Assembly: GCA_004322015.1 (NCBI GenBank)
Contig: SCQT01000101.1
Location: 1-64,000, forward strand
Length of the DNA: 64,000 nucleotides
From: Chitinophagaceae bacterium
GTDB taxonomy: Bacteria; Bacteroidota; Bacteroidia; Chitinophagales; Chitinophagaceae
Reading direction: 5' to 3'
Shown here: positions 1 through 64,000 of the stretch, one piece after another
Position numbering within the stretch: position 1 is the stretch's first letter
How the letters are laid out: every line of letters begins with the position of its first letter
Notes under the pieces: model-generated
Databases searched by the model: none
Told to the model about the DNA's origin: nothing
Seen by the model: the letters and a program-made list of their open reading frames with translations, nothing else
Made by a program: the position numbers and the translations under genes

Positions 1-491
1 GGGTTGCTCAATAACTCAAAGCATATACTCTGTGAGCATTTTGGAAGGATTCTGATTATTTATCTGTATAAGTTTTGATAAGAGTTTACCAAAAACCTTG
101 CATCTGAATATATAGAAAAAGATTTTGAATACGAGTTCTTAGAAGAGATTGGATTAAAAGAGCCATTTTTATAGGATAGGATCAATGTTATTAACTTGAA
201 TCTTTTGTAAGAGAAAGGGTTTTGCCCGAAGGGCAAAAGTATGAATAACCGTGGGTTCCACCCACGGTAAAAAGAGGCGGTTCAGTTCAACCCTGTAAGG
301 GTTGAATCATTCGTAGCCGACCTGGACCGTTGGCTGTGTCTATATGGCCATAGAGATTATTACATAACGCCACTTCGTGGCTTAAGACGTTCTTAAGTGA
401 ATGACATTGGAAATCAGATAAAAAATGAAAATCATCCGACGGGGCTAAAAAAATATGATTTCAAAAATGTTACAAGTTATTGAGCAAGCCC
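1..491 (+). mobile_element. 491-bp palindrome-rich MITE-like element, copy 1
   Basis: The same 491 bases occur in inverted orientation at 30203-30693, with about eleven single-base differences (all transitions) and no gap. The ends are imperfect inverted repeats: GGGTTGCTCAAT at the left and ATTGAGCAAGCCC at the right. Inside is a series of short perfect or near-perfect palindromes: around 208-236 (TTTGCCCGAAGGGCAAA), 249-269 (a CCGTGGGT/ACCCACGG stem), 276-307 (TTCAACCC/GGGTTGAA), 370-382 (GCCACTTCGTGGC) and 383-399. No transposase or long open frame is present, so it would have to be mobilised in trans. The left end coincides with the window start, so its target duplication cannot be checked here. 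Confidence 0.75.
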
Positions 492-535
492 TATTTATGT
501 AAATGATATATAATTATTTTATAACGGGGCAGGAA

Positions 536-1153
536 TTATTTGTAATCCGTAATATGCAGATACCGGTTACAGGCCTCATATTCCTGTGGATCATTAGAGC
601 TTATAATCACTAATTTATTAGTGGTATATTGAGTGATCAGTTCCTGATACAACTGACAGCCTGCTTCGTCCAGGTTGGTGCATGGTTCATCAAGCAGCAG
701 AAGAGGGGCATCTGCAAAAATGGCTTGTGCTAATTTGGCCCGTTGCTTCATCCCTGAAGAAAAAAAACGTATTTGCTTATGCAGCGCATTTTCCAATTGC
801 ACTATCTTCGCTATGGATTCTGCCTGAAGATTGTTTAAGAAAGGTTTAAAATATCTCTGAAAACCCAATAATTCGGCGAAGGTGTATTCTTCTATCAATT
901 CCAGATAGGGAGCAGACAGGCTTAGATAACGAAAGATATAGTCACTGTTCAGTATATTCCCGCTGATCGAGTAATTGATTTTCCCTTCACTTGCGGCAAG
1001 GCTGCCGGCGATGATCTGAAGTAAAGTGGATTTACCTGATCCGTTGGGACCGAGTACGGCATAGCGGTTTCCTTTCTCAAATGTAAAATTGATTTTACGA
1101 AAGATCCATTCGTAATTGTATCTTTTACCGGTATTTTCAAGAGATATCGTCAT
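536..1153 (-). CDS. ABC transporter ATP-binding protein
   Basis: A 205-residue stand-alone nucleotide-binding domain that would couple ATP hydrolysis to a membrane partner. Walker A GPNGSGKS is at residues 35-42, the signature SSGMKQR at 132-138 and Walker B LLLLDEP at 151-157, so it should be catalytically competent. No permease is adjacent. Its start overlaps the 3' end of lpxA by 17 nt, so it is the last gene of the lipid A operon and probably translationally coupled. In Bacteroidota an ABC ATPase in this place is recurrent, but its substrate is not evident from the sequence. It is shorter than usual ABC ATPases (about 230-250 residues). Confidence 0.85.
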   Translation of the reverse strand: MTISLENTGKRYNYEWIFRKINFTFEKGNRYAVLGPNGSGKSTLLQIIAGSLAASEGKINYSISGNILNSDYIFRYLSLSAPYLELIEEYTFAELLGFQRYFKPFLNNLQAESIAKIVQLENALHKQIRFFSSGMKQRAKLAQAIFADAPLLLLDEPCTNLDEAGCQLYQELITQYTTNKLVIISSNDPQEYEACNRYLHITDYK

Positions 1154-1937
1154 TGGATCGGCTGCTATAACCTTTCATGATCCCGCGGTTGGATTCCCGG
1201 ATAAATGTCAGGATTTCATCCCGTTCATCCGTAGCGGGCAGTTGGGTTTCAATAATGCTTAGGGCGTGAGAGACACTGTAGCCGCGTACATAAAGTACAC
1301 GGTAAACATCCAGGATCTGGTTAATCTTTTCTAAGGAATAACCACGGCGTTTTAATCCGATAGAGTTTACGCCTACATAAGATAAAGGTTCGCGGGCTGC
1401 TTTTACAAACGGAGGAACATCTTTACGAACCAATGAACCGCCGGTAATAAATGCGTGAGCGCCTATTTTACAAAACTGATGGACTGCCGTTAACCCAGCC
1501 AGGATCGCGTATTCCCCGATAGTGATATGTCCGGCTAATGTCGTGTTATTGGATAAAATACAGTGATCGCCTACGAAGCAATCATGAGCAATATGGCTGT
1601 ATGCCATGATCAGGCAATGATTTCCGATAACGGTTTTTAATTTATCTTTTGTCCCCCGATGAATTGTCACAAATTCCCGTATGGTCGTATTGTCCCCGAT
1701 AAACACTTCTGTTTGCTCACCTGCAAATTTCAGATCCTGGGGGATAGCGGAAAGCACGGCTCCGGGAAATATCCTGCAATTCTTCCCAATTCTTGCACCT
1801 TCCATAATGGTCACATTGGAACCTATCCAGGTGCCTTCTCCTATTACCACATTTTTATGAATGACGGTAAATGGATCAATCTTTACAGTAGGATGTAGTT
1901 TGGCATCCGGATGGATGTAAGTGAGCGGATTAATCAT
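1137..1937 (-). CDS. lpxA: UDP-N-acetylglucosamine acyltransferase LpxA
   Basis: Transfers a 3-hydroxyacyl chain from acyl-ACP to the 3-OH of UDP-GlcNAc, the first step of lipid A synthesis in the cytoplasm. The 266 residues match the family length. The N-terminal two-thirds is a left-handed beta-helix of hexapeptide repeats beginning IHPDAKLHPTVKI. The motif IMAYSHIAHDC carries the expected catalytic histidine region, followed by a helical C-terminal domain (GLKRRGYSLEKINQI). It lies 3 nt downstream of lpxC/fabZ and overlaps the ABC ATPase gene downstream, so it belongs to one operon. Confidence 0.96.
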   Translation of the reverse strand: MINPLTYIHPDAKLHPTVKIDPFTVIHKNVVIGEGTWIGSNVTIMEGARIGKNCRIFPGAVLSAIPQDLKFAGEQTEVFIGDNTTIREFVTIHRGTKDKLKTVIGNHCLIMAYSHIAHDCFVGDHCILSNNTTLAGHITIGEYAILAGLTAVHQFCKIGAHAFITGGSLVRKDVPPFVKAAREPLSYVGVNSIGLKRRGYSLEKINQILDVYRVLYVRGYSVSHALSIIETQLPATDERDEILTFIRESNRGIMKGYSSRSNDDIS

Positions 1938-1940
1938 GCG

Positions 1941-3359
1941 TTATTTGTAATCTTTTTTCACGATTTGAGCTACTAAATCAGCTTCTGTACATACTTTATT
2001 CCCGACGAAGACTGTCCCGCGCATTTCACATATCCCTCTCCGGATAGGGCTAAGCAGCTCTAATTTTAATATCATGGTATCTCCTGGAGTTACCTTCTGT
2101 TTGAATTTACAATTATCAATTTTAAGAAAATAAGTATCATAGTTTTCGGGGTCGCTGTAAGTGTTCAGAGCCAAAATACCTCCGGCCTGCGCCAGCGCTT
2201 CTATCTGCAATACGCCGGGCATGATCGGGTTTCCGGGAAAATGCCCCTGGAAAAAATATTCATTAAAAGTCACATTTTTAATTCCTATCACATGGGTATC
2301 GCTTAATTCAATGATCTTATCCACTAACAGAAAAGGGAAACGATGCGGTAAGGACTTTTCAATACGGCGGCTGTCATATATCGGCGGCAAATTGGGATCA
2401 TACACCGGCACATCTTTATTATGCCGGTTCTTCTTTATATAATGCTTTATCTTTTTTGCGAAAGCTACATTGGAAGAATGACCCGGCCGGTTGGCAATAA
2501 TATGCGCTTTAATGGGATAACCCACCAGCGCCAGATCTCCGACTACATCTAACAGTTTATGACGGGCAGGTTCGTTAGGAAAACGCAGTTGGACATTATT
2601 CAGGATGCCGATGCCTTCATTTTTCACTGACATTCTTTTCCGGTTAAAAGCCTTGGCTAAACGTTCTAATTGTCCGTCATTCACCGGTTTATCAACGACT
2701 ACAATGGCATTATTCAGGTCGCCGCCTTTGATCAGATTATTTTCAAGCAGATATTCCAGTTCATGAAGAAAACAAAAAGTGCGGCAGGGCGCTATTTCCT
2801 TCTTAAAATCTGAAATATTCTTCAGGGCTGCATGCTGGGTGCCGAGGACAGGAGAATTAAAATCAATCAGGGCGGTGATTTTGTAATCAATGGAAGGCAA
2901 TGCTACCATTTCGACCCTTTTGGCTTCGTCGTAAAAATATATATTGCTGTCAATGGAGTAATATACTTTCTGGGCATCCTGTTTGTGAATGCCTGCATTT
3001 TCTATAGTTTCTATAAACGGTTGGGAACTCCCGTCCATTATGGGAACTTCCGGTCCGTTCAGTTCAATCAGCGCATTATCAATGCCCATGCCTACCAGGG
3101 CGGCCATTAAATGTTCAACTGTGCTGATGCGGGCGCCATTGTGCTCGAGGGTAGTGCCTCGTGAAGTGTCTGTGACATAATCCACATCCGCTTTTACAAT
3201 GGGTTTATTGGGTAAATCAATGCGTTGAAATTTAATGCCAAATCCCGGAGTGGCAGGCTTTAGAGACATTTCTACTTGTAATCCGGTATGTAAACCTACG
3301 CCTGATATAGTGATTTCTTTCTGCAGGGTATGCTGATAATGGGTCTCATTGTTTTCCAT
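1941..3359 (-). CDS. lpxC/fabZ: bifunctional LpxC deacetylase / FabZ dehydratase
   Basis: A 472-residue fusion. The N-terminal part is the zinc amidase LpxC, which deacetylates UDP-3-O-acyl-GlcNAc (committed lipid A step): it contains TVEHLMAAL with zinc ligand H83 and, later, RHKLLDVVGDLAL with the second His and the Asp. The C-terminal part (from about residue 325) is the hotdog-fold 3-hydroxyacyl-ACP dehydratase FabZ, with HRFPFLLVDK and the catalytic GHFPGNPIMPGV motif. The fusion is characteristic of Bacteroidota and links lipid A and fatty acid synthesis. It sits between lpxD (22 nt upstream) and lpxA (3 nt downstream). Confidence 0.97.
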   Translation of the reverse strand: MENNETHYQHTLQKEITISGVGLHTGLQVEMSLKPATPGFGIKFQRIDLPNKPIVKADVDYVTDTSRGTTLEHNGARISTVEHLMAALVGMGIDNALIELNGPEVPIMDGSSQPFIETIENAGIHKQDAQKVYYSIDSNIYFYDEAKRVEMVALPSIDYKITALIDFNSPVLGTQHAALKNISDFKKEIAPCRTFCFLHELEYLLENNLIKGGDLNNAIVVVDKPVNDGQLERLAKAFNRKRMSVKNEGIGILNNVQLRFPNEPARHKLLDVVGDLALVGYPIKAHIIANRPGHSSNVAFAKKIKHYIKKNRHNKDVPVYDPNLPPIYDSRRIEKSLPHRFPFLLVDKIIELSDTHVIGIKNVTFNEYFFQGHFPGNPIMPGVLQIEALAQAGGILALNTYSDPENYDTYFLKIDNCKFKQKVTPGDTMILKLELLSPIRRGICEMRGTVFVGNKVCTEADLVAQIVKKDYK

Positions 3360-3381
3360 GCCGACTATTTTCTTCCTGAGT

Positions 3382-4443
3382 TTAAATGCGTTCTTTTTCT
3401 AATATCAGTTGCTTTATAAGAGATTCTAATTCTTTTACTCTCTTTTCGAGCTCCGGCAAATTTCTAAAAATTGCCTGACTTTTCAAGGAACTTTTATAGT
3501 CGAAAGCCGGAGTGCCATTCAGCGCCATGTTTGGTTCGGCCACCGATTTGGATAGTCCGCTCTGGGCGTTTATACGTGTCCCGTCTGCAATATGAATGTG
3601 TCCAACTAATCCCACCTGGCCGCCAAACATACAGTTTTTTCCCACTTTGGTGCTTCCGGAAACGCCTGTTTGTGCGGCAATGACCGTATTTTCACCTATT
3701 TCCACATTATGGGCTATTTGAATAAGATTGTCCAGTTTCACCCCTTTATGAACAACAGTTGAACCTATGGTAGCCCTGTCTATGGTAGTATTAGCCCCTA
3801 TTTCCACATCATCTTCTATGACCACATTACCAATCTGGGGAACTTTCTTGTAATTACCTTCCTGTTGAGGAGCAAAGCCAAAGCCGTCACTGCCAATAAC
3901 AGTTCCCGCATGAATGATCACTCTTTTACCTATCACACAATGATGATAAATCTTTACACCGGCAAAAACAACAGCGTTTTCACCGACCTGAGCTCCATCT
4001 CCGATATATGAACCCGGATAGATCTGTACATTATCTTCTATTCTGGCATCTTCTCCGATATAAGAAAATGCCCCGATATATACATTTGCTCCGAGAGTAG
4101 CGGTCGAGGCTACATAGGAAGGCTGCTGGATTCCCTTTAAATGACCTTTTTGTTCGCTGAGAATGCGGTTATACTTTTCCAGCAAAAGGGCAAAACTCCC
4201 ATACGCATCTTTTACCCTGATGAGGGTAGCTTCCACAGGCTTCGTCAACTGGAGATCTTCATTGATAATAAGGATGCTGGCTTTAGTGCTATAGAGAAAT
4301 TCTTCATATTTCGGATTGGCTATAAAACTAAGTGAACCTTCATTTGCCTCCTCAATTTTTGAGATAACATGCACCTTGATATCCGGATCCCCTTCAAGCC
4401 TGCCATTTAAGATGGTTGCAATCTGCAAAGCGCTGAAATGCAT
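3382..4443 (-). CDS. lpxD: UDP-3-O-acylglucosamine N-acyltransferase LpxD
   Basis: Adds the second 3-hydroxyacyl chain, to the 2-amino group, in lipid A synthesis. The 353 residues comprise an N-terminal uridine-binding domain (about 1-100), a long run of hexapeptide repeats (for example [12 protein letters not shown] and [19 protein letters not shown]) and a C-terminal helix [18 protein letters not shown], as in the family. The [10 protein letters not shown] segment holds the expected catalytic histidine. It is upstream of lpxC/fabZ in the same operon. Confidence 0.96.
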
Positions 4444-4498
4444 AGAAAAAAATTAATACCGGTGTTTTTTACCGGCGGGTGAAAAATAACCTGTTTCA

Positions 4499-5725
4499 TT
4501 ATACTCTGGGGTAACAAAAATAGAATTTTTTTATGGGTATGGATACGGATTTATTGATAAGTGCATTATCCACGGATGCTATATCTTTTATTTCACCATT
4601 TTTAAATAAGATATTGATGTTATCGTCGGTTACATTATACGTTCTGTTAACTGCTGTTCCAGTGAAAATAAAATAATCTAATGCCGTACCTGTCAACCCC
4701 GACTTCTTACTCAGCGCTTCGCGCATTTCCTCAAGTTCCATCGTTTCAAAACGGTTATTGCTCAGTTTTATTTTAAGCAGTCGTCTTTCTATCAACCACC
4801 GGCACAACGTAGAAAGCACGCTGTCCCTGTGATTTGCCCATACTTTAATAGCGGATAATATGTCAAAATCATCCAACTGGCAAAAATGCGCCAGATATTC
4901 AGGATCGGCGGCAAAGATAATGCCGTTTGTTTTTTGTTGCATAAAAAATGCCAGGGCAGGTGAGGCAAACAACTTTTCTCCGTGCAGCGCCAGCTCTTTT
5001 GCGCGGATGAATATTTTTATCAGCATATTTTCTGCGCAGAGCACTGTTTTATGCAGATAAACCTGCCAATACATCAGTCTGCGGGCAATAATGAACTTTT
5101 CAATAGAATGAATACCTTTTTCCTCCACCATCAGTTCATCATTATACACGATCATCATTTTAATGATCCGGTCATAACCGATTACTCCCTCATGCACACC
5201 GGTGTAAAAGCTGTCCCGGTTCAGGTAATCCATCCTGTCCACATCTAACTGGCTGGAAACAAGCTGATGAAGGAATTTTTTAGGATAATCTCCCCGGAAG
5301 ATCCGGATGGCCAGGTCTAAATCACCGTCCATTTCCTCATTCATTTTTTCCATGATCAATGCAGAGATATCTTCATGGATCACATCTTCCACAATGGTGT
5401 TTTCCAGGGTATGAGAATAAGGCCCGTGTCCTATATCATGGAGGAGGATGGCTATCCTGGCGGCCACATTTTCTTCTTCGGTCACCTCTGCTCCCTTGTT
5501 TTGGAGTTCCCGTAAAGCCAGTCCCATGAGATGATAGGCCCCTAAAGAATGAGAGAGGCGGGTATGCATGGCGCCGGGATATACGAGACATGCCAGGGCC
5601 ATTTGGGAAATACGCCGTAATCTTTGATAATAAGGATGTTGAATAATATCATAGATTAAAGGATGGTCAATAGTGATGAAGCCATAAACGGGGTCATTGA
5701 TGATTTTCCTTTTACTTTCTGTCAT
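4499..5725 (-). CDS. HD-domain phosphohydrolase (dNTPase-like)
   Basis: A 408-residue protein with the metal-binding HD signature: TRLSHSLG at residues 55-62, then LLHDIGHGPYSH (HD at 96-97) and later SQLDVDRMDYLNRDS. This pattern is that of the SAMHD1/dGTPase-like HD family widespread in bacteria, which hydrolyse phosphate esters of nucleotides; the real substrate cannot be told from sequence. It lies 55 nt upstream of lpxD and probably shares its promoter. A role in lipid A synthesis is not implied. Confidence 0.85.
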   Translation of the reverse strand: MTESKRKIINDPVYGFITIDHPLIYDIIQHPYYQRLRRISQMALACLVYPGAMHTRLSHSLGAYHLMGLALRELQNKGAEVTEEENVAARIAILLHDIGHGPYSHTLENTIVEDVIHEDISALIMEKMNEEMDGDLDLAIRIFRGDYPKKFLHQLVSSQLDVDRMDYLNRDSFYTGVHEGVIGYDRIIKMMIVYNDELMVEEKGIHSIEKFIIARRLMYWQVYLHKTVLCAENMLIKIFIRAKELALHGEKLFASPALAFFMQQKTNGIIFAADPEYLAHFCQLDDFDILSAIKVWANHRDSVLSTLCRWLIERRLLKIKLSNNRFETMELEEMREALSKKSGLTGTALDYFIFTGTAVNRTYNVTDDNINILFKNGEIKDIASVDNALINKSVSIPIKKFYFCYPRV

Positions 5726-5769
5726 TACGACCGCTTAATAAAAAGTTAAAAAAGACTCTTTTAAAGATA

Positions 5770-5777
5770 CAAAGATA
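5770..5777 (-). promoter_or_regulatory. -7 promoter element for the HD/lpx operon
   Basis: On the minus strand the bases read TATCTTTG, an exact match to the Bacteroidota -7 consensus TAnnTTTG, 45 nt upstream of the HD gene start. I see no clear -33 TTTG at the usual spacing. Confidence 0.5.
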
Positions 5778-5883
5778 CGCTGCCCCGAAAGAAAAGGGTA
5801 ATTTTGAATTTCTGACCTGATTTTTGCAGGGAAGTTTAATTCAGATCAATAAATGATTTTACAAATAATTAAAATAATATCAC

Positions 5884-7440
5884 ATGAGCACAGCTAATGT
5901 ACTTTGGGTGGACGATGAAATAGATTCATTGAAATCACAGATCATGTTCCTGGAAAATAAGGGGTATTACGTTTCCTCTCTCAGCAACGGCCATGATGCC
6001 GTGGAATACGTCAGGGAAAATCCGGTAGATGTCATTTTGTTAGATGAAAGCATGCCCGGCATTACCGGCCTGGAAACCCTGGGCCTGATCCGGGAAATAA
6101 ACAGGCAGATCCCGGTCGTAATGGTTACTAAAAATGAAGCGGAAAATGTAATGGAAGATGCGATTGGTTCGCAGATAACAGATTATCTTATAAAACCCGT
6201 GAACCCTAATCAGGTATTGCTTACCCTGAAGAAAATCATTGACAACCGGAGATTGGTGGCAGAAAAAACAACTACCGCCTATCAGCAGGATTTTCGCAAC
6301 CTGTTTATGGCGCTGAGCTCTAATCTGAATTATAATGAGTGGATGGACGTATATAAAAAGCTGGTTTATTGGGAAATGGAAATGACTAAAAGTGACAGTC
6401 CTGAAATGCAGGAAGTGCTGGGAACGCAAAAAGCGGAGGCCAATACCGAATTCGCCAAATTTATTTCCAGGAATTACGCTAACTGGGTGCATCCTAAAAC
6501 CCCGGAAGCGCCTATCATGTCCCATACCTTGTTTCGTTATAAAATAGCGCCGCACCTGGAACCCGGTAAACCGCTGTTCATGGTAGTAATTGACAATTTA
6601 CGTTTTGACCAGTGGAAGGCTATTGAACCTATCTTCAAGGAATCTTTCAGGATCATGGAAGAGGATACTTTTTACAGTATTCTTCCTACTTCCACCCAAT
6701 ACAGCCGCAATGCTATCTTTGCCGGCATGCTCCCGGTGGATCTTGAAAAAGCCTTTCCCCTCGAATGGAAGAATGATGATGAGCAGGGTGGGAAGAACCT
6801 GAGTGAAGAAAAATTTCTGGGAGAACAATTAAAGCATTTAAGGCATAAAGAAGTAAGGTTTACTTATACTAAAATTACCAACCACCAGGATGGGCAGAAT
6901 TTAGTGAACAATATCCATAACATGTTGGATTATGATCTGAATGTCATCGTGTACAATTTTGTAGATATGATGAGCCATGCGCGTACGGAAATGGAAGTGT
7001 TGAAAGAACTGGCTTCAGATGAGACTTCTTACCGTTCTATTACCAAAAGCTGGTTTGAACATTCTCCCCTGCATCAGGCTCTTAAAAAATTAACGGATAA
7101 AGAGATCAAACTGATCCTGGCTACCGATCACGGCAGTGTGCGGGTGAAGAGACCCTGCAAAGTAATTGGCGACAAGCAAACCACTACCAATCTGCGTTAT
7201 AAACATGGGAGGAACCTGAATTATGATGAGAATGATGTGCTGGCTTTCCGCGATCCCAAAGAAGCGGGCCTGCCGCGTCCGAATGTCAATTCCTCTTATA
7301 TCTTTGCCAAGGAAGACGGGTATTTGTGTTACCCTAATAATTACAATTATTTTGCGAATTATTACAAGAATACCTTCCAGCATGGCGGCATCTCTTTAGA
7401 GGAAATGATCGTGCCAGTGATACGGATGGTCACTAAATAA
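5884..7440 (+). CDS. porX: PorX-type response regulator with PglZ/alkaline-phosphatase-like domain
   Basis: A 518-residue two-domain protein. Residues 1-125 are a receiver domain with acidic pocket DDE at 10-12, phosphoacceptor D54 (VILLDESMPG) and a conserved Lys (LIKPVNPNQ). The rest is a PglZ-type alkaline-phosphatase-superfamily domain (VIDNLRFDQWK, LPTSTQYSRNAIFAG, ILATDHGSVRVKRP with metal-binding Asp/His). This architecture is that of PorX, which with the kinase PorY controls type IX secretion genes in Bacteroidota. It is transcribed divergently from the HD/lpx operon. The partner kinase is not in the window. A BREX PglZ is excluded by the receiver domain and by the neighbours. Confidence 0.9.
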   Translation: MSTANVLWVDDEIDSLKSQIMFLENKGYYVSSLSNGHDAVEYVRENPVDVILLDESMPGITGLETLGLIREINRQIPVVMVTKNEAENVMEDAIGSQITDYLIKPVNPNQVLLTLKKIIDNRRLVAEKTTTAYQQDFRNLFMALSSNLNYNEWMDVYKKLVYWEMEMTKSDSPEMQEVLGTQKAEANTEFAKFISRNYANWVHPKTPEAPIMSHTLFRYKIAPHLEPGKPLFMVVIDNLRFDQWKAIEPIFKESFRIMEEDTFYSILPTSTQYSRNAIFAGMLPVDLEKAFPLEWKNDDEQGGKNLSEEKFLGEQLKHLRHKEVRFTYTKITNHQDGQNLVNNIHNMLDYDLNVIVYNFVDMMSHARTEMEVLKELASDETSYRSITKSWFEHSPLHQALKKLTDKEIKLILATDHGSVRVKRPCKVIGDKQTTTNLRYKHGRNLNYDENDVLAFRDPKEAGLPRPNVNSSYIFAKEDGYLCYPNNYNYFANYYKNTFQHGGISLEEMIVPVIRMVTK

Positions 7441-7648
7441 ATGGCGGTTTTCTTTCATTATTTTATATGGCGACAAAGGCCACATGGCATAAATTCTGAA
7501 ATCGAAATACGCTGGAAAGCAATCATCCATTAGTCATTATTCAACAAATCTTTAACCGACTCAGGGTGCTTTTTATATCTTTAGTTCCAGCAAATATTTG
7601 TGCTTAGGGCTCAACTGCCATCTTCCGAATTTCTTCAGATTAAGGTTT

Positions 7649-7656
7649 TATGTTTG
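7649..7656 (+). promoter_or_regulatory. -7 promoter element for the outer-membrane receptor gene
   Basis: TATGTTTG matches TAnnTTTG and lies about 50-75 nt upstream of the candidate starts of the receptor gene. The rest of 7441-7698 holds no gene that I can support. Confidence 0.5.
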
Positions 7657-7698
7657 CACCCTTAAAATCTATATATATTATGTTGTGCTGCTCTTGGA

Positions 7699-10188
7699 GT
7701 GGTATTGTTGAAAAAAGCATTTATGAGATTCCTTATATTTTTCTTTCTTCTGCTTGGAACATGTCATTTGCTGCTTGCTCAGAAACTCACTTCTAAATCC
7801 TCATCCGGTACACTTATAGGCGAAGTCACCGACAGCCTGACTGCCAAGCCTCTTGCTTATGCCATGATAGCTGTTCTGAAAGAGGGTAAACCGGTTAATG
7901 GTTCCTTGACCGATCAAAATGGAAACTTTCGTATTTCAAATCTTCCTGATGGCGTTTATACTTTGAGCGTTAAATATTTGGGGTATAAAGATTTTTCAAT
8001 AGCCGGTATTCGGGTGAAGGAAGCCAACGTACATAATGTGGGTAATCTGCATTTGAGCTCTGATAATGCCAGGCTTAAAGGTGTTACCATTGTATCCAAG
8101 CAGAACACGATTGAGAACCGAATTGACATGATCGTGTATCATGCGGACAAGGATATCACCTCTCAAAGCGGGGTTGCCACGGATGTGCTTCGCAAGGTCC
8201 CCATGGTTTCTGTGGATGTGGATGGCAATGTGTCCATTGAAGGGAATTCATCCATTCGGGTACTGATTAATGGAAAACCATCCACAATGTTTGGTTCCAA
8301 TCTGACGGAAGCCTTGCAATCCATTCCCGCAAGTCAGATCAAGGCGGTTGAAGTGATTACTCTCCCCGGCGCCAAATACGATGCACAAGGGAGCGGTGGC
8401 ATTCTGAATATTATCCTCAAGAACAACAAGGCGAAAGGATGGAGCGGGAATATCAATGGTACTCTGGGAAGCCGTCTGGAGAATGGCGGGATCCAGCTCA
8501 ATTATCATAAAAACAACTTTGGTGTCAATGCCTCCTTCGACGGGCACAGCATGTTGAAAAGTTCCACCATCAGTACCTTGGACAGGCATGATTTTGACAG
8601 TTCCGGCGCTCCTCTGGATCACATGCTGCAGGCGGGCCAGGGGAATATTACACGAGGTGGTTACGATGTGTGGATGGGTTTCAACTGGGACATTACCCCG
8701 AACGACAATCTGACCGGTTCCATGGACTATGACCACTTTAGCATGCATTCAAATAATACCATGGATCAAACCATCCATTATCTAACTAAACCTATTTCTT
8801 CTTCCCTGTATCAGCACAGAATATCCGGGAATGTGTATGGAGAACACTCCTCTGAGTATGACTTGGCTTACCAGCACAAATTTAAAAGAAAGGGGCAGGA
8901 ACTGGATGCTTTAGCAACCTACAATCCTGGCCATCATACGATGAACTATTTTCTCCAGCCGTTTGATTCCGGTGGAAACATAATGAACGGAGCAGCCAGG
9001 AGTTTCAATCCGGGTACAGATAACGAATCCATTTTTTCTGTGGATTATACCCAACCTGTCAGCAAGGTGACCACGCTGGAAGCCGGTGTAAAGGGAACCT
9101 TTGATTATGTAGCCAGCAAAACAGATTATTATGGGCTGGTAACGGGAAGCAATTCTTATGTCCCGGACCCGTTTCGTTCCCAACAATTCAATTATCACCA
9201 GTCAGTGCTGGCGGGGTATGTGTCTGCCATTACGAACCTGCTTCACTTCCTGGATATGGAAGCGGGTGTCCGTTACGAGGCTACGGAGCTGAAGAGCACC
9301 TTCAGTGCCGGGAATCCGGTTATCTTTCCAAACTATTCTACTTTTGTTCCCTCGCTTATTTTTTCGCATACGTTCAAGCAACACCAGATGCTGAAGCTGG
9401 GATATTCCAAACGGATTGAAAGGCCAGAGTTCCGTGATCTGAATCCTGCGATCAATGCCAGTGATCCAACCAATATCCAGGTAGGCAACCCTTCCCTGGG
9501 CCCGGAGATTCACGACAGGATTGAGCTGGGATACTCTTTTTATATCAGGAAGAAGGCTATGACAAATATTACCTTGTATTACAACCATTCTGCTCATGAC
9601 ATTCAGCCTTATACCCGTTTTTTTCCTTTTTATACCGTTGGAGACACTACCTATAAGAATGTAGCTGTTTCCACAAGGGAAAATATAGGTACTGAGAAAA
9701 ACATAGGATTCAATATTTTTTCCAGCTATTCCCTGAACAATAAGCTGGATTTCAGAACCAATATCTTTGTGTTTGACAAATACATCACAAACAGGTTTGT
9801 AAGCGGGAATCATCGCAACAGCCTTGATTATAGAATCAACCTGAATGTTTCCTACCAATGGAGTCCCAAATATGAGGGAGAATTTTTTGGAATGTTCCAC
9901 TCTAAACGCAATGAAGTACAGGGATACTATCCTTCCTTCTATTATTACACTCTCGCTTTCAAGCGTCTGTTATTCAACAATAAAGGGAGTATTGGTATTT
10001 CCTTGGCCAATTTCTTCACCAAATACCTTGACCAGACGGAGAACATCACGGGCCCGTTTTTTTCCTACCAAAGCAAACGCCTGATCCCCTATCGTTCTGT
10101 TGGGATCACCTTTTCTTACCGATTTGGCAAAATGGACGATAAGGAGGATTCACATGGGAAACAACAAGCAGGAACCCGAGAGTTTTAG
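7699..10188 (+). CDS. TonB-dependent-receptor-like outer membrane beta-barrel protein
   Basis: Up to 829 residues. A signal peptide (MRFLIFFFLLLGTCHLLLAQ) follows a weak GTG start; the ATG at 7723, which begins that peptide, is an equally good start. After it comes a carboxypeptidase-regulatory-like beta-sandwich (GTLIGEVTDSLTAKPLAYAM, about residues 35-115). Next is a plug-like domain with RVLINGKPSTMFG and GAKYDAQGSGGILNII, then a long beta-barrel rich in alternating aromatic residues ending in TFSYRFGK. This matches the outer-membrane beta-barrel receptor family of Bacteroidota. No SusD partner is present, so a role in polysaccharide uptake is not supported; the ligand is unknown. It is monocistronic. 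Confidence 0.85.
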   Translation: MVLLKKAFMRFLIFFFLLLGTCHLLLAQKLTSKSSSGTLIGEVTDSLTAKPLAYAMIAVLKEGKPVNGSLTDQNGNFRISNLPDGVYTLSVKYLGYKDFSIAGIRVKEANVHNVGNLHLSSDNARLKGVTIVSKQNTIENRIDMIVYHADKDITSQSGVATDVLRKVPMVSVDVDGNVSIEGNSSIRVLINGKPSTMFGSNLTEALQSIPASQIKAVEVITLPGAKYDAQGSGGILNIILKNNKAKGWSGNINGTLGSRLENGGIQLNYHKNNFGVNASFDGHSMLKSSTISTLDRHDFDSSGAPLDHMLQAGQGNITRGGYDVWMGFNWDITPNDNLTGSMDYDHFSMHSNNTMDQTIHYLTKPISSSLYQHRISGNVYGEHSSEYDLAYQHKFKRKGQELDALATYNPGHHTMNYFLQPFDSGGNIMNGAARSFNPGTDNESIFSVDYTQPVSKVTTLEAGVKGTFDYVASKTDYYGLVTGSNSYVPDPFRSQQFNYHQSVLAGYVSAITNLLHFLDMEAGVRYEATELKSTFSAGNPVIFPNYSTFVPSLIFSHTFKQHQMLKLGYSKRIERPEFRDLNPAINASDPTNIQVGNPSLGPEIHDRIELGYSFYIRKKAMTNITLYYNHSAHDIQPYTRFFPFYTVGDTTYKNVAVSTRENIGTEKNIGFNIFSSYSLNNKLDFRTNIFVFDKYITNRFVSGNHRNSLDYRINLNVSYQWSPKYEGEFFGMFHSKRNEVQGYYPSFYYYTLAFKRLLFNNKGSIGISLANFFTKYLDQTENITGPFFSYQSKRLIPYRSVGITFSYRFGKMDDKEDSHGKQQAGTREF

Positions 10189-10264
10189 CACTGCTGAGGA
10201 AGGAAAATCCTCTATTGCTAAGAGTTCTATAGCACCTCAAAATATTAGTTAGCTATATTTTTCT

Positions 10265-10272
10265 TACTTTTG
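10265..10272 (+). promoter_or_regulatory. -7 promoter element for the small gene and MBL-fold pair
   Basis: TACTTTTG matches TAnnTTTG, 24 nt upstream of the start of the 88-residue gene, in an AT-rich gap after the receptor gene. Confidence 0.45.
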
Positions 10273-10295
10273 AGGCTTGATTTAAAAAAGAAAAA

Positions 10296-10562
10296 ATGCC
10301 TATAAGGTATTCCCAGGCAGTGCTCGATAAAATAATTAAATTGCTGGACGAAGCCGGTTACGAATTACGCTTTGAAAAAGGAAATTTTAATTCGGGGTTT
10401 TGTATTCTGGAGCATAAAAAAGTAGTGGTAGTAAATAAGTTCCTTGACCTGGAAGGCAGGATCAATACTTTGTCTGACATTCTTTCCCTGTTAAAAATAG
10501 ATCCCAATATGCTGAGCGCGGAATCCAGGAAACTTTATGAACAGGCAATAAAAGAATTATAA
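10296..10562 (+). CDS. small conserved protein of unknown function
   Basis: An 88-residue acidic protein with no signal peptide or membrane segment and an alternating helix/strand pattern (DEAGYELRFEKGNFNSG). It ends 1 nt before the MBL-fold gene, so the two are almost certainly cotranscribed and coupled. I do not recognise a defined family. Confidence 0.75.
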   Translation: MPIRYSQAVLDKIIKLLDEAGYELRFEKGNFNSGFCILEHKKVVVVNKFLDLEGRINTLSDILSLLKIDPNMLSAESRKLYEQAIKEL

Positions 10563-10563
10563 G

Positions 10564-11325
10564 TTGAAAATTACTTTTTTGGGAACGGGAACTTCATCTG
10601 GCGTACCAATGATTGCCTGCAGTTGTAAAGTCTGCACTTCCCGGGATCCCAAAGACAAACGACTGAGGAGCAGCATTCTTATACAGGATCATAATCTGAA
10701 TATAGTTGTTGATACTACGCCTGACTTCCGTTGCCAAATGTTACGAGTAGGATTGAAGCATTTGGACGCTATTCTTATTACACATTCTCATAAAGACCAT
10801 ATTGCCGGGATGGACGACGTGAGGGCATTTAATTATTTTCAAAAAAAGCCGGTAGATATCTACGCCACCATCCCTTCCCAGGAGGTGATTAAAAAGGAAT
10901 TCTCTTACGCTTTTGCAGACAAAAAATATCCGGGTATCCCCGAGATCAGGCTGCACACTATTGATTCATCACCCTTTCAAATCAAAGATATACCGATTAT
11001 TCCGGTTGAAGTGTTGCATTTTAAGATGCCGGTCACCGGTTTTCGCATAGGTGATTTTACTTATATTACGGATGCTAATTATATTACAGAGAAGGAAAAG
11101 TCGAAAATCAAAGGAACTAAAATATTAGTATTGAATGCGCTCAGGTTCGAACATCACGTATCACATTTTACCTTACCTGAAGCCCTTGCCCTCGCCGATG
11201 AATTGGAAGTGGAACAGGCTTACTTCACTCACATCAGTCATCAGCTTGGATTGCACAGCGAAGTGAGTAGTCAGTTGAAGAAAGGAAGATATTTGGCTTA
11301 TGACGGACTGACTCTGGAACTGTGA
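10564..11325 (+). CDS. metallo-beta-lactamase-fold hydrolase (PhnP/RNase Z-like)
   Basis: A 253-residue protein opening with the beta-strand and glycine-rich turn FLGTGTSSGVPMIAC. A C-S-C-K-V-C cluster follows, then the zinc motif THSHKDHIAGMDD (HxHxDH) and further ligands near ITDANYIT and YFTHISHQLG. The order matches the PhnP-like/Lactamase_B_2 group of phosphodiesterases. The start appears to be TTG, directly after the TAA of the preceding gene. The substrate is not evident. Confidence 0.85.
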   Translation: MKITFLGTGTSSGVPMIACSCKVCTSRDPKDKRLRSSILIQDHNLNIVVDTTPDFRCQMLRVGLKHLDAILITHSHKDHIAGMDDVRAFNYFQKKPVDIYATIPSQEVIKKEFSYAFADKKYPGIPEIRLHTIDSSPFQIKDIPIIPVEVLHFKMPVTGFRIGDFTYITDANYITEKEKSKIKGTKILVLNALRFEHHVSHFTLPEALALADELEVEQAYFTHISHQLGLHSEVSSQLKKGRYLAYDGLTLEL

Positions 11326-11421
11326 GGATTAAAGAAGAAAGATATAAGCTTTAATAATAAATTAATCGTATTTTTCGACCGGTTTATTGTTCTATGACGG
11401 ATAAGTTTAAAATATTCAGCC

Positions 11422-12915
11422 ATGTCAAGGTATTTATTGGGTTACGATATAGGGTCTTCTTCTGTGAAAGCGGCATTGTTAGATGCTGAGAGCGGGAAGT
11501 GTGTGGCTTCTGCTTTTTCGCCCGAAAAAGAAATGCCTATACAATCCCCGCATCCGGGATGGGCTGAGCAGGATCCCGAAATGTGGTGGAATGAATTAGT
11601 GAGCGCCACCCACCAGTTATACCGCGAAATTTCTTTTTTACCCGATGAAATAATTTCCATTGGCATCAGCTATCAAATGCACGGACTGGTTTGCGTGGAT
11701 AAAAAAGGGAGGGTATTGAGACCGGCTATTATATGGTGCGACAGCCGTTCTGTACAGATTGGGGAACAGGCTTTTGAGGCTTTGGGAAAAGAGTTCTGTT
11801 TGGAGAATTATCTTAATTCACCTGGAAATTTTACAGCCTCCAAATTAAAATGGGTAAAAGAAAATGAGCCGCATATTTTTGAAAGAATATACAAGGCTAT
11901 GCTGCCGGGCGATTATATTGCTTACAGACTGACGGATTGTATGACAATTACCGAAAGCGGATTATCGGAAGGCATTTGCTGGAATTTTAAGAAACAGACC
12001 TATGCAGAAAAATTATTTTCTTATTATGGTTTTGAAAGGAAGATTTTCCCTGACCTGGTCCCTGTTTTCGGAGAACAGGGCTTGCTTACAGCCGGAGCTG
12101 CGAGAGAACTGCGTCTTTCGAAAAACATTCCTGTATCTTACCGGGCCGGAGATCAGCCTAACAATGCCTATTCCCTGCGAGTGCTGAATCCCGGTGAAAT
12201 AGCCGCCACAGCCGGCACAAGCGGAGTGATATACGGGGTAACGGACGAAATTAATTATGACAAGCTGTCCAGGGTGAATACTTTTTTACATGTGAACGAT
12301 ACTCCTGGTCAACGCAGGAATGGGGTGTTATTATGCATCAATGGCACTGGCATCGCCAATAGCTGGATAAGAAAAAATATGGACTTTCAGGGGTATGAAC
12401 AGATGAATAAGCTGGCTGAGAATGTGATACCGGGGGCAAATGGATTGATATTCTTTCCCTTTGGAAATGGCGCTGAAAGAGTATTAAAAAATCAAAACAG
12501 AGGGGCACGCTTAATTAATCTTGATTTTAATGTGCATGGAAGAGGGGAAGTGGCCAGAGCTGTGCAGGAAGGGATTGTGTATGCATTGCGGTACGGTTTG
12601 GAGGTGATGAGAAATGATATGGGAATGGACATGAAGGTATTCCGGGCAGGCAATGCTAACATGTTTTTAAGCCCGGTATTCAGAAAAGTTTTTGCAGATG
12701 TCACGGGGGGGATATTGGAAATATATGATACAGACGGCGCCCAGGGTGCGGCAAGAGCGGCAGGGGTGGGGGCAAAATATTATGCGGATTTTAATGAAAG
12801 TTTTAGAGGACTGAAGAAGATAATACAGATAGAACCCGATAAAACCCTGAGAGACGACTATAATATGATGTACCTGAGATGGAAAGATAATCTGGAAAGA
12901 TTTTTGGAACAATAA
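11422..12915 (+). CDS. xylB: FGGY-family carbohydrate kinase, xylulokinase type
   Basis: A 497-residue cytoplasmic kinase that phosphorylates a pentulose, most likely D-xylulose to xylulose 5-phosphate. The N-terminal phosphate loop is GYDIGSSSVKAALLD, the substrate-binding segment is GISYQMHGLVCVD, and the catalytic Asp lies in RAGDQPNNAYS. The C-terminal ATP-binding region holds AGTSG and TDGAQGAARAAG. Length and motif order fit XylB. No xylose isomerase or transporter is nearby, so the substrate assignment rests on family resemblance alone. Confidence 0.87.
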   Translation: MSRYLLGYDIGSSSVKAALLDAESGKCVASAFSPEKEMPIQSPHPGWAEQDPEMWWNELVSATHQLYREISFLPDEIISIGISYQMHGLVCVDKKGRVLRPAIIWCDSRSVQIGEQAFEALGKEFCLENYLNSPGNFTASKLKWVKENEPHIFERIYKAMLPGDYIAYRLTDCMTITESGLSEGICWNFKKQTYAEKLFSYYGFERKIFPDLVPVFGEQGLLTAGAARELRLSKNIPVSYRAGDQPNNAYSLRVLNPGEIAATAGTSGVIYGVTDEINYDKLSRVNTFLHVNDTPGQRRNGVLLCINGTGIANSWIRKNMDFQGYEQMNKLAENVIPGANGLIFFPFGNGAERVLKNQNRGARLINLDFNVHGRGEVARAVQEGIVYALRYGLEVMRNDMGMDMKVFRAGNANMFLSPVFRKVFADVTGGILEIYDTDGAQGAARAAGVGAKYYADFNESFRGLKKIIQIEPDKTLRDDYNMMYLRWKDNLERFLEQ

Positions 12916-12942
12916 TATATTTAGGGTTTAGAAAGTAAGCAT

Positions 12943-12950
12943 TACCTTTG
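12943..12950 (+). promoter_or_regulatory. -7 promoter element of tRNA-Pro
   Basis: TACCTTTG matches TAnnTTTG, with a T-rich -33 (TTTAG near 12920) at about 20-nt spacing. It lies 12 nt before the tRNA 5' end, where a start point is expected. Confidence 0.6.
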
Positions 12951-12961
12951 CAACCCCGATT

Positions 12962-13035
12962 CGGGATGTAGCGCAGCCCGGTAGCGCGCGTCGTTCGGGA
13001 CGACGAGGCCGCTGGTTCGAATCCAGTCATCCCGA
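12962..13035 (+). tRNA. tRNA-Pro (CGG)
   Basis: A complete cloverleaf: acceptor CGGGATG/CATCCCG, anticodon stem CGTCG/CGACG around loop TTCGGGA with anticodon CGG at 12996-12998, and T arm CTGGTTCGAATCCAG. The 3' CCA is not encoded. It is intact and shows no insertion in its 3' half. Confidence 0.95.
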
Positions 13036-13060
13036 CTGAACACATTCTATGTGAATTTTT

Positions 13061-13095
13061 AAGCCCTTAAAATGTATGTTTTAGGGGTTTTTGCT
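13061..13095 (+). terminator. Rho-independent terminator after tRNA-Pro
   Basis: CCCTTAAAA pairs with TTTTAGGGG across a short loop and is followed by a T-rich tract. The remaining sequence to 13320 shows no gene I can support. Confidence 0.7.
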
Positions 13096-13323
13096 TTTTC
13101 AGAGTCCTACGAAAATTTGGTTGACTATCCTCCTTAAACCAATGCGATAGCATTGATCCTTTTCTGACAAATGACTTTATCCAAAATGCTCTGAACTATT
13201 AAACTAAAACCGCTACACCGTGATGGTTTTCTCTGATCAGCCTCGTAAAAAGGCATACACGTCCCGGCAATATAATATTTATACGTGCCAACAATAATTT
13301 GCCCCGTGATTTTAGGGGATACT

Positions 13324-13331
13324 TAACTTTG
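13324..13331 (+). promoter_or_regulatory. -7 promoter element of proBA
   Basis: TAACTTTG matches TAnnTTTG; a TTTG at 13298-13301 lies about 22 nt upstream, close to the usual -33 spacing. The proB start is 33 nt downstream. Confidence 0.6.
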
Positions 13332-13363
13332 CAAAAATTATTGTAACAACGATTTCCCTTAAA

Positions 13364-14398
13364 ATGAAGAAGCCTGTTTTAGTTTTAAAATTCGGATCGT
13401 CTTCTCTTACTACCGCTGAGGGTGAGATTGATGAACGGGTTGTATTGGAAATAGCACGTCAGAGCGCCGCCTTGCAAGAAAAATATAATATCGTCATTGT
13501 ATCATCCGGTGCGGTGGCTGCTGGCAAAAAATACCTGAAAAATTATCACGGCACCTTAGTCGAAAAGAAAGCGGCTGCAGCTATTGGCAATCCTTTGTTG
13601 ATCCGGACTTACGGTCAGTACTTTCGGCCTTTTCATGTAGAAATTGCACAAAGTTTGTGCGAAAGGCAGCATTTTGCTAACCGGGATCAGTTTTTGCAAT
13701 TGAAAAACACCTATGAAGCTTTGTGGAAAAGTAATGTAATACCCATCGCTAACGAAAATGATGTGGTCAGTAATAAGGAGTTGAAATTTTCAGATAATGA
13801 TGAACTGGCCACCATGATTGCCGTGGGCTTCAGAGCTGATAAACTGCTCATGGCTACCACCATGGGTGGTGTGTTGGACGGTAATAACCAGGTGATAAAA
13901 CGGATATCAAATATTGATAGAAATATTCTGGCTTTAGCGAGGGATGAAGTCAGCAATGTGGGACTTGGAGGAATGACTTCCAAACTGAACTTCGCAAAGA
14001 CAGCTACGCATTTAGGCACTGAAGTGGTTATATTCAATATGGAAGAAGAAAACAGCATTTTACAGGCGGAAAGAGGGAAAACCGGTACTGTCTGCACTTC
14101 GAAGTCCAACCGGCTGAATTCACGGCTTAACTGGCTGGCCAGTGGAAGTCTTATTAAAGGTTTGGTAAAGGTAGATGGGGGGGCTAAAAAGGCGCTGATA
14201 GGCAGAAACAGTCTGCTCGCAGTAGGTATCGTGGAAGTGATCCATTCATTCGAAGCCGGAGAAGTTTTTCATATCGCTGATTCGGAGGGAAGCATTTTTG
14301 CAGTGGCTAAAGCCAAAATAGATTTTGATAAAGAGAAAAGTTCGTTAAAGCAAAAGAATATGGAGATAGCTCATGCGAATGATATAGTACTTTTGTAA
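13364..14398 (+). CDS. proB: glutamate 5-kinase
   Basis: Phosphorylates L-glutamate in the first step of proline synthesis. The 344-residue protein has an amino-acid-kinase domain (about 1-255): VLKFGSSSLTTAEG with the phosphate-binding loop, VSSGAVAAGKKYL, IPIANENDVVS, and FSDNDELATMIAV. A C-terminal PUA-like segment follows (KVDGGAKKALIGRNSLLAVG). It is followed 19 nt later by proA, forming the usual pair. Confidence 0.94.
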   Translation: MKKPVLVLKFGSSSLTTAEGEIDERVVLEIARQSAALQEKYNIVIVSSGAVAAGKKYLKNYHGTLVEKKAAAAIGNPLLIRTYGQYFRPFHVEIAQSLCERQHFANRDQFLQLKNTYEALWKSNVIPIANENDVVSNKELKFSDNDELATMIAVGFRADKLLMATTMGGVLDGNNQVIKRISNIDRNILALARDEVSNVGLGGMTSKLNFAKTATHLGTEVVIFNMEEENSILQAERGKTGTVCTSKSNRLNSRLNWLASGSLIKGLVKVDGGAKKALIGRNSLLAVGIVEVIHSFEAGEVFHIADSEGSIFAVAKAKIDFDKEKSSLKQKNMEIAHANDIVLL

Positions 14399-14417
14399 GG
14401 GAGGGTTAAAAAACAAT

Positions 14418-15668
14418 ATGTCTTCTATAGATACACAACTAAGAACAGCAAAGGATGCAAGCCTGGCGGCAAAAGATCTCACGGATGCGCAAAAAGTATC
14501 TCTGCTGAAAACCTTTGCTACTGCTATTCGTGATTCCATACCTGGAATTATTATCAATAACAAAAAAGATCTGAAGAGAATGGATCCGAAAGATCCACGC
14601 TATGACAGGCTGATACTTGATGAAATCCGCATAGAAGCGCTCGCAAAAAGCCTGGAAGATGTCAGCCGATTGAAAGATCCCACTCATCAGGAATTATACA
14701 GGACCACATTGGAGAACGGATTAAAAATAAAGAAAATAACCGTGCCCTTAGGTGTGGTGGGCGTCATTTATGAATCGCGTCCCAATGTAACCGTAGATGT
14801 AGCTGCCTTGTGTATTAAATCGGGTAATGCCGTTTTATTGAGAGGAGGCTCGGATGCCTGGTACAGTAATCGTATCCTGGTAGATATACTAAGAAAGTCG
14901 TTACAAGCCTCAGGAGCTAATCCGGATATAATCCAGTTACTGCCTCCTGACAGGGAATATGTGCATGATTTATTACAGGCTGAAAAATATGTGGACATCA
15001 TCATCCCGAGAGGTTCACAACACCTGATTGATTTTGTACGTAATAATTCTAAAATTCCCGTGATAGAAACAGGCGCGGGTGTTTGTCATACTTATGTTGA
15101 TAAGACGGCGGATCTGGAGAAAGCAGCTAAAATAGTGTATAATGCTAAAGTGAACCGGCCTTCCGTGTGTAACGCTTTGGACACTGTATTGGTGGATAAG
15201 GAAGTGGCTGATGAGTTTCTGTCTAAACTGACCCCTTTGTTTGAAAGCAGCCGCGTGATGGTACATGCCGACCGGGATGCCTATTCCATCCTGGAAAGAC
15301 AACATTATCCCCAACTCCAAAAAGCCGAAGAGTCTGATTTTGGCAGAGAGTTTCTTTCGCTGGCCTGTTCCGTGAAGGTGGTACCCGGACTTGATCAGGC
15401 GCTGCAACACATCAGGGAATATTCTTCCAGACATTCTGAATGTATTGTGTCGCAGGATAAAAAATCTATCGAAAAGTTTTTAAATGACGTAGATGCTGCA
15501 GTCGTGTATTCTAATGCTTCCACACGTTTTACGGATGGGGCCGTTTTCGGTTTAGGCGCTGAAATAGGTATTTCCACGCAGAAATTGCATGCACGCGGGC
15601 CATTTGCTTTAGAGAAATTGGTAACGGAAAAATGGGTGGTGGAAGGGGATGGGCAGGTGAGGGAATAA
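14418..15668 (+). CDS. proA: gamma-glutamyl phosphate reductase
   Basis: NADPH-dependent reduction of glutamyl 5-phosphate to the semialdehyde, second step of proline synthesis. The 416 residues match the family length. Visible motifs: PLGVVGVIYESRPNVTVD, the nucleotide-binding segment KSGNAVLLRGGSDA, IIPRGSQHLIDFV, and the catalytic Cys in NRPSVCNALDTVLVD. Adjacent to proB on the same strand. Confidence 0.95.
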   Translation: MSSIDTQLRTAKDASLAAKDLTDAQKVSLLKTFATAIRDSIPGIIINNKKDLKRMDPKDPRYDRLILDEIRIEALAKSLEDVSRLKDPTHQELYRTTLENGLKIKKITVPLGVVGVIYESRPNVTVDVAALCIKSGNAVLLRGGSDAWYSNRILVDILRKSLQASGANPDIIQLLPPDREYVHDLLQAEKYVDIIIPRGSQHLIDFVRNNSKIPVIETGAGVCHTYVDKTADLEKAAKIVYNAKVNRPSVCNALDTVLVDKEVADEFLSKLTPLFESSRVMVHADRDAYSILERQHYPQLQKAEESDFGREFLSLACSVKVVPGLDQALQHIREYSSRHSECIVSQDKKSIEKFLNDVDAAVVYSNASTRFTDGAVFGLGAEIGISTQKLHARGPFALEKLVTEKWVVEGDGQVRE

Positions 15669-15694
15669 ACAGGCTTTTAACAAACGAATATTCC

Positions 15695-15870
15695 CGTCAT
15701 TTTTTTTCAGCATATTCTTTAATCAGGTTATTTCTTTTTACCAGAAAGCGGTACATATAATCGGCAAGAATAATCTTGTTAAAGAACTTTCCATAATACC
15801 AATGCTTCTCGAAAGATCAAAACGCTTCACGATATCAGCTTTAATTTTAGTTCCTAATTGATATTTCCTT
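15695..15870 (-). pseudogene. gene remnant (C-terminal fragment), family unknown
   Basis: On the minus strand one frame reads HWYYGKFFNKIILADYMY and continues to a stop at about 15695-15700, looking like a true protein C-terminus. The segment just upstream in another frame (TKIKADIVKRFDL) seems to continue it across a frameshift. There is no start and no room for a whole gene before the exonuclease gene. I infer a decayed gene end; the family is not recognised. Confidence 0.3.
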
Positions 15871-17265
15871 TTAATCTTTTTGATAAAGGTTCAATGATTC
15901 CTCAAATTTAAAAACCTTTCCCGGGTATTTACACACAAAGGAGATAATCAACTGCATAATATAATGGTTCCCGTTATACCTTGTCAGCCTGTCTTTAATA
16001 TCTTCTAAAGAATGAATATCTTCCGAATTATCAATATATCCCATACCATAAAAATTACCGTTCTCTACCCAGACGTAGCTTTTCTCATTTTTGTGCCTGC
16101 CTTTATCCATAATATAAAAGCCCGGCATATCTTCTTTCAGGAACGACAAGGCCTGTGTTACTTTGCTATTGTATATTTCGGGAGGTTCATTGGCTGTACA
16201 TAACAGATCGCTTCGTTTATCTACTTTGCCGCACAACTCGCAGTTTCCCAAACGGCATAAGGAGGCGCACAGGCCGAAACGCCTGACTAATTCATACAAC
16301 TTGTGGATGCCTCCTTCCCTTGTGGTAAATACCTGAACCGGAAGCAGGCTCTTGTTATATTTTCCAATGGACAGGTGTTTATAACCTGCCAGATCATCAT
16401 AAGTAAATAAACCGAATTTAGGTTCATATTGTTTTAAAGCGCGATTATGCTTTGGCCAGATACGCTTTATTTCTATGGCTTCGAGAATAAAGGCCATCAA
16501 CTCTGTTCCGCAGACTTCATAAGTGACAGAATAAATTTCCCGCATGAAGTTTTGCCGTTGCGGATTGGGGTTATTGCCGGTGAAATGTTGTGCGACCCGC
16601 TTCCTGATATTTTTGGCTTTGCCCACATATATCACTTTGCCTCTTTGGTCCCTGAAATAATAGACGCCGGGATTATCAGGCAGCATTTCAAAGTCTTTTT
16701 TGGGTAAATTGGGAGGCAACTGTTGTTCCCGGGAGCCCTTCTTTAACATGGATAGGATAGCTCCTTCCGTATCCCATTCTAATAATTTAGAAAACAAGGT
16801 TACTGTGGCATCTGCGTCGCCGCTGGCCCGGTGGCGATTTTCGATGGGAATATGCAACATATTACAAAGATTGCCGAGGTTGTATGAATGTAATCCCGGC
16901 TTTATTTTTCGCGCCATACGGACCGTGCAAAGCTTTTGAGCTGTATATGGATAACCCGCTTCGTCTAATTGATATTTTAGGAAGGAATAATCGAAGTTTA
17001 CATTATGCGCCACAAAAATGCGCCTGTCCAGCAGTGAAAAAATTTCCTTTGCCACATCCTCAAACACAGGGCTGTCGCATACCATGTTGTCATCAATACC
17101 GGTCAATGAGGTAATGTACAATGGGATATGCTGCTCCGGTCTCACCAGTGTATCATAACTGTCAATAACCCGGCTGCCGTCAAATATACGGATAGCGATT
17201 TCTGTAATACTGTTGGCGGAAGCATATCCGCCGGTGGTTTCTATATCTACTATAGCATACTCCAT
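15871..17265 (-). CDS. DEDDh exonuclease fused to GIY-YIG (UvrC/Cho-like) endonuclease
   Basis: A 464-residue two-domain nuclease. Residues 1-165 form a DnaQ-like 3'-5' exonuclease: VDIETTGG (D7, E9), AHNVNFDYSFL (D92), HRASGDADATV (H145, D150). A GIY-YIG domain follows, NPGVYYFRDQRGKVIYVGKA at residues 199-218, with a Cys-containing C-terminal region. This fusion is known from DNA repair contexts. Its start is 4 nt from the stop of the dnaE-like gene, so it is the last gene of the dinB-dnaE operon. A role in processing damaged or translesion-copied DNA is inferred from position. Confidence 0.88.
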   Translation of the reverse strand: MEYAIVDIETTGGYASANSITEIAIRIFDGSRVIDSYDTLVRPEQHIPLYITSLTGIDDNMVCDSPVFEDVAKEIFSLLDRRIFVAHNVNFDYSFLKYQLDEAGYPYTAQKLCTVRMARKIKPGLHSYNLGNLCNMLHIPIENRHRASGDADATVTLFSKLLEWDTEGAILSMLKKGSREQQLPPNLPKKDFEMLPDNPGVYYFRDQRGKVIYVGKAKNIRKRVAQHFTGNNPNPQRQNFMREIYSVTYEVCGTELMAFILEAIEIKRIWPKHNRALKQYEPKFGLFTYDDLAGYKHLSIGKYNKSLLPVQVFTTREGGIHKLYELVRRFGLCASLCRLGNCELCGKVDKRSDLLCTANEPPEIYNSKVTQALSFLKEDMPGFYIMDKGRHKNEKSYVWVENGNFYGMGYIDNSEDIHSLEDIKDRLTRYNGNHYIMQLIISFVCKYPGKVFKFEESLNLYQKD

Positions 17266-17269
17266 GTTG

Positions 17270-20197
17270 CTATCTGATACTTTTAATTCCTACTTTCTCT
17301 GACTGATATACATCTATACTATATACGCCGAATTCTTCCGACACTTTCCCTGCCAGGCGATAAAACCCTTTTCCCTGCAAAGGATCACGGCGCGCTGCGT
17401 CGGGAAAATGCACGGTGTCAATCCAATTGCCTTCCGCATCTAAAAAAGTACCGAAGAACATGCTTTCTCCTTTAATAGTACGTGCATGCTTCTCTGTGAC
17501 ATAATAACCCAATACCGTCACCTGCTTTCCTTTATATAAAGGTAAATCTTTGGCGGAGATATATTTTGCCGGGTCATCATCCACCAGCCTGAACACGTCG
17601 CACAAGGGGAAACCCAGCAATTGCATCTCTTGCAAAGCATCTTCTAAGGGATGCTGTGGCAGAAGTGGGAGAGTGAAAGTCATGGGTTTTTCTTCAAACA
17701 AAGATTGGTGCGCCGGGACATGCTGCTTGTTTTTTTTCTGTAAAAAATTAGCTTCCCACAGCAGTCTTTTTTTCGGCTTGCCGGTAAACCTGAGCGCTCC
17801 CGTTTTAATCAGGATATTCAACGGCTCTAATGTAATATTTGTTCTTTCTATAAAATCGGTCAGGTGCAGATAATGGCCGTTTTGCTTCCGTTCTTTAATG
17901 ATATATTCTGCCGTATTTTTTTCCAGATCCAGGATGTGCACGAAACCCACATATACTTTCTTTTCTCTGATGCAGGTCAGGTAATTACTATTGTTGACAC
18001 AAGGTGCAAGCACTGGTACACCTGTGCGTTTCAACTGATGGAAATACAGCTCCGTGTTGTAAAATCCGCCGAAGTTATTAATGACTGAAACTAAAAACTC
18101 TACGGGATAATAGGTTTTTAAAAATAAGCTCTGATAGCTCTCCACAGCATAGCTGGCGGAATGTGCTTTGCTGAAAGAATAACCGCCGAAGCTTTCCATC
18201 TGCCGCCATACCTCGGCTGTCAGTTTATCACTATAGCCTTTTTGTTTGCAGTTGGCAAAAAACTGTTCTTTGATCAACTGAAAACGATTATTGGAACGGT
18301 ATTTCCCGCTCATGGCGCGGCGCAGCACATCTGCATCCGCCATATCCAGTCCTGCAAAATGGTGGGCCACCTTAATCACATCTTCCTGGTAGACCATCAC
18401 ACCAAACGTTTCTTCCATAAGTTCTTTCATGATGGGATGCAGGTAAACGACTTCATCGGGATGATGATAATAATAAATATATTGCCGCATCATGCCGCTT
18501 TGTGCTACGCCGGGACGGATGATAGAGCTCGCAGCCACCAGTGTGAGGTAATCATCACATTCCAGCTTTTTCAACAGTTGTCGCATCGCAGGGCTTTCGA
18601 TATAAAAGCAACCGATGGTATCGGCTGTCCTGATCTTTTCTGCCAGCTTCTTATCCTGCATGAATTTATCCACCTCGCGGATATTAATATCCGCCTCCTG
18701 TGTTTCCTTCACTAATTCTATTGTATCTTTAATATGTCCTAACCCCCGTTGAGATAAAATATCCAGCTTAAATAATCCTGTTTTTTCAGCCAGGAACATA
18801 TCAATTTGTGAAGTGGCGAATCCTTTAGGAGGTAATTCCGTGGCAGTATATTGATAAATGGGCTTTTCGGAAATGAGCATGCCTCCTGCATGGATGCTCA
18901 GATGATTGGGAAAATCTTTGATCAGGTTGCCATAGCGTATGATCTGTTGTTGCCACTTGTCCGTGGCCATTTGCGGATGGTCAGAGATCTGGTCTATTTC
19001 ATCTTTGGGCAGGCCGAATACTTTACCTAATTCACGGATCACGGCATGTTGCTGGAAAGTGCTGAACATACCCAATAACGACACATGCTCTTTTCCATAT
19101 TTATTAAAGACATAGTTGATGATTTCATCCCGGTCGGCCCAACTGAAATCCATATCAAAGTCGGGCGGTGAGCTGCGGTTGGGGTTCAAAAAACGTTCGA
19201 AATATAAATCCAGCCCGATGGGGTCCACATCGGTAATCCCCAGGCAGTAGGCTACAATGGAATTGGCGCCACTGCCCCTGCCTACGTAGAAAAAGCCGCG
19301 GCCTTTCGCATAACGCACGATATCCCATATGATGAGAAAATATGCCGTAAAATGCATTTGATAGATAATGCCAAGCTCTTTTTCTACCCGTTTCCCGGCT
19401 GCATCATTCTGCAGCCCATACCGTTTCTGCAGCCCTTCTGAAGCCAGATGTTCCAATAAGTCTGCATCTTCTTTTTCCGTGCCGGAAAAATACTTTTTAT
19501 TCTTATCCGCGAAAAGTTCCATTCGTGTTTCACAGGCGTCTGTTACATGGAGCGTATTGGAAACAATTCCCGGGTATCGGATGAACGTGTTTAATAGCTC
19601 ACTCACCGGCATCAGGTATTCCTGCTCACCGGCAAGGTCATCATGCGATTGCCTGCTCAGCAAAATATTTTTATCAATAGCACGTAACAGGCGGTGTATA
19701 TTGTATCCCCTTTTATCTTTAAAGGTTACGGGGTGGCGGATGACAAAATGAGCGGCGTATTTTTTGACATCTGTTTTGTACAATTTATTCACTTCCGCAG
19801 GCTGTACGCCGATTAATTCATTATCCTGCAGTTTATCAGGTGAAATTTTTCCAAAAGGATAAATGACCCATACATTTTTATCCAGTGAAGGTTTTTCAGG
19901 AAAAGGAGTTTTTTGCATTAAATGTTCCGACAAAAACCGGTTAATGGATAAGAATCCTGCATCATTCTTTGCCAGAAGAATATAACATAATACGTGGTCA
20001 TTCCTGATTTCAGCGCCCAGCACAGGCTTGATGCCGGCTTCCCTGCAAAAATCCACAAAATCCCAGGCGTCTGCCGTGTTGTTGATATTGGTTAGCGCTA
20101 AGGAAACAGCACCTGCTTCAGCAGCATATTTTACCAAATCCTCCGTGGGGAAAGTACCATAACGGTAGCTAAACCAGGTTTTACAGTTTAAATACAT
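17270..20197 (-). CDS. dnaE: DNA polymerase III alpha subunit, short DnaE type
   Basis: A C-family polymerase of 975 residues, shorter than replicative DnaE (about 1150-1400). The palm carries GRGSGANSIVAYCLG and the catalytic PPDFDMDFSW (D348, D350); the third acidic residue is in FKLDILSQRGLGHI. A helix-hairpin-helix region lies around FIERTNITLEPLNILIKTGA, then a clamp-binding-like HQSLFEE and an OB-like C-terminus. The N-terminal PHP domain begins LNCKTWFSYRYG, with Lys at the position where a metal-binding His is common, so it is probably inactive. The start overlaps dinB by 10 nt. The operon with dinB suggests a translesion role rather than chromosome replication. Confidence 0.9.
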   Translation of the reverse strand: MYLNCKTWFSYRYGTFPTEDLVKYAAEAGAVSLALTNINNTADAWDFVDFCREAGIKPVLGAEIRNDHVLCYILLAKNDAGFLSINRFLSEHLMQKTPFPEKPSLDKNVWVIYPFGKISPDKLQDNELIGVQPAEVNKLYKTDVKKYAAHFVIRHPVTFKDKRGYNIHRLLRAIDKNILLSRQSHDDLAGEQEYLMPVSELLNTFIRYPGIVSNTLHVTDACETRMELFADKNKKYFSGTEKEDADLLEHLASEGLQKRYGLQNDAAGKRVEKELGIIYQMHFTAYFLIIWDIVRYAKGRGFFYVGRGSGANSIVAYCLGITDVDPIGLDLYFERFLNPNRSSPPDFDMDFSWADRDEIINYVFNKYGKEHVSLLGMFSTFQQHAVIRELGKVFGLPKDEIDQISDHPQMATDKWQQQIIRYGNLIKDFPNHLSIHAGGMLISEKPIYQYTATELPPKGFATSQIDMFLAEKTGLFKLDILSQRGLGHIKDTIELVKETQEADINIREVDKFMQDKKLAEKIRTADTIGCFYIESPAMRQLLKKLECDDYLTLVAASSIIRPGVAQSGMMRQYIYYYHHPDEVVYLHPIMKELMEETFGVMVYQEDVIKVAHHFAGLDMADADVLRRAMSGKYRSNNRFQLIKEQFFANCKQKGYSDKLTAEVWRQMESFGGYSFSKAHSASYAVESYQSLFLKTYYPVEFLVSVINNFGGFYNTELYFHQLKRTGVPVLAPCVNNSNYLTCIREKKVYVGFVHILDLEKNTAEYIIKERKQNGHYLHLTDFIERTNITLEPLNILIKTGALRFTGKPKKRLLWEANFLQKKNKQHVPAHQSLFEEKPMTFTLPLLPQHPLEDALQEMQLLGFPLCDVFRLVDDDPAKYISAKDLPLYKGKQVTVLGYYVTEKHARTIKGESMFFGTFLDAEGNWIDTVHFPDAARRDPLQGKGFYRLAGKVSEEFGVYSIDVYQSEKVGIKSIR

Positions 20198-21381
20198 GCT
20201 GCTTCTTTTTTAGGTTGTTTGGGCTTCGGTACACCCATGGCTCGCATCAATAAACCGGAACCGAATCTTCGCTTAATATGATCTATAGCCTGGTAAAGCT
20301 GGATGGTTTCCACCGTATCGTCAAAAAGAGAGATCTGGTAAGCGCCTGTCACGAGATGACTGAAACGTATGCCCAACAGTCGAACCAGCAAACGCTTGTC
20401 GTAAAGCTTTGTAAAAAGGGATTTGGCTTTATCTATCAACACAGCGTCGTTATTGGTATAAGAAAGTATGCATTGTTTGGTGACAGTATCAAAATTGGAA
20501 TAACGCAGCTTCAGTGTAATGCAGCCTGTCAGCCGGTGCTGGTTGCGCAGCTCAAAGCCGGTCTTTTCCACCATGCGTACCAATTCTGCTTCTAAGAAGT
20601 GCACATCTATCGTATCGGTCTGAAAAGTATTCTCTGTGGAAATACTTTTTTGTTCTGAATAAGGAATGACGGGCGTTTCATCTATGCCGTTGGCGCGTTT
20701 CCAGAGTTCTGTACCGCCTTTTCCCAAAAGATTCTGCAACAACAACACAGGGATTTCTGATAAAATACGGATCGTTTCCACACCCATGTCCCGCAGTAAC
20801 ATTCCTGTTTTGGCGCCGATGCCTGGCATTTTTTCCACAGTCAGCGGGGCCAGGTAGTTTTTTTCCGTGCCGAACGGGATTTCTATTTGCCCGTCAGGCT
20901 TTACCTCATTAGTGCCTACCTTCCCCAACAGTTTATTGGAGGCTAAAGCGTAAGAAATAGTCAGTCCTGATTCTTTGAAAATGTATTTTTTGAGATCAGT
21001 AGTATATTTACTGCAGCCGAAAAATTTATCCATACCTGTCATATCCACATAAAATTCATCTATGCTGCTTTTTTCATATACCGGTACTTTGGAGGCAATG
21101 ATCTCAGTGACCAGGTGCGAGTAATGGGAATAGCTTTCATAATCTCCGCCAATGATCACCGCGTGCGGACACAATCTCCGCGCTATTTTCATCGGCATAG
21201 CCGAATGGATCCCAAACCGGCGCGCTTCATAGCTGGCTGATGCCACCACGCCCCGGTCGCTGCTGCCGCCCACTAACAGGGGGATACCTTTGAACTTTGG
21301 ATTGCGCAGACATTCCACGCTCACGAAAAAAGCATCCAAATCTAAATGCACAATATGCCGTTGGCTGTCAAAAGCTGTCAT
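20188..21381 (-). CDS. dinB: DNA polymerase IV (Y family)
   Basis: A 397-residue translesion polymerase. Palm motifs are HLDLDAFFVSVE (D14, D16) and SSIDEFYVDMTG (D108, E109). The thumb has a helix-hairpin-helix KMPGIGAKTGMLLRDMG, and the little-finger domain follows. QISLFDD near residue 360 looks like a sliding-clamp-binding peptide. It is the first gene of an operon with the dnaE-like and exonuclease/GIY-YIG genes. A perfect inverted repeat lies 26 nt upstream of its start, suggesting damage-responsive repression. Confidence 0.93.
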   Translation of the reverse strand: MTAFDSQRHIVHLDLDAFFVSVECLRNPKFKGIPLLVGGSSDRGVVASASYEARRFGIHSAMPMKIARRLCPHAVIIGGDYESYSHYSHLVTEIIASKVPVYEKSSIDEFYVDMTGMDKFFGCSKYTTDLKKYIFKESGLTISYALASNKLLGKVGTNEVKPDGQIEIPFGTEKNYLAPLTVEKMPGIGAKTGMLLRDMGVETIRILSEIPVLLLQNLLGKGGTELWKRANGIDETPVIPYSEQKSISTENTFQTDTIDVHFLEAELVRMVEKTGFELRNQHRLTGCITLKLRYSNFDTVTKQCILSYTNNDAVLIDKAKSLFTKLYDKRLLVRLLGIRFSHLVTGAYQISLFDDTVETIQLYQAIDHIKRRFGSGLLMRAMGVPKPKQPKKEAACI

Positions 21382-21406
21382 GATCCAAAAATCAGGACAG
21401 CAATAT

Positions 21407-21423
21407 TACTAATATTTTTAGTA
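21407..21423 (-). promoter_or_regulatory. operator-like inverted repeat upstream of dinB operon
   Basis: TACTAA-N5-TTAGTA is a perfect 6+6 inverted repeat, with a further TAATTATTTTAGTG half-like copy just upstream. It overlaps the sequence TAATATTG, a one-mismatch -7 element on the minus strand. A LexA-like repressor site is the simplest reading; which repressor binds it is inference. Confidence 0.45.
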
Positions 21424-21641
21424 AATGAGGCTAATTATTTTAGTGAATATATTTTTTGAATGTGCTTGATATTTTTCCTCTCCTTGTTAAGCAATTGTTA
21501 TGATCGGAAAAAGAACTATATAGTTTAAAAGATATGTTACTATCTTTAGAGGCACCTAAGGTGAGCTTGTAGAAAGCAATTGACTGGACGAATATTTAAT
21601 AATCCTCCCTGAATTAACCTAAACAATCTCAATTATAGACA

Positions 21642-21878
21642 ATGTTGAAGAATACCTCAGCTCTTATAGAAGAATATTCGCATAAATCATTTCCTGATCA
21701 TGAGTTGAGATGCCCAAGGTGTAAACCTAAAAAACTTATCATGCATAAAGCGAAAGGTTTCAGCTTCAGCTCTTTAAATCCAACTAAATATATAGAAGAA
21801 CTAATTCGCTACAAAGATATTAATAGTGGGAATGTCAGCTTTACTTGTAAGGTATGTGATTTTGATTTTCCTACATAA
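21642..21878 (+). CDS. small zinc-ribbon-like protein, unknown function
   Basis: A 78-residue protein with two Cys pairs, CPRC near residue 24 and CKVC near residue 69, the pattern of a treble-clef/zinc-ribbon fold. It has no signal peptide. A TATCTTTA near 21541 is a near match to the -7 consensus. The region 21424-21641 is otherwise empty as far as I can see. Family not recognised. Confidence 0.55.
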   Translation: MLKNTSALIEEYSHKSFPDHELRCPRCKPKKLIMHKAKGFSFSSLNPTKYIEELIRYKDINSGNVSFTCKVCDFDFPT

Positions 21879-21977
21879 CCGTTATCAACAATAATATCCC
21901 CCACCAAGATAACAACTACAAGCTATGTATATGACCATAAAATAAATAGAATATCTAAAGATAAAATTAAAAAGCGA

Positions 21978-22823
21978 ATGATCAATAAATCGTTATCTGC
22001 CAAAAAAATGATACAGATTTTATTCATTTTTCTCCTTATTCCCGTGGCTTCTTACTGCCAGGACAAGCCTTTAACGTGTAAAGATATTCACGAGGGGCTT
22101 TTTTATTATTATCCTAAAAACTCGTCGGATCAGTACTCGGAAAGGTTTGGCGATAAGTTTGAATATGAAACAAATCTTAAGTCGCATGATTCAGCCCTCT
22201 ATCATGTCAGTTGGGGAAAAGATTGTGCCTTCTCAGAAAAATATGTCAGGAGTAATATCAAAATGACATTTCAGCAACTTTCGCTGATGGAAGAACACAC
22301 ATTTATTTATCGGGTTACCGGCATAACCAATACCTATTTCACCTTTTCCACGTATATGGATAAGATGCCTGATCTTCCGATAGGAGATGACACGATGTGG
22401 TTTCACCCGCAGGTATATCCTACTAATCAATTGCTCTTTACGTCTATTGCTAACAGCGCTGTGTTACGCCAAAAGCCTTTCAATGATACTTCGCATTATG
22501 CCGTATTGTACCTGTACAGACCGGGTAAGTTTACCGATTTTCTAAATATTTATCCAATATATCTGGATGGCATTGAAATGGGCATAGAGGAAAATAACTC
22601 GGGATATATTTATAAGGTACTGAAGGAAGGACCCCTGGAGATAAAAGGGACTTTATTTAACCACGCTGCTGAGATGTCACTGCCGGTTCGATTCGGCCAT
22701 ATCTATTATGTAAAAACATGGGTTCATTTTGGAGCAGTGAGAAATAAAACGCATGTAGAAATGCAGGTAGTGGATTCGAAAACCGGAAGATCCGAATTTG
22801 AAAAAGTGAAGCGAAAATACTAA
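21978..22823 (+). CDS. secreted protein of unknown function
   Basis: A 281-residue protein with an N-terminal signal peptide (MIQILFIFLLIPVASYC, then QDKP), probably cleaved after the Ser-Tyr-Cys region; the Cys could make it a lipoprotein. The alternative start at the second Met (MIQIL) would give a more typical signal length. The mature part is beta-rich (LPVRFGHIYYVKTWVHFGAV). I do not recognise the family. Confidence 0.7.
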   Translation: MINKSLSAKKMIQILFIFLLIPVASYCQDKPLTCKDIHEGLFYYYPKNSSDQYSERFGDKFEYETNLKSHDSALYHVSWGKDCAFSEKYVRSNIKMTFQQLSLMEEHTFIYRVTGITNTYFTFSTYMDKMPDLPIGDDTMWFHPQVYPTNQLLFTSIANSAVLRQKPFNDTSHYAVLYLYRPGKFTDFLNIYPIYLDGIEMGIEENNSGYIYKVLKEGPLEIKGTLFNHAAEMSLPVRFGHIYYVKTWVHFGAVRNKTHVEMQVVDSKTGRSEFEKVKRKY

Positions 22824-22981
22824 TAAGGTAGTATGTAAATCATATTTGCCCACTATTTTTTGTAATTAGAGAATGGAACAGACTTTTCTTTGCATAAAGA
22901 AAATGAAATCATGTATCATTCATTGTTTAGGAAGCTTTTAATGAGGAATTTCTTCTGCGAATTGGAAATCCCTGAGATTTT

Positions 22982-23365
22982 TCAATGATATAACCTTTCC
23001 AACCTTTCTTTCTTCAGTACCTTTTGCTTTTGTTTCCCCCTGGCAATGATTATTGTATCTTTTTGAACCTGAAATGAGCAAATAATTTCATTCCCCTTTA
23101 TTTCTTCAATAACGGCAGTAAAGTCAACAGCAGCATTGACAGGAGCAGGAGCAAGATGTTCGATTTGTATAAACGTGCCGATCCCTTCCTCATCATCCTC
23201 TTTCATATCCAGTACAAACAGCCGGCAGCACCATTCTGCATCACGTGCCAGCGCAAATGTGCTGTACAAAGGATGAACCATTTGCCCGTTGAAGGCTGCA
23301 CAGTCTTCTCGCAGTACTTTTTTGGAGAATGTCCTGATGTCTCCCGGATGAAAAATACCTTTCAT
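22982..23365 (-). CDS. hotdog-fold thioesterase-like protein
   Basis: A 127-residue single-domain protein resembling the fluoroacetyl-CoA thioesterase-like hotdog family: FNGQMVHPLYSTFALARDAEW, then GTFIQIEHLAPAPVNAAVDF and a terminal KQKQKVL strand. A general acyl-CoA thioesterase or acyl-binding role is inferred. It follows pyk on the same strand and may be cotranscribed. Confidence 0.65.
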   Translation of the reverse strand: MKGIFHPGDIRTFSKKVLREDCAAFNGQMVHPLYSTFALARDAEWCCRLFVLDMKEDDEEGIGTFIQIEHLAPAPVNAAVDFTAVIEEIKGNEIICSFQVQKDTIIIARGKQKQKVLKKERLERLYH

Positions 23366-23418
23366 CTTAAATAGTTAGTTTAAAGATCCTGATATTTCTG
23401 TGGGGAGATAACCATCTG

Positions 23419-24915
23419 TTATTCTACCCTCGATATCTTCAGCATATTGGTGGGCGCATGTGCTTCGATGGGAAGACTTCCGGTGTTGATGACCACATCG
23501 CCTGATTTTACAAAGTTACGTTCGCGTAAAATAGTCAGTTGGTCGCTCAGGATATCATCTATGCTTTCTTCTTCAGCATAATATAATGCCCTGACGCCCC
23601 AGCTCAGGCTAAGTTGATTCACTAATTTCTCGATCTTGGTAAAAATAAATAATGGCGCTTTGGGACGGTAGCTGCTAAGCATAAATGCGGTGTAACCGCT
23701 CTGTGTCATGCCTATGAGTGCATCTGCATTCACATCTTCTGCAATGCGGCAGGCATTATAGCAAAGTGCATCGCTCAGGAAAGAAGGCGAGTGTGACAAG
23801 GGTGTAAGGTTGCGGTTATATATGATGTCTTCTTTCTCTACTTCTTCAATAATCTTTTTCATCGTTTCCACTACTAAAGCAGGATGTTGTCCCATCGCCG
23901 TTTCACCGCTCAGCATCACCGCGTCAGAGCCTTCCAGAACGGCATTAGCTACGTCCGTGATCTCGCTTCTGTTAGGCTTTACGCGATCCATCATGCTCTC
24001 CATCATTTGTGTGGCAACAATAACCGGCTTGGCACGATGAATACATTTCCGGATAATATTTTTCTGGATCATGGGAACCTGTTCCACGGGTAATTCGACC
24101 CCGAGATCTCCCCGTGCGATCATGATGCCGTCTGACTCCAGAATAATTTCCCTGATGTTAGTTACTGCCTCCGGTTTTTCTATTTTGGCAATGATCTTGA
24201 TCTTACTGTCCTTTTCATCCAGCTTATTACGAAGTGTAACGATATCATTTACGCTGCGGACAAATGAAAGCGCTACCCAGTCAATATCCTGTTCAATGAT
24301 AAATGCCAGATCTTCCAGGTCTTTTCCGGTAAGGCAGGGCAGAGAAATTTTAGTATCCGGAAGATTAACGCCTTTATTAGATGAAAGAATGCCACCGATG
24401 GTGACAACGGCTTTTACGTTATTTTCCCTGGTAATTTCCGTCACTTTCACTTCTATTTTGCCATCGTCAATCAGGACCACATTTCCTACTTTCACATCTT
24501 TATGAAGATCGGGATAAGAAACATAAATCTTTTCTTTATTACCGACGCATTTTTCATTGGTGAAAGTAAGGATATCTCCGGCCCGTACCTCCAGCGCATT
24601 ATTTTCAATTTGCCCGACGCGTAACTTAGGGCCTTGCAAATCACCCAGAATAGCCACATTATAAGGCTCTGTTTTATTGATTTTACGGATACTTTGAATA
24701 ATATCTTTTTTACTTTCGAGCGTACCATGAGAAAAATTGAGGCGGAACACATTTACACCGGCGATCACCAAAGAAAGTAATTTATCATAAGAATCACAGG
24801 CAGGACCTACAGTAGCTACTATTTTTGTTTTATGTGTGGAGTGCTGGCGGGCAGCTTCGTGATTCATTCCCTTATTAATGTATTTAGAAAGGTCTTTCTT
24901 ACTTTTTGTCGCCAT
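23419..24915 (-). CDS. pyk: pyruvate kinase
   Basis: Transfers phosphate from phosphoenolpyruvate to ADP in the last step of glycolysis. The 498-residue protein has KIVATVGPACDSYDKL at the start of the barrel, NVFRLNFSHGT, a B domain, the catalytic-Lys signature IIAKIEKPEAVTNI, MIARGDLGVELP, and VATQMMESMMD. A C-terminal allosteric domain follows. It starts 15 nt after pfkA ends, so both irreversible steps of lower and upper glycolysis are in one operon. Confidence 0.97.
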   Translation of the reverse strand: MATKSKKDLSKYINKGMNHEAARQHSTHKTKIVATVGPACDSYDKLLSLVIAGVNVFRLNFSHGTLESKKDIIQSIRKINKTEPYNVAILGDLQGPKLRVGQIENNALEVRAGDILTFTNEKCVGNKEKIYVSYPDLHKDVKVGNVVLIDDGKIEVKVTEITRENNVKAVVTIGGILSSNKGVNLPDTKISLPCLTGKDLEDLAFIIEQDIDWVALSFVRSVNDIVTLRNKLDEKDSKIKIIAKIEKPEAVTNIREIILESDGIMIARGDLGVELPVEQVPMIQKNIIRKCIHRAKPVIVATQMMESMMDRVKPNRSEITDVANAVLEGSDAVMLSGETAMGQHPALVVETMKKIIEEVEKEDIIYNRNLTPLSHSPSFLSDALCYNACRIAEDVNADALIGMTQSGYTAFMLSSYRPKAPLFIFTKIEKLVNQLSLSWGVRALYYAEEESIDDILSDQLTILRERNFVKSGDVVINTGSLPIEAHAPTNMLKISRVE

Positions 24916-24930
24916 TATTTTTTATTTAGA

Positions 24931-25965
24931 TTAACTCGCCAAAATACGTGTGATGTTGAACCAGTCTTCATTGATCTTTTGCCTGTCCTTGACTGCATTT
25001 TCCAGGGGCGTATATTGCAACTGATTATTTACAATACCTATCATACAATTATTCCTGCCTTCCAGTAAGGATTCCACTGCTGCAAAACCAAGGCGGCTGG
25101 CAATTACTCTGTCCATGCAACTGGGAGAACCACCGCGTTGAATATGTCCGAGGATACATACGCGGATGTCAATATGCGGAACCCTTTCTTTCAATGTTCT
25201 GGATACTTCATTGGCGCCGCCATAAGCATCGCCCTCCGCCACCACAATGATGTTCACCAGCTTCTGACGGCGTTCATTGGCCTGTAGAGCCGTAACAATA
25301 TCTTCAATATTCGTTTTACGTTCAGGCACCAGAATATGTTCAGCACCGGTGGCAATGCCGCTGTGCAAAGCGATATAACCCGCATCACGCCCCATTACTT
25401 CCACAATAAAAAGGCGGTCGTGTGCATCGGCTGTATCACGTATTTTGTCTATAGCTTCAACAGCCGTATTGACTGCCGTATCAAAACCAATGGTAAAATC
25501 CGTCCCCGCAATATCTTTATCAATCGTACCGGGTAAGCCTATACAGGGTATATCAAATTCCTGGCTGAATGCCAATGCTCCTTTAAATGAACCGTCACCG
25601 CCGATCACGACCACACCGTTGATATCATGTTTTTTCAGTTGATTATAAGCTTCTTTACGACCTTCGGATTCATAAAATTCTTTGCTTCTTGCTGTTTTTA
25701 AAACAGTACCACCCCGCTGAATGATATTGGCAACGGATTTGGATTCCATTTTAATAATGTCGCCCTTGATCATCCCTTTATAACCATACATGACACCATA
25801 TACGTTCAGCTTATGATAAATGCCGGTACGGACTACCGCGCGAATGGCTGCATTCATACCCGGAGAATCCCCTCCCGAAGTTAACACAGCGATATTAGTT
25901 ACCTTACCCATAGTTTTTCCGGATAAATGACTATCCTGGTTGCCTGTCCTGATATCAGAAGCCAC
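24931..25965 (-). CDS. pfkA: ATP-dependent 6-phosphofructokinase
   Basis: Phosphorylates fructose 6-phosphate. Motifs include IAVLTSGGDSPGMNAAIRAV, GGDGSFKGA (a Gly after GGD, as in ATP-dependent enzymes), GLPGTIDKDIAGTDFTIGF with the catalytic Asp, and VEVMGRDAGYIAL. The longest frame gives 344 residues; the Met at residue 19 (25911), followed by GKVTNIAVLTSGG, is at least as likely a start and gives the usual family length of about 320-326. First gene of the operon with pyk. Confidence 0.96.
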   Translation of the reverse strand: MASDIRTGNQDSHLSGKTMGKVTNIAVLTSGGDSPGMNAAIRAVVRTGIYHKLNVYGVMYGYKGMIKGDIIKMESKSVANIIQRGGTVLKTARSKEFYESEGRKEAYNQLKKHDINGVVVIGGDGSFKGALAFSQEFDIPCIGLPGTIDKDIAGTDFTIGFDTAVNTAVEAIDKIRDTADAHDRLFIVEVMGRDAGYIALHSGIATGAEHILVPERKTNIEDIVTALQANERRQKLVNIIVVAEGDAYGGANEVSRTLKERVPHIDIRVCILGHIQRGGSPSCMDRVIASRLGFAAVESLLEGRNNCMIGIVNNQLQYTPLENAVKDRQKINEDWFNITRILAS

Positions 25966-26052
25966 AAAATTAATATTTTGAATTAGTTTTTCTAAATGGT
26001 AAAAAATAAAGCAATTTTGCTTTTTTTAATGAATCTGTTCCGTTTCGGGGTG

Positions 26053-26060
26053 CAAAAGTA
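26053..26060 (-). promoter_or_regulatory. -7 promoter element of pfkA-pyk
   Basis: On the minus strand TACTTTTG matches TAnnTTTG, about 88 nt upstream of the longer pfkA start, in the divergent gap before the reductase gene. Confidence 0.45.
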
Positions 26061-26111
26061 CGGTTATTTCCAAAGTATTAAAAGGATATTGTATTTTTAA
26101 AAATTTGTAGA

Positions 26112-27047
26112 ATGAGGATATTGATAACGGGTTCTAACGGATTGTTAGGGCAACATCTGATCAAATTATTAAAACAGAACAACAATCACCGGATCATTGC
26201 TACCGCACGGGGTGGAAATCGCCTGAAAGATCAAAACGGCTATCAATATATATCATTGGATATTTGTGATGAAACTCAGGTGAAAAAAGTAATTGCTGAT
26301 AATGTTCCCGATGTGATTATCCATTGCGCTGCTATGACGCAGGTGGATGATTGTGAAATAAAAAAAGAGCAGTGCTGGAGAGCTAATGTGCTTGCCACAC
26401 AATATTTGATAAAAGCGGCGCAGCAGATAAAGTCTTCATTCCTGTTAGTCTCCACTGATTTTATTTTTAATGGCGAATCAGGCCCTTATGATGAAAACGC
26501 CTTGCCGGATCCATTGAGCTATTACGGCATGAGCAAATTGGCTGCAGAGATGCTGCTGATGACCAGCCAATTACGTTGGGCCATCGCACGCACTGTGTTG
26601 GTGTATGGCATTGCGGAGGATATGAGCCGTTCTAATATTATCCTCTGGGTTAAAAAAAGTTTGGAACAGGGTAAGAAGATCAGGGTGGTGGATGATCAAT
26701 GGCGGACCCCCACATTAGTGCAGGATCTCGCGATGGGTTGTCAACTGATCACGGAGAAATTTCTGGCGAATAATGATGTTGACACAAATAAAATATCGGG
26801 TATTTTCAATATTTCAGGGAGGGATTTTCTAACTCCTTATGAAATGGCATTGAAAACTGCGGATTACTTTCATCTGGATAAATCGCTCATTGAAAAAGCG
26901 GATGCTTCTTCTTTTACGCAAACTGCCAAACGCCCGCCAAAAACGGGTTTTATTATTGATAAAGCGGGGGAAATGTTGGGGTATAAGCCACATAGCTTTG
27001 GGGAAGGAATAAAAATAATGGGAGAGGAGCTCATTGCGGAAAAGTAG
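26112..27047 (+). CDS. NAD(P)-dependent sugar reductase, RmlD-like SDR
   Basis: A 311-residue extended short-chain dehydrogenase. The Rossmann glycine motif is ILITGSNGLLGQH and the catalytic pair is YYGMSK (YxxxK). DVIIHCAAMTQVDDCE and STDFIFNGESGPYDE are typical of dTDP-4-dehydrorhamnose reductase (RmlD). It is not next to rml genes, so the sugar is uncertain. Divergent from pfkA. Confidence 0.85.
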   Translation: MRILITGSNGLLGQHLIKLLKQNNNHRIIATARGGNRLKDQNGYQYISLDICDETQVKKVIADNVPDVIIHCAAMTQVDDCEIKKEQCWRANVLATQYLIKAAQQIKSSFLLVSTDFIFNGESGPYDENALPDPLSYYGMSKLAAEMLLMTSQLRWAIARTVLVYGIAEDMSRSNIILWVKKSLEQGKKIRVVDDQWRTPTLVQDLAMGCQLITEKFLANNDVDTNKISGIFNISGRDFLTPYEMALKTADYFHLDKSLIEKADASSFTQTAKRPPKTGFIIDKAGEMLGYKPHSFGEGIKIMGEELIAEK

Positions 27048-27212
27048 CGCAAATTTATCAATTGCTAAGGCCAGTCGTATGGCGGCCGGATAATATCGGG
27101 AATGTTAGTTCATTAAGATTTATTTATATTTTGTGTGTTAAATCATGACATTGAAATGCGGCAGGGATTTGATTTTTTTGGTATTTTACGTTAAAACAAT
27201 AAAACAAACATT

Positions 27213-27566
27213 ATGACGCTTCGCGAAGCCCAGGACCGTGTGGATCAATGGATCCAGCTACACGGAGTACGCTATTTTAATGAGTTGACGAATATGGCTG
27301 TCCTTACCGAAGAAGTGGGAGAGGTGGCTCGTATCATTTCCAGACAGTATGGCGAGCAATCCTTTAAAGAAAATGAGAAGAAAAAGGAACTGGCCGATGA
27401 GTTGGCAGATGTGCTTTGGGTGCTGCTTTGCTTAGCCAATCAAACGGGGGTGGATCTGACAGTTGCTTTGGAGCAGAATTTTGTAAAAAAGACAAACCGT
27501 GACAGTCAGCGGCATCAGCAAAATGAAAAGCTGAGGAACGGCGTATCTGAGAAAAAGCAAGGTTAA
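27213..27566 (+). CDS. MazG-like nucleotide pyrophosphohydrolase
   Basis: A 117-residue all-helical protein with the metal-binding pattern EEVGEV (residues 32-37) and ELADELADVLW, equivalent to the EExxE...ExxD signature of MazG-type enzymes that hydrolyse NTPs or dNTPs to monophosphates. The length fits single-domain members. House-cleaning of nucleotides is the usual role. Confidence 0.85.
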   Translation: MTLREAQDRVDQWIQLHGVRYFNELTNMAVLTEEVGEVARIISRQYGEQSFKENEKKKELADELADVLWVLLCLANQTGVDLTVALEQNFVKKTNRDSQRHQQNEKLRNGVSEKKQG

Positions 27567-27733
27567 ATTTTATCGGATGCCTTCCCTTGATTCGGAAATA
27601 AAAAAAGAATTTCAGCTTGAGAGGATAATTTTTTTCAACAGATATTTTTTTGAAATTAACTGAAGGAATTGTCTATTTTAGCCCCCGCTAAATTATTCTA
27701 CCAAATTATTATCACCAGATTTAATTACCCTTT

Positions 27734-29383
27734 ATGCATCTTCATTTTGTTGATTATTTAATCATTGCTACCTATTTCTTGTTTGTAATCGGTATTGGGT
27801 TTTTTATTAAAAAGCGGGTTAAAACGAGTAATGACTTTCTGATGAGCGGCAGGTCTATCCCCATGTGGATCACCAGCCTGGCATTTATTTCAGCGAACTT
27901 AGGCGCACAGGAGGTATTGGGTATGGCGGCATCAGGCGCTAAATACGGCATCATGACGAGTCATTTTTACTGGTTGGGAGCTATTCCTGCCATGGTCTTT
28001 CTGGGAATATTCATGATGCCTTTTTATTATGGCAGTAAAGCACGCTCTGTTCCCGAATACCTTGCCAAGCGATTTGATGAAAAGACACGTGGTTTTAATG
28101 CATTTACCTTTGCCATCATGACCATCTTTTCATCCGGCATTTCTTTGTATGCATTGGCTTTGCTTTTTGAAGTGATATTAGGATGGAAGTTTGAATTTTC
28201 CATTTTCTTAGCCTCCGGAATTGTGCTTATTTATACATTTTTAGGCGGCTTGACCAGCGCTGTGTATAATGAAGTGTTGCAATTTTTTTTAATAGTGTTG
28301 GGTGTCGCTCCGCTGGTGTATATCGGTCTGCACCATGTAGGCGGATGGGACGGCATTGTACACAGGTTACCCGATGCTATGACGCATACCTGGAAATATA
28401 TGGGAAAGGCATCGGATAACCCGATGGGAGTGGATGTATGGCAATTAGCGATGGGACTTGGGTTTGTGCTCTCCTTCGGATATTGGTGTACGGATTTTCT
28501 GGTTGTTCAAAGGGCCATGGTGGCACGTAATATGCGATCGGCCCAGAATACTCCTTTAGTGGCTGCCTTTCCTAAAGTGTTATTTCCTTTTATTGTTATT
28601 TTACCCGGTATTATTGCTGCGGCCATGGTAGCCATGCATTCCGGCTATACAATACCTACCTATAAGGGAGAAACAAATTACAATATGGTGCTGCCATCGC
28701 TGTTGAATCAATTTTATCCGAGCGGTATCCTGGGCGTTGGTTTAACGGCTTTATTTGCTTCCTTCATGTCGGGAATGGCAGGCAATGTAACTGCATTCAA
28801 CACGGTATTGACTTATGATATATATCAGGCATATATTAAACCTAACCAGACTGATAAGCATTATCTGAACGTGGGCCGTTGGGCAACGGTCTTTGGAATT
28901 ATCGCTTCCATTGGTACGGCTTATTTAGCCCGCGGGTTTAATAACATCATGGATTTTCTGCAACTGGTTTTCGGTTTTGTAAATGCGCCTTTATTTGCCA
29001 CCTTCTTTTTAGGGATGTTTTGGAAAAGATCCACCGGTCACGGAGCATTTTTCGGGTTGATCAGCGGTACTGCTGCGGCTGCACTCACTTATAACCTGAC
29101 TACTGCGGAAGGGAAAGGGGGGGGCATTGCCAATCTGCATCATTTTGGTTCTACAATGGCACAAAGCTTTATGGTAGCCATTATTGCCTTTTGCACCTGT
29201 TTTATCGTTACTGTCATTGTTAGTTTGTTTACAAAACCTCATCCAAAGGAGAAACTGGTTGGACTTGTTTACAGCCTTACGCCCCGGCAAAAGTTGGGAC
29301 ATATCGCCTGGTATAAACGCCCTGTTGCAATTGGTGTTTACGTATTAATACTGACCATTATATTAAATATTATATTTGCTTAA
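27734..29383 (+). CDS. sodium/solute symporter (SSS family)
   Basis: A 549-residue polytopic membrane protein with about 13-14 hydrophobic segments. Family hallmarks include NDFLMSGRSIPMWITSLAF near the N-terminus, GAQEVLGMAASGAKYG and a conserved core through FMSGMAGNVTAFNTV. It resembles the SglT-like group that takes up sugars with Na+. The next gene (11 nt downstream) encodes a small membrane protein that may be cotranscribed. The substrate is not evident. Confidence 0.9.
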   Translation: MHLHFVDYLIIATYFLFVIGIGFFIKKRVKTSNDFLMSGRSIPMWITSLAFISANLGAQEVLGMAASGAKYGIMTSHFYWLGAIPAMVFLGIFMMPFYYGSKARSVPEYLAKRFDEKTRGFNAFTFAIMTIFSSGISLYALALLFEVILGWKFEFSIFLASGIVLIYTFLGGLTSAVYNEVLQFFLIVLGVAPLVYIGLHHVGGWDGIVHRLPDAMTHTWKYMGKASDNPMGVDVWQLAMGLGFVLSFGYWCTDFLVVQRAMVARNMRSAQNTPLVAAFPKVLFPFIVILPGIIAAAMVAMHSGYTIPTYKGETNYNMVLPSLLNQFYPSGILGVGLTALFASFMSGMAGNVTAFNTVLTYDIYQAYIKPNQTDKHYLNVGRWATVFGIIASIGTAYLARGFNNIMDFLQLVFGFVNAPLFATFFLGMFWKRSTGHGAFFGLISGTAAAALTYNLTTAEGKGGGIANLHHFGSTMAQSFMVAIIAFCTCFIVTVIVSLFTKPHPKEKLVGLVYSLTPRQKLGHIAWYKRPVAIGVYVLILTIILNIIFA

Positions 29384-29394
29384 ATCGAAAAGAA

Positions 29395-29610
29395 ATGAAG
29401 AACGTATTGGATCTCCGGTTTGTCATTGGCTTATTCTTCGCACTGGTAGGAATCTTCCTTTTTATCACTTCTTTTATCTCGCATCCGGAGGGTGGTAAAA
29501 CTGAAACAGTGAATTTCTGGTGCGGCATTGTATATGTGACCTTCGGTATCTTCATGCTTATTTTATGGAAAGCAGGCGGCAATAAAGAGCCGGTAGAGAT
29601 GGAAGAATAA
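29395..29610 (+). CDS. small membrane protein
   Basis: A 71-residue protein with two membrane segments (FVIGLFFALVGIFLFITSF and a second around VYVTFGIFMLILW) and an acidic C-terminus. It starts 11 nt after the symporter stop, so it is likely part of the same operon and may accompany the transporter. Confidence 0.75.
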   Translation: MKNVLDLRFVIGLFFALVGIFLFITSFISHPEGGKTETVNFWCGIVYVTFGIFMLILWKAGGNKEPVEMEE

Positions 29611-29706
29611 TAAATGATAGAAATATCAGCAGCCAAAAAATTTCATAAAAAACTCCGCAATAATACGGGGTCACGCCCTGAGCTCAGCTTAAGTATCAAT
29701 CAAAAA

Positions 29707-30087
29707 CTAAAGTTCTACAGCCATAAGTTCTTCTCCGAGCTGATGTAAGGCTTTTTCTATTTTTTCTTTCTGAGCCGGACGCGGTTTTTTAAGTCCGGTG
29801 GCATAGTGATGTATTTGTTTCTCATTTATGCCGGTTAATTGATGCCAGGCCGGCGCCGAAAAAATTTTTTTGTAGTAGGTCAAGAGACTTTCTGCATCAA
29901 ACCGAAAGGATACTTTGTAAGATCCAGGCTTCAAATTACCTAACTTTTTTTGTATTTCTATGCCTTCAAGAGCAGATTGTTTCACTTCTTGCACAGTATC
30001 GCCCACACCATTAACACCGTCCACGTTTTCAGAATAAGCCCAATAGGCATCTTTACTTCTTTCGATAATAATTTTTATCTCTTTCAT
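29707..30087 (-). CDS. hicB: HicB-type antitoxin with C-terminal DNA-binding domain
   Basis: A 126-residue protein. The N-terminal part (IIIERSKDAYWAYSENVDG... GDTVQEVKQSALEGIEI) is the HicB fold that blocks HicA. The C-terminal part (WHQLTGINEKQIHHYATG) is a helix-turn-helix for autoregulation. The toxin gene directly upstream is interrupted (see 30118-30772), so this is an orphan antitoxin. Its start is 30 nt from the hicA stop. Confidence 0.82.
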   Translation of the reverse strand: MKEIKIIIERSKDAYWAYSENVDGVNGVGDTVQEVKQSALEGIEIQKKLGNLKPGSYKVSFRFDAESLLTYYKKIFSAPAWHQLTGINEKQIHHYATGLKKPRPAQKEKIEKALHQLGEELMAVEL

Positions 30088-30117
30088 GACTTTATTATTT
30101 TAAATTCATTTCTTTTT

Positions 30118-30772
30118 TTATTTTCTTTTCAATCCCTTTCCTACTTCATCCGAACCATGGTAAGGTACCGGATAGGTTCTACCGCCTTTTTCATATATGT
30201 AGGGGCTTGCTCAATAGCTTGTAACATTTTTGAAATTATATTTTTTTAGCCCCGTCGGATGATTTTTATTTTTTATCTGATTTCCAATGTCATTCACTTA
30301 AGGACGTCTTAAGCCACGAAGTGGCGTTATGTAATAATCTCTATGGCCATATAGACACAGCCAACGGTCCAGGTCAGCTACGAATGATTCAACCCTTACA
30401 GGGTTGAACTGAACCGCCTCTTTTTACCGTGGGTTCCACCCACGGTTATTCATATTTTTGCCCTTTGGGCAAAGCCCTTTCTCTTACAAAAGATTCAAGT
30501 TAATAACATTGATCCTATCCTATAAAAATGGCTCTTTTAATCCAATCTCTTCTAAGAACTTGTATTCAAAATCTTTTTCTATATATTCAGATGTAAGGTT
30601 TTTGGTAAACTCTTATCAAAACTTATACAGATAAATAATCAGAATCCTTCCAAAATGCTCACAGAGTATATGCTTTGAGTCATTGAGCAACCCCTATGTA
30701 ATGACTACCTTTTATTCTCACAAGTTTCCAGCCATTCTTCTTGATTAATCTGTGCAATTCACTTGACTTCAT
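30118..30772 (-). pseudogene. hicA: hicA toxin gene split by the 491-bp element
   Basis: The 5' part (30772 to 30695, 26 codons) encodes MKSSELHRLIKKNGWKLVRI followed by KGSHYI. The 3' part (30195 to 30118) resumes in frame with YEKGGRTYPVPYHGS and DEVGKGLKRK. Joined across one copy of the duplicated TACATA, they give a 51-residue HicA with the N-terminal lysine/Trp region and the catalytic-histidine segment GSHYI. The element plus one target copy sits between. The C-terminus stops at KRK; one extra A in the following A-run would extend it by seven residues, so a second lesion is possible. Confidence 0.8.
30196..30700 (-). mobile_element. 491-bp MITE-like element, copy 2, with 6-bp target duplication
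   Basis: Element 30202-30694, bounded by GGGGCTTGCTCAAT and ATTGAGCAACCCC. It is flanked by direct repeats TATGTA at 30196-30201 and 30695-30700. It is the inverted copy of 1-491 (about 98% identical by eye) and carries the same chain of internal palindromes. It interrupts hicA. No transposase is encoded. Confidence 0.85.
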
Positions 30773-30889
30773 GAAACTCGTTTTTGATTAACAAAATAAA
30801 GGTATATATTTATATACTATCTTCAAAATATTTCTTATCCGAATTTGATCAGATTTATTTTCAGTTTCAACGAGTCCTTTGATCCATCT

Positions 30890-31015
30890 TCACCATCTCG
30901 GAATATATTGTTCCAACCTGATCTTTTTATCTCCAGGTAGTAGCGCGGCCGGAAATACGTATTGCTCCTGTATGCAGTCGATCATTGCAGCGCTGTCAGT
31001 TGGACGGTGCTTCAT
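30890..31015 (-). other. 41-codon open frame of uncertain status
   Basis: A short frame beginning MKHRPTDSAAMIDCIQEQ and ending in EQYIPRW. Its composition looks protein-like, but it is too short to assign and may be a gene remnant. The surrounding 30773-31021 otherwise holds only AT-rich sequence and the probable hicA promoter (TACCTTTA near 30800, a near match to the -7 consensus). Confidence 0.25.
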
Positions 31016-31021
31016 TCGTAC

Positions 31022-31117
31022 TTAGGTGTGGTATTCAATAGTAATTTGGCTCTTTTTTACAAAATATTTCACTGATTGGTTATGATCCGGCGAATAGAGA
31101 ATATACACATAATACAT
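31022..31117 (-). pseudogene. truncated GIY-YIG gene start
   Basis: The first 13 codons (MYYVYILYSPDHN) are identical to the intact GIY-YIG gene at 31243-31488, because they lie in the 104-bp repeat. After that the frame runs into unrelated residues (QSVKYFVKKSQ) and stops after 31 residues. It lacks the second motif and the catalytic Arg/Glu. Confidence 0.6.
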
Positions 31118-31183
31118 GGCCCAAAAATAAGAAATCCGGCACTCAGGCCGGATAAAACTTCTGTGGGAGTTGGGGGATTCGAA
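31080..31183 (-). repeat. 104-bp direct repeat, inner copy
   Basis: Identical to 31451-31554 over all 104 bases. Read on the minus strand it contains a tRNA 3' end (TTCGAATCCCCCAACTCCCA), a terminator hairpin (31134-31153) and the first codons of a GIY-YIG gene. Beyond it, 31184-31230 forms two strong hairpins (TGCCGAC/GTCGGCA and CCACGAC/GTCGTGG arms) rather than the rest of a tRNA. Confidence 0.85.
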
Positions 31184-31242
31184 TGCCGACGCTCGGGTCG
31201 GCACCACGACTTGCCTGGCAACGTCGTGGCCCGCTATCATAC

Positions 31243-31488
31243 TCACGAATATTTTTCAATAAATTGACGGAGACGCTCCGGTGAGAGATTTTTCAATTTC
31301 TTCTCCAAAATCAAAGCATCTCCTCTTGTGCTTTTTTCAATGACACATTTTATTATCCACGGAGCATACGGTGATGTTGATTTTTCATAACCCGAATTAT
31401 GACGATATAATCTTGCTTCCATATTATTAGTTTGTCCAATATAAAAGCGATTATGATCCGGCGAATAGAGAATATACACATAATACAT
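31243..31488 (-). CDS. GIY-YIG nuclease domain protein
   Basis: An 81-residue single-domain protein of the UPF0213/YhbQ-like group. It has YVYILYSPDHNRFYIGQTNN (GIY and YIG strands), RLYRHNSGYEKSTSPY with the catalytic Arg, and a conserved Glu in ALILEKKLK. It lies directly downstream of a tRNA-Val 3' end, a common position for such genes in Bacteroidota. It sits between the two copies of the 104-bp repeat. Confidence 0.85.
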   Translation of the reverse strand: MYYVYILYSPDHNRFYIGQTNNMEARLYRHNSGYEKSTSPYAPWIIKCVIEKSTRGDALILEKKLKNLSPERLRQFIEKYS

Positions 31489-31554
31489 GGCCCAAAAATA
31501 AGAAATCCGGCACTCAGGCCGGATAAAACTTCTGTGGGAGTTGGGGGATTCGAA
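31451..31554 (-). repeat. 104-bp direct repeat, outer copy
   Basis: Perfect copy of 31080-31183, offset by 371 bp. Here the tRNA part continues beyond the repeat into a further 23 nt of tRNA-Val sequence. Confidence 0.85.
31505..31524 (-). terminator. Rho-independent terminator of the former tRNA-Val
   Basis: On the minus strand, ATCCGGC-CTGAGT-GCCGGAT is followed by TTCTTATTTTT, just after the tRNA 3' end and before the GIY-YIG start. The same hairpin is at 31134-31153 in the other repeat copy. Confidence 0.75.
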
Positions 31555-31577
31555 CCCGCGACCCTCTGCTTGTAAGG
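31535..31577 (-). other. probable attL: 3' half of tRNA-Val(TAC)
   Basis: On the minus strand the bases match the 3' half of a tRNA-Val: anticodon loop part TTACAA (anticodon TAC at 31574-31572), the 3' anticodon stem GCAGAG, the T loop TTCGAAT, and the acceptor strand AACTCCC plus A. Upstream of the anticodon loop (above 31577) the tRNA match ends abruptly and there is no 5' half. Such a displaced tRNA 3' end next to phage genes is the classical mark of site-specific integration. The intact tRNA-Val is expected at the right end of the prophage, outside the window. Confidence 0.7.
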
Positions 31578-31691
31578 GAGGGGCGTTCTCTTTTTTAGAG
31601 GTTAAATCCTTATCCTGTAAGACTTTCAGTATTAGGTTATTCTTTAATATTGATGAATTATAAAAGCTTTACTAACTATTTTACTAACCGG

Positions 31692-32120
31692 TTATTTCCT
31701 CAACAAATCGCTTTCTTTTGAATGAATGCTAATCAGGTCGTCATGCAGCTCTTTTACTGTTTCAATCGCTTTTTTGATGTCTCTTTGCCTGTTCTTAAGC
31801 TCTTTCTGCAATTCTTTGTCTTTCGTGATGATAGGTTGCCGGGCAGCCAGTGGGATGCCCTTTCTATAGTTTTGAATAATGTCATTAATAATGTCTATTT
31901 CTTTCAAGGCTACCCGGGCCTGCAAGGCAATTCTGGTGCCCAATAAAGTGGGTATGACCGGGACCGTTGACCGGTCAAATAATTCAACTCTCAGTTCATC
32001 CTCGAGCTTTTTTATCTGTATGGTAACGGTCGGCTGGCTGACTTTGCATTTTTTAGCCGCTTCCCGTATGCCGCCTTCATCAATGATTGCTATCAGGTAT
32101 TTGAGTTGCTGGATGGTCAT
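31692..32120 (-). CDS. LysR-type HTH-only regulator
   Basis: A 142-residue protein whose N-terminus (QLKYLIAIIDEGGIREAAKK, then VSQPTVTIQIKKLEDEL) is a typical LysR winged helix-turn-helix plus the linker-helix start (TRIALQARVALKEIDIIND). The substrate-binding domain is absent and replaced by a charged, probably coiled-coil tail. It is the first phage gene inside attL. A role as a lysogeny or excision regulator is inferred. Confidence 0.7.
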   Translation of the reverse strand: MTIQQLKYLIAIIDEGGIREAAKKCKVSQPTVTIQIKKLEDELRVELFDRSTVPVIPTLLGTRIALQARVALKEIDIINDIIQNYRKGIPLAARQPIITKDKELQKELKNRQRDIKKAIETVKELHDDLISIHSKESDLLRK

Positions 32121-32144
32121 ATAGATAAATTAGTTACTATTAGT

Positions 32145-32630
32145 TCAGATATAGCTTTTAATAATGTCCTTATATTCAGGGGTCTGTCGGATATTATTTA
32201 ATAAATCATTATTTCTAAGCATTTCAAGGTTATTAAAGCCGTTCTTTAAGGCTTTTTTCAGCCAAAATAATTCAGCCTCCTTATCATTCTCTCTCGCATA
32301 AATAAGCGACATGGCAAAACATGAATGAGGAGATCCATCCGGTTTCTTCTCTATTACTTTTTGATATAATTCTTTGGCTTTAGAATAATTTTTTTTGTGG
32401 ATAGCCCATTCCGCTTTTTCAAGAATTTCCTGAACTTCTTCTTCCTCAAAATCCCGCTTGTCACTAAATGTTACAATTATTAATCCTATTATAGGGCTTA
32501 AAAAAAGCGAAGCCAATAATGACCAGACAAAGCCTATTTTTCTTTTATTGCCTATAGCAGCTACCACAAACGATAATATGATCCAGAGAATAAATATCAT
32601 TGATGCATAAGATTTCAGATTAAAATACAC
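32145..32630 (-). CDS. membrane protein with TPR-like region
   Basis: A 161-residue protein with two N-terminal membrane segments (MIFILWIILSFVVAAIG; FVWSLLASLFLSPIIGLIIV). A helical repeat region follows (AEWAIHKKNYSKAKELYQKV and following) resembling tetratricopeptide or Sel1 repeats. It overlaps the preceding secreted-protein gene by 11 nt. The pair lies on the repressor side of the prophage, so it is probably expressed in the lysogen. Function unknown. Confidence 0.65.
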   Translation of the reverse strand: MYFNLKSYASMIFILWIILSFVVAAIGNKRKIGFVWSLLASLFLSPIIGLIIVTFSDKRDFEEEEVQEILEKAEWAIHKKNYSKAKELYQKVIEKKPDGSPHSCFAMSLIYARENDKEAELFWLKKALKNGFNNLEMLRNNDLLNNIRQTPEYKDIIKSYI

Positions 32631-33135
32631 TTTGTGCCGCTTGCTTATTTTTATTCTTCTCTTCTTCTTCTCTTTTGTTACTAAGCGAGATGCTTTCTAT
32701 TAAAAAATAAGACACATTTCCAATTTTATCTAAATGATATTTTGCTATTACTTTCTCACCCCTCCAGTAATAATCATCAGAAAAACTATTTAGCTTGATG
32801 CCTTCTCCGTACTTATTTTGAATCATCTGGAGCAACTCACCAGCATCATTTTCGTCATTCAGTTCAATAAGAATGGCATATAACGAATCATCAACAAAAG
32901 AGTAAGTAATATCTGTCAATTTAATGTCTCCGATTTTTAAATTTTCATTTGTTTTTCTGTAGATAGAATACGGATTATTCTTTATTGATAATATCACTAA
33001 ATTATTAATGGAATCCAAGGGAGTGCCTAATTTTATGTTTCTAAATCCATATTTATTGTCAAGATCAGCAACACCCCCCTGGGCGAATGAAAAGAGTGGC
33101 AAACCCAATAGCAGAAGAAACACGATTGATTTCAT
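32620..33135 (-). CDS. secreted lysogen-side protein, unknown function
   Basis: A 171-residue protein with a signal peptide (MKSIVFLLLLGLPLFSFAQ) and a mature part resembling small Bacteroidota periplasmic proteins (YGFRNIKLGTPLDSI..., DITYSFVDDSLYAI). Its C-terminus is Lys/Glu-rich. It is translated just before the membrane protein (11-nt overlap). Such secreted products next to a prophage repressor are typical lysogenic-conversion genes; that is inference. Confidence 0.65.
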   Translation of the reverse strand: MKSIVFLLLLGLPLFSFAQGGVADLDNKYGFRNIKLGTPLDSINNLVILSIKNNPYSIYRKTNENLKIGDIKLTDITYSFVDDSLYAILIELNDENDAGELLQMIQNKYGEGIKLNSFSDDYYWRGEKVIAKYHLDKIGNVSYFLIESISLSNKREEEEKNKNKQAAQSVF

Positions 33136-33201
33136 TGATTTAAGATTTTAGATTAAAAAAATATCCACAGTGCAAATACATTACACTTTTATCTTTTATT
33201 T

Positions 33202-33220
33202 TTGCTAAATATTTTAGCAA
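33202..33220 (-). promoter_or_regulatory. operator-like palindrome upstream of the lysogen-side gene pair
   Basis: A perfect 8-bp-arm inverted repeat, TTGCTAAA-TAT-TTTAGCAA, with a further half (ATTGCTAAT) alongside. On the minus strand it sits about 30 nt upstream of TGTATTTG (near-consensus -7 element), where a regulator could block or assist the polymerase. Confidence 0.45.
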
Positions 33221-33292
33221 TATTGCTAATCGGACTATCACCATAAACTTCTTTAACCATGAATAAAAATAACAAGAAAAAGCCGCCTACTA

Positions 33293-33703
33293 TTAAACTA
33301 CTATTCCTTCCTTATCATCGTCATTTAATCGCTTATTTACCAAAGCCTTCAAATCCTCCTCAATCAAGCGGGGAACCTTCTTCTGTTGTTCTCCCAAAAC
33401 CATCGAAATAGCCTCTAACAGTACATCAACCTTAACATCAATCTTTCTCAAAGAATCTCCCAGTTCAACCGTCGCAAAGCCACTTTGTGAAAGATCCTTT
33501 TTCTTGAGGTCAGAAGAAGAAATACCGAACATTTTGGCAATAATATTTAGCGTCTCTGGTTCTGGATCATTTCTACCAATGCGCCAATTACTTACACTTT
33601 GGACCTGAACCCTCGTTGCTTCCGCCAATTTTCTATTCTGCATTCCTGCGTTTGTCATCAAAAAATCTAAATTTTTTGAAAAGAGACTGCGCTCCTTTTT
33701 CAT
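33293..33703 (-). CDS. phage repressor, XRE-family HTH
   Basis: A 136-residue protein. Residues 8-62 are an XRE helix-turn-helix (NLDFLMTNAGMQNRKLAEAT, then QVQSVSNWRIGRNDPEPETL). The C-terminal half is helical (SLRKIDVKVDVLLEAISMVL) and probably mediates oligomerisation. There is no peptidase S24 domain, so induction would not be by RecA-stimulated self-cleavage. It is divergent from the Cro-like gene across a 122-bp switch region, the usual lysogeny switch layout. Confidence 0.8.
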   Translation of the reverse strand: MKKERSLFSKNLDFLMTNAGMQNRKLAEATRVQVQSVSNWRIGRNDPEPETLNIIAKMFGISSSDLKKKDLSQSGFATVELGDSLRKIDVKVDVLLEAISMVLGEQQKKVPRLIEEDLKALVNKRLNDDDKEGIVV

Positions 33704-33757
33704 ATTGTTTAAAATTGTTGTTATAAATTAATTGTTGACGAAATTTGTTTACGTATG

Positions 33758-33788
33758 TTGTTTCTTGTTTCATCTTGTTGTATCTTTG
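33758..33788 (+). promoter_or_regulatory. early rightward phage promoter in the repressor/Cro switch
   Basis: TTG at 33758-33760 and TATCTTTG at 33781-33788 (exact TAnnTTTG, 20-nt spacing), 37 nt upstream of the Cro-like gene. The surrounding 33710-33780 has repeated TTGTT blocks that could be repressor sites. Confidence 0.6.
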
Positions 33789-33825
33789 CATTATTAATTC
33801 ATTTAGCAATTAATAAAGCAAATAT

Positions 33826-34044
33826 ATGAATTACCCAGCAAAAGATAGGAAGCCGCTATCGGATAAAGAGAGAGAAAAGTTAGCCAACGCCGTGATTGGC
33901 TTTGGCAATACGCAAAAAGTGGCGGAAATAACCGGGGTTTCAACACCAACTATCAGGCATGCGATAGGAGGGTTCAATATAAATCCCGACATCCGAAAGA
34001 AACTGAGAGATTATCTGGCAGAAATTAAGGAGATAACGGCATGA
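33826..34044 (+). CDS. Cro-like small HTH protein
   Basis: A 72-residue protein with a helix-turn-helix, TQKVAEITGVSTPTIRHAIGG. It is the first rightward early gene, divergent from the repressor, and overlaps the next start by 4 nt (ATGA). A Cro-like anti-repressor role is inferred from position and size. Confidence 0.65.
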   Translation: MNYPAKDRKPLSDKEREKLANAVIGFGNTQKVAEITGVSTPTIRHAIGGFNINPDIRKKLRDYLAEIKEITA

Positions 34045-34256
34045 CTCAGAATAACCTCATAAACGAACTCCTAACGATTGAAGCAGAAGCTGAGACGCTT
34101 AGGAAAAGATGTTACAGTGTAAGAAAACAACTGGAGGGGGTTTCTACCCCTTCCGCCCGAAAGGGTAAGAGAAAGGGCCTGACAGAGGCGGAAAAGCGTG
34201 CATTCATTGACAAATTCAGAAAATCTTTATATAAAAAAGCCGCCAGAGGTAACTGA
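34041..34256 (+). CDS. small basic early phage protein
   Basis: 71 residues, with a helical N-terminus (LINELLTIEAEAETLRKRCY) and a Lys/Arg-rich C-terminus (SARKGKRKGLTEAEKRAF). The ATGA overlap with the Cro-like gene indicates coupled translation. Not recognised. Confidence 0.55.
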   Translation: MTQNNLINELLTIEAEAETLRKRCYSVRKQLEGVSTPSARKGKRKGLTEAEKRAFIDKFRKSLYKKAARGN

Positions 34257-34274
34257 CGGCACAAATCCAAAAAC

Positions 34275-34583
34275 ATGGCAAAGATAACTAAAAATTTCAG
34301 CTTCGATCTTCCACTTACGAAGACGCTCGCCGGCTACTGGCGCAAGAAAATAAATCACGTGACGGACCTGCAGATCAGGTATGTGGGGTATGACTACGGA
34401 TTCCGGGACGAAGAAACCGGAGAAGAGAGATATGACATTGACCTGGAAGAGGTCAACTACGAAGGAATGAACATCCTTCCTCTTATCCAGGCTGATCTAC
34501 TCTCCGACCTAAAGGATGAAATCGAGGCGGCTGCATTTGAAAACTGTCAAGGGCAATTTGAAGAACAATATTCTACACTTTAA
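34275..34583 (+). CDS. early phage protein, unknown
   Basis: 102 residues, acidic, no membrane segment (WRKKINHVTDLQIRYVGYDY; later a Glu/Asp-rich segment). It is 18 nt downstream of the previous gene in the same cluster. Not recognised. Confidence 0.6.
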   Translation: MAKITKNFSFDLPLTKTLAGYWRKKINHVTDLQIRYVGYDYGFRDEETGEERYDIDLEEVNYEGMNILPLIQADLLSDLKDEIEAAAFENCQGQFEEQYSTL

Positions 34584-34594
34584 AACATACAATC

Positions 34595-34852
34595 ATGACA
34601 ACTCAGGACATTTTATTCATAGCGATCACATTCGGCATTCTATCCACCACGTTCATCATAGCCACTTTCTGGAATGAGATCAGAAATTTTTTAGTGTGCT
34701 TTTATTTGGACTGTGCGTGGAAAGCAATATTAGCGTTCTACTCCTTCAAAATGGCTATAAAATGGTTTCGGAAGCACTCTAAACTTACAATGAAAGAAGA
34801 GATTGAACTGGCTAATAATTCATTTGATAACGAATTGGGAATAGGGGCATGA
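34595..34852 (+). CDS. small membrane phage protein
   Basis: 85 residues with a clear membrane segment (ILFIAITFGILSTTFIIATF) and a second hydrophobic stretch around CFYLDCAWKAILAFYSF. It overlaps the next gene by 4 nt. Not recognised; small early phage membrane proteins can act in superinfection exclusion, but nothing here shows that. Confidence 0.55.
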   Translation: MTTQDILFIAITFGILSTTFIIATFWNEIRNFLVCFYLDCAWKAILAFYSFKMAIKWFRKHSKLTMKEEIELANNSFDNELGIGA

Positions 34853-35061
34853 GCACAGGATCAAGTATACTGCTCTTCTTCCTGATTGCAGATTTATTAT
34901 TTGTGATTAGCTGGGCCTCAGGATCATACCTAAGAAGAAAGCATCAACGTCGGGAATGGAGAGCAATAGCGCAACATCCGATTATCAGCAACTACAACAT
35001 TGATTCTTTAATAACAGAAATTAACGACGATTTAAACAATTCAGAAATAATCTGGCCATGA
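34849..35061 (+). CDS. small membrane phage protein
   Basis: 70 residues with one N-terminal membrane anchor (SILLFFLIADLLFVISWASG) followed by a basic cytoplasmic-looking stretch (YLRRKHQRREWR). Start and stop overlap both neighbours by 4 nt, so the three genes are coupled. Confidence 0.55.
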   Translation: MSTGSSILLFFLIADLLFVISWASGSYLRRKHQRREWRAIAQHPIISNYNIDSLITEINDDLNNSEIIWP

Positions 35062-35282
35062 CATCACAACGAATACTTGAATTAAAACCGGAAGCCGTTG
35101 AAACAATTCGTAACTGGGTCATGTCATGCACAAATGAAGATCAGGCGGAAGTGTGCAGATTATTTATTCAAGACACAATTTATACAAGATACGGAGATTC
35201 TGACATGGACGAGTATTTACAATACCTGGTCATCGAAAAGCTAAGAGGTTTAAAGCAGCAACTGGAAGAAGTTGATACGTGA
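35058..35282 (+). CDS. small soluble phage protein
   Basis: 74 residues, acidic and helical (RILELKPEAVETIRNWVMSC). It overlaps the preceding gene by 4 nt and ends the coupled cluster. Not recognised. Confidence 0.55.
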   Translation: MTSQRILELKPEAVETIRNWVMSCTNEDQAEVCRLFIQDTIYTRYGDSDMDEYLQYLVIEKLRGLKQQLEEVDT

Positions 35283-35396
35283 AGATTTTCCGAGAAGAGG
35301 ATGGTTTAAATAAAGTCCCGGTGTTTCTACGTCGGGAAATTTGAAAACTAAATTCTTTTAAAATAAAAACGGAGGCCCGTATGGGCGTGGAAAACC

Positions 35397-35431
35397 GGGG
35401 AGCAAATTGTAAAGCAACTCTCTTGCTCCCC
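35397..35431 (+). terminator. hairpin terminator in early region
   Basis: GGGGAGCAA pairs perfectly with TTGCTCCCC over a 17-nt loop and is followed by TTCTT. The gap 35283-35450 also has a GCCC/GGGC mini-hairpin at 35374-35387. It could be a terminator or a small structured RNA. Confidence 0.5.
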
Positions 35432-35450
35432 TTCTTAAAAACTTAGTGCA

Positions 35451-35696
35451 ATGGAAAAGTACATACGAATGAATGAAACAACGCTTTCAGGGTTGAAAGA
35501 AAATGACCGATTCATTTTCTGGGGCAGTTATACGGTTTGGAAAGTCCTTCACAAAGATGATGACAAACTCATTATTGATTGCGGACACATGCCCAAAACT
35601 ATCAACCTGAATGAAAGGTATAAAGGTGCCAGAAACTTTAATGCCTGGCGAGGCGATCGTCGGGTAGTAAGGATGAAATTACAAACACAGGAGTAA
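35451..35696 (+). CDS. small phage protein, unknown
   Basis: 81 residues, beta-rich and basic (ENDRFIFWGSYTVWKVLHKD). The N-terminal part resembles the short SH3-like barrels often seen in phage accessory proteins, but I cannot assign it. Confidence 0.55.
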   Translation: MEKYIRMNETTLSGLKENDRFIFWGSYTVWKVLHKDDDKLIIDCGHMPKTINLNERYKGARNFNAWRGDRRVVRMKLQTQE

Positions 35697-35709
35697 AACA
35701 AATTTGAGT

Positions 35710-35919
35710 ATGAGAAAAGTAATGCTCGCCGCTTTAATGGCCATCATGTTCGGAGATAAAGATCGTGCAAGAGAAAGTAGTCGGATGTTTCGATCCGTGC
35801 AATTTCAGAATCAAAGAAAGTTCATCGTAAGAGGCTACTCTCACGAAAAAAATCAAAGGCAGAAACGAAAAAGCCGGCGTCAAGCTCCGCACCGGAGACC
35901 CATTCAAAACCGAAAATAA
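35710..35919 (+). CDS. small very basic phage protein
   Basis: 69 residues from the ATG at 35710 (a TTG two codons upstream is possible). A short hydrophobic N-terminus (MRKVMLAALMAIMFGD) is followed by a strongly basic tail (QRQKRKSRRQAPHRR) that could bind nucleic acid. Not recognised. Confidence 0.45.
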   Translation: MRKVMLAALMAIMFGDKDRARESSRMFRSVQFQNQRKFIVRGYSHEKNQRQKRKSRRQAPHRRPIQNRK

Positions 35920-35943
35920 ACTCTAACCAATAAATACAAACCA

Positions 35944-36087
35944 ATGGCACAACAACCATTCACGAAAAAGATTGAGCTCCTCCTAACCGAAGCTCAACTT
36001 AAGAAAATCAACTCCGCTGCAAAGAAGGCGAAGATAAACCGCTCCGAGTGGATCCGGCAGACGCTCAAAGCAGCCTTAAAGCATTAG
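35944..36087 (+). CDS. ribbon-helix-helix-type small DNA-binding protein
   Basis: A 47-residue gene. KKIELLLTEAQLKKINSAAK (ribbon strand and helix A) and ASP-free helix B KINRSEWIRQTLKAAL follow the pattern of MetJ/Arc-type repressors. It sits between the early small genes and the recombination genes and may regulate them. Confidence 0.6.
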   Translation: MAQQPFTKKIELLLTEAQLKKINSAAKKAKINRSEWIRQTLKAALKH

Positions 36088-36136
36088 TTAACCGGTGCCG
36101 TCCGGGAGACTGGGCGGCACATTAAAACAACTCAAA

Positions 36137-36772
36137 ATGGAATCCAATCATCAATTACCAACCTTCGCCGGGTTGCAGCAATCCGACGCCGAAACTGGAA
36201 GCAAGTTCCTCGAACTGATCAACAAGCCATGCCCACAGGAATGGCTTAAGAATCATCCTCAGATTAAAGTTAAGAACTCGCAAGGTCAGTACGTACCACT
36301 AAAGTATCTGCCGATTGACAAGGTAGAGTTCTTACTCACCCGCGTCTTCGGAGTGTTTAAGTGGGTGGAAGTACTCCGGGAATCGGTTATGTTCAATTCG
36401 ATTTCCGTTACCGTCCGTCTTCATTATTGCATCCCGGGGACAGATACCTGGTTACAACAGGATGGATGTGGAGCAGCTCCGGTTCAAACGGACAAAGGCG
36501 AAAGCGCCGCCAATCTTGCAGCCGTTAAAGCTGATGGGGTGCAGAAAGCGTTCCCATCCGCACTTAGTTACGCAGTCTCAAACGCGGCCGCCCGGATCGG
36601 TAAAGTGTTCGGTGCAGATATTAACAAGGACGACGCGTTCGACTACGCAGGAACCTATTCGCAACCACAAACGGAACAAGCGGCACCGCAGTTCTATGCA
36701 CCGAGACCTGCTGACCCGGCTCCGCAACCCACAACTAATTCCTTCATCCCCCAATTCAACTTTGCACTATGA
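36137..36772 (+). CDS. candidate Rad52-like single-strand annealing protein
   Basis: 211 residues from the ATG at 36137; an upstream GTG/ATG-like start in frame at 36095 lacks a convincing protein beginning. Residues about 45-150 (LPIDKVEFLLTRVFGVFKWV, later AAVKADGVQKAFPSALSYAV and AARIGKVFGA) resemble the Rad52/Sak-type fold with a strand-rich core and closing helices. The tail is Pro/Gln/Ala-rich and disordered. The location next to two exonucleases and an SSB-like gene supports recombination. Family assignment is by eye only. Confidence 0.5.
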   Translation: MESNHQLPTFAGLQQSDAETGSKFLELINKPCPQEWLKNHPQIKVKNSQGQYVPLKYLPIDKVEFLLTRVFGVFKWVEVLRESVMFNSISVTVRLHYCIPGTDTWLQQDGCGAAPVQTDKGESAANLAAVKADGVQKAFPSALSYAVSNAAARIGKVFGADINKDDAFDYAGTYSQPQTEQAAPQFYAPRPADPAPQPTTNSFIPQFNFAL

Positions 36773-37839
36773 CACAGGAACTCGCGTTAACACCGCAGCA
36801 GCAGGGATGGTTATCCCTGGCTGATTACAAACAGCAGGTTTTTAAGAGCCTGCAGCAGGGCGAGCTTGCCGTGCAGGCAACGCTTGCTAACCTGCCGACT
36901 GCCACAAGGGAGAATCCGGCACAACTTTCCACGGCGCTGGCTACCGTTCAGGAACGGCTAAAGACAGCAAAAGCTCAACACATGCAGAATAAAGACATCC
37001 GGTTAGCCTTCACCGGAATGCTCAAAGAGAAACTGATTGATCCTGCAATGGACTTCGAGAAGCGTTCGGAGGTGCTTATCGCAACAGCATCGCAACATGA
37101 ACTTTGCCTTCGCAAGATTGCAGAAGCGATTGAGCAGGAAGCGGCTGAAAAAAGGAAAGAGGAACAGCAACTGCAAGCGCACATCGTCAACGAAAATTAC
37201 CGGATCCAAACGGAGTATAAGAATGCACTTAATCGTTGGATCACTGATTACTATGCAAGTCAGCTTCGCAAGAAGACCCCAACACCGGATTTGGAAGACC
37301 TTGCGGGCATCCTAAGCGAGGTTAAGGTCCCGTTGCCCACAACATTTCAACTCAGGATGGTAACTAAAGAGCGTGCCATGGAAATTTATTCCAGCATTCA
37401 GAAACCCGATCTGAAAGCCGTGCTGCAATCAGCTATTGCGAGCCTGAACGAACGCTTTTCCATGTACGCCAACGACCTGCAAAATGCAGAGGCAGCCGCC
37501 AAAGCGGCCGAGGAAGCCCAGCAGAAAGCAGAAGCAGATGCAAAACAAAGTGTTGAGCTAACAACAGCAACCAATACCCTGATGGCCCAGGCTGAAACTA
37601 CGGTTGTCAATGCTCCTCATGTAAAGCGCAACCTTAAAATAGTAGAAGAAAATACACAGCAATGGGGAGTAGCAGTAATGGGTCATTTCCTTCGCAATCT
37701 GCAAACGGCTGCACCGAAAGTTCGTGTAAAGTCATGGGCTAAATTGAATATAGGTCAAATGGCTGAGGCGTTGGCTAAAATTGCGGGCGAGACAGGAGAA
37801 GTGTTTACCGGGTTAAAAATGGAGGAGGTCGAAAAATGA
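36769..37839 (+). CDS. coiled-coil phage protein in recombination cluster
   Basis: 356 residues, mostly helical with long Ala/Glu/Lys/Gln coiled-coil stretches (AEAAAKAAEEAQQKAEADAK). It overlaps the annealing-protein gene and the DnaQ gene by 4 nt each, so it belongs to the recombination unit. No catalytic motif is visible; the function is unknown. Confidence 0.6.
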   Translation: MTQELALTPQQQGWLSLADYKQQVFKSLQQGELAVQATLANLPTATRENPAQLSTALATVQERLKTAKAQHMQNKDIRLAFTGMLKEKLIDPAMDFEKRSEVLIATASQHELCLRKIAEAIEQEAAEKRKEEQQLQAHIVNENYRIQTEYKNALNRWITDYYASQLRKKTPTPDLEDLAGILSEVKVPLPTTFQLRMVTKERAMEIYSSIQKPDLKAVLQSAIASLNERFSMYANDLQNAEAAAKAAEEAQQKAEADAKQSVELTTATNTLMAQAETTVVNAPHVKRNLKIVEENTQQWGVAVMGHFLRNLQTAAPKVRVKSWAKLNIGQMAEALAKIAGETGEVFTGLKMEEVEK

Positions 37840-38588
37840 TACAGTTAGAAAGTCCTGTCTGCTTCCTCGACCTCGAAACAACAGGGACGGACATCGAACA
37901 CGACCGCATTGTCGAATTTGCGATATGCAAATTATACCCAGGCGGGGAACGACAGACAGAATGCAAAAGAGTAAATCCCTGGGTTCCAATCCCCGAAGCA
38001 GCGACTGCGGTTCACGGCATTACGAATGAAATGGTAAAAGATGAACCTTCATTCGCCGAATATGCACCAGCCATACTGAAATTCATCAGCGGCTGCGACC
38101 TCGGAGGTTTTAATTCCAACAGCTTTGATTTTCCGATGCTGTATAACGAGTTTATTCGGGCCGGAATCCAATGGGATTACAGCAACGCGAGATTCATTGA
38201 CGTCGGGAATCTGTTTAAGATTAAAGAACCGCGCACTCTGGGCGCAGCAGTCAAATTCTACCTGGGCAAAGAACTGGAAGATGCGCACTCGGCTCAGAAG
38301 GATATCGAAGCTACGGCCGATGTTTTCCTTGCTCAATTCAGCCGGTATGAGGACTTGCCAGCCGACTTGGCCGAACTGGACATGTTTACAAACTACGGTA
38401 AAAAGCGGCTGGACTTATCCGGTAAGTTTACGCTGAATGAAAAGGGGGATGTTATATTCAACTTCGGGTCGCACAAAGGAGAGATTGCGGCCGACGAACG
38501 TTACTTAGACTGGATGGTCAACAAAGCCAAGTTCTCACCGGACACAACGGCAATTGCACGCAGGCTATTAGAAGGAGGCTCGCTATGA
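37836..38588 (+). CDS. DnaQ-like 3'-5' exonuclease
   Basis: 250 residues with the DEDDh motifs: FLDLETTGTD (D12, E14), FNSNSFDFPML (Exo II) and EDAHSAQKDIEAT (Exo III). The C-terminal extension INFGSHKGEIAADERYLDWM-type segment resembles the extra domain of exodeoxyribonuclease X-like proteins. It could trim ends for recombination or proofread phage replication. Confidence 0.87.
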   Translation: MIQLESPVCFLDLETTGTDIEHDRIVEFAICKLYPGGERQTECKRVNPWVPIPEAATAVHGITNEMVKDEPSFAEYAPAILKFISGCDLGGFNSNSFDFPMLYNEFIRAGIQWDYSNARFIDVGNLFKIKEPRTLGAAVKFYLGKELEDAHSAQKDIEATADVFLAQFSRYEDLPADLAELDMFTNYGKKRLDLSGKFTLNEKGDVIFNFGSHKGEIAADERYLDWMVNKAKFSPDTTAIARRLLEGGSL

Positions 38589-39190
38589 TGGTCCGTAACG
38601 TACAACTGCTTAAAGGAGTTCCCTTCGACGATTACCTGAAACTGCCCGGATGGAGCTACAGTGGAATTAAAGGAACTAAGATCGAACCCACTCCGAAAAT
38701 GGGGATCGGGACCGCAGTCCATAATTACCTACTCACGCCAAATGAGTTCAATCACGACAATAGCTTAGTGCCTGCGCTTGCAATTGAATTAAAAAAGATA
38801 CTGGGTCCGTTATTGCCCTTCTGTACGCCGGAACTGGCCGTCATCTGTGATCTTATCCACGAGGATATGATAATGCCCTATAAGGGAAGGATTGATTTGG
38901 CCGTTGTCTTCGAGAAAATAGGCAATCCTCTAAATCTGGTTATAGATATTAAAATAACGGAATTAGACACACGGAAAGGGATTGACTTCTTCGGGTACGA
39001 CAAGCAGCTTAACGGCTATTCCCTCGCAATAGGTGCGGCACGAAGGGTGATCGTTTCTGTTAATCCGAATAAGCTTGCAAAGCGTCAAGTAGCGACACAG
39101 GTAATCCCAATTGCACGGGATATTAGATTCTGGGAACAGGCTGTTCTAAAGTTAGGTAAACCAATTACTCATAACTATTTAATTCATTAA
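38585..39190 (+). CDS. PD-(D/E)XK exonuclease (RecE/Cas4-like)
   Basis: 201 residues with a complete nuclease motif set: GTAVHNYLL (H46), GRIDLAVV (D104), LVIDIKIT (D121, K123) and KQLNGYSLA (Q141, Y145). This order is that of RecE/RecB-type nucleases, which resect double-strand ends to give substrate for an annealing protein. Overlaps the DnaQ gene by 4 nt. With the annealing protein it would make a Red-like pair. Confidence 0.72.
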   Translation: MMVRNVQLLKGVPFDDYLKLPGWSYSGIKGTKIEPTPKMGIGTAVHNYLLTPNEFNHDNSLVPALAIELKKILGPLLPFCTPELAVICDLIHEDMIMPYKGRIDLAVVFEKIGNPLNLVIDIKITELDTRKGIDFFGYDKQLNGYSLAIGAARRVIVSVNPNKLAKRQVATQVIPIARDIRFWEQAVLKLGKPITHNYLIH

Positions 39191-39194
39191 CGCC

Positions 39195-39980
39195 ATGGAA
39201 ACAAAAAAAATCAAACTACAAATTAAAAACCGGTGGACCAGATCTGTTTTGTTTGAATATGAAAAAGAAGACAACACAATTGCGAAAACTCTAAAGCAGG
39301 CGGTTGCTTCATTCGCGCCCCTGCGTGGCGCGGACCTGAGTGGCGCGGCCCTGCGTGGCGCGGACCTGCGTGACACGGACCTGAGTGACACGGACCTGCG
39401 TGGCGCGGACCTGCGTGGCGCGGACCTGCGTGACACGGACCTGAGTGACACGGCCCTGCGTGGCGCGGAACTGCGTGGCGCGGACCTGCGTGACACGGAC
39501 CTGCGTGGCGCGGACCTGCGTGACACGGACCTGCGTGGCGCGGAACTGCGTGGCGCGGACCTGCGTGACACGGACCTGCGTGGCGCGGACCTGAGTGGCG
39601 CGGCCCTGCGTGACACGGCCCTGCGTGGCGCGGAACTGCGTGGCGCGGAACTAGAGCCGATAAAGAACGATATGTTTATCGTTTTACTCCATTCCGTTCC
39701 CGAAATCGCAGCGCTTAAAAAAGCAATTCTGAATGGTAAAATAGACGGATCTACCTATTCTGGAGAATGCTGCTGTCTTTCTGGTACGGTTTGCAAAAAT
39801 GCTCCAACCGTTCTGGACGAACAGCGCGCCTTGCGTGTACGCAGAGCAAGCCGTCCAATAGAACGATTCTTTTTAGGTATAAAACCAGGTGACACGCCTG
39901 ATACAAACCAGTTTGCAAAACTCGCATCGGAATGGATCGAAGAATTTGAGCAATTACTCAATACAAATACTAAACACTAA
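39195..39980 (+). CDS. pentapeptide-repeat protein with conserved C-terminal domain
   Basis: 261 residues. After 40 residues comes a block of about 22 pentapeptides (LRGAD, LRDTD, LSGAA and similar), which would form a right-handed quadrilateral beta-helix. A C-terminal domain with DGSTYSGECCCLSGTVC follows, a Cys-rich region seen in phage pentapeptide proteins. The repeat DNA is GC-rich and almost perfectly periodic at 15 bp. Some members mimic DNA or block gyrase; no target is evident here. Confidence 0.75.
   Translation: METKKIKLQIKNRWTRSVLFEYEKEDNTIAKTLKQAVASFAPLRGADLSGAALRGADLRDTDLSDTDLRGADLRGADLRDTDLSDTALRGAELRGADLRDTDLRGADLRDTDLRGAELRGADLRDTDLRGADLSGAALRDTALRGAELRGAELEPIKNDMFIVLLHSVPEIAALKKAILNGKIDGSTYSGECCCLSGTVCKNAPTVLDEQRALRVRRASRPIERFFLGIKPGDTPDTNQFAKLASEWIEEFEQLLNTNTKH
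39321..39652 (+). repeat. 15-bp tandem repeat array encoding pentapeptides
   Basis: About 22 units built from CTGCGTGGCGCGGAC and variants CTGCGTGACACGGAC and CTGAGTGACACGGAC. The base composition (mostly G and C) stands out from the surrounding AT-richer phage DNA. The units differ by only a few alternative bases, suggesting recent expansion by slippage or recombination. Confidence 0.9.
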
Positions 39981-40020
39981 ACATTTAACGGCACAGGCAC
40001 CCGCATCCTGTACAAATATC

Positions 40021-40401
40021 ATGGGACTTATAATATTAGACATCTGCCTATCGGACATTCCGAAAGAAACAATGAAACAAGGATCCAACGGCAAATGGTA
40101 TGCAAAAATCTGCTGTGCAGACCGCAGAGAGCAGGATCAATATGGTAATACGCACACACTGTATATGAGCCAAACTGCAGAGCAGCGTAACGCGCAAACT
40201 CCGAAACACTATGTTGGTTCCGCCAAAGCCGTAGTAACGCAGCAGGCGCCAGTCACACCGCAGCAAGCCTACCAGCCGGCTACTCAGAGCTACGCACCGG
40301 CACCGCAACAAACGCCCCCCGCTTACTATCCCCCGAAACCAACACAGCAGCACGCGCAAGCTCAGGCAACTCCTAACATTCCTAATAACCTTCCGTTCTG
40401 A
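40021..40401 (+). CDS. SSB-like protein with SSB-type C-terminal tip
   Basis: 126 residues from the ATG at 40021. The N-terminal 70 residues are strand-rich (LDICLSDIPKETMKQGSNGK, later QYGNTHTLYMSQ). A long Gln/Pro/Ala-rich linker ends in PNNLPF, the hydrophobic tip used by SSB proteins to recruit partners. The OB-fold cannot be proven by eye. It sits between recombination nucleases and a helicase, where SSB would be expected. It overlaps the helicase gene by 1 nt. Confidence 0.55.
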   Translation: MGLIILDICLSDIPKETMKQGSNGKWYAKICCADRREQDQYGNTHTLYMSQTAEQRNAQTPKHYVGSAKAVVTQQAPVTPQQAYQPATQSYAPAPQQTPPAYYPPKPTQQHAQAQATPNIPNNLPF

Positions 40402-42074
40402 TGTTAGAACTAAGAACATATCAGGAGCAGCTTGTTAATGAAGCATCGGAAACGCTTGCTTCCGGTCATAGGAAGATCATTTGCCAGTTGCCGACAGGCG
40501 GAGGTAAAACCGTGTGTTTCGCGGCAATAACGGACCGCTACACCCGAAAAAGTGCAGGCCGCGTGTTTATATTAGTACACCGGATCGAACTGCTTAAACA
40601 AGCCAGGAGAAGCCTTGACAAGTTCTTTCAAATTCCTTCCCACGCAATAAAAGCGGGCACACGATGGATTCCCGATGTGCCTGCTTACGTGGGGATGGTG
40701 GAATCTGCCAATCGGAGAATCGCTAAACTGCCCCCAATCGGACTGGTAATAATTGACGAGGCACATTTGAATACGTTTTCCAAAATACATGCTGCGTTTC
40801 CCGATGCTATGTTTATAGGATTCACAGCAACACCGATCAGTGCGAACAAAAAAAAGCCCCTTAAAGAGCTGTACAGCGAAATTGTAATGGGACCTCAGAT
40901 TTCGCAACTCATAAAAGAAGGAGCGCTGTGCCAAAATATTACCATTTCACCCCGCGAGGTGGTGAATAGAGCTGAGCTCGCGATTAAGAATGGTGAATTC
41001 GACATGGAGGGAATGGCGCGTACCTACAAGCAAACCAAGTTCGTCAAAGGAGCTGTGGAAGCCTACAAGAAACACGGTCAGCATCCCGACGGCTCATGGA
41101 TGAAAACACTTGTATTTAATGTGAATGTGGATCACTCGAAAATGGTAACACAGGCGTTTATTGACGCAGGTTTTCCGGCAGCGCATTTAGATGGTACTGA
41201 AACGCCTTACAGGAGAAGTGAAGTACTGAGATGGTTTAGCGAAACTCCTGGGGCAATCCTGAACAATTGTGCAATTCTTACGGCTGGGTTCGACGAGCCG
41301 TCTATCGAAATGATTGTGGTGAATCACGCTACGATGTCCATCACGAAGTGGCTGCAAGAAACCGGAAGAGGTTCTCGTCCCACCGAATTTAAGTCCATGT
41401 TTAAGATCTTAGACTTAGGAGGTAACGCAATCACGCACGGTGATTGGAACGCAGATCGCGATTGGAGGAATTTATTTCATAATCCTAAGAAGCCCCGTGA
41501 GCGCGATCAGGTTGCACCCTGCAAAAGCTGTCCTCACTGTGATGCGATTATTCCAGCGGGCGTTCGTAAATGTCCCTACTGCGGATATGATTACCCAAGT
41601 GCCGAAGAGGAACTGGAAAAAGATTTGGGTGAGTTCGTGATAGTTACCAGGGGGATCAACGTGGAGGCTCTGATGGCCGAGAACGCCAACCGAAAGAAGT
41701 ATTATACCTTCTACAACCTTGGCCGCAGGATTGCCGCGCAATTGCTAAAGCAGATTGGAAAAAAGGGGCTCACGGATGAGCGTACTGAGTTCGCATTACA
41801 AGAATATTACAAGCTCGCTCAGGAATGGTGTAAAAAAAACGGCAAAGCCTGGAACCGGTGGCATGGTGAGCAGGCACGGGAAACATTATACGCTGAATTA
41901 ATGGAGCGGTTTGAATGGGTTAGGCCTGAGATGCGACCGCACGAACCGGAGCCTCTTCCGTTTAAGCCCCCGGAGCCGAGAAGGTTGCCACCGCCGCCCG
42001 AAGAGAAGCCTAGACAGCAATTTGAATTATTCACGAATACATTACAAACATTGCAAAAGATTTCAAGCCTTTGA
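40401..42074 (+). CDS. DEAD/DEAH-box superfamily 2 helicase
   Basis: 557 residues: Walker A PTGGGKT at 31-37, DEAH at 119-122 (LVIIDEAHLN), motif III FTATP, the C-terminal RecA domain with ILTAGFDEP and QETGRGSRP, and a four-Cys zinc ribbon (CKSCPHCDAIIPAG, CPYCGYDY). This is the phage/plasmid-type SF2 helicase resembling type I/III restriction helicases. A role in phage replication or recombination is inferred. Confidence 0.88.
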   Translation: MLELRTYQEQLVNEASETLASGHRKIICQLPTGGGKTVCFAAITDRYTRKSAGRVFILVHRIELLKQARRSLDKFFQIPSHAIKAGTRWIPDVPAYVGMVESANRRIAKLPPIGLVIIDEAHLNTFSKIHAAFPDAMFIGFTATPISANKKKPLKELYSEIVMGPQISQLIKEGALCQNITISPREVVNRAELAIKNGEFDMEGMARTYKQTKFVKGAVEAYKKHGQHPDGSWMKTLVFNVNVDHSKMVTQAFIDAGFPAAHLDGTETPYRRSEVLRWFSETPGAILNNCAILTAGFDEPSIEMIVVNHATMSITKWLQETGRGSRPTEFKSMFKILDLGGNAITHGDWNADRDWRNLFHNPKKPRERDQVAPCKSCPHCDAIIPAGVRKCPYCGYDYPSAEEELEKDLGEFVIVTRGINVEALMAENANRKKYYTFYNLGRRIAAQLLKQIGKKGLTDERTEFALQEYYKLAQEWCKKNGKAWNRWHGEQARETLYAELMERFEWVRPEMRPHEPEPLPFKPPEPRRLPPPPEEKPRQQFELFTNTLQTLQKISSL

Positions 42075-42078
42075 TATA

Positions 42079-42372
42079 ATGAAAAGACAAGACTATGTAA
42101 AACATCACGCTATCGAACTTAAGAAGATGTGTGATAAAAGAGATAAGCTGCATGAGAAGACAATTTCAGGAGAGCTCAGCTACAGTCAATTCCAAAAAGT
42201 AAGCGCTGAACTAAATTTTTTGAGTATGCATATTGAACAAACGAAAGAAAGAATTGCTTTTGGTCTTGGATATCTCATACCTGAAAACACAATATCAGAA
42301 TATAGGCCAAGCGGATTTCATCGGTATGATGGGATTAGAAGGGAGCTTGAAAGAACGAAGTTTGATAAATAA
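42079..42372 (+). CDS. small phage protein, unknown
   Basis: 97 residues from ATG at 42079, basic and helical (KHHAIELKKMCDKRDKLHEK; SAELNFLSMHIEQTKERI). 4 nt after the helicase stop. Not recognised. Confidence 0.55.
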   Translation: MKRQDYVKHHAIELKKMCDKRDKLHEKTISGELSYSQFQKVSAELNFLSMHIEQTKERIAFGLGYLIPENTISEYRPSGFHRYDGIRRELERTKFDK

Positions 42373-42414
42373 ATATTTCGAACATGCAACTAAATCACGC
42401 AAAAACAGATAGCT

Positions 42415-42657
42415 ATGACATTTACGATCAATGAATTAATTAGCGCTGCAGAGCGGGAACTCGATAGCTGGAAATTAGACGGCGAAAAGCAAAGAACTGA
42501 TTCTGACTATGAAAAGATGGGTTTTGTTCATGCAGTTGCAATGAGACTACAAACCAGTAAGCCTGTATCGTCAAAAATGCCGTCAACGTCCGGCGGCTTT
42601 GGGCTGGTGGGAATTCAAAGTTACTTCCGCCCGAACGTCAGACCAGTAAACGAATAA
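42415..42657 (+). CDS. small phage protein, unknown
   Basis: 80 residues, helical N-terminal half (FTINELISAAERELDSWKLD) and a Ser/Gly/Pro-rich C-terminus. It is the last gene before the methyltransferase cassette region. Not recognised. Confidence 0.5.
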   Translation: MTFTINELISAAERELDSWKLDGEKQRTDSDYEKMGFVHAVAMRLQTSKPVSSKMPSTSGGFGLVGIQSYFRPNVRPVNE

Positions 42658-42681
42658 AAAGTTGAAATTAATAATCTATAG

Positions 42682-43527
42682 ATGAAAGAATTACTTCAGT
42701 CGGAACTACAGTTTAATAGCGATTCTGCTGCTCATATTCAGCAGGTCAGCCCCACTTGCCCAAAACCGATTGTTAGCCGCTGCAATCTTTGGAACGGGGA
42801 CTGTCTGGAACTAATGTCTCAAATCCCTGCGGCAAGTATTGATATGATTTTTGCAGATTTGCCCTATGGCACTACCGCGTGTGACTGGGATATAAAAATT
42901 CCCTTAGACGCACTATGGCATCATTGGAACCGTATAATTAAAGATAGTGCAGCCGTTATATTAACGGGACAACAGCCTTTTACAACTGATATTATTAACA
43001 GTAATAGAAAACATTTTCGTTACGAAATAATTTGGGAAAAGACAATGAAACTCGGTTTTTTCAACGCAAACAAGATGCCACTACGAGGGCATGAGAATAT
43101 AATTGTTTTTTATAAAAAGCTACCTACTTACAATCCTCAAAAGACTTACAACCCAAGTCAAGCAACCGGCAGGGTGAGAGAAAAAAAAGCAGCAAGATAT
43201 AAGGCTTATAGCCCAACGAATGCACAGGATTATGTAGAAACCGGATGGAAATACCCTCATTCTGTAATAAGGATTAGCAACTGGAATGGCGCCTTATTTG
43301 GCAATAATTCAAAAGCGACAAAGCACCCAACTCAAAAGCCTGTTGAATTACTGGATTGGCTGATTAAAACATATACGAATGAAGGTGACACTGTACTTGA
43401 TTGTGTGATGGGAAGCGGAACAACCGGCGTGAGTTGCAAGAAAAACAATCGTCACTTTATAGGAATTGAAAAAGAAAAGTCGTTTTATGACGTCGCTGTT
43501 AGCAGAGTGTCGTCATGTAGCGGCTAA
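42682..43527 (+). CDS. DNA adenine/cytosine N-methyltransferase (beta class)
   Basis: 281 residues with the catalytic motif IV DLPYG (59-63), target-recognition-like middle region and, later, HPTQKPVELLDW plus the AdoMet loop DCVMGSGTTG. The order IV before I defines beta-class amino-methyltransferases. Modification of phage DNA against host restriction is the usual role; no nuclease partner is adjacent. The first about 30 codons precede an attC-like half site (42765-42783) and may be a fused foreign N-terminus. The stop codon lies inside another inverted repeat. Confidence 0.85.
   Translation: MKELLQSELQFNSDSAAHIQQVSPTCPKPIVSRCNLWNGDCLELMSQIPAASIDMIFADLPYGTTACDWDIKIPLDALWHHWNRIIKDSAAVILTGQQPFTTDIINSNRKHFRYEIIWEKTMKLGFFNANKMPLRGHENIIVFYKKLPTYNPQKTYNPSQATGRVREKKAARYKAYSPTNAQDYVETGWKYPHSVIRISNWNGALFGNNSKATKHPTQKPVELLDWLIKTYTNEGDTVLDCVMGSGTTGVSCKKNNRHFIGIEKEKSFYDVAVSRVSSCSG
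42765..42783 (+). repeat. attC-like right half before methyltransferase core
   Basis: ACCGATTGTTAGCCGCTGC is an imperfect inverted match (15 of 19) to 43517-43535. The bases before it, GTCAGCCCCACTTGCC, align with GTCAGCCCACATATTGCC at 43619-43636. Both could be right halves of related recombination sites. Confidence 0.45.
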
Positions 43528-43659
43528 CGGTCGGGCATAGGCGATGTGTGGGAATAGTAGCACGTCTGCCGAATGACTTACCGAAGCTGAATAAAGAACA
43601 AATGATTAATTAACCTCCGTCAGCCCACATATTGCCTATGCAATGTTGTGTGAAGTGGC
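43517..43659 (+). repeat. attC-like stem-loop between methyltransferase and Cys-rich gene
   Basis: GCATAGGCGATGTGTGGG (43535-43552) pairs with CCCACATATTGCCTATGC (43624-43641), 16 of 18, around a 71-nt internal stretch. Outer sequences are CGGCTAAC on the left and TGTTGTGTGAAGTGGC on the right. Total about 143 bp with AAC/GTT ends, which resembles integron attC geometry. The methyltransferase stop TAA is inside the left arm. Confidence 0.5.
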
Positions 43660-43667
43660 GGTAAAAA

Positions 43668-44030
43668 TTGAAAACGATGTCAAGAATTTTAAAACTTTAC
43701 GAAAGAAGTATTGCGAAAAGAGGGCAGTCTGATGAAGAATTTGAATTGTCGAAAGCACTTTACAAAGCCGAAGTTGAAAGAACTGGATTGCAAGTTTGTG
43801 TTCGTAAAGACGGCAGCTTATTTTCTCGTAAAATAAAAAAGCGGATAGATACAAATACAAATTGTCCTGTGTGTAATTGCGAATTTAAAATGTCAACAGG
43901 CAAAGAAATAAAGCATAACTACGGCGGGATACCAAAGAAGTTAATTGTTTGTTCTACCGATTGCAAAGATGCGGTGTTGTCTATATTATCACCAAAACGA
44001 ATAGATAAAGGCTGCGCTATTTTAGGGTAG
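43668..44030 (+). CDS. small Cys-rich protein in cassette-like segment
   Basis: 120 residues with zinc-ligand-like Cys pairs (CPVCNCEF; VCSTDCKDAV), so probably a zinc-binding fold of HNH-like or ribbon type; no catalytic His-Asn-His is clear. It is bounded by the inverted repeat TGTTGTGTGAAGTGGC (43644-43659) and GCCATTTCACACAACA (44030-44045), 15 of 16 matched. Start could also be the internal Met (MSRILKLYERS). Not recognised. Confidence 0.55.
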   Translation: MKTMSRILKLYERSIAKRGQSDEEFELSKALYKAEVERTGLQVCVRKDGSLFSRKIKKRIDTNTNCPVCNCEFKMSTGKEIKHNYGGIPKKLIVCSTDCKDAVLSILSPKRIDKGCAILG

Positions 44031-44041
44031 CCATTTCACAC

Positions 44042-44269
44042 AACAATGAAATTTACGAAGGGGATATACTGAAAATGCATAACGTAGGTTGGGAATTTAC
44101 TTTAATCATTTTCCATAACGGCGTATTCTGTTTTTACACCGATGAAAGCCACTACTTAGTCCCGATGGTTCCTCAATATTGGTTGGAGGGAGAGATAATA
44201 GGCAACATTCACGATAATCCAGAACTAATAAAAACGGAGGATTTGACATCTTTGTCCACAATGAGTTGA
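44042..44269 (+). pseudogene. YopX-like protein lacking its N-terminus
   Basis: The frame opens directly at the repeat end: NNEIYEGDILKMHNVGWEFT, later YWLEGEIIGNIHDNPEL. IYEGDI and IGNI.DNPEL are hallmark segments of the C-terminal part of phage YopX proteins. The expected N-terminal half is absent; it is replaced by the cassette boundary GCCATTTCACACAAC. A 64-residue product could still be made from the ATG at 44075. Confidence 0.6.
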
Positions 44270-44270
44270 A

Positions 44271-44597
44271 ATGATAGAATGTAAAATTACTGAGGAAGAA
44301 GCAGACGAAATCAAAGAATTTGCTTTGTCTAAAAAATACAGGCTCAGAAAGAAGGACGATATAGAAAAACTAAAACGTGACATCAATTATTTCGTCGAGC
44401 TATGGGAAACAAGCTTTGAAATTCATGAAAAAAGTTTTGTCGCACTCAGAATGATACAACTCATGGGAAGTGTTGACAATTTTAGAAAGGGGTGCCTATT
44501 TAATATATTCAAATGCAAAAAAAAGATCATTCAGATCGAAAATAAAGATACTCTTGGAAAGCAACCACAAATCAAAAAGCAAAAGGAGCGCTCATGA
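44271..44597 (+). CDS. small phage protein, unknown
   Basis: 108 residues, helical and charged (ITEEEADEIKEFALSKKYRL; VELWETSFEIHEKSFVAL) with a basic Cys-containing C-terminus. Starts 1 nt after the YopX remnant. Not recognised. Confidence 0.55.
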   Translation: MIECKITEEEADEIKEFALSKKYRLRKKDDIEKLKRDINYFVELWETSFEIHEKSFVALRMIQLMGSVDNFRKGCLFNIFKCKKKIIQIENKDTLGKQPQIKKQKERS

Positions 44598-44674
44598 TTT
44601 GTATTGGAAATCACATAACAGACGTTCGCTGTGAAAGGCTTATGCATGGTCCGATTCCGTGCTGTGATTCTTGA
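44594..44674 (+). CDS. possible 26-residue microprotein
   Basis: ATGA overlap with the preceding gene and a frame MICIGNHITDVRCERLMHGP ending in a Cys pair, 18 nt before the primase/helicase gene. It may be a real coupled microprotein or chance. Confidence 0.25.
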   Translation: MICIGNHITDVRCERLMHGPIPCCDS

Positions 44675-44692
44675 AGAAACCAAAAGCATTCA

Positions 44693-46903
44693 ATGACCCA
44701 AATAATTTCCATATATCGTGACGTATCAACGACCAAAACGACCGAGACCATCGAGGTCCAAAATTTCCTTGATGCTATAAAATCGGGTTACTGGCAAGAT
44801 GTAGTATTACCGATACGTGCAGAACGTGACGAAGAAAAGCAAAAGGCTATGAAACGGCATGCGCCGTTGGTTACCATTTCCGGCGTTTTCAATCACCGCA
44901 GGGACAGCGACCTGAAAAAGCACTCAGGCCTTATCGCGATTGACATTGATCACCTGAACGAACGGCTTGAAGAATACCGGCGTAACCTGGCATCTGACCG
45001 TTATTGCTTTGCTCTTTTTTCGAGCATCAGGGGAAACGGTCTTTGCATGATCTTTAAAATTGACGGAGCAAGGCATAGAGATGCGTTTACAGCCATTTCA
45101 GCCTATCTATTGCAGGAGTATGATATCGTCGTTGATTCAGCCTGTGTGAACGAATCACGGGCCAGATTCGTATCGTATGACCCTTATCTTATCCAAAACG
45201 ACGAGGCACAGATATTTAAGAAGTATCTGCCCAAGGAAAAAAAACGCAAACTACCGCCACCAATTGTAGTAAAGAACGACTTTGACGAAATGGTCAACCG
45301 GATGGTTGAACAACACGTAAACTGCACGGACGACTACCGCGACTGGCTCCGCGTGTGTTTCGGAATAGCCAGCTATTTCGGCGAGAGCGGCCGGGATTAT
45401 TTCCATCGTCTCAGCTCTATATCGGGAAAATACGATTCTAAAGTTTGCGAAAAAATTTACACCCGGGCCATACGCGGATCCGGATCGCAAAACAGGTCCA
45501 GCATCGCGACCATTTACTGGTTTGCAAAACAGGCCGGCATTCCTATTTATACCCATAGGACGAAGCAAATCATTCGAGATGCGACAAGCCAGAAAAAGAG
45601 CGGTATAACCAATGCGGGTGCCATCGCTATCAATTTACAGCAGTTCGGAGGTATCGCTGAATCTGAAAGCCTGGACATCATTGCGCAAGTCCTTTCTAAT
45701 AATATAGCTCCCAACGAGTCTGGCGAAAACCTGGTTTCTGATATTGCCGCTTTTCTGGTACCTTATCAATTGCGCCGCAATCTCATTACCCGCAATATAG
45801 AGATGCGAGGTGAACCCATCAATGACCAGGACATCAACAGCATATTTTTAGACACCAAAATAGTTTACGATAATGCTACAAAAGACTTGGTTACCTCCAT
45901 CATTTTCTCCAACAGAGTGCCGTCTTACAACCCGATTCATGAATTTTTTAAGGAGGAAGCTGATGTAATAAGGGAAAATCAGCCTAATCTTCAGCTACTA
46001 CTTAAATCAATAGATACCGATACTCCGAATGCTGAAAAATGGATCACTAAATGGCTTGTTTCGCTTGTTGCTGCCGCTTACGGCAAGCACAGCCCTTTAG
46101 TCCTTGTGCTTGCTGGCGAAATACATGGAAAGGGTAAAACGGAATGGTTCAGGCGCCTCCTTCCTGACAGGCTAAAGGACCTGTACGGTGAAAGCCGGCT
46201 TGACGCGGGTAAGGACGATGAAATCCTTCTCACGAAAAAATGGATTATCATGGATGATGAATTTGAAGGCAAGAGCAAGCAGGAAGCCAAGCACCTTAAA
46301 GGCATCACTTCCAAACAAGTGATCTCCGTCCGGGAGCCATACGGACGCGTGCACGTAGATTTAAAGCGTCTGGCGGTTCTCTGCGGCACCAGCAATGACC
46401 TCCAGATTCTCAATGACCCCACAGGGAACCGGCGCATTATACCCGTTCACGTAAATGCAGTCAACTTCGACCTGTACAATTCCTGCGATAAAGAAGAGTT
46501 GTTACGGGAGCTTTATTCGATGTATCAGAATGGTTACGATTACCACATTCTTGGAAGTGAAGTTGAGATATTTAACGAAAATACGAACGTATTCAAGCAG
46601 TCCACGCCGGAAGAGGAGTTGATATTGACCAAATTACAAAAAGGAGTTGAAAGCGACAATAGAAGCGAATGGCTTACTATTACCCAAATCGTTCAATATC
46701 TAATCCAGGACACCAAGATTACCAGGATGAGCAATACAAAAGTCGGGATGCTGTTAACGAAGTTGGGGTTTGAGAAAATAAGAATGAAACTCGCAGGAAA
46801 TGCAGTAACTGCATATCATGTAATTTGTTATAAGCCAACTGAGCAGCAACAATATTATAATCAATTATCACACGGTTATAAAAGCGAGGAACTCCCTTTT
46901 TGA
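44693..46903 (+). CDS. primase/helicase, VirE-type replication protein
   Basis: 736 residues in three parts. An N-terminal VirE/BT4734-like domain (HSGLIAIDIDHLNERLEE, FALFSSIRGNGLCMIFKI) is followed by a primase C-terminal-2-like middle (DDYRDWLRVCFGIASYFGES). The C-terminal VirE-type P-loop ATPase has Walker A GEIHGKGKTEW, Walker B WIIMDDEFEG and sensor-like VLCGTSNDLQILNDPTGNRR. Such proteins prime and unwind phage or island origins. The gene lies immediately before an iteron array. Confidence 0.88.
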   Translation: MTQIISIYRDVSTTKTTETIEVQNFLDAIKSGYWQDVVLPIRAERDEEKQKAMKRHAPLVTISGVFNHRRDSDLKKHSGLIAIDIDHLNERLEEYRRNLASDRYCFALFSSIRGNGLCMIFKIDGARHRDAFTAISAYLLQEYDIVVDSACVNESRARFVSYDPYLIQNDEAQIFKKYLPKEKKRKLPPPIVVKNDFDEMVNRMVEQHVNCTDDYRDWLRVCFGIASYFGESGRDYFHRLSSISGKYDSKVCEKIYTRAIRGSGSQNRSSIATIYWFAKQAGIPIYTHRTKQIIRDATSQKKSGITNAGAIAINLQQFGGIAESESLDIIAQVLSNNIAPNESGENLVSDIAAFLVPYQLRRNLITRNIEMRGEPINDQDINSIFLDTKIVYDNATKDLVTSIIFSNRVPSYNPIHEFFKEEADVIRENQPNLQLLLKSIDTDTPNAEKWITKWLVSLVAAAYGKHSPLVLVLAGEIHGKGKTEWFRRLLPDRLKDLYGESRLDAGKDDEILLTKKWIIMDDEFEGKSKQEAKHLKGITSKQVISVREPYGRVHVDLKRLAVLCGTSNDLQILNDPTGNRRIIPVHVNAVNFDLYNSCDKEELLRELYSMYQNGYDYHILGSEVEIFNENTNVFKQSTPEEELILTKLQKGVESDNRSEWLTITQIVQYLIQDTKITRMSNTKVGMLLTKLGFEKIRMKLAGNAVTAYHVICYKPTEQQQYYNQLSHGYKSEELPF

Positions 46904-46904
46904 T

Positions 46905-47179
46905 AGTTGCAAGGTTGCAACTTTGGTTGCATGATTAAAAAAATAAGGATGCAACCTTTAAGCTATTGATATATAATAATATATAATTACGGTTGCAAGG
47001 TTGCAACCTAAGAAGTAAATATTTAACAGAAAATGAAATGATAAAACCCCAGATACGCAATTTTATATATTTTTTTCGGGGACCTAACACGTTTTTGCAT
47101 ACAAGGTTGCAACCGATATGCAAAATATTATTAATCAAATTGATAGAGGTGCAACCTTATTTCGTCGAGGGTTGCAACC
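46905..47179 (+). repeat. GGTTGCAACC iteron array, candidate replication origin
   Basis: Nine full or partial copies of the self-palindromic decamer GGTTGCAACC: 46905-46912, 46913-46921, 46925-46931, 46948-46956 (one mismatch), 46991-46998, 46999-47008, 47105-47114, 47148-47156 (one base short) and 47170-47179. The intervening DNA is very AT-rich (TATATAATAATATATAATTA near 46969). It lies between the primase/helicase and VRR-NUC genes. Alternative: a multi-site operator. Confidence 0.65.
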
Positions 47180-47192
47180 GAATATATTTACA

Positions 47193-47654
47193 ATGAAAAA
47201 CCACCCATTTTATCCCATTCAAGATGCTCCAACAGGGCAAGATTTAAACGCCTCCGAATCCAAGCTGCAGTCCGAAATGTTCCTCTGGGCCTGGAACACC
47301 TACCCCCAGTACCGGAGGATGTTATTCCACATTAACAACAAAGCCAGGAATGCCGTAGAAGGAAATAAGTTCAAAGCAATGGGGGTAGTTCGTGGACCCT
47401 CGGATCTCGCATTACTCGCCCCGGGCGGTCGGACCATCTGGATCGAGGTTAAAGTTCCCGAAATAGGCGAGCTGCAGGCTGCCGAGTTTGGAATCGCTCC
47501 CCGGGCAGAGGGAAAGCAATCCGAAGAGCAGGAAGATTTCCAGCGCAAAGCTGAAGCCTGGGGGCACACATATGTTATTGTCGAGAGGATGGAGGAATTT
47601 CAGGAGGTGGTGAAGGAGTATTGGGGAGCGCCTGTTTCGTTCGGGAGGGTTTAA
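47193..47654 (+). CDS. VRR-NUC domain nuclease
   Basis: 153 residues from the ATG at 47193 (an upstream ATG at 47118 would translate through two iterons). The core has RNAVEGNKFKAMGVVRGPSD, then TIWIEVKVPE (catalytic E-x-K) and QEDFQRKAEAWGHTYVIV. VRR-NUC proteins are PD-(D/E)XK nucleases common in phages, often resolving branched DNA. Confidence 0.85.
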   Translation: MKNHPFYPIQDAPTGQDLNASESKLQSEMFLWAWNTYPQYRRMLFHINNKARNAVEGNKFKAMGVVRGPSDLALLAPGGRTIWIEVKVPEIGELQAAEFGIAPRAEGKQSEEQEDFQRKAEAWGHTYVIVERMEEFQEVVKEYWGAPVSFGRV

Positions 47655-47660
47655 AAGGAA

Positions 47661-47688
47661 GAGGCATCAGCGAGAATACTGACGCCTC
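47661..47688 (-). terminator. terminator between convergent VRR-NUC and XRE genes
   Basis: GAGGCATCAG and CTGACGCCTC pair (9 of 10) around an 8-nt loop. On the minus strand it is followed by TTCCTTTT, so it should end the minus-strand transcript. Confidence 0.55.
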
Positions 47689-47701
47689 ACGGGCATTTAG
47701 C

Positions 47702-47959
47702 TTAGTTATAGTTTCGGGTTCCGGCGATAAATTCGGTGCTCTCTTTCTTATTCTTCACGAAAGTGATTTTGCAAGTCAATCCGAGCGCATCACAAAATCT
47801 GACAATTGAGACGATTGTCAGATTTTCGGTACCAGATTCGATTTTTTGAATCCGGCGAAGCGAGACTTCCATCCGTTCTGCTATTTCCCGCGCCGTCAAA
47901 CCCTCTTTTTTTCGAAGGGATCGGAGGTCGGAGGCTGTCTTGATTTTTAATGTGCTCAT
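47702..47959 (-). CDS. XRE-family HTH regulator
   Basis: 85 residues, helix-turn-helix at about 12-62 (LRKKEGLTAREIAERMEVSL, then IQKIESGTENLTI). Opposite in direction to its neighbours, it resembles an antitoxin/late-gene regulator. Its ATG overlaps the stop of the small upstream frame (ATGA). Confidence 0.75.
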   Translation of the reverse strand: MSTLKIKTASDLRSLRKKEGLTAREIAERMEVSLRRIQKIESGTENLTIVSIVRFCDALGLTCKITFVKNKKESTEFIAGTRNYN

Positions 47960-48063
47960 TCTTCAACAATTTCGTAAAATGAATAACTCCCGTCAGTGTG
48001 ATTTATATAAGTACGCTTTCCAAATTTATTTTCTATTTTTTTAAAGATTTCGTACGCCGTCAA
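47956..48063 (-). CDS. possible 35-residue partner of the XRE gene
   Basis: TTG start, product MTAYEIFKKIENKFGKRTYI and ending in SYSFYEIVEE. It overlaps the XRE gene by 4 nt. The aromatic beta-like pattern could be the tail of a larger HigB/RelE-like partner: a TAA stop two codons upstream of the TTG ends the frame. It is either a microprotein or the remnant of a toxin. Confidence 0.35.
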   Translation of the reverse strand: MTAYEIFKKIENKFGKRTYINHTDGSYSFYEIVEE

Positions 48064-48209
48064 AAATTAGCCTGCGAAATGAATAAAAGGCAATAAAGCT
48101 GCGTTTTAATAAATAATAATCAACGAACTAACAATAACTTATTCCAGAGAAAAAATACTAATTTTTTCCGCCCCGAAACTAAATTTTGTAGTTATAAATA
48201 AAATCTATA

Positions 48210-48217
48210 TATATTTG
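48210..48217 (+). promoter_or_regulatory. late promoter -7 element before terminase genes
   Basis: TATATTTG matches TAnnTTTG with TTTTG upstream, 44 nt before the terminase small subunit start. It would drive the packaging/head operon. Confidence 0.55.
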
Positions 48218-48260
48218 CAAAGAAATAGATTTTTCTAATGGCAGCAAAGCAGCAATTTAA

Positions 48261-48767
48261 ATGACGGCAAAGCAAGAACGATTTTGCATAGAATATTTGA
48301 AGGACCAGAACGCGAAACAAGCGCTCATCCGGGCGGGCTATAGTAAAAACGGTGCGGCTCAAACGGCCCATAACACTCTTCAAGTCCCAGATGTCGCTGC
48401 TTACATCACTAAAGAATTAGGTGAAAGAAAGAAAAGGGCAGAGTTGACAAAGGACAAGGTGATTGAAGAAATCAAGAAGATTGCCTTTTCTAATATTAAA
48501 GATTTTGTAAACGGCGGAAATACAATTCTGGAGCTGAAATGCTTAGATGCAGAGAAAACAGCCGCGGTGCAGGGCGTTAAGACACAAACAGTTACAGTAA
48601 AGGATCAGACCTTCATAAATCAAGAAATTAAACTATATAATAAGTTGGACGCTTTGGAAAAATTAGCTAAACATTTAGGACTGTACGAGGAAGATAACCG
48701 GCAACGGAGCGTGATCAAGGTGGGATTTGAGGATGAAGAGGCGCCAGACGAGCAGGAGGAAGAATAA
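48261..48767 (+). CDS. terminase small subunit
   Basis: 168 residues: MTAKQERFCIEYLKDQNAKQ with helix-turn-helix ALIRAGYSKNGAAQTAHNTL is the classical terminase small subunit start. Then come a helical middle and an acidic C-terminus (EDEEAPDEQEEE). It recognises phage DNA for packaging. Its stop overlaps the large subunit start by 1 nt. A duplicated start region lies just upstream. Confidence 0.88.
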   Translation: MTAKQERFCIEYLKDQNAKQALIRAGYSKNGAAQTAHNTLQVPDVAAYITKELGERKKRAELTKDKVIEEIKKIAFSNIKDFVNGGNTILELKCLDAEKTAAVQGVKTQTVTVKDQTFINQEIKLYNKLDALEKLAKHLGLYEEDNRQRSVIKVGFEDEEAPDEQEEE

Positions 48768-50212
48768 TGCAGGAATATATCTTTTCAAAAAAGTTGTTCA
48801 ATCCGCTGTTCTGGATTTTGTTAAAAGCTATCAATAACGAAAAAATTCGTTATATTTTCATTTTCGGTGGGAGTTCGGCGGCTAAGACTTATACTATCGC
48901 TCAACTTCTTACGTATCAAGCACTGAAAGAAAGACACAGCGCTATTATTTTAAGAAAATTCAGTGTGGATATAGAGGATTCGGTTTGGGCAGATTTTAGG
49001 GAGATAAACGAAAAACTTAGGTTAAAACAAGTTACAACGACTATAAAGCGACACATACGGTACTTAAACGGCGCTCAGCAACGTTTCCGTGGCTTAGATC
49101 AAGCGGAGCGGCTTAAAGGACTTAAAGGTTTCATGTATCTTTACTACAACGAGCTTTCGATGTTTGGCTACGATGATTTCCGCCAAGGGCGCAAAAGGTT
49201 GCGCGGGATGGCCGGGCAAAAAATAATAGCAGACTGGAACCCAATTTCGGACCAGCACTTCATAAAAAAAGATGTGATTGACAACGAAACTTGGACTGAT
49301 GTGTCGCATAATCTCGATGTAACTAATTCTTTCGTTAGAGTAAATGCAAGCGGCAACATGCTGCTAATTAAAACGACGTTCAAGGATAATTTTTGGGTGG
49401 TTGGCAGACCGGGCGGCGGCGGCTTCGTGGACCAGCACGTTCTGGACGACTACGAATACGACAGAGTGCATCATTACAACGATTACCGGATTTATGCGCT
49501 TGGAGAATATGGCCGGCTCAGGACCGGCGGCGAGTTTTGGAAGTCGTTCAACGAATCTCAGCATGTGCGAGTGCTCAGCTACGACGATAAGAACAGCCTC
49601 CACGTAAGTTTAGACAACAATGTACAACCTTACGTAACCTGCTCAGTCTGGCAGATAGACACGTCAGAGAAAAAGATTAAGCAGACTCACGAAATCGCAG
49701 CCAAAAGCCCAGACAACAATGCACCCAGAGCAGCGCGTTTGCTTGTAACATATTTAAAAAAGATTGAATATAAGGATGTGCTTTTCGTCTATGGGGATCC
49801 GTCCGCCTCGGCACGCAGTACGATAGACGCAGACAGTGCAAGCTTTTACGACAAATATTTAGCAGAGCTGCGTGCAGCCGGGTTTGCAATTCGAAACCGC
49901 GTGCAACGCAGCGCTCCAGAGGTTGCCCGGTCAGGCGACTTCATTAACGAAATTTATGCAAACAATTACGGAGGCTGGAGTATTGAGATAGACCAACGTT
50001 GCCGCATCAGCATAGATGACTACTGTGAAGCGAAAGAGGACAAAGACGGTAAGATTTTAAAAAAGCGGGTGACGGATAAGGAAACCGGAACCAGCTATGA
50101 GGAACACGGTCACTTTTCCGATGCAAAGCGATATTTTATAACTACGATTTTAGCCGCTGAGTTCAAAAAGTTCAAATCCACTCGCTCAAAATATAAAATT
50201 ACTTACTCATAA
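48767..50212 (+). CDS. terminase large subunit
   Basis: 481 residues: ATPase with the P-loop FGGSSAAKT (34-41), Walker-B region MYLYYNELSMF, and ADWNP. The C-terminal nuclease domain carries FVYGDPSASARSTID and GHFSDAKRYFI (acidic metal ligands). It translocates DNA into proheads and cuts it. The length fits phage large terminases. Confidence 0.9.
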   Translation: MQEYIFSKKLFNPLFWILLKAINNEKIRYIFIFGGSSAAKTYTIAQLLTYQALKERHSAIILRKFSVDIEDSVWADFREINEKLRLKQVTTTIKRHIRYLNGAQQRFRGLDQAERLKGLKGFMYLYYNELSMFGYDDFRQGRKRLRGMAGQKIIADWNPISDQHFIKKDVIDNETWTDVSHNLDVTNSFVRVNASGNMLLIKTTFKDNFWVVGRPGGGGFVDQHVLDDYEYDRVHHYNDYRIYALGEYGRLRTGGEFWKSFNESQHVRVLSYDDKNSLHVSLDNNVQPYVTCSVWQIDTSEKKIKQTHEIAAKSPDNNAPRAARLLVTYLKKIEYKDVLFVYGDPSASARSTIDADSASFYDKYLAELRAAGFAIRNRVQRSAPEVARSGDFINEIYANNYGGWSIEIDQRCRISIDDYCEAKEDKDGKILKKRVTDKETGTSYEEHGHFSDAKRYFITTILAAEFKKFKSTRSKYKITYS

Positions 50213-50224
50213 AATTAACCTGAA

Positions 50225-51925
50225 ATGATCTTAGACGAAACCGCGATAAAAAATATTTTACTCAAACGACCGAACAAAAAAATGGTCGAAGATGCGCAGT
50301 CTTATACCAAAAAGCTCATGATGCACATGACCGGCATAGGACTGAAAGAATATCTTGAGAACATCAACGGCTTTGAACGGCCTGGGGCGCAGGATATTCG
50401 TCAGAAATATACGACAAGCAATACGGACTTGTTTTCGAGGATCCATCGCCCGATTGACAAAGTGTTTAGCGCGAAAGGCGGTAGTTGTTATTATAGCCTT
50501 CCCGATAACCAGGACAAGCAGTTTAAGCAAATACTTTCAGAGGTCGAATACGGCTACAACATGCGCCGTTGGATGGAATCGTTCTGGCGACCGGCATACC
50601 ATTATGACCCGATGGGAATGATTTTCGTTGAAATTGACGGCAAAGGAAACGCCTATCCGACCTATAAAAGCGTGCTGGATGTGTACGACTACCAGCCGAA
50701 CGGCAGGAAGCTGGACTACGTTGTTTTCAAAACGGATAAGAAGATTGAGAAGGTGAAAAAGGGTGAAAAAATTACTGTTCCTGTTTATAGAATCATAGAC
50801 GATGCGTTTGATTACCTTGTTGAGTGGGACGGCTATAACTACAAAACAATTGCCAAGGAAACATTTCCGAATTATTTTCTAAAAGTTCCCGCGATTATCA
50901 TTTCCGACCTATTCGATCAGCTTAGAGGTTACTATATCAGCCCGGACAACGACATAATAGAAAGGGCGGATGAGTTCTTAACGGAAGGATCCGTGAAATC
51001 TATCTATAAAAAATATTTTGGATTCCCGCAAGCCTGGGCGTATGCGAGCGACTGCCCGACATGCGAAGGTGAAGGCGTGTTCAACGGTGCGAAGTGCCCC
51101 GATTGCAACGGAACCGGAAAAAAATCAAAACACAATGTTTGGGAAACGATCAATTTGCCGGTTCCGGACAAAGACGATCCCAAACTAACGCCAGACGTCG
51201 CCGGCTATATCACACCGGACGTGCAGGGGTGGGATAAGATGACCGAGGAGATGCAATTATTAGAAGAAATTATGTTCAGGACCTATTGGGGAACGTCGCA
51301 GGTGGAAGAAAGTAAGAGCGAGACGGCGACAGGCAGGTATATTGACGTGCAGCCTGTGAATGACCGTCTTAATAAGTTCGCTGATGCTGCTGAATATGTG
51401 GAGGGCTATGTTACTGATCTGTTGGGGCAGTTCTATTTCGGATTAAATTACAAAGGAGCTTCGATCAATTACGGGCGCCGTTTTCTGATTGAGCCACCAG
51501 ATGACATTTGGGAAAAATATCAGAACGCCCGAAAAGTAGGCGCACCCAACAGCGTATTAGACAATCTTCTAATAGAATTTTATCAGACTAAATACCAATC
51601 CGACAGCGTGGAGATGCAGAAATATATCAAGATGATGAAGGTGGAACCCTTTGTTCACATGACTGTTACCGAACTTGACAAAGTAGAGGTTCCTAAGATT
51701 GATTATCTGAAAAAATTATATTTCAACGAATGGATGTCCACGATTGAAGACAACCAACTTTTGATTTTGACAGTTGAAAACTTGCAACAGAGCCTGAGTG
51801 CCTTCATTGCGCCGAAATTTGACCTATACAGCGCAGAGCTACCGGCCCAAGCATTGCCGATCGTTCAGTCAGGGCAGCAACAGCCCACCCCAGCGGCAGC
51901 CAAACAACCAGTAAACCCAATTTAA
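50225..51925 (+). CDS. portal protein with embedded zinc finger
   Basis: 566 residues, directly after the terminase, in the position and size of a portal. It contains SRIHRPIDKVFSAKGGSCYY and EMQLLEEIMFRTYWGTSQVE typical of portals that anneal to the prohead. An unusual DnaJ-like double Cys motif CPTC...CPDC lies at residues 277-294. The C-terminus is Gln/Pro/Ala-rich. Confidence 0.75.
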   Translation: MILDETAIKNILLKRPNKKMVEDAQSYTKKLMMHMTGIGLKEYLENINGFERPGAQDIRQKYTTSNTDLFSRIHRPIDKVFSAKGGSCYYSLPDNQDKQFKQILSEVEYGYNMRRWMESFWRPAYHYDPMGMIFVEIDGKGNAYPTYKSVLDVYDYQPNGRKLDYVVFKTDKKIEKVKKGEKITVPVYRIIDDAFDYLVEWDGYNYKTIAKETFPNYFLKVPAIIISDLFDQLRGYYISPDNDIIERADEFLTEGSVKSIYKKYFGFPQAWAYASDCPTCEGEGVFNGAKCPDCNGTGKKSKHNVWETINLPVPDKDDPKLTPDVAGYITPDVQGWDKMTEEMQLLEEIMFRTYWGTSQVEESKSETATGRYIDVQPVNDRLNKFADAAEYVEGYVTDLLGQFYFGLNYKGASINYGRRFLIEPPDDIWEKYQNARKVGAPNSVLDNLLIEFYQTKYQSDSVEMQKYIKMMKVEPFVHMTVTELDKVEVPKIDYLKKLYFNEWMSTIEDNQLLILTVENLQQSLSAFIAPKFDLYSAELPAQALPIVQSGQQQPTPAAAKQPVNPI

Positions 51926-51946
51926 TCACACATAAAAACAAAAATT

Positions 51947-52333
51947 ATGCATCACATGCAAATTAAGAAAGCAGCCAAGACTTACGCCGATGAATATGCG
52001 AAGCTCGGCGAGAGCGTGCTCAAACAGAAACTCGCCGACGGCGGCATCGAGGATGAAGACATTGATCAGATCATTGATAAGATCAAAGAAGGCGATACAA
52101 TGATGCCTGCTGACATAAAGCATCAAAAAGCGGCTGCCAAAATTGAGGCTGGAAATGCCAACAGCGAGTTTGAGGAGTGGAAAGTGGCACTAAAGAGCCA
52201 GCAGCACCGGGAAAACATTGACGAGAATTTCGACAAAGTTCGCCGGGTAAAAAATGTGCGAATTCCTGTCGAAATGGCGGAGCAGATGAATGAAATGAGT
52301 GTCAACACGAACATCAGATACTTCGCAGTTTAA
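51947..52333 (+). CDS. phage head-cluster protein, unknown
   Basis: 128 residues, highly charged and helical (KAAKTYADEYAKLGESVL; FDKVRRVKNVRIPVEMAEQM). Between portal and scaffold. May be a head accessory protein; not recognised. Confidence 0.55.
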   Translation: MHHMQIKKAAKTYADEYAKLGESVLKQKLADGGIEDEDIDQIIDKIKEGDTMMPADIKHQKAAAKIEAGNANSEFEEWKVALKSQQHRENIDENFDKVRRVKNVRIPVEMAEQMNEMSVNTNIRYFAV

Positions 52334-52351
52334 ACCTTAAAAAAATATATC

Positions 52352-53191
52352 ATGTTAAAAGTAGAACAGTTAAAAAGCATTGCTACGCTCCTGAAGATCA
52401 ATCCTGCTACCTTAGAAGCAGCCGTCGCGTCGGACAAGGAAACCGAAATTGAGTTGCCAAAAGATGTCAAGTTGCTTTCAGACAAAGATTTAGAAAGCAG
52501 GGACAAGAATGTAAAGTCAACAGGCTACAATGAGGGCGTGAAAGCCGGTCAGGAGATAATGATCAAGGACCTTAAGCAGGCTCACGGGCTGACATTCGAG
52601 GGTAAAGATTCAAATAAATTCGTCGAGGCATTGGTGGCGAAGACTTTGTCAGATGCCAAGCTGCAGCCAAATGAGCAACTGAAAGAAAAGGATAACATTA
52701 TTGCCAATTTGCAAAAGAGTGTTCAGGCGCTTACGGCCGAGAAAGAACAGATCCAAAAGCAACACAAAGAAACACTGCTGAATGATAACCTCATAAAGCA
52801 CGTGCCCACGCTTGCAGTAGGGCTGGAACCGGATGAAGTGATTTTGTCCATGAAATCGAAAGGCTACATGTTTGAGATAGATGACGCCGGCGCTTTGGTG
52901 ACTAAGCACAACGGACAGGTAGTTCGGGATGCCACAACGCAGAATGCTGTGGAGGTGAAGGACGTGATTTCAGGTTATGTGAAAGAACGGAAGTGGGAAA
53001 AGACAGAAGCCGAGCAGCCGCGCGGACGCGGAGCCGGTAACAGCGCGCCCAGGTTGGACGGAAGTATTACCACATTGAGCCAAGCGAAAAAAGCCTGGGA
53101 GGCAGAAGGTAAGAGTGCAAATAGTTCTGAGTTTGTAGGCTATGTGCAGTCGCTGTCCAAGGATAATTCAAATTTCGATATGAATAAATAA
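52352..53191 (+). CDS. putative head scaffolding protein
   Basis: 279 residues with a central coiled coil (LKEKDNIIANLQKSVQALTA...), acidic and lysine-rich, low in hydrophobics, located upstream of the major capsid gene. This size, composition and position fit a scaffolding protein. No protease domain is seen. Confidence 0.6.
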   Translation: MLKVEQLKSIATLLKINPATLEAAVASDKETEIELPKDVKLLSDKDLESRDKNVKSTGYNEGVKAGQEIMIKDLKQAHGLTFEGKDSNKFVEALVAKTLSDAKLQPNEQLKEKDNIIANLQKSVQALTAEKEQIQKQHKETLLNDNLIKHVPTLAVGLEPDEVILSMKSKGYMFEIDDAGALVTKHNGQVVRDATTQNAVEVKDVISGYVKERKWEKTEAEQPRGRGAGNSAPRLDGSITTLSQAKKAWEAEGKSANSSEFVGYVQSLSKDNSNFDMNK

Positions 53192-53196
53192 ATCAT

Positions 53197-53267
53197 TGCG
53201 GGGTAGTGTAAAGGGAGCACATAAGCCTCATACGCTTAAAATCGCAGTTCGATCCTGTGCCCCGCTT
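53197..53267 (+). tRNA. phage-encoded tRNA with CAT anticodon (Met, or Ile if lysidylated)
   Basis: A 71-nt cloverleaf: acceptor GCGGGG/CCCCGC with an unpaired T at each end, T8-A9, D stem GTGT/GCAC with loop AAAGGGA, and anticodon stem TAAGC/GCTTA with loop CTCATAC (anticodon CAT at 53229-53231). The T arm is CGCAG-TTCGATC-CTGTG. It lacks the three G:C anticodon-stem pairs of initiators, so it is an elongator-type. It sits in the head operon between scaffold and capsid genes. Confidence 0.75.
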
Positions 53268-53280
53268 CTAAAACCATGAA

Positions 53281-53487
53281 ATGATGATCATCAACGAGAA
53301 GTTTAAGCTGAAGCAAATAGTCTATCTGGTAACGGATAAAGAGCAGAAAAAAAGGATAGTAACGGGAATATTCATCTGTGCTGACGGGACGCTCATGTAC
53401 GAATGTACTGAAGGTCCCAATTATTCAAAACATTATGATTTTGAAATTTCAGCCGAAAAAGACATTTTGGCAACTATTGATAACTAA
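53281..53487 (+). CDS. small phage protein, unknown
   Basis: 68 residues, beta-rich (LKQIVYLVTDKEQKKRIVTG; later DFEISAEKDILATID), possibly an SH3-like fold. 13 nt after the tRNA. Not recognised. Confidence 0.55.
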   Translation: MMIINEKFKLKQIVYLVTDKEQKKRIVTGIFICADGTLMYECTEGPNYSKHYDFEISAEKDILATIDN

Positions 53488-53501
53488 AAAATAAAACAAC
53501 C

Positions 53502-53726
53502 ATGGCAAAATTAAGCACTAAGCAAAGAAAGAATCTGCCTAAGTCAGATTTCGTTTATCCACCGACAAAAAGCAATCCAAGGGGTAAATATCCGATACCT
53601 GATAAATCGCACGCAAAGGATGCGCTTGCGCGTGTGGCGGCCAACGGCACCCCTGCACAGAAAGCCAAAGTAAAGGCAGCTGTTCATAAGAAATTTCCGA
53701 GCATTGGCAAGAAAAAACCAAGCTGA
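53502..53726 (+). CDS. small basic phage head protein
   Basis: 74 residues, Lys/Ala/Pro-rich (KSDFVYPPTKSNPRGKYPIP, then HAKDALARVAANGTPAQKAK). The FVYP...KYPIPDK...A...ALARVAANG pattern is widespread in phages next to capsid genes. DNA-binding or head-associated role inferred. Confidence 0.65.
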   Translation: MAKLSTKQRKNLPKSDFVYPPTKSNPRGKYPIPDKSHAKDALARVAANGTPAQKAKVKAAVHKKFPSIGKKKPS

Positions 53727-53753
53727 TAACTGAAAAATCACTACATTAGCAGT

Positions 53754-54068
53754 ATGTTTCTTGTAGGGATCATACTGCTACTTTTTTCCTTCATACTCCG
53801 ATCGAGTAAAGAAGAAAGCCCAGTGTACGCACATGGCCCGAAGCTTACCTACGATCAGCAGCGAGCCAACTACAAAAGCGTTCGTAACTTCATCGAGGCT
53901 CATCCCGGTTACGATATCAATAACCGGTTTCCTGAATATCAGGAAGATATTGCTATCGCTAAAGCGTACAATGACCTCAATACACGCTATGCCAATGGTG
54001 ATATAAGCGACGCTGATTACCAGATTGAGTTGCACGAGCTGAGTAAACGAATCAATATGCCCTCTTAG
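53754..54068 (+). CDS. membrane-anchored phage protein
   Basis: 104 residues with an N-terminal anchor (MFLVGIILLLFSFILRSS) and a soluble helical part (NDLNTRYANGDISDADYQIE). Unusual in a head-gene block. Not recognised. Confidence 0.5.
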   Translation: MFLVGIILLLFSFILRSSKEESPVYAHGPKLTYDQQRANYKSVRNFIEAHPGYDINNRFPEYQEDIAIAKAYNDLNTRYANGDISDADYQIELHELSKRINMPS

Positions 54069-54127
54069 CGAATTGTTCCACGTGAAAAAATATTTATAAT
54101 TTTTTTTGGTTATATAGATTTTATCTA

Positions 54128-54135
54128 TATCTTTG
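54128..54135 (+). promoter_or_regulatory. promoter -7 of major capsid gene
   Basis: TATCTTTG is an exact -7 match with TTTTTTTGG about 20 nt upstream. The transcript would have a 5' leader of about 120 nt before the capsid ATG. Confidence 0.6.
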
Positions 54136-54184
54136 TTTCTTGGTTGCCTGGATATTGGCGACCATGATAAACGCAGAGGATACA

Positions 54185-54204
54185 GGGCTGCCGCTTGGCA
54201 GCCC
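54185..54204 (+). promoter_or_regulatory. leader hairpin of capsid transcript
   Basis: GGGCTGCC-GCTT-GGCAGCCC, a perfect 8-bp stem with a four-base loop, 60 nt upstream of the capsid start and without a T-tract. It might stabilise or regulate this abundant mRNA. Confidence 0.45.
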
Positions 54205-54264
54205 GGTGCTGCAAAGATTTTCCTCCCAAGATGTGTGGAGACATTTTATTCATCCATTAAAAAA

Positions 54265-55287
54265 ATGGCAAATTTTTCAGTATCAAACTTGGTCAAGGCC
54301 CAGGCTCGCCTTGCAGATAAGTTTAAGAATAATGAGATGCGGACCATGGCTTCTCCGGCGATTATGCTCGCTATGCAGAATCAAACCGCACTTATTCCCT
54401 CTCACGAACAACTAAGGGTGAGAGAAGACAGGCCGATTACAGGCTATATGATGAATCGGGTAAAACGTACTCCCGGTAATTCGAGAACGTATAATCACAC
54501 CGGAAGTGCGGGAACCTCCAGCGGATTTGATTTCGTTTGGAGCATTCTCAGTGATGTGTTTTCCATTTCCTTAAAACAAATGGATGACAACATCTTTTCG
54601 TTTGAGGAAGCGCTTGCACAAGAAATCCTGAACTGTTCTATCAATCTTCATGAAAAGATTGAGCAGACGCTGATCAATTATTTGTTTACGCAGCGTTCTC
54701 AGGTATCGGTAGCTACTCCGAAGGGCGGCACATGGAATGCAACCAACTTTGCATTTGAAGTTGCATCAACGGACAAAGTTACCTTCTACCAAAGGGCAAA
54801 GGCTTTCATGCGCCAGAACTTTTATCGCGGCTTGCTTGACATGATAGCAGATGTGAACATGAGCATTGCGTCTGAAAACTTAGCCGCACAAGGTGCCGGT
54901 AACGCCACTAACCTGGCTTACCAGTTCGCTGGCCTGACTATCAGCGAATCTACCGCACTCAGTGATGCTAATTATGCAAACGGGGCTGTACTTGCTATGC
55001 CACAAGGCAGCTTCTCTTTACAGCAATGGATACCGAAGCAAAACAGGGAGGGGCGAGGAGATTACAACAGTGTGTTAGGTGGTTACGGCTCTATTTCAGA
55101 TCCACTCGGAACAGGGTTGCAATTTGCGGTTCATGGTTATACCGAACGGGCAGATACTTCCGCTCTTAATGGTAATGCACAGGATGACCTTTTGCAGATG
55201 GAAATATCCATTGATATTTCTCCTGTAGTAGGTAAGCTGAGCAATCCAAACGAAAGCATCGTGTTTGAAATAGCACAAGGCCTGTAA
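54265..55287 (+). CDS. major capsid protein
   Basis: 340 residues from the ATG at 54265 (upstream in-frame Met at 54133 would translate the leader hairpin and has no protein-like N-terminus). It has no visible maturation-protease site. Position after the scaffold, length, the mixed alpha/beta pattern (EEALAQEILNCSINLHEKIE; FYQRAKAFMRQNFYRGLLDM) and its own promoter point to the major head protein. The fold (HK97-like) cannot be proven by eye. Confidence 0.65.
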   Translation: MANFSVSNLVKAQARLADKFKNNEMRTMASPAIMLAMQNQTALIPSHEQLRVREDRPITGYMMNRVKRTPGNSRTYNHTGSAGTSSGFDFVWSILSDVFSISLKQMDDNIFSFEEALAQEILNCSINLHEKIEQTLINYLFTQRSQVSVATPKGGTWNATNFAFEVASTDKVTFYQRAKAFMRQNFYRGLLDMIADVNMSIASENLAAQGAGNATNLAYQFAGLTISESTALSDANYANGAVLAMPQGSFSLQQWIPKQNREGRGDYNSVLGGYGSISDPLGTGLQFAVHGYTERADTSALNGNAQDDLLQMEISIDISPVVGKLSNPNESIVFEIAQGL

Positions 55288-55319
55288 TCAATCTTTTCAC
55301 ATTCAAATCAAATTTAAAA

Positions 55320-55712
55320 ATGAAAAAGTTTCTTTTAATTGGGATGTTTTTTTTTAGTTGCATTGCGTTCGCAAGTGCGCAAAGTGCATTGAATGCATCT
55401 AAAAGCACGCTGACAAATGCTGATACGTCTTACCTGACGGCCCCCAGGCTGGGAGCTCCTTATACGGTGCTTAGCATTCAGTTGAATGTAACCAAAATAA
55501 GCGGAACGGTCGCAGGCACTGCTGTAGTGCAAGGCTCTATTGACGGAATCAATTATACAAGCATCAGTTCGGACACACTGAATTTGGTCAACGGCAACAA
55601 TATAAAATTGTGGGCACTCGGTAATGCCCAATATCCCTATCACAGAGTGGTGGTAATCACTAATGGAACACAAAGTTCATCCGTAAACGGCCTTGTCTGG
55701 TATAATAGATGA
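55320..55712 (+). CDS. signal-peptide-bearing structural-cluster protein
   Basis: 130 residues with a clear export signal (MKKFLLIGMFFFSCIAFASAQ). The mature part is a beta-sandwich-like segment (GTAVVQGSIDGINYTSISSD; HRVVVITNGTQSSSVNGLVWYN). The latter pattern occurs in phage decoration/adhesion proteins. Exported proteins are unusual in the virion operon. It overlaps the next gene by 4 nt. Confidence 0.6.
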   Translation: MKKFLLIGMFFFSCIAFASAQSALNASKSTLTNADTSYLTAPRLGAPYTVLSIQLNVTKISGTVAGTAVVQGSIDGINYTSISSDTLNLVNGNNIKLWALGNAQYPYHRVVVITNGTQSSSVNGLVWYNR

Positions 55713-56776
55713 TCACCAACGGGTTTGACACGGCTAAGGTCCTGACTGCTTTAATGGGCAGGATGGGATGGAGACAGGAAGGTACATCGCCTGTATTGAA
55801 TGAGGCTAATTTGCTTTCAAACTCAGGCAGGTATTTCCAAGACTTTCATGCTATCGTGACCATTCAGAACGTGTTATCCACGATGGCGGAAGTAGCTGCA
55901 AATGACGCAGATTTCAATGCTTATCTGCAAAGCCTGCAGCAGTCAGTTATCATGGCAGCGCTGAATGCCGTGTTTATTAAACCGCAGTTGGTGGAATCGG
56001 TATTGCTCTTTGAAAGAGGGTTGTATAATCCGAGGATTGTAAATAACGGTAGCAACTTTGTAGGGTTTCAGTTAAGGGTAGCGCCAGGCGATTATGCAAT
56101 GCAGATCAATTCGATTACACTTGAATTTAATCAGGATGTAACCTTCAATCTGTATTTGTACAACCAGGGCAGGCTGGCGCCTATCTGGACTAAATCAGTA
56201 AGCGCGAAAGCCAACGATGAAACCGTGATTGATATAACGGACCTTATTTTCAAGCATTCTTCGGAAGATAATAAAGGTGGCCTTTTCTACCTCGGTTACT
56301 TCCAGAGTGAATTAGGCACAGCGCAGGCTATTCAGCAGAATTTTTTCCGTTGGAACGTCGGAAAGGTTTACATGGCTCAGAGTTTTGAAGCGAAAGATCA
56401 TGGAGATGGCACTTTTGATAAAGTTTTCATATTCCGGAATTACATGAATTTCGGATTAAACTTCGAGTTAAGTGTTTTCCGGGACTATACGAAAACCATC
56501 ATTCAAAACTCCTACTTATTTGACGAGTTGATAGGCTTGCACATGGCTGCCAAGGTAATGGAGAATGTAATTTTTTCCGAGCGCAGCAATAAGACGCAGC
56601 GTATCAGCAAGGAGAATGAAAGCCAGATTTATACCGACCTGAATCAGGCCATGGCCACAGAGGAAATACCCTTCAATGTTGGAATAAAGACTAAAATTCA
56701 AAGGGAAATTAAGAAGGTATATACCAATTTCTTTCCTCAACCTGAAACTGTAACTACAACACCATGTTGGTACTAA
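55709..56776 (+). CDS. phage structural protein, unknown
   Basis: 355 residues, mixed composition with long strand-rich segments (VGFQLRVAPGDYAMQINSIT; VTFNLYLYNQGRLAPIWTKS). In the head-tail connector region. It overlaps the next gene by 13 nt. Possibly a connector or head fibre; not recognised. Confidence 0.55.
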   Translation: MITNGFDTAKVLTALMGRMGWRQEGTSPVLNEANLLSNSGRYFQDFHAIVTIQNVLSTMAEVAANDADFNAYLQSLQQSVIMAALNAVFIKPQLVESVLLFERGLYNPRIVNNGSNFVGFQLRVAPGDYAMQINSITLEFNQDVTFNLYLYNQGRLAPIWTKSVSAKANDETVIDITDLIFKHSSEDNKGGLFYLGYFQSELGTAQAIQQNFFRWNVGKVYMAQSFEAKDHGDGTFDKVFIFRNYMNFGLNFELSVFRDYTKTIIQNSYLFDELIGLHMAAKVMENVIFSERSNKTQRISKENESQIYTDLNQAMATEEIPFNVGIKTKIQREIKKVYTNFFPQPETVTTTPCWY

Positions 56777-57330
56777 AAGATAATCCAACCGGTATTGATC
56801 AACCGATACAAAGGCTGCAATCATGGCTTTATCCCAGATTGAAAACAGTTTGGAATATTGGCGATAACGAATGGATGAGTTATGGAAGGGTTTATAAGAA
56901 CCAGGACGTCAAGGGGTATATTCCGGAGGTATATGTGGGAGGCAATGAGTACAAGGAAGTTTTCTTTGACGACAATTACCCAGTAATCAGTTTCCTTGGG
57001 ATGGAAGATAAGCGTCAGATTGATGTAAGCGATAACGCACAGGCTTATATTATTTTTCAGGTTGACTTATCTGTATTAAAACCGGCTATTGGCCACAGAG
57101 GCGACGAAGAGGTGCACATGGATGTACTGAATCAATTCAAGACGCCGGTATTCGGCTTTAAGCTGAGCGGGATTGAAACGGGCATTGAAAACGTATTCAG
57201 TGAGTTCAGGTTGTATAAACGCCATACCGGACAGATGACCAATACTGAATCCATCAAATACCGGGATATGCACCCTCTTCACTGCTTTAAAGTAACGTTT
57301 AATTTAAAATACAAAAACAACAATTGTTAA
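56764..57330 (+). CDS. phage head-tail region protein
   Basis: 188 residues, strand-rich with aromatic residues (PIQRLQSWLYPRLKTVWNIG; VEISFLG-like core). Size and position fit a head closure or tail terminator protein. Not recognised. Confidence 0.55.
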   Translation: MLVLKDNPTGIDQPIQRLQSWLYPRLKTVWNIGDNEWMSYGRVYKNQDVKGYIPEVYVGGNEYKEVFFDDNYPVISFLGMEDKRQIDVSDNAQAYIIFQVDLSVLKPAIGHRGDEEVHMDVLNQFKTPVFGFKLSGIETGIENVFSEFRLYKRHTGQMTNTESIKYRDMHPLHCFKVTFNLKYKNNNC

Positions 57331-57350
57331 CTTTTTAAAAATCAAATAAG

Positions 57351-58304
57351 ATGGCTAATTTAAATCAAATTGTATGTCAGGATACAGGAGGTAGCAATAC
57401 GGGTATTCCGGCTTGCTTTCTTGATCCAAAGCAAATAATCGGTGTTATCATTACTCCGGTAGGATACACTATCAAGGCAGCCGACATGGCTACTTTGCAA
57501 ACTAAATTGCAGGCCGATACTATGGCGGGAGCAGGCGCGAGGATTTATCCATTGATAAATTTCGTTGCGTTGAGCGCCGATAATACTCAGAAGCCGGTCA
57601 TGCAGAACTTAGGGTATGGTTTTTCTCTTTTCGTGAGAGAGGGTAATTACGACCTGTCATTTCAATACACTGACGGGGGACTGTGCCTTCATAAGCAACT
57701 AAGGGCCTTCAATAACAAAAATTGGGGAATATTCCTGGTTGACGCTGATGGTGTGCTTTATGGGTATAAAAGCGGCAGTGACTTACAGTCCATACCGTTG
57801 GTTCAGTTCTACGCTGAGCCGTGGAAGATGAATGACGGCAGCAAAGTAGCTGAATTCATCGTATCGGTTAGTTTTAAGCCGCAATATCTTAATGAATGGG
57901 TCGGCTTCCTTTCCACTGCAGCAGATTTTGATATAGCCACTTCTGTGGTCGGGCTTATCAACCTTACCGTTTCGCAGGTAACGGCATTAGCTGCCGGTTC
58001 CGTAAAAGTGCAGGTGGCTACATCATGCGGTGGATCTAATTTGTACGACCAATACAAAGCTGCATTATCGCTGGTTGGCGCATGGTCGGCCACGAACGCA
58101 TCTACCGGAACTGTAATACCCATCGCATCGGTTACTGCTAACGACGCAGATAAATCATTTACTGTCGCCTTCACTACCACGGCGCCTCCCTATCCGGCTA
58201 CCGGCGGCAAATTGAATTTATCGCTGGCCAGCGCCGCTGATTTGGCTGCTTTGGCTACGCCTATGGTGGGGTACGAATCTAATGTATTAGTTGAAACCGT
58301 ATAA
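57351..58304 (+). CDS. putative major tail protein
   Basis: 317 residues, Thr/Ser/Ala-rich beta protein. A C-terminal Ig-like region (LTVSQVTALAAGSVKVQVAT; TANDADKSFTVAFTTTAPPY) is common in tail tube proteins. It precedes the tail-chaperone-sized genes and the tape measure, where the tube gene lies in siphoviruses. Confidence 0.6.
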   Translation: MANLNQIVCQDTGGSNTGIPACFLDPKQIIGVIITPVGYTIKAADMATLQTKLQADTMAGAGARIYPLINFVALSADNTQKPVMQNLGYGFSLFVREGNYDLSFQYTDGGLCLHKQLRAFNNKNWGIFLVDADGVLYGYKSGSDLQSIPLVQFYAEPWKMNDGSKVAEFIVSVSFKPQYLNEWVGFLSTAADFDIATSVVGLINLTVSQVTALAAGSVKVQVATSCGGSNLYDQYKAALSLVGAWSATNASTGTVIPIASVTANDADKSFTVAFTTTAPPYPATGGKLNLSLASAADLAALATPMVGYESNVLVETV

Positions 58305-58306
58305 TC

Positions 58307-58696
58307 ATGGCTGAGACATTCTTTTTTCATGGTGTGGGGTTTAATATGGATTGGATTGCCTCATTAGAACTTTCTGAGTTCGTGGGGCATCCATCCAATA
58401 ATCACCTTTGGCCAGATATAGATCAATCTGAAAAACGGGACCGCCTTAAAGCGGTTCATAAAGCATGCACTCATGGGAACAACGATAGCGGAAATGGCGA
58501 CGCGGTGGAAAATGCTGAATCTGCCGAAGGAAGTACCGGAGATCATCAAACAGACGAAGGCGGATATAGTGACATTGCAGCAGCAACAAATGTACGAGGG
58601 AAGGGACGCAGAGAACGAGGCGATAATGCCGCAATACGCCCCGAAAACGATATTCATAAAGACCCAGAAACGGAAGCCACCTCAACCGGTGGATAG
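58307..58696 (+). CDS. small tail-region protein, 3' part overlapping the next gene
   Basis: Open for 129 residues, but only the first about 55 (MAETFFFHGVGFNMDWIASL, later LWPDIDQSEKRDRLKAVHKA) look like protein. After 58473 the frame overlaps the next gene for 224 nt in another register and becomes low-complexity. Either a short gene with lost stop, or a frameshift joining it to the next. The next frame stays open upstream of its ATG. Confidence 0.5.
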   Translation: MAETFFFHGVGFNMDWIASLELSEFVGHPSNNHLWPDIDQSEKRDRLKAVHKACTHGNNDSGNGDAVENAESAEGSTGDHQTDEGGYSDIAAATNVRGKGRRERGDNAAIRPENDIHKDPETEATSTGG

Positions 58697-58928
58697 GGTG
58701 ACGCTTAAAGATACCGGAGCTTTTTACAAAGGCATGAGGGTTACCAATATAACGAAGAAAAGCTTCTTTATAGATAGCCGTGACCGGAAAGACCAAAAGC
58801 TTGAAGACAAATATGGGAAGTCAATTTTTGGACTTAATCTGCCTTCGCGTATCGGATATGTGAATGAATATTTTTTTCCGCTTCTTAAAGAGTACATCGA
58901 ATCTGTAACCAAATTAAAGATGAAATGA
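58473..58928 (+). CDS. HK97-gp10-like / virion morphogenesis protein
   Basis: 151 residues: a helical start (MGTTIAEMATRWKMLNLPKE), then APKTIFIKTQKRKPPQPVDR and VTLKDTGAFYKGMRVTNITK, a pattern of phage proteins near the head-tail joint (gp10/virion-morphogenesis type). Overlaps the preceding frame by 224 nt and the next gene by 4 nt. Confidence 0.6.
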   Translation: MGTTIAEMATRWKMLNLPKEVPEIIKQTKADIVTLQQQQMYEGRDAENEAIMPQYAPKTIFIKTQKRKPPQPVDRVTLKDTGAFYKGMRVTNITKKSFFIDSRDRKDQKLEDKYGKSIFGLNLPSRIGYVNEYFFPLLKEYIESVTKLKMK

Positions 58929-59566
58929 CCGGTACATCCGAAATAAAATCTTCATGCATAGAACATGCCACCGACATCACTATGGATGCCTTTATTGACA
59001 TCATGGTAGAGGGCAGATATGAGCTGCTCGTTAAAGAAGGCCAGCCGAGCGACGAAGACTTAAAGAGAGCCTGGAACCTGATATATGCCGAATATATGGA
59101 CGCCATGGGAGACGATGGTTACAAAAAGACAATCGGCATACTCCGGGACATTAATATACTAAGCTGGCAGCATCAACGGATCACTACTCTTGTGCAGGTT
59201 TTAAGTGTGTATTATGTGCCAGAAGCTGTAAAGGAGCTAAAAAAGATGGGTTATTCAATAAATTATGATCCGGGTAACTTAACCGCCTATCAAATAGACC
59301 TGCAAAGAGCTTATGAAAGGGCTAAAACGCTCCTTACCAAAATATCCATTCTTCAAAATGATTTAAAATCAGCCACGGGCAAAGCGAGCACAAGGCAGGA
59401 TTATCAAACCATGTTTATCAGTCTGAGTGAATATGCCAAATACCAGGTGCATCCGGCACAGATAAGTGCGTTTCAGTTTGCTGTGATGATGAAGCGGTGT
59501 AATGAGTATGCAAAAGGGCTGGAAAAACAATTACACAAAGGAGGCAAGTCATGGCAGAAGAACTGA
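58925..59566 (+). CDS. tail assembly protein candidate
   Basis: 213 residues, helical (DAFIDIMVEGRYELLVKEGQ; HQRITTLVQVLSVYYVPEAV). Located directly before the tape measure gene, the position of tail assembly chaperones, and overlapping it by 16 nt. No frameshift signal is obvious to me. Confidence 0.5.
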   Translation: MTGTSEIKSSCIEHATDITMDAFIDIMVEGRYELLVKEGQPSDEDLKRAWNLIYAEYMDAMGDDGYKKTIGILRDINILSWQHQRITTLVQVLSVYYVPEAVKELKKMGYSINYDPGNLTAYQIDLQRAYERAKTLLTKISILQNDLKSATGKASTRQDYQTMFISLSEYAKYQVHPAQISAFQFAVMMKRCNEYAKGLEKQLHKGGKSWQKN

Positions 59567-62500
59567 TAAGTCAGATCATATCAAATGACGCCTTTGCGCA
59601 GGTGGAAAAATTGCAAAAGCAACTGCAAGACACTGTAACAATCTTCTCCGATGTGTCAGCTAATGCAAAAGCCTTTGATGCGGTGCTTAGAGGCGCAAAA
59701 GGGTTAGCTGAATTGCAAAAGGCTATTCAGGACGGTGCTAATGCTCAGCAAAAAATGGTTGACGCAGGCAATAAGGTGGTAGAAGTGACCGAACAGATCA
59801 GGAAAGAGCAAATGTCGGCTGCCGACAGTTTAAATGCCTTTAGAAAACAAGTAAATGACCTCACTAAAGAATATAATTCCCTCGGAAGCAGTGAAGATAA
59901 CGACTTACAACGCAAGAAAGCGATACGAAATGAAGTACTGGCGCTTACGGCAGCTTTTTCCGGCCAGAAAACGGCGCTGGATCAGGCAAAAAAAGGTATA
60001 GATGCTGCAGAAAAGAGTTATTACGAACTCCAGAATCAGACAACTGCTTTAATGAAGCAATTGAAAAGCATGCCTGCGGCTTTTGATGATGCTACCGGAG
60101 CAATAAATAAGAACAACAAGGAAGCAGTGATCATGGGAGATCAGATCAGAAAAAATAATGATCTGCTGAAACAATATGATGCGCAGTTAGGACAAAGTTT
60201 CAGGAATGTGGGCAATTACGGAGGCGCCATTAATGGATTGAAGGATTATCTGACGTTTACGACCGGGTATTTCGGGGCTGCTTTTGCCGCTGCAGCCGCT
60301 ACGAGGGCTATTGTCAATTCAAATGTAGAAATATCGGATAGTATTACCGAAGTGCAACGAGTTGCCGGCATGACTACACCGGAAATAAATTCATTGTATG
60401 CTGCCTTAAAGCAGATTGACACCCGGACATCTCTTGACGGCTTATTGAATCTTGCCCGGGTGGGGGCACAGTTAGGCGTAGAGAATAAGGATTTAGTCGG
60501 ATTTACCACCGCTCTAAATGAACTTAACGTGGCGTTAGGCGCTGAATTAAAAGGTGGCCCCGAAGGGATTGCCACGAGCTTATCGAAGGTGATAAACCTG
60601 ATGGACCTTAATAATGAATTCGGAGTGCAGAAGGCTTTGGAGAAAACGGGATCGGCCATATTGGTATTGGGTCAAAAGACCATAGCTACGGGCGACTACC
60701 TGACTGACTTTGCTGAACGTGTAGGAGGTATTGCCAAGGTGGCCCATATTTCGCTGCCCAATATGCTGGCTTATGGAGCTGCTTTAGAAGCCAATGGCGT
60801 AACAGCGGAACTGGCAGGTACTAACTTTCAGAGATTGATTACACAGTTAGGACGCGTGCCCGAGAAATTTTATAATATAGCCAAGAGCGCTGATCCGAAA
60901 CTGACATTAAAGGAGTTTGTAAATTACATCAACACGGATGCAAATAAAGCTTTACAATTATTTTTTGAAGGATTAAATAAAAGCAGCACCACCTTTACGG
61001 CGTTTGCTCAGGCCACTAAGAGTATAGGGCTTCCGGGGCAGCGTACGGCACAGATATTGGCGGCCCTCGCTACAAGCATAGATGAAATAGGCGGTTATAC
61101 TAAAATTGCGAATGATGCTTTTAATGAAGGAACGGCCGTCATTGATCAGTATAAACTAAAGAATGACAATCTTGCCGGTAGTGTGGCACAGTTACACAAT
61201 GAGTTAACAAAACTTACTACGGATCCGCAGAGTAATTTGGGTAAATTCTTCATGGCTATTGTTGATGGTGCTACCGCATCTATCAGGTCACTTAACGAAA
61301 TGGCCGGAGAAGTGGGTAAATTATTTGATCAGATTTTCAGACCACAGAAATTTCAGGCAGATATAAAGGCTAATGTAAATGCATCCGAGCAACAAAGGCT
61401 TTTCGGATTTAATAAGAGTTTTGCGGATCAATTTGCCACAAAAACCAAAGATGAACAGAAAAAGATATTAGAAGATCAGCAGGCACTTTTGAAGCAAAGC
61501 ATTCAGGAGTATAATGCCGCTCTTAGCAATCCGGCAACATATAATCCGGCTAATATGACCACGGATGTTACCGGTAAAAACACATACAATAAGATACTTA
61601 CTCCCCTTACCGAACAACTTGAAAAAGATAAAGATTTGGTTGAGAGGCTCCAACAGATATATAACGCGCTTCCTAAAAATAAACCTGCGGCAAACGCCCC
61701 TGGTACAACGCCTACAGATGACAAAGCCGCCAAAGAAGCTGCTCGCAAACGGATGGCCGAGTTAAAGACCGAGAACTCAGAGCAGATTGCACTGGACAAG
61801 CAGATGCGCGACCTTAAGCTGGCTAATGCTAAAAAAGAAGGAGATGCGCTTCGGCAGATGGACGCGGAAAGGCTGCAAAACGACATAGCTACCGAGCAGC
61901 AGATTATGAATGACAATACCAAATCATTGGATGAAAGAATAGCGGCATTTAAGAAATATGTGGATGACGAAAAAAAGCTATTGGAAACCGAAAAGGATAA
62001 TGCTATACAAGCTTTGGAAAGCAGTGCTTTCAGCGATGCGCTGAAGCGTAAGCAAAACCAGGCATTGCTGGACGCAAGGAAAAAGAAAGGAGGTCCATTG
62101 ACCGATGCACAAGCTCAGGGGATATTGGGAAATGTAGCCTTAACGGATGAAGAAAAACAGCAGATAGTAACCAGCATGACCAATCAGGAACAACTGATTA
62201 TTATTAAATACCGGGATAAGCTGGCCCAATGGCTTAAGACTCTGCCGAAGATGGGAAATCAGGTGCTGAACGGAGGTATTGATACTGGAGTGCAGTCTAA
62301 AAATGATCAGGTACAATTTGAGGCTGATTCTCAACTGACCGCATTAAATGATTCATACGCTAACCGGTTGGTAAGTCAAAAAGAGTATGAAGACGCTAAA
62401 AAGGAAATAGAGTTTGAGACCAATGCACAAATACTGCACAATCAAATTGACGGGATAAACGCGTTTTTAGACAGCGCGCAGCTCGGAGATGAAAAGATTG

Positions 62501-63441
62501 CAGAATCGAGAAGAAAGCTGGCTGAGCTTGAGATGCAATTAAGCGATTTAACGACCCAACATTCTATAGATAATAATCAAAAACAATTAGACAAAATAAA
62601 TAAAATATTTGATGCTATTCAGAAGTATGGAGATGAAATATTTGGTGTTTTGGAAGGTGCATCATCTAATAGGGCTATAGAGCAAAAGAACGCATTGCAA
62701 GGTCAGATAGATGCTATCAATAAGACCAGAGATGCTGAGATAAGCGCCGTGAATGAAAGCCTACTAAGCCAGCAGGATAAAGCCAATAAAGTGGCTATCA
62801 TCAATGCCACGGCCCAGGCGCAGACAGATGCATTGCAACGAAAGCAACGTCAGGCTGACGAACAGCAGGCTAAGTTTAAAAAAGCGCAGGCGATATTTGA
62901 CATCATTTTAAATACAAGAAGGGCTGTCTCTGAAGCGTTAGCGAGCGCTGCACCACCTTTTAATTTCCTTTTGGCGGCTGGAGTGGCAGCATTAGGAGCC
63001 GCACAATTGGCAGTAGCTTCCGCTCAACCCATACCCAAATACGCCAAAGGTCGTAAGGGCGGTAAGGCGGAGATGGCAATAGTGGGTGAGCAAGGAGCGG
63101 AATTAATACAGATGCCAGGAGGCAAGCAAATGCTGACGCCAGGCAAGCCTACGCTGACATTTCTACCGGAAGATGCTATAGTAAAGCCTCACAATGAAAC
63201 GATCATTGAGCTTGCCCGGCAGAATATGTTACGTTCTATGCTGAATATGCCAAGCATTGATGAAAGAAATATGACCGGGGAGTACATACAAACCATGGAA
63301 AAGGAAATGAGAGAACTAAGAAATGCTATCCGGAATATTCCCATTCAGCATACTAATTTTGAATGGAGTGAAAGAGGGGTAAGCAAATGGATTGAGAAAA
63401 ACGGGAGCGTCAGGAGGTGGATTAACAATATTAAGCGGTAA
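59551..63441 (+). CDS. tape measure protein
   Basis: 1296 residues. Long coiled coils (1-220) are followed by a hydrophobic segment GYFGAAFAAAAATRAIV near 235-252 and a TP901-like core (GMTTPEINSLYAALKQID; ALEANGVTAELAGTNFQRLI). A second coiled-coil region and a C-terminal hydrophobic patch (LLAAGVAALGAAQLAVASAQ) precede the tape-measure end motif AIVGEQGAELIQMPGG. The length predicts a tail of siphovirus scale (roughly 0.15 nm per residue, about 190 nm, by the usual rule). Confidence 0.88.
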   Translation: MAEELISQIISNDAFAQVEKLQKQLQDTVTIFSDVSANAKAFDAVLRGAKGLAELQKAIQDGANAQQKMVDAGNKVVEVTEQIRKEQMSAADSLNAFRKQVNDLTKEYNSLGSSEDNDLQRKKAIRNEVLALTAAFSGQKTALDQAKKGIDAAEKSYYELQNQTTALMKQLKSMPAAFDDATGAINKNNKEAVIMGDQIRKNNDLLKQYDAQLGQSFRNVGNYGGAINGLKDYLTFTTGYFGAAFAAAAATRAIVNSNVEISDSITEVQRVAGMTTPEINSLYAALKQIDTRTSLDGLLNLARVGAQLGVENKDLVGFTTALNELNVALGAELKGGPEGIATSLSKVINLMDLNNEFGVQKALEKTGSAILVLGQKTIATGDYLTDFAERVGGIAKVAHISLPNMLAYGAALEANGVTAELAGTNFQRLITQLGRVPEKFYNIAKSADPKLTLKEFVNYINTDANKALQLFFEGLNKSSTTFTAFAQATKSIGLPGQRTAQILAALATSIDEIGGYTKIANDAFNEGTAVIDQYKLKNDNLAGSVAQLHNELTKLTTDPQSNLGKFFMAIVDGATASIRSLNEMAGEVGKLFDQIFRPQKFQADIKANVNASEQQRLFGFNKSFADQFATKTKDEQKKILEDQQALLKQSIQEYNAALSNPATYNPANMTTDVTGKNTYNKILTPLTEQLEKDKDLVERLQQIYNALPKNKPAANAPGTTPTDDKAAKEAARKRMAELKTENSEQIALDKQMRDLKLANAKKEGDALRQMDAERLQNDIATEQQIMNDNTKSLDERIAAFKKYVDDEKKLLETEKDNAIQALESSAFSDALKRKQNQALLDARKKKGGPLTDAQAQGILGNVALTDEEKQQIVTSMTNQEQLIIIKYRDKLAQWLKTLPKMGNQVLNGGIDTGVQSKNDQVQFEADSQLTALNDSYANRLVSQKEYEDAKKEIEFETNAQILHNQIDGINAFLDSAQLGDEKIAESRRKLAELEMQLSDLTTQHSIDNNQKQLDKINKIFDAIQKYGDEIFGVLEGASSNRAIEQKNALQGQIDAINKTRDAEISAVNESLLSQQDKANKVAIINATAQAQTDALQRKQRQADEQQAKFKKAQAIFDIILNTRRAVSEALASAAPPFNFLLAAGVAALGAAQLAVASAQPIPKYAKGRKGGKAEMAIVGEQGAELIQMPGGKQMLTPGKPTLTFLPEDAIVKPHNETIIELARQNMLRSMLNMPSIDERNMTGEYIQTMEKEMRELRNAIRNIPIQHTNFEWSERGVSKWIEKNGSVRRWINNIKR

Positions 63442-63443
63442 AC

Positions 63444-64000
63444 ATGCAAAAAAAGGACTTCCTATATTTCCTCACGGACGACCAAGGTAGATGTTATAAA
63501 ACAGATGTCCATGGGAATGTCTTTTGTGATGCTCAGGTACAGCCGCTTTCTTTTACTCCGGACGGATGGCAGGATAAAACCATCAACTATACCAGGAACA
63601 CCACCTACTTCGGTATGGTAAGGCAGTTTACCGTTCCTCTTAAGTTCGTGAAAGATGGGGCTGAAATCGTCAGGTGGCTTTTTTACAGTAATGGAATAGA
63701 AGCTGTTTGCTACTTACGAATAGCTAAGCTGAATCGGGCTACCGGGAACCATGAAAAGTATTTCGTAGGCGCGCTTGACTTTTCCACATTCGACGATATG
63801 CTGCAATATGTGCAGGTGAGTATATTGGACAGCGGACTGGCTTCTATGATAAAAAGCAAAGAAGGCACTACGTTTGAAATACCAATGGGGACGGACACAA
63901 CTGATCCGGTGCCAGTGGGAGTTGATCCAACGGTAAACGTACTATTGGACGGCATTGCACTGGTTGAATCATTAAGTTACACGTCCCTTAATATAGTCCA
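63444..64000 (+). CDS. distal tail protein, partial (runs off window)
   Basis: Starts 2 nt after the tape measure stop and is open to the window end (185 codons seen). KKDFLYFLTDDQGRCYKTDV, later FTPDGWQDKTINYTRNTTYF and FSTFDDMLQYVQVSILDSG: beta-rich, typical of the gene following the tape measure (distal tail or hub). The rest lies outside. Confidence 0.65.
   Translation, partial: MQKKDFLYFLTDDQGRCYKTDVHGNVFCDAQVQPLSFTPDGWQDKTINYTRNTTYFGMVRQFTVPLKFVKDGAEIVRWLFYSNGIEAVCYLRIAKLNRATGNHEKYFVGALDFSTFDDMLQYVQVSILDSGLASMIKSKEGTTFEIPMGTDTTDPVPVGVDPTVNVLLDGIALVESLSYTSLNIV

Follow-up and report, generated by a model that had tools for sequence, protein, structure and literature searches.

The 290 bp that directly follow the primase-helicase gene of an integrated phage (positions 46904 to 47193 of the window, the whole 64,000-nucleotide stretch of Chitinophagaceae DNA analyzed here) are likely to be the replication origin of this phage, recognized and opened by its own primase-helicase. 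In the proposed mechanism, two groups of short sites flank the AT-rich spacer of the origin, and the primase-helicase encoded immediately upstream would recognize these sites via its C-terminal winged helix, chiefly through the wing hairpin. By analogy with the Rep proteins of SaPIs and PICIs, the enzyme would then assemble around the DNA and open the AT-rich spacer, and its own primase domain would prime synthesis; we infer both the binding and the firing of the origin. An earlier, sequence-only reading had already named this region a likely phage replication origin, and the assignment now draws indirect support from where the region lies and how it is built, from its conservation among relatives and from its co-variation with an initiator-type neighbor.

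The proposed initiator is a protein of 736 amino acids encoded on the forward strand (44693 to 46903). It combines a BT4734-like N-terminal domain, a PriCT-2 domain and a VapE-like domain (PF08800, PF08707 and PF05272) and matches phrog_15962, a DNA primase. The same genome encodes a second, distant relative of its N-terminal part (G000:C231:4761-5294; 33% identity, E 3e-19). Beyond the array, the forward strand carries a VRR-NUC-like nuclease gene (47194 to 47654) that matches phrog_824 and phrog_93 without a Pfam match; its counterparts are annotated VRR-NUC in phages phi46:1, P12024S and mumin6-4, and a pattern search of viral contigs found no relatives of it. Of two candidate start codons, 47194 was chosen, since the longer frame opened by 47118 would cross two sites of the array. 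Farther downstream are the gene of the terminase large subunit (48767 to 50212) and those of the portal and tape measure proteins. Satellites borrow the structural genes of a helper; since terminase, portal and tape measure are all encoded here, the element is a phage and not a satellite. Between the nuclease and terminase genes, a small gene on the opposite strand (47702 to 47959) encodes an HTH regulator, possibly a switch regulator, and a further HTH regulator is encoded on the same reverse strand at 33293 to 33703. The early region also contains an N6/N4 DNA methyltransferase gene (42682 to 43527).

The site array (46905 to 47179) begins right after the primase-helicase stop codon at 46903 and reaches an AT content of 69%, against 57% for the window; its AT-rich character and its place after the gene had been described in the sequence-only reading. 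Counting both strands, the heptamer GGTTGCA occurs 11 times between 46904 and 47193, never exceeded 3 occurrences in 5000 dinucleotide shuffles, and totals 17 in the whole 64 kb. Among the 12 segments of 290 nt with the densest 7-mer repetition, the other 11 are all located near 39.26-39.46 kb, in a pentapeptide-repeat protein gene of the phage early region (39195 to 39980), which holds the strongest 7-mer repetition of the window. The array had been presented as nine copies of the palindrome GGTTGCAACC. The dense array stands, and the number nine is reached with degenerate sites included; exact decamers number three (46999, 47105 and 47170), and a fourth and last copy in the host genome is found on a different contig. 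The nine sites comprise a forward tandem pair AGTTGCA/GGTTGCA (46905 and 46913, ending at 46919), a forward site at 46925 to 46931, a reverse site at 46950 to 46956, a second forward tandem pair (46991 and 46999, to 47008) whose last copy ends as an exact GGTTGCAACC, an exact GGTTGCAACC of ambiguous orientation at 47105 to 47114, a reverse site at 47150 to 47156, and another exact GGTTGCAACC, equally ambiguous, at 47170 to 47179. The tandem pairs that had been reported are thus both present, with copies 8 bp apart. Two groups of sites, 46905-47008 and 47105-47179, flank a spacer of 96 bp (47009 to 47104; 72% AT) that would be the melting region.

GGTTGCA is intact at eight of the nine sites and the opposite half of the palindrome is degenerate at most of them. 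Because the heptamer count lies far above that of the shuffles, the array is real, but on sequence grounds its intact unit is a non-palindromic heptamer in mixed orientation and the palindrome appears incidental: GGTTG and CAACC would be two halves of one word that mirror each other by chance in the window phage. The palindrome was rejected as the key feature because the words of relatives, at matching positions and orientations, are largely non-palindromic and because one half drifts in the window, and the dimeric initiator or operator deduced from it is likewise not supported. GC skew does not turn at the array, no Rfam family indicative of an RNA element matches 44600-49000 at the gathering threshold, and promoter-like matches in 46600-47400 are no more frequent than in shuffled sequence.

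Conservation of the place and layout of the array was assessed in relatives of the primase-helicase. From 252 matching loci, 242 had a stop codon, 234 of these encoded at least 600 amino acids and 228 offered 330 nt downstream; keeping one locus per identical last 350 amino acids left 148 distinct relatives, the window included. The most repeated 7-mer of the locus falls within the 300 nt after the primase-helicase stop codon in 120 of these 148, with 8 additional ties, and at least 5 copies are present in that stretch in 115 of 148, compared with 60 of 22,354 overlapping control windows. Eighteen relatives, including phi46:1 and P12024S, have fewer than 4 copies and no clear array in the tested stretch; mumin6-4 scored weak because an extra gene sits between its primase gene and its array. 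The exact decamer of the window is absent from the 36 loci other than its own that were searched for it (L005-L008 and L010-L041). What revealed the arrays was any repeated word at the same place, and the word differs: GGTTGCA, TGTTGCAGCTT, TGTTGCCACTT, TGGACAACTT, TGTATCAACTT, TGCACCACC, TGCATCA, GTTACAGATA, GTTAAGGATA and more.

The word thus varies between phages (38 different top 7-mers, corresponding to fewer distinct words because some are overlapping stretches of one site word) and the order and orientation of the sites are largely kept. To compare orientation, each top 7-mer present in at least 5 copies was represented by a single locus (n = 38), the first site being set to plus. At positions 1-30, 59 sites are plus and 1 is minus, an excess that is partly by construction because the first site defines plus; sites at 31-60 are mostly minus (18 against 4), those at 70-115 mostly plus (34 against 11), those at 180-240 mostly minus (47 against 14), and 241-300 is mixed (16 minus, 14 plus). 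In many relatives, two groups of sites surround a long AT-rich spacer. Among the 69 loci with a mechanically called start (83 examined), 27 have the nuclease start 281-293 bp from the primase stop; in the window this distance is 290 bp. Of 130 array regions, 70 contain a CA or TG repeat run of at least 8 nt, the corresponding count for control windows being 106 of 9878; the runs are mostly central (62 at positions 110-200), and 66 of the 70 read CA/AC on the coding strand. The window has no such run between 46904 and 47193. Among GenBank phage records, 22 cover at least 80% of the protein, all from Cellulophaga, Nonlabens and Flavobacterium phages. A scan of genome contigs returned no loci with the window protein as query, and a second scan, with A7, returned 11; a 7-mer is present in the region in 4 or more copies at 8 of these loci, and the other 3 lack an array (L378, L384 and L386). 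The titles of ten of the 11 name taxa such as Chitinophaga, Pedobacter, Flavobacterium or Saprospiraceae, and the remaining one (L377) is titled as a Peregrinibacteria MAG, outside Bacteroidota. Together with the phage records, these titles make a Bacteroidota host probable.

The variation of the word tracks a small part of the neighboring protein. Word distance was compared with residue mismatch, corrected for the distance of the helicase part, over 460 close pairs from 100 proteins. The primase column test drew on the 130 of 148 relatives with at least 4 copies and covered 289 variable columns, 249 of them in residues 1-640. The four columns that best track the word correspond to window residues 704, 695, 706 and 699. 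Of the ten best, 8 fall within residues 693-712, encoded at 46769 to 46828 (forward strand), which form the wing hairpin of the predicted C-terminal winged helix and the proposed site reader. When the helicase encoded upstream and the nuclease encoded downstream were added (554 columns, 70 proteins with both neighbors, 288 pairs), residue 704 still ranked first of the 554 variable columns, the best upstream-helicase column being 7th and the best nuclease column 18th; these correlations carry no simple P value because pairs share proteins, and the other columns serve as controls. Where the two members of a pair have different words (11 disjoint pairs), 56 of 154 wing positions and 262 of 6934 positions of the helicase part are changed; where they have the same word (31 pairs), the corresponding figures are 31 of 434 and 465 of 19,043. 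Two pairs of loci illustrate the pattern. L062 and L067 share 698 of 707 residues, 3 of their 9 differences are in the wing, and their words differ. Between L114 and L069 the spacers are largely common and the sites change from GTTGCA to GTTGCC, with 13 protein differences among which is a T to R change at window position 706. As far as sequence comparison can tell, this co-variation supports recognition of the sites by the C-terminal winged helix of the primase-helicase.

For the near clade, a rule relating residues to words could be formulated. All 60 training loci, the same loci from which the rule was made, show a left half-site that agrees with residues 703-704: S-I goes with TGTTGC (17 loci), S-K with TGGAC (30), Q-K with TGCACC (4), Q-L with TGCATC (5) and S-L with TGTATC (4, two of which hold the predicted half in fewer than 3 copies). 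These 60 were retained from 66 near-clade loci by dropping those whose residue 704 is not I, K or L (L042, L044, L049, L050, L089 and L100). At residue 706, R occurs with CCA in 8 of 8 cases, in both the S-I and S-K backgrounds, A with CTA in the single case, and T and M pair with CA plus a further base. The rule was fixed in writing before new loci were collected. Seven loci on new contigs were then picked by eye: all 5 in-scope loci show the predicted left half in 6 to 9 copies, one of the other two (L285) shares its last 350 amino acids exactly with a training protein, and the second (L352) is outside the rule. On a tree of the helicase part, word and residues each change 17 times and independent pairs agree in 6 of 6 and 10 of 10 cases; for R706 they agree in 4 of 4, too few for a test. 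The window itself, with A704 and T706, falls outside the tested rule, and its word GGTTGCA is common to L042 and L352 (both S-T). Since changes of word accompany changes of a few wing-tip residues in many relatives, the protein seems to carry a readable origin code. We lean toward a modular code in which 703-704 set one half of the word and 706 the other, so that phages would shift origin specificity by few residue changes and a concerted rewriting of the array.

The fold predicted for the primase-helicase agrees with an initiator of the SaPI type. An AlphaFold2 model built on a 66-row alignment reached a mean pLDDT of 88.5 (an earlier 6-row model was poor, with pLDDT 53) and places a putative recognition helix at 681-690, followed by a two-stranded wing (695-700 and 703-712). 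Its top match among solved structures is PriRep1 with double-stranded DNA (7pds_A; Z 22.6, rmsd 4.4, 370 residues aligned, model residues 293-713), for which the sequence-level match covers the helicase part only. The SaPI5 primase-helicase also matches (7ola_A, Z 11.7, rmsd 6.0, 336 aligned; 7om0), ranking behind NrS-1 and level with primase-helicases of large DNA viruses.

In the published passages on PICIs, the origin directly follows the 3' end of rep and has an AT-rich region between two sets of iterons, an arrangement termed unique to PICIs (PMC6092414), and in those on SaPIs, Rep is described as recognizing a downstream origin via its C-terminal domain (PMC7581432). The window array shares the position immediately 3' of the gene and the two groups of sites around an AT-rich spacer. 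This layout and the C-terminal recognition described for SaPI Rep, together with the predicted fold match to 7pds and SaPI5, led us to read the region as a phage origin. The window module differs from the SaPI/PICI systems in residing in a phage with its own structural genes, in its Bacteroidota relatives, in the BT4734-like N-terminal and PriCT-2 domains, and in a positional layout of about 8 sites for which dozens of words track the wing. According to excerpts on the SCCmec helicase Cch2, its C-terminal domain, when isolated, binds direct repeats located between the helicase gene and the one that follows (PMC7581432), an arrangement like that proposed for the window, but with three AAGTG iterons, a separate primase-polymerase and a non-phage element. 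The archaeal plasmid pRN1 likewise has a replication region downstream of its replication protein, its minimal replicon being described as requiring a 166-bp stretch that follows the replication operon (PMC4234260). More distant VapE-type helicases (24-29% identity) in gamma and human-gut phage records (L278-L280) show by eye no array 3' of the gene. In lambda-type origins the iterons are within the initiator coding sequence, whereas the window array lies after the stop codon and so departs from that type. In Leuconostoc phage Ln-9, where the examined stretch covers the upstream side of the helicase gene (L277:1800-2250), repeats such as ggttacacacc and gaggtgtaacc are visible by eye beside a long AT tract.

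Other functions of the array have to be weighed. The sites could be solely operators through which the primase-helicase or a phage repressor controls late genes together with those of the nuclease and terminase. Only 14 bp separate the end of the last site from the likely nuclease start codon and the two HTH regulator genes could supply a repressor, yet the words track the primase wing, the long AT-rich spacer separates two site groups in many relatives, and promoter-like matches do not exceed those of shuffles; we consider a purely operator role unlikely. A dual role, with the origin sites also acting as operator of the downstream gene, fits the data. A still less probable possibility is that another phage protein binds the array, for instance the small subunit of the terminase, whose gene lies about 1 kb downstream, at a pac or cos packaging site. 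The terminase large subunit gene is close and repeat arrays near terminase genes occur in other phages, but the primase wing accounts well for the words.

It could also be argued that word and wing travel together merely as neighbors swapped in one recombination block, the wing having no reading role. The wing codons are about 77-136 bp from the first site, and L062 and L067 are strongly divergent in DNA sequence throughout the array, with silent changes accompanying those in the wing. Such a block swap would not easily explain why the sites of L114 and L069 change together between largely shared spacers, why the nuclease on the other flank gives so little signal, why separate branches show the same pairing of residues and word, or why R706 goes with CCA in two backgrounds, and we judge it quite improbable, about on a par with the packaging site. 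Recognition of an origin by the primase-helicase is the reading retained.

This proposed type of origin is found in the window phage and many relatives, and no description of it in Bacteroidota phages was found among the open-licence papers searched. The natural series of variants combines many words with a mostly conserved layout and with a wing rule that held in a small set of new loci, and it opens the specificity of initiators for their origins, and the evolution of that specificity, to direct testing. For uncultured Bacteroidota phages, it may assist in finding origins and in foreseeing which phages compete for replication; if the wing code holds, origin words would define replication incompatibility groups predictable from protein sequence. 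One viral contig of 40 kb (IMGVR_UViG_3300008259_000070) carries two primase-plus-array copies near both ends (L075 and L113), with slightly different arrays, which could represent a pair of origins, two different phages or an effect of the assembly.
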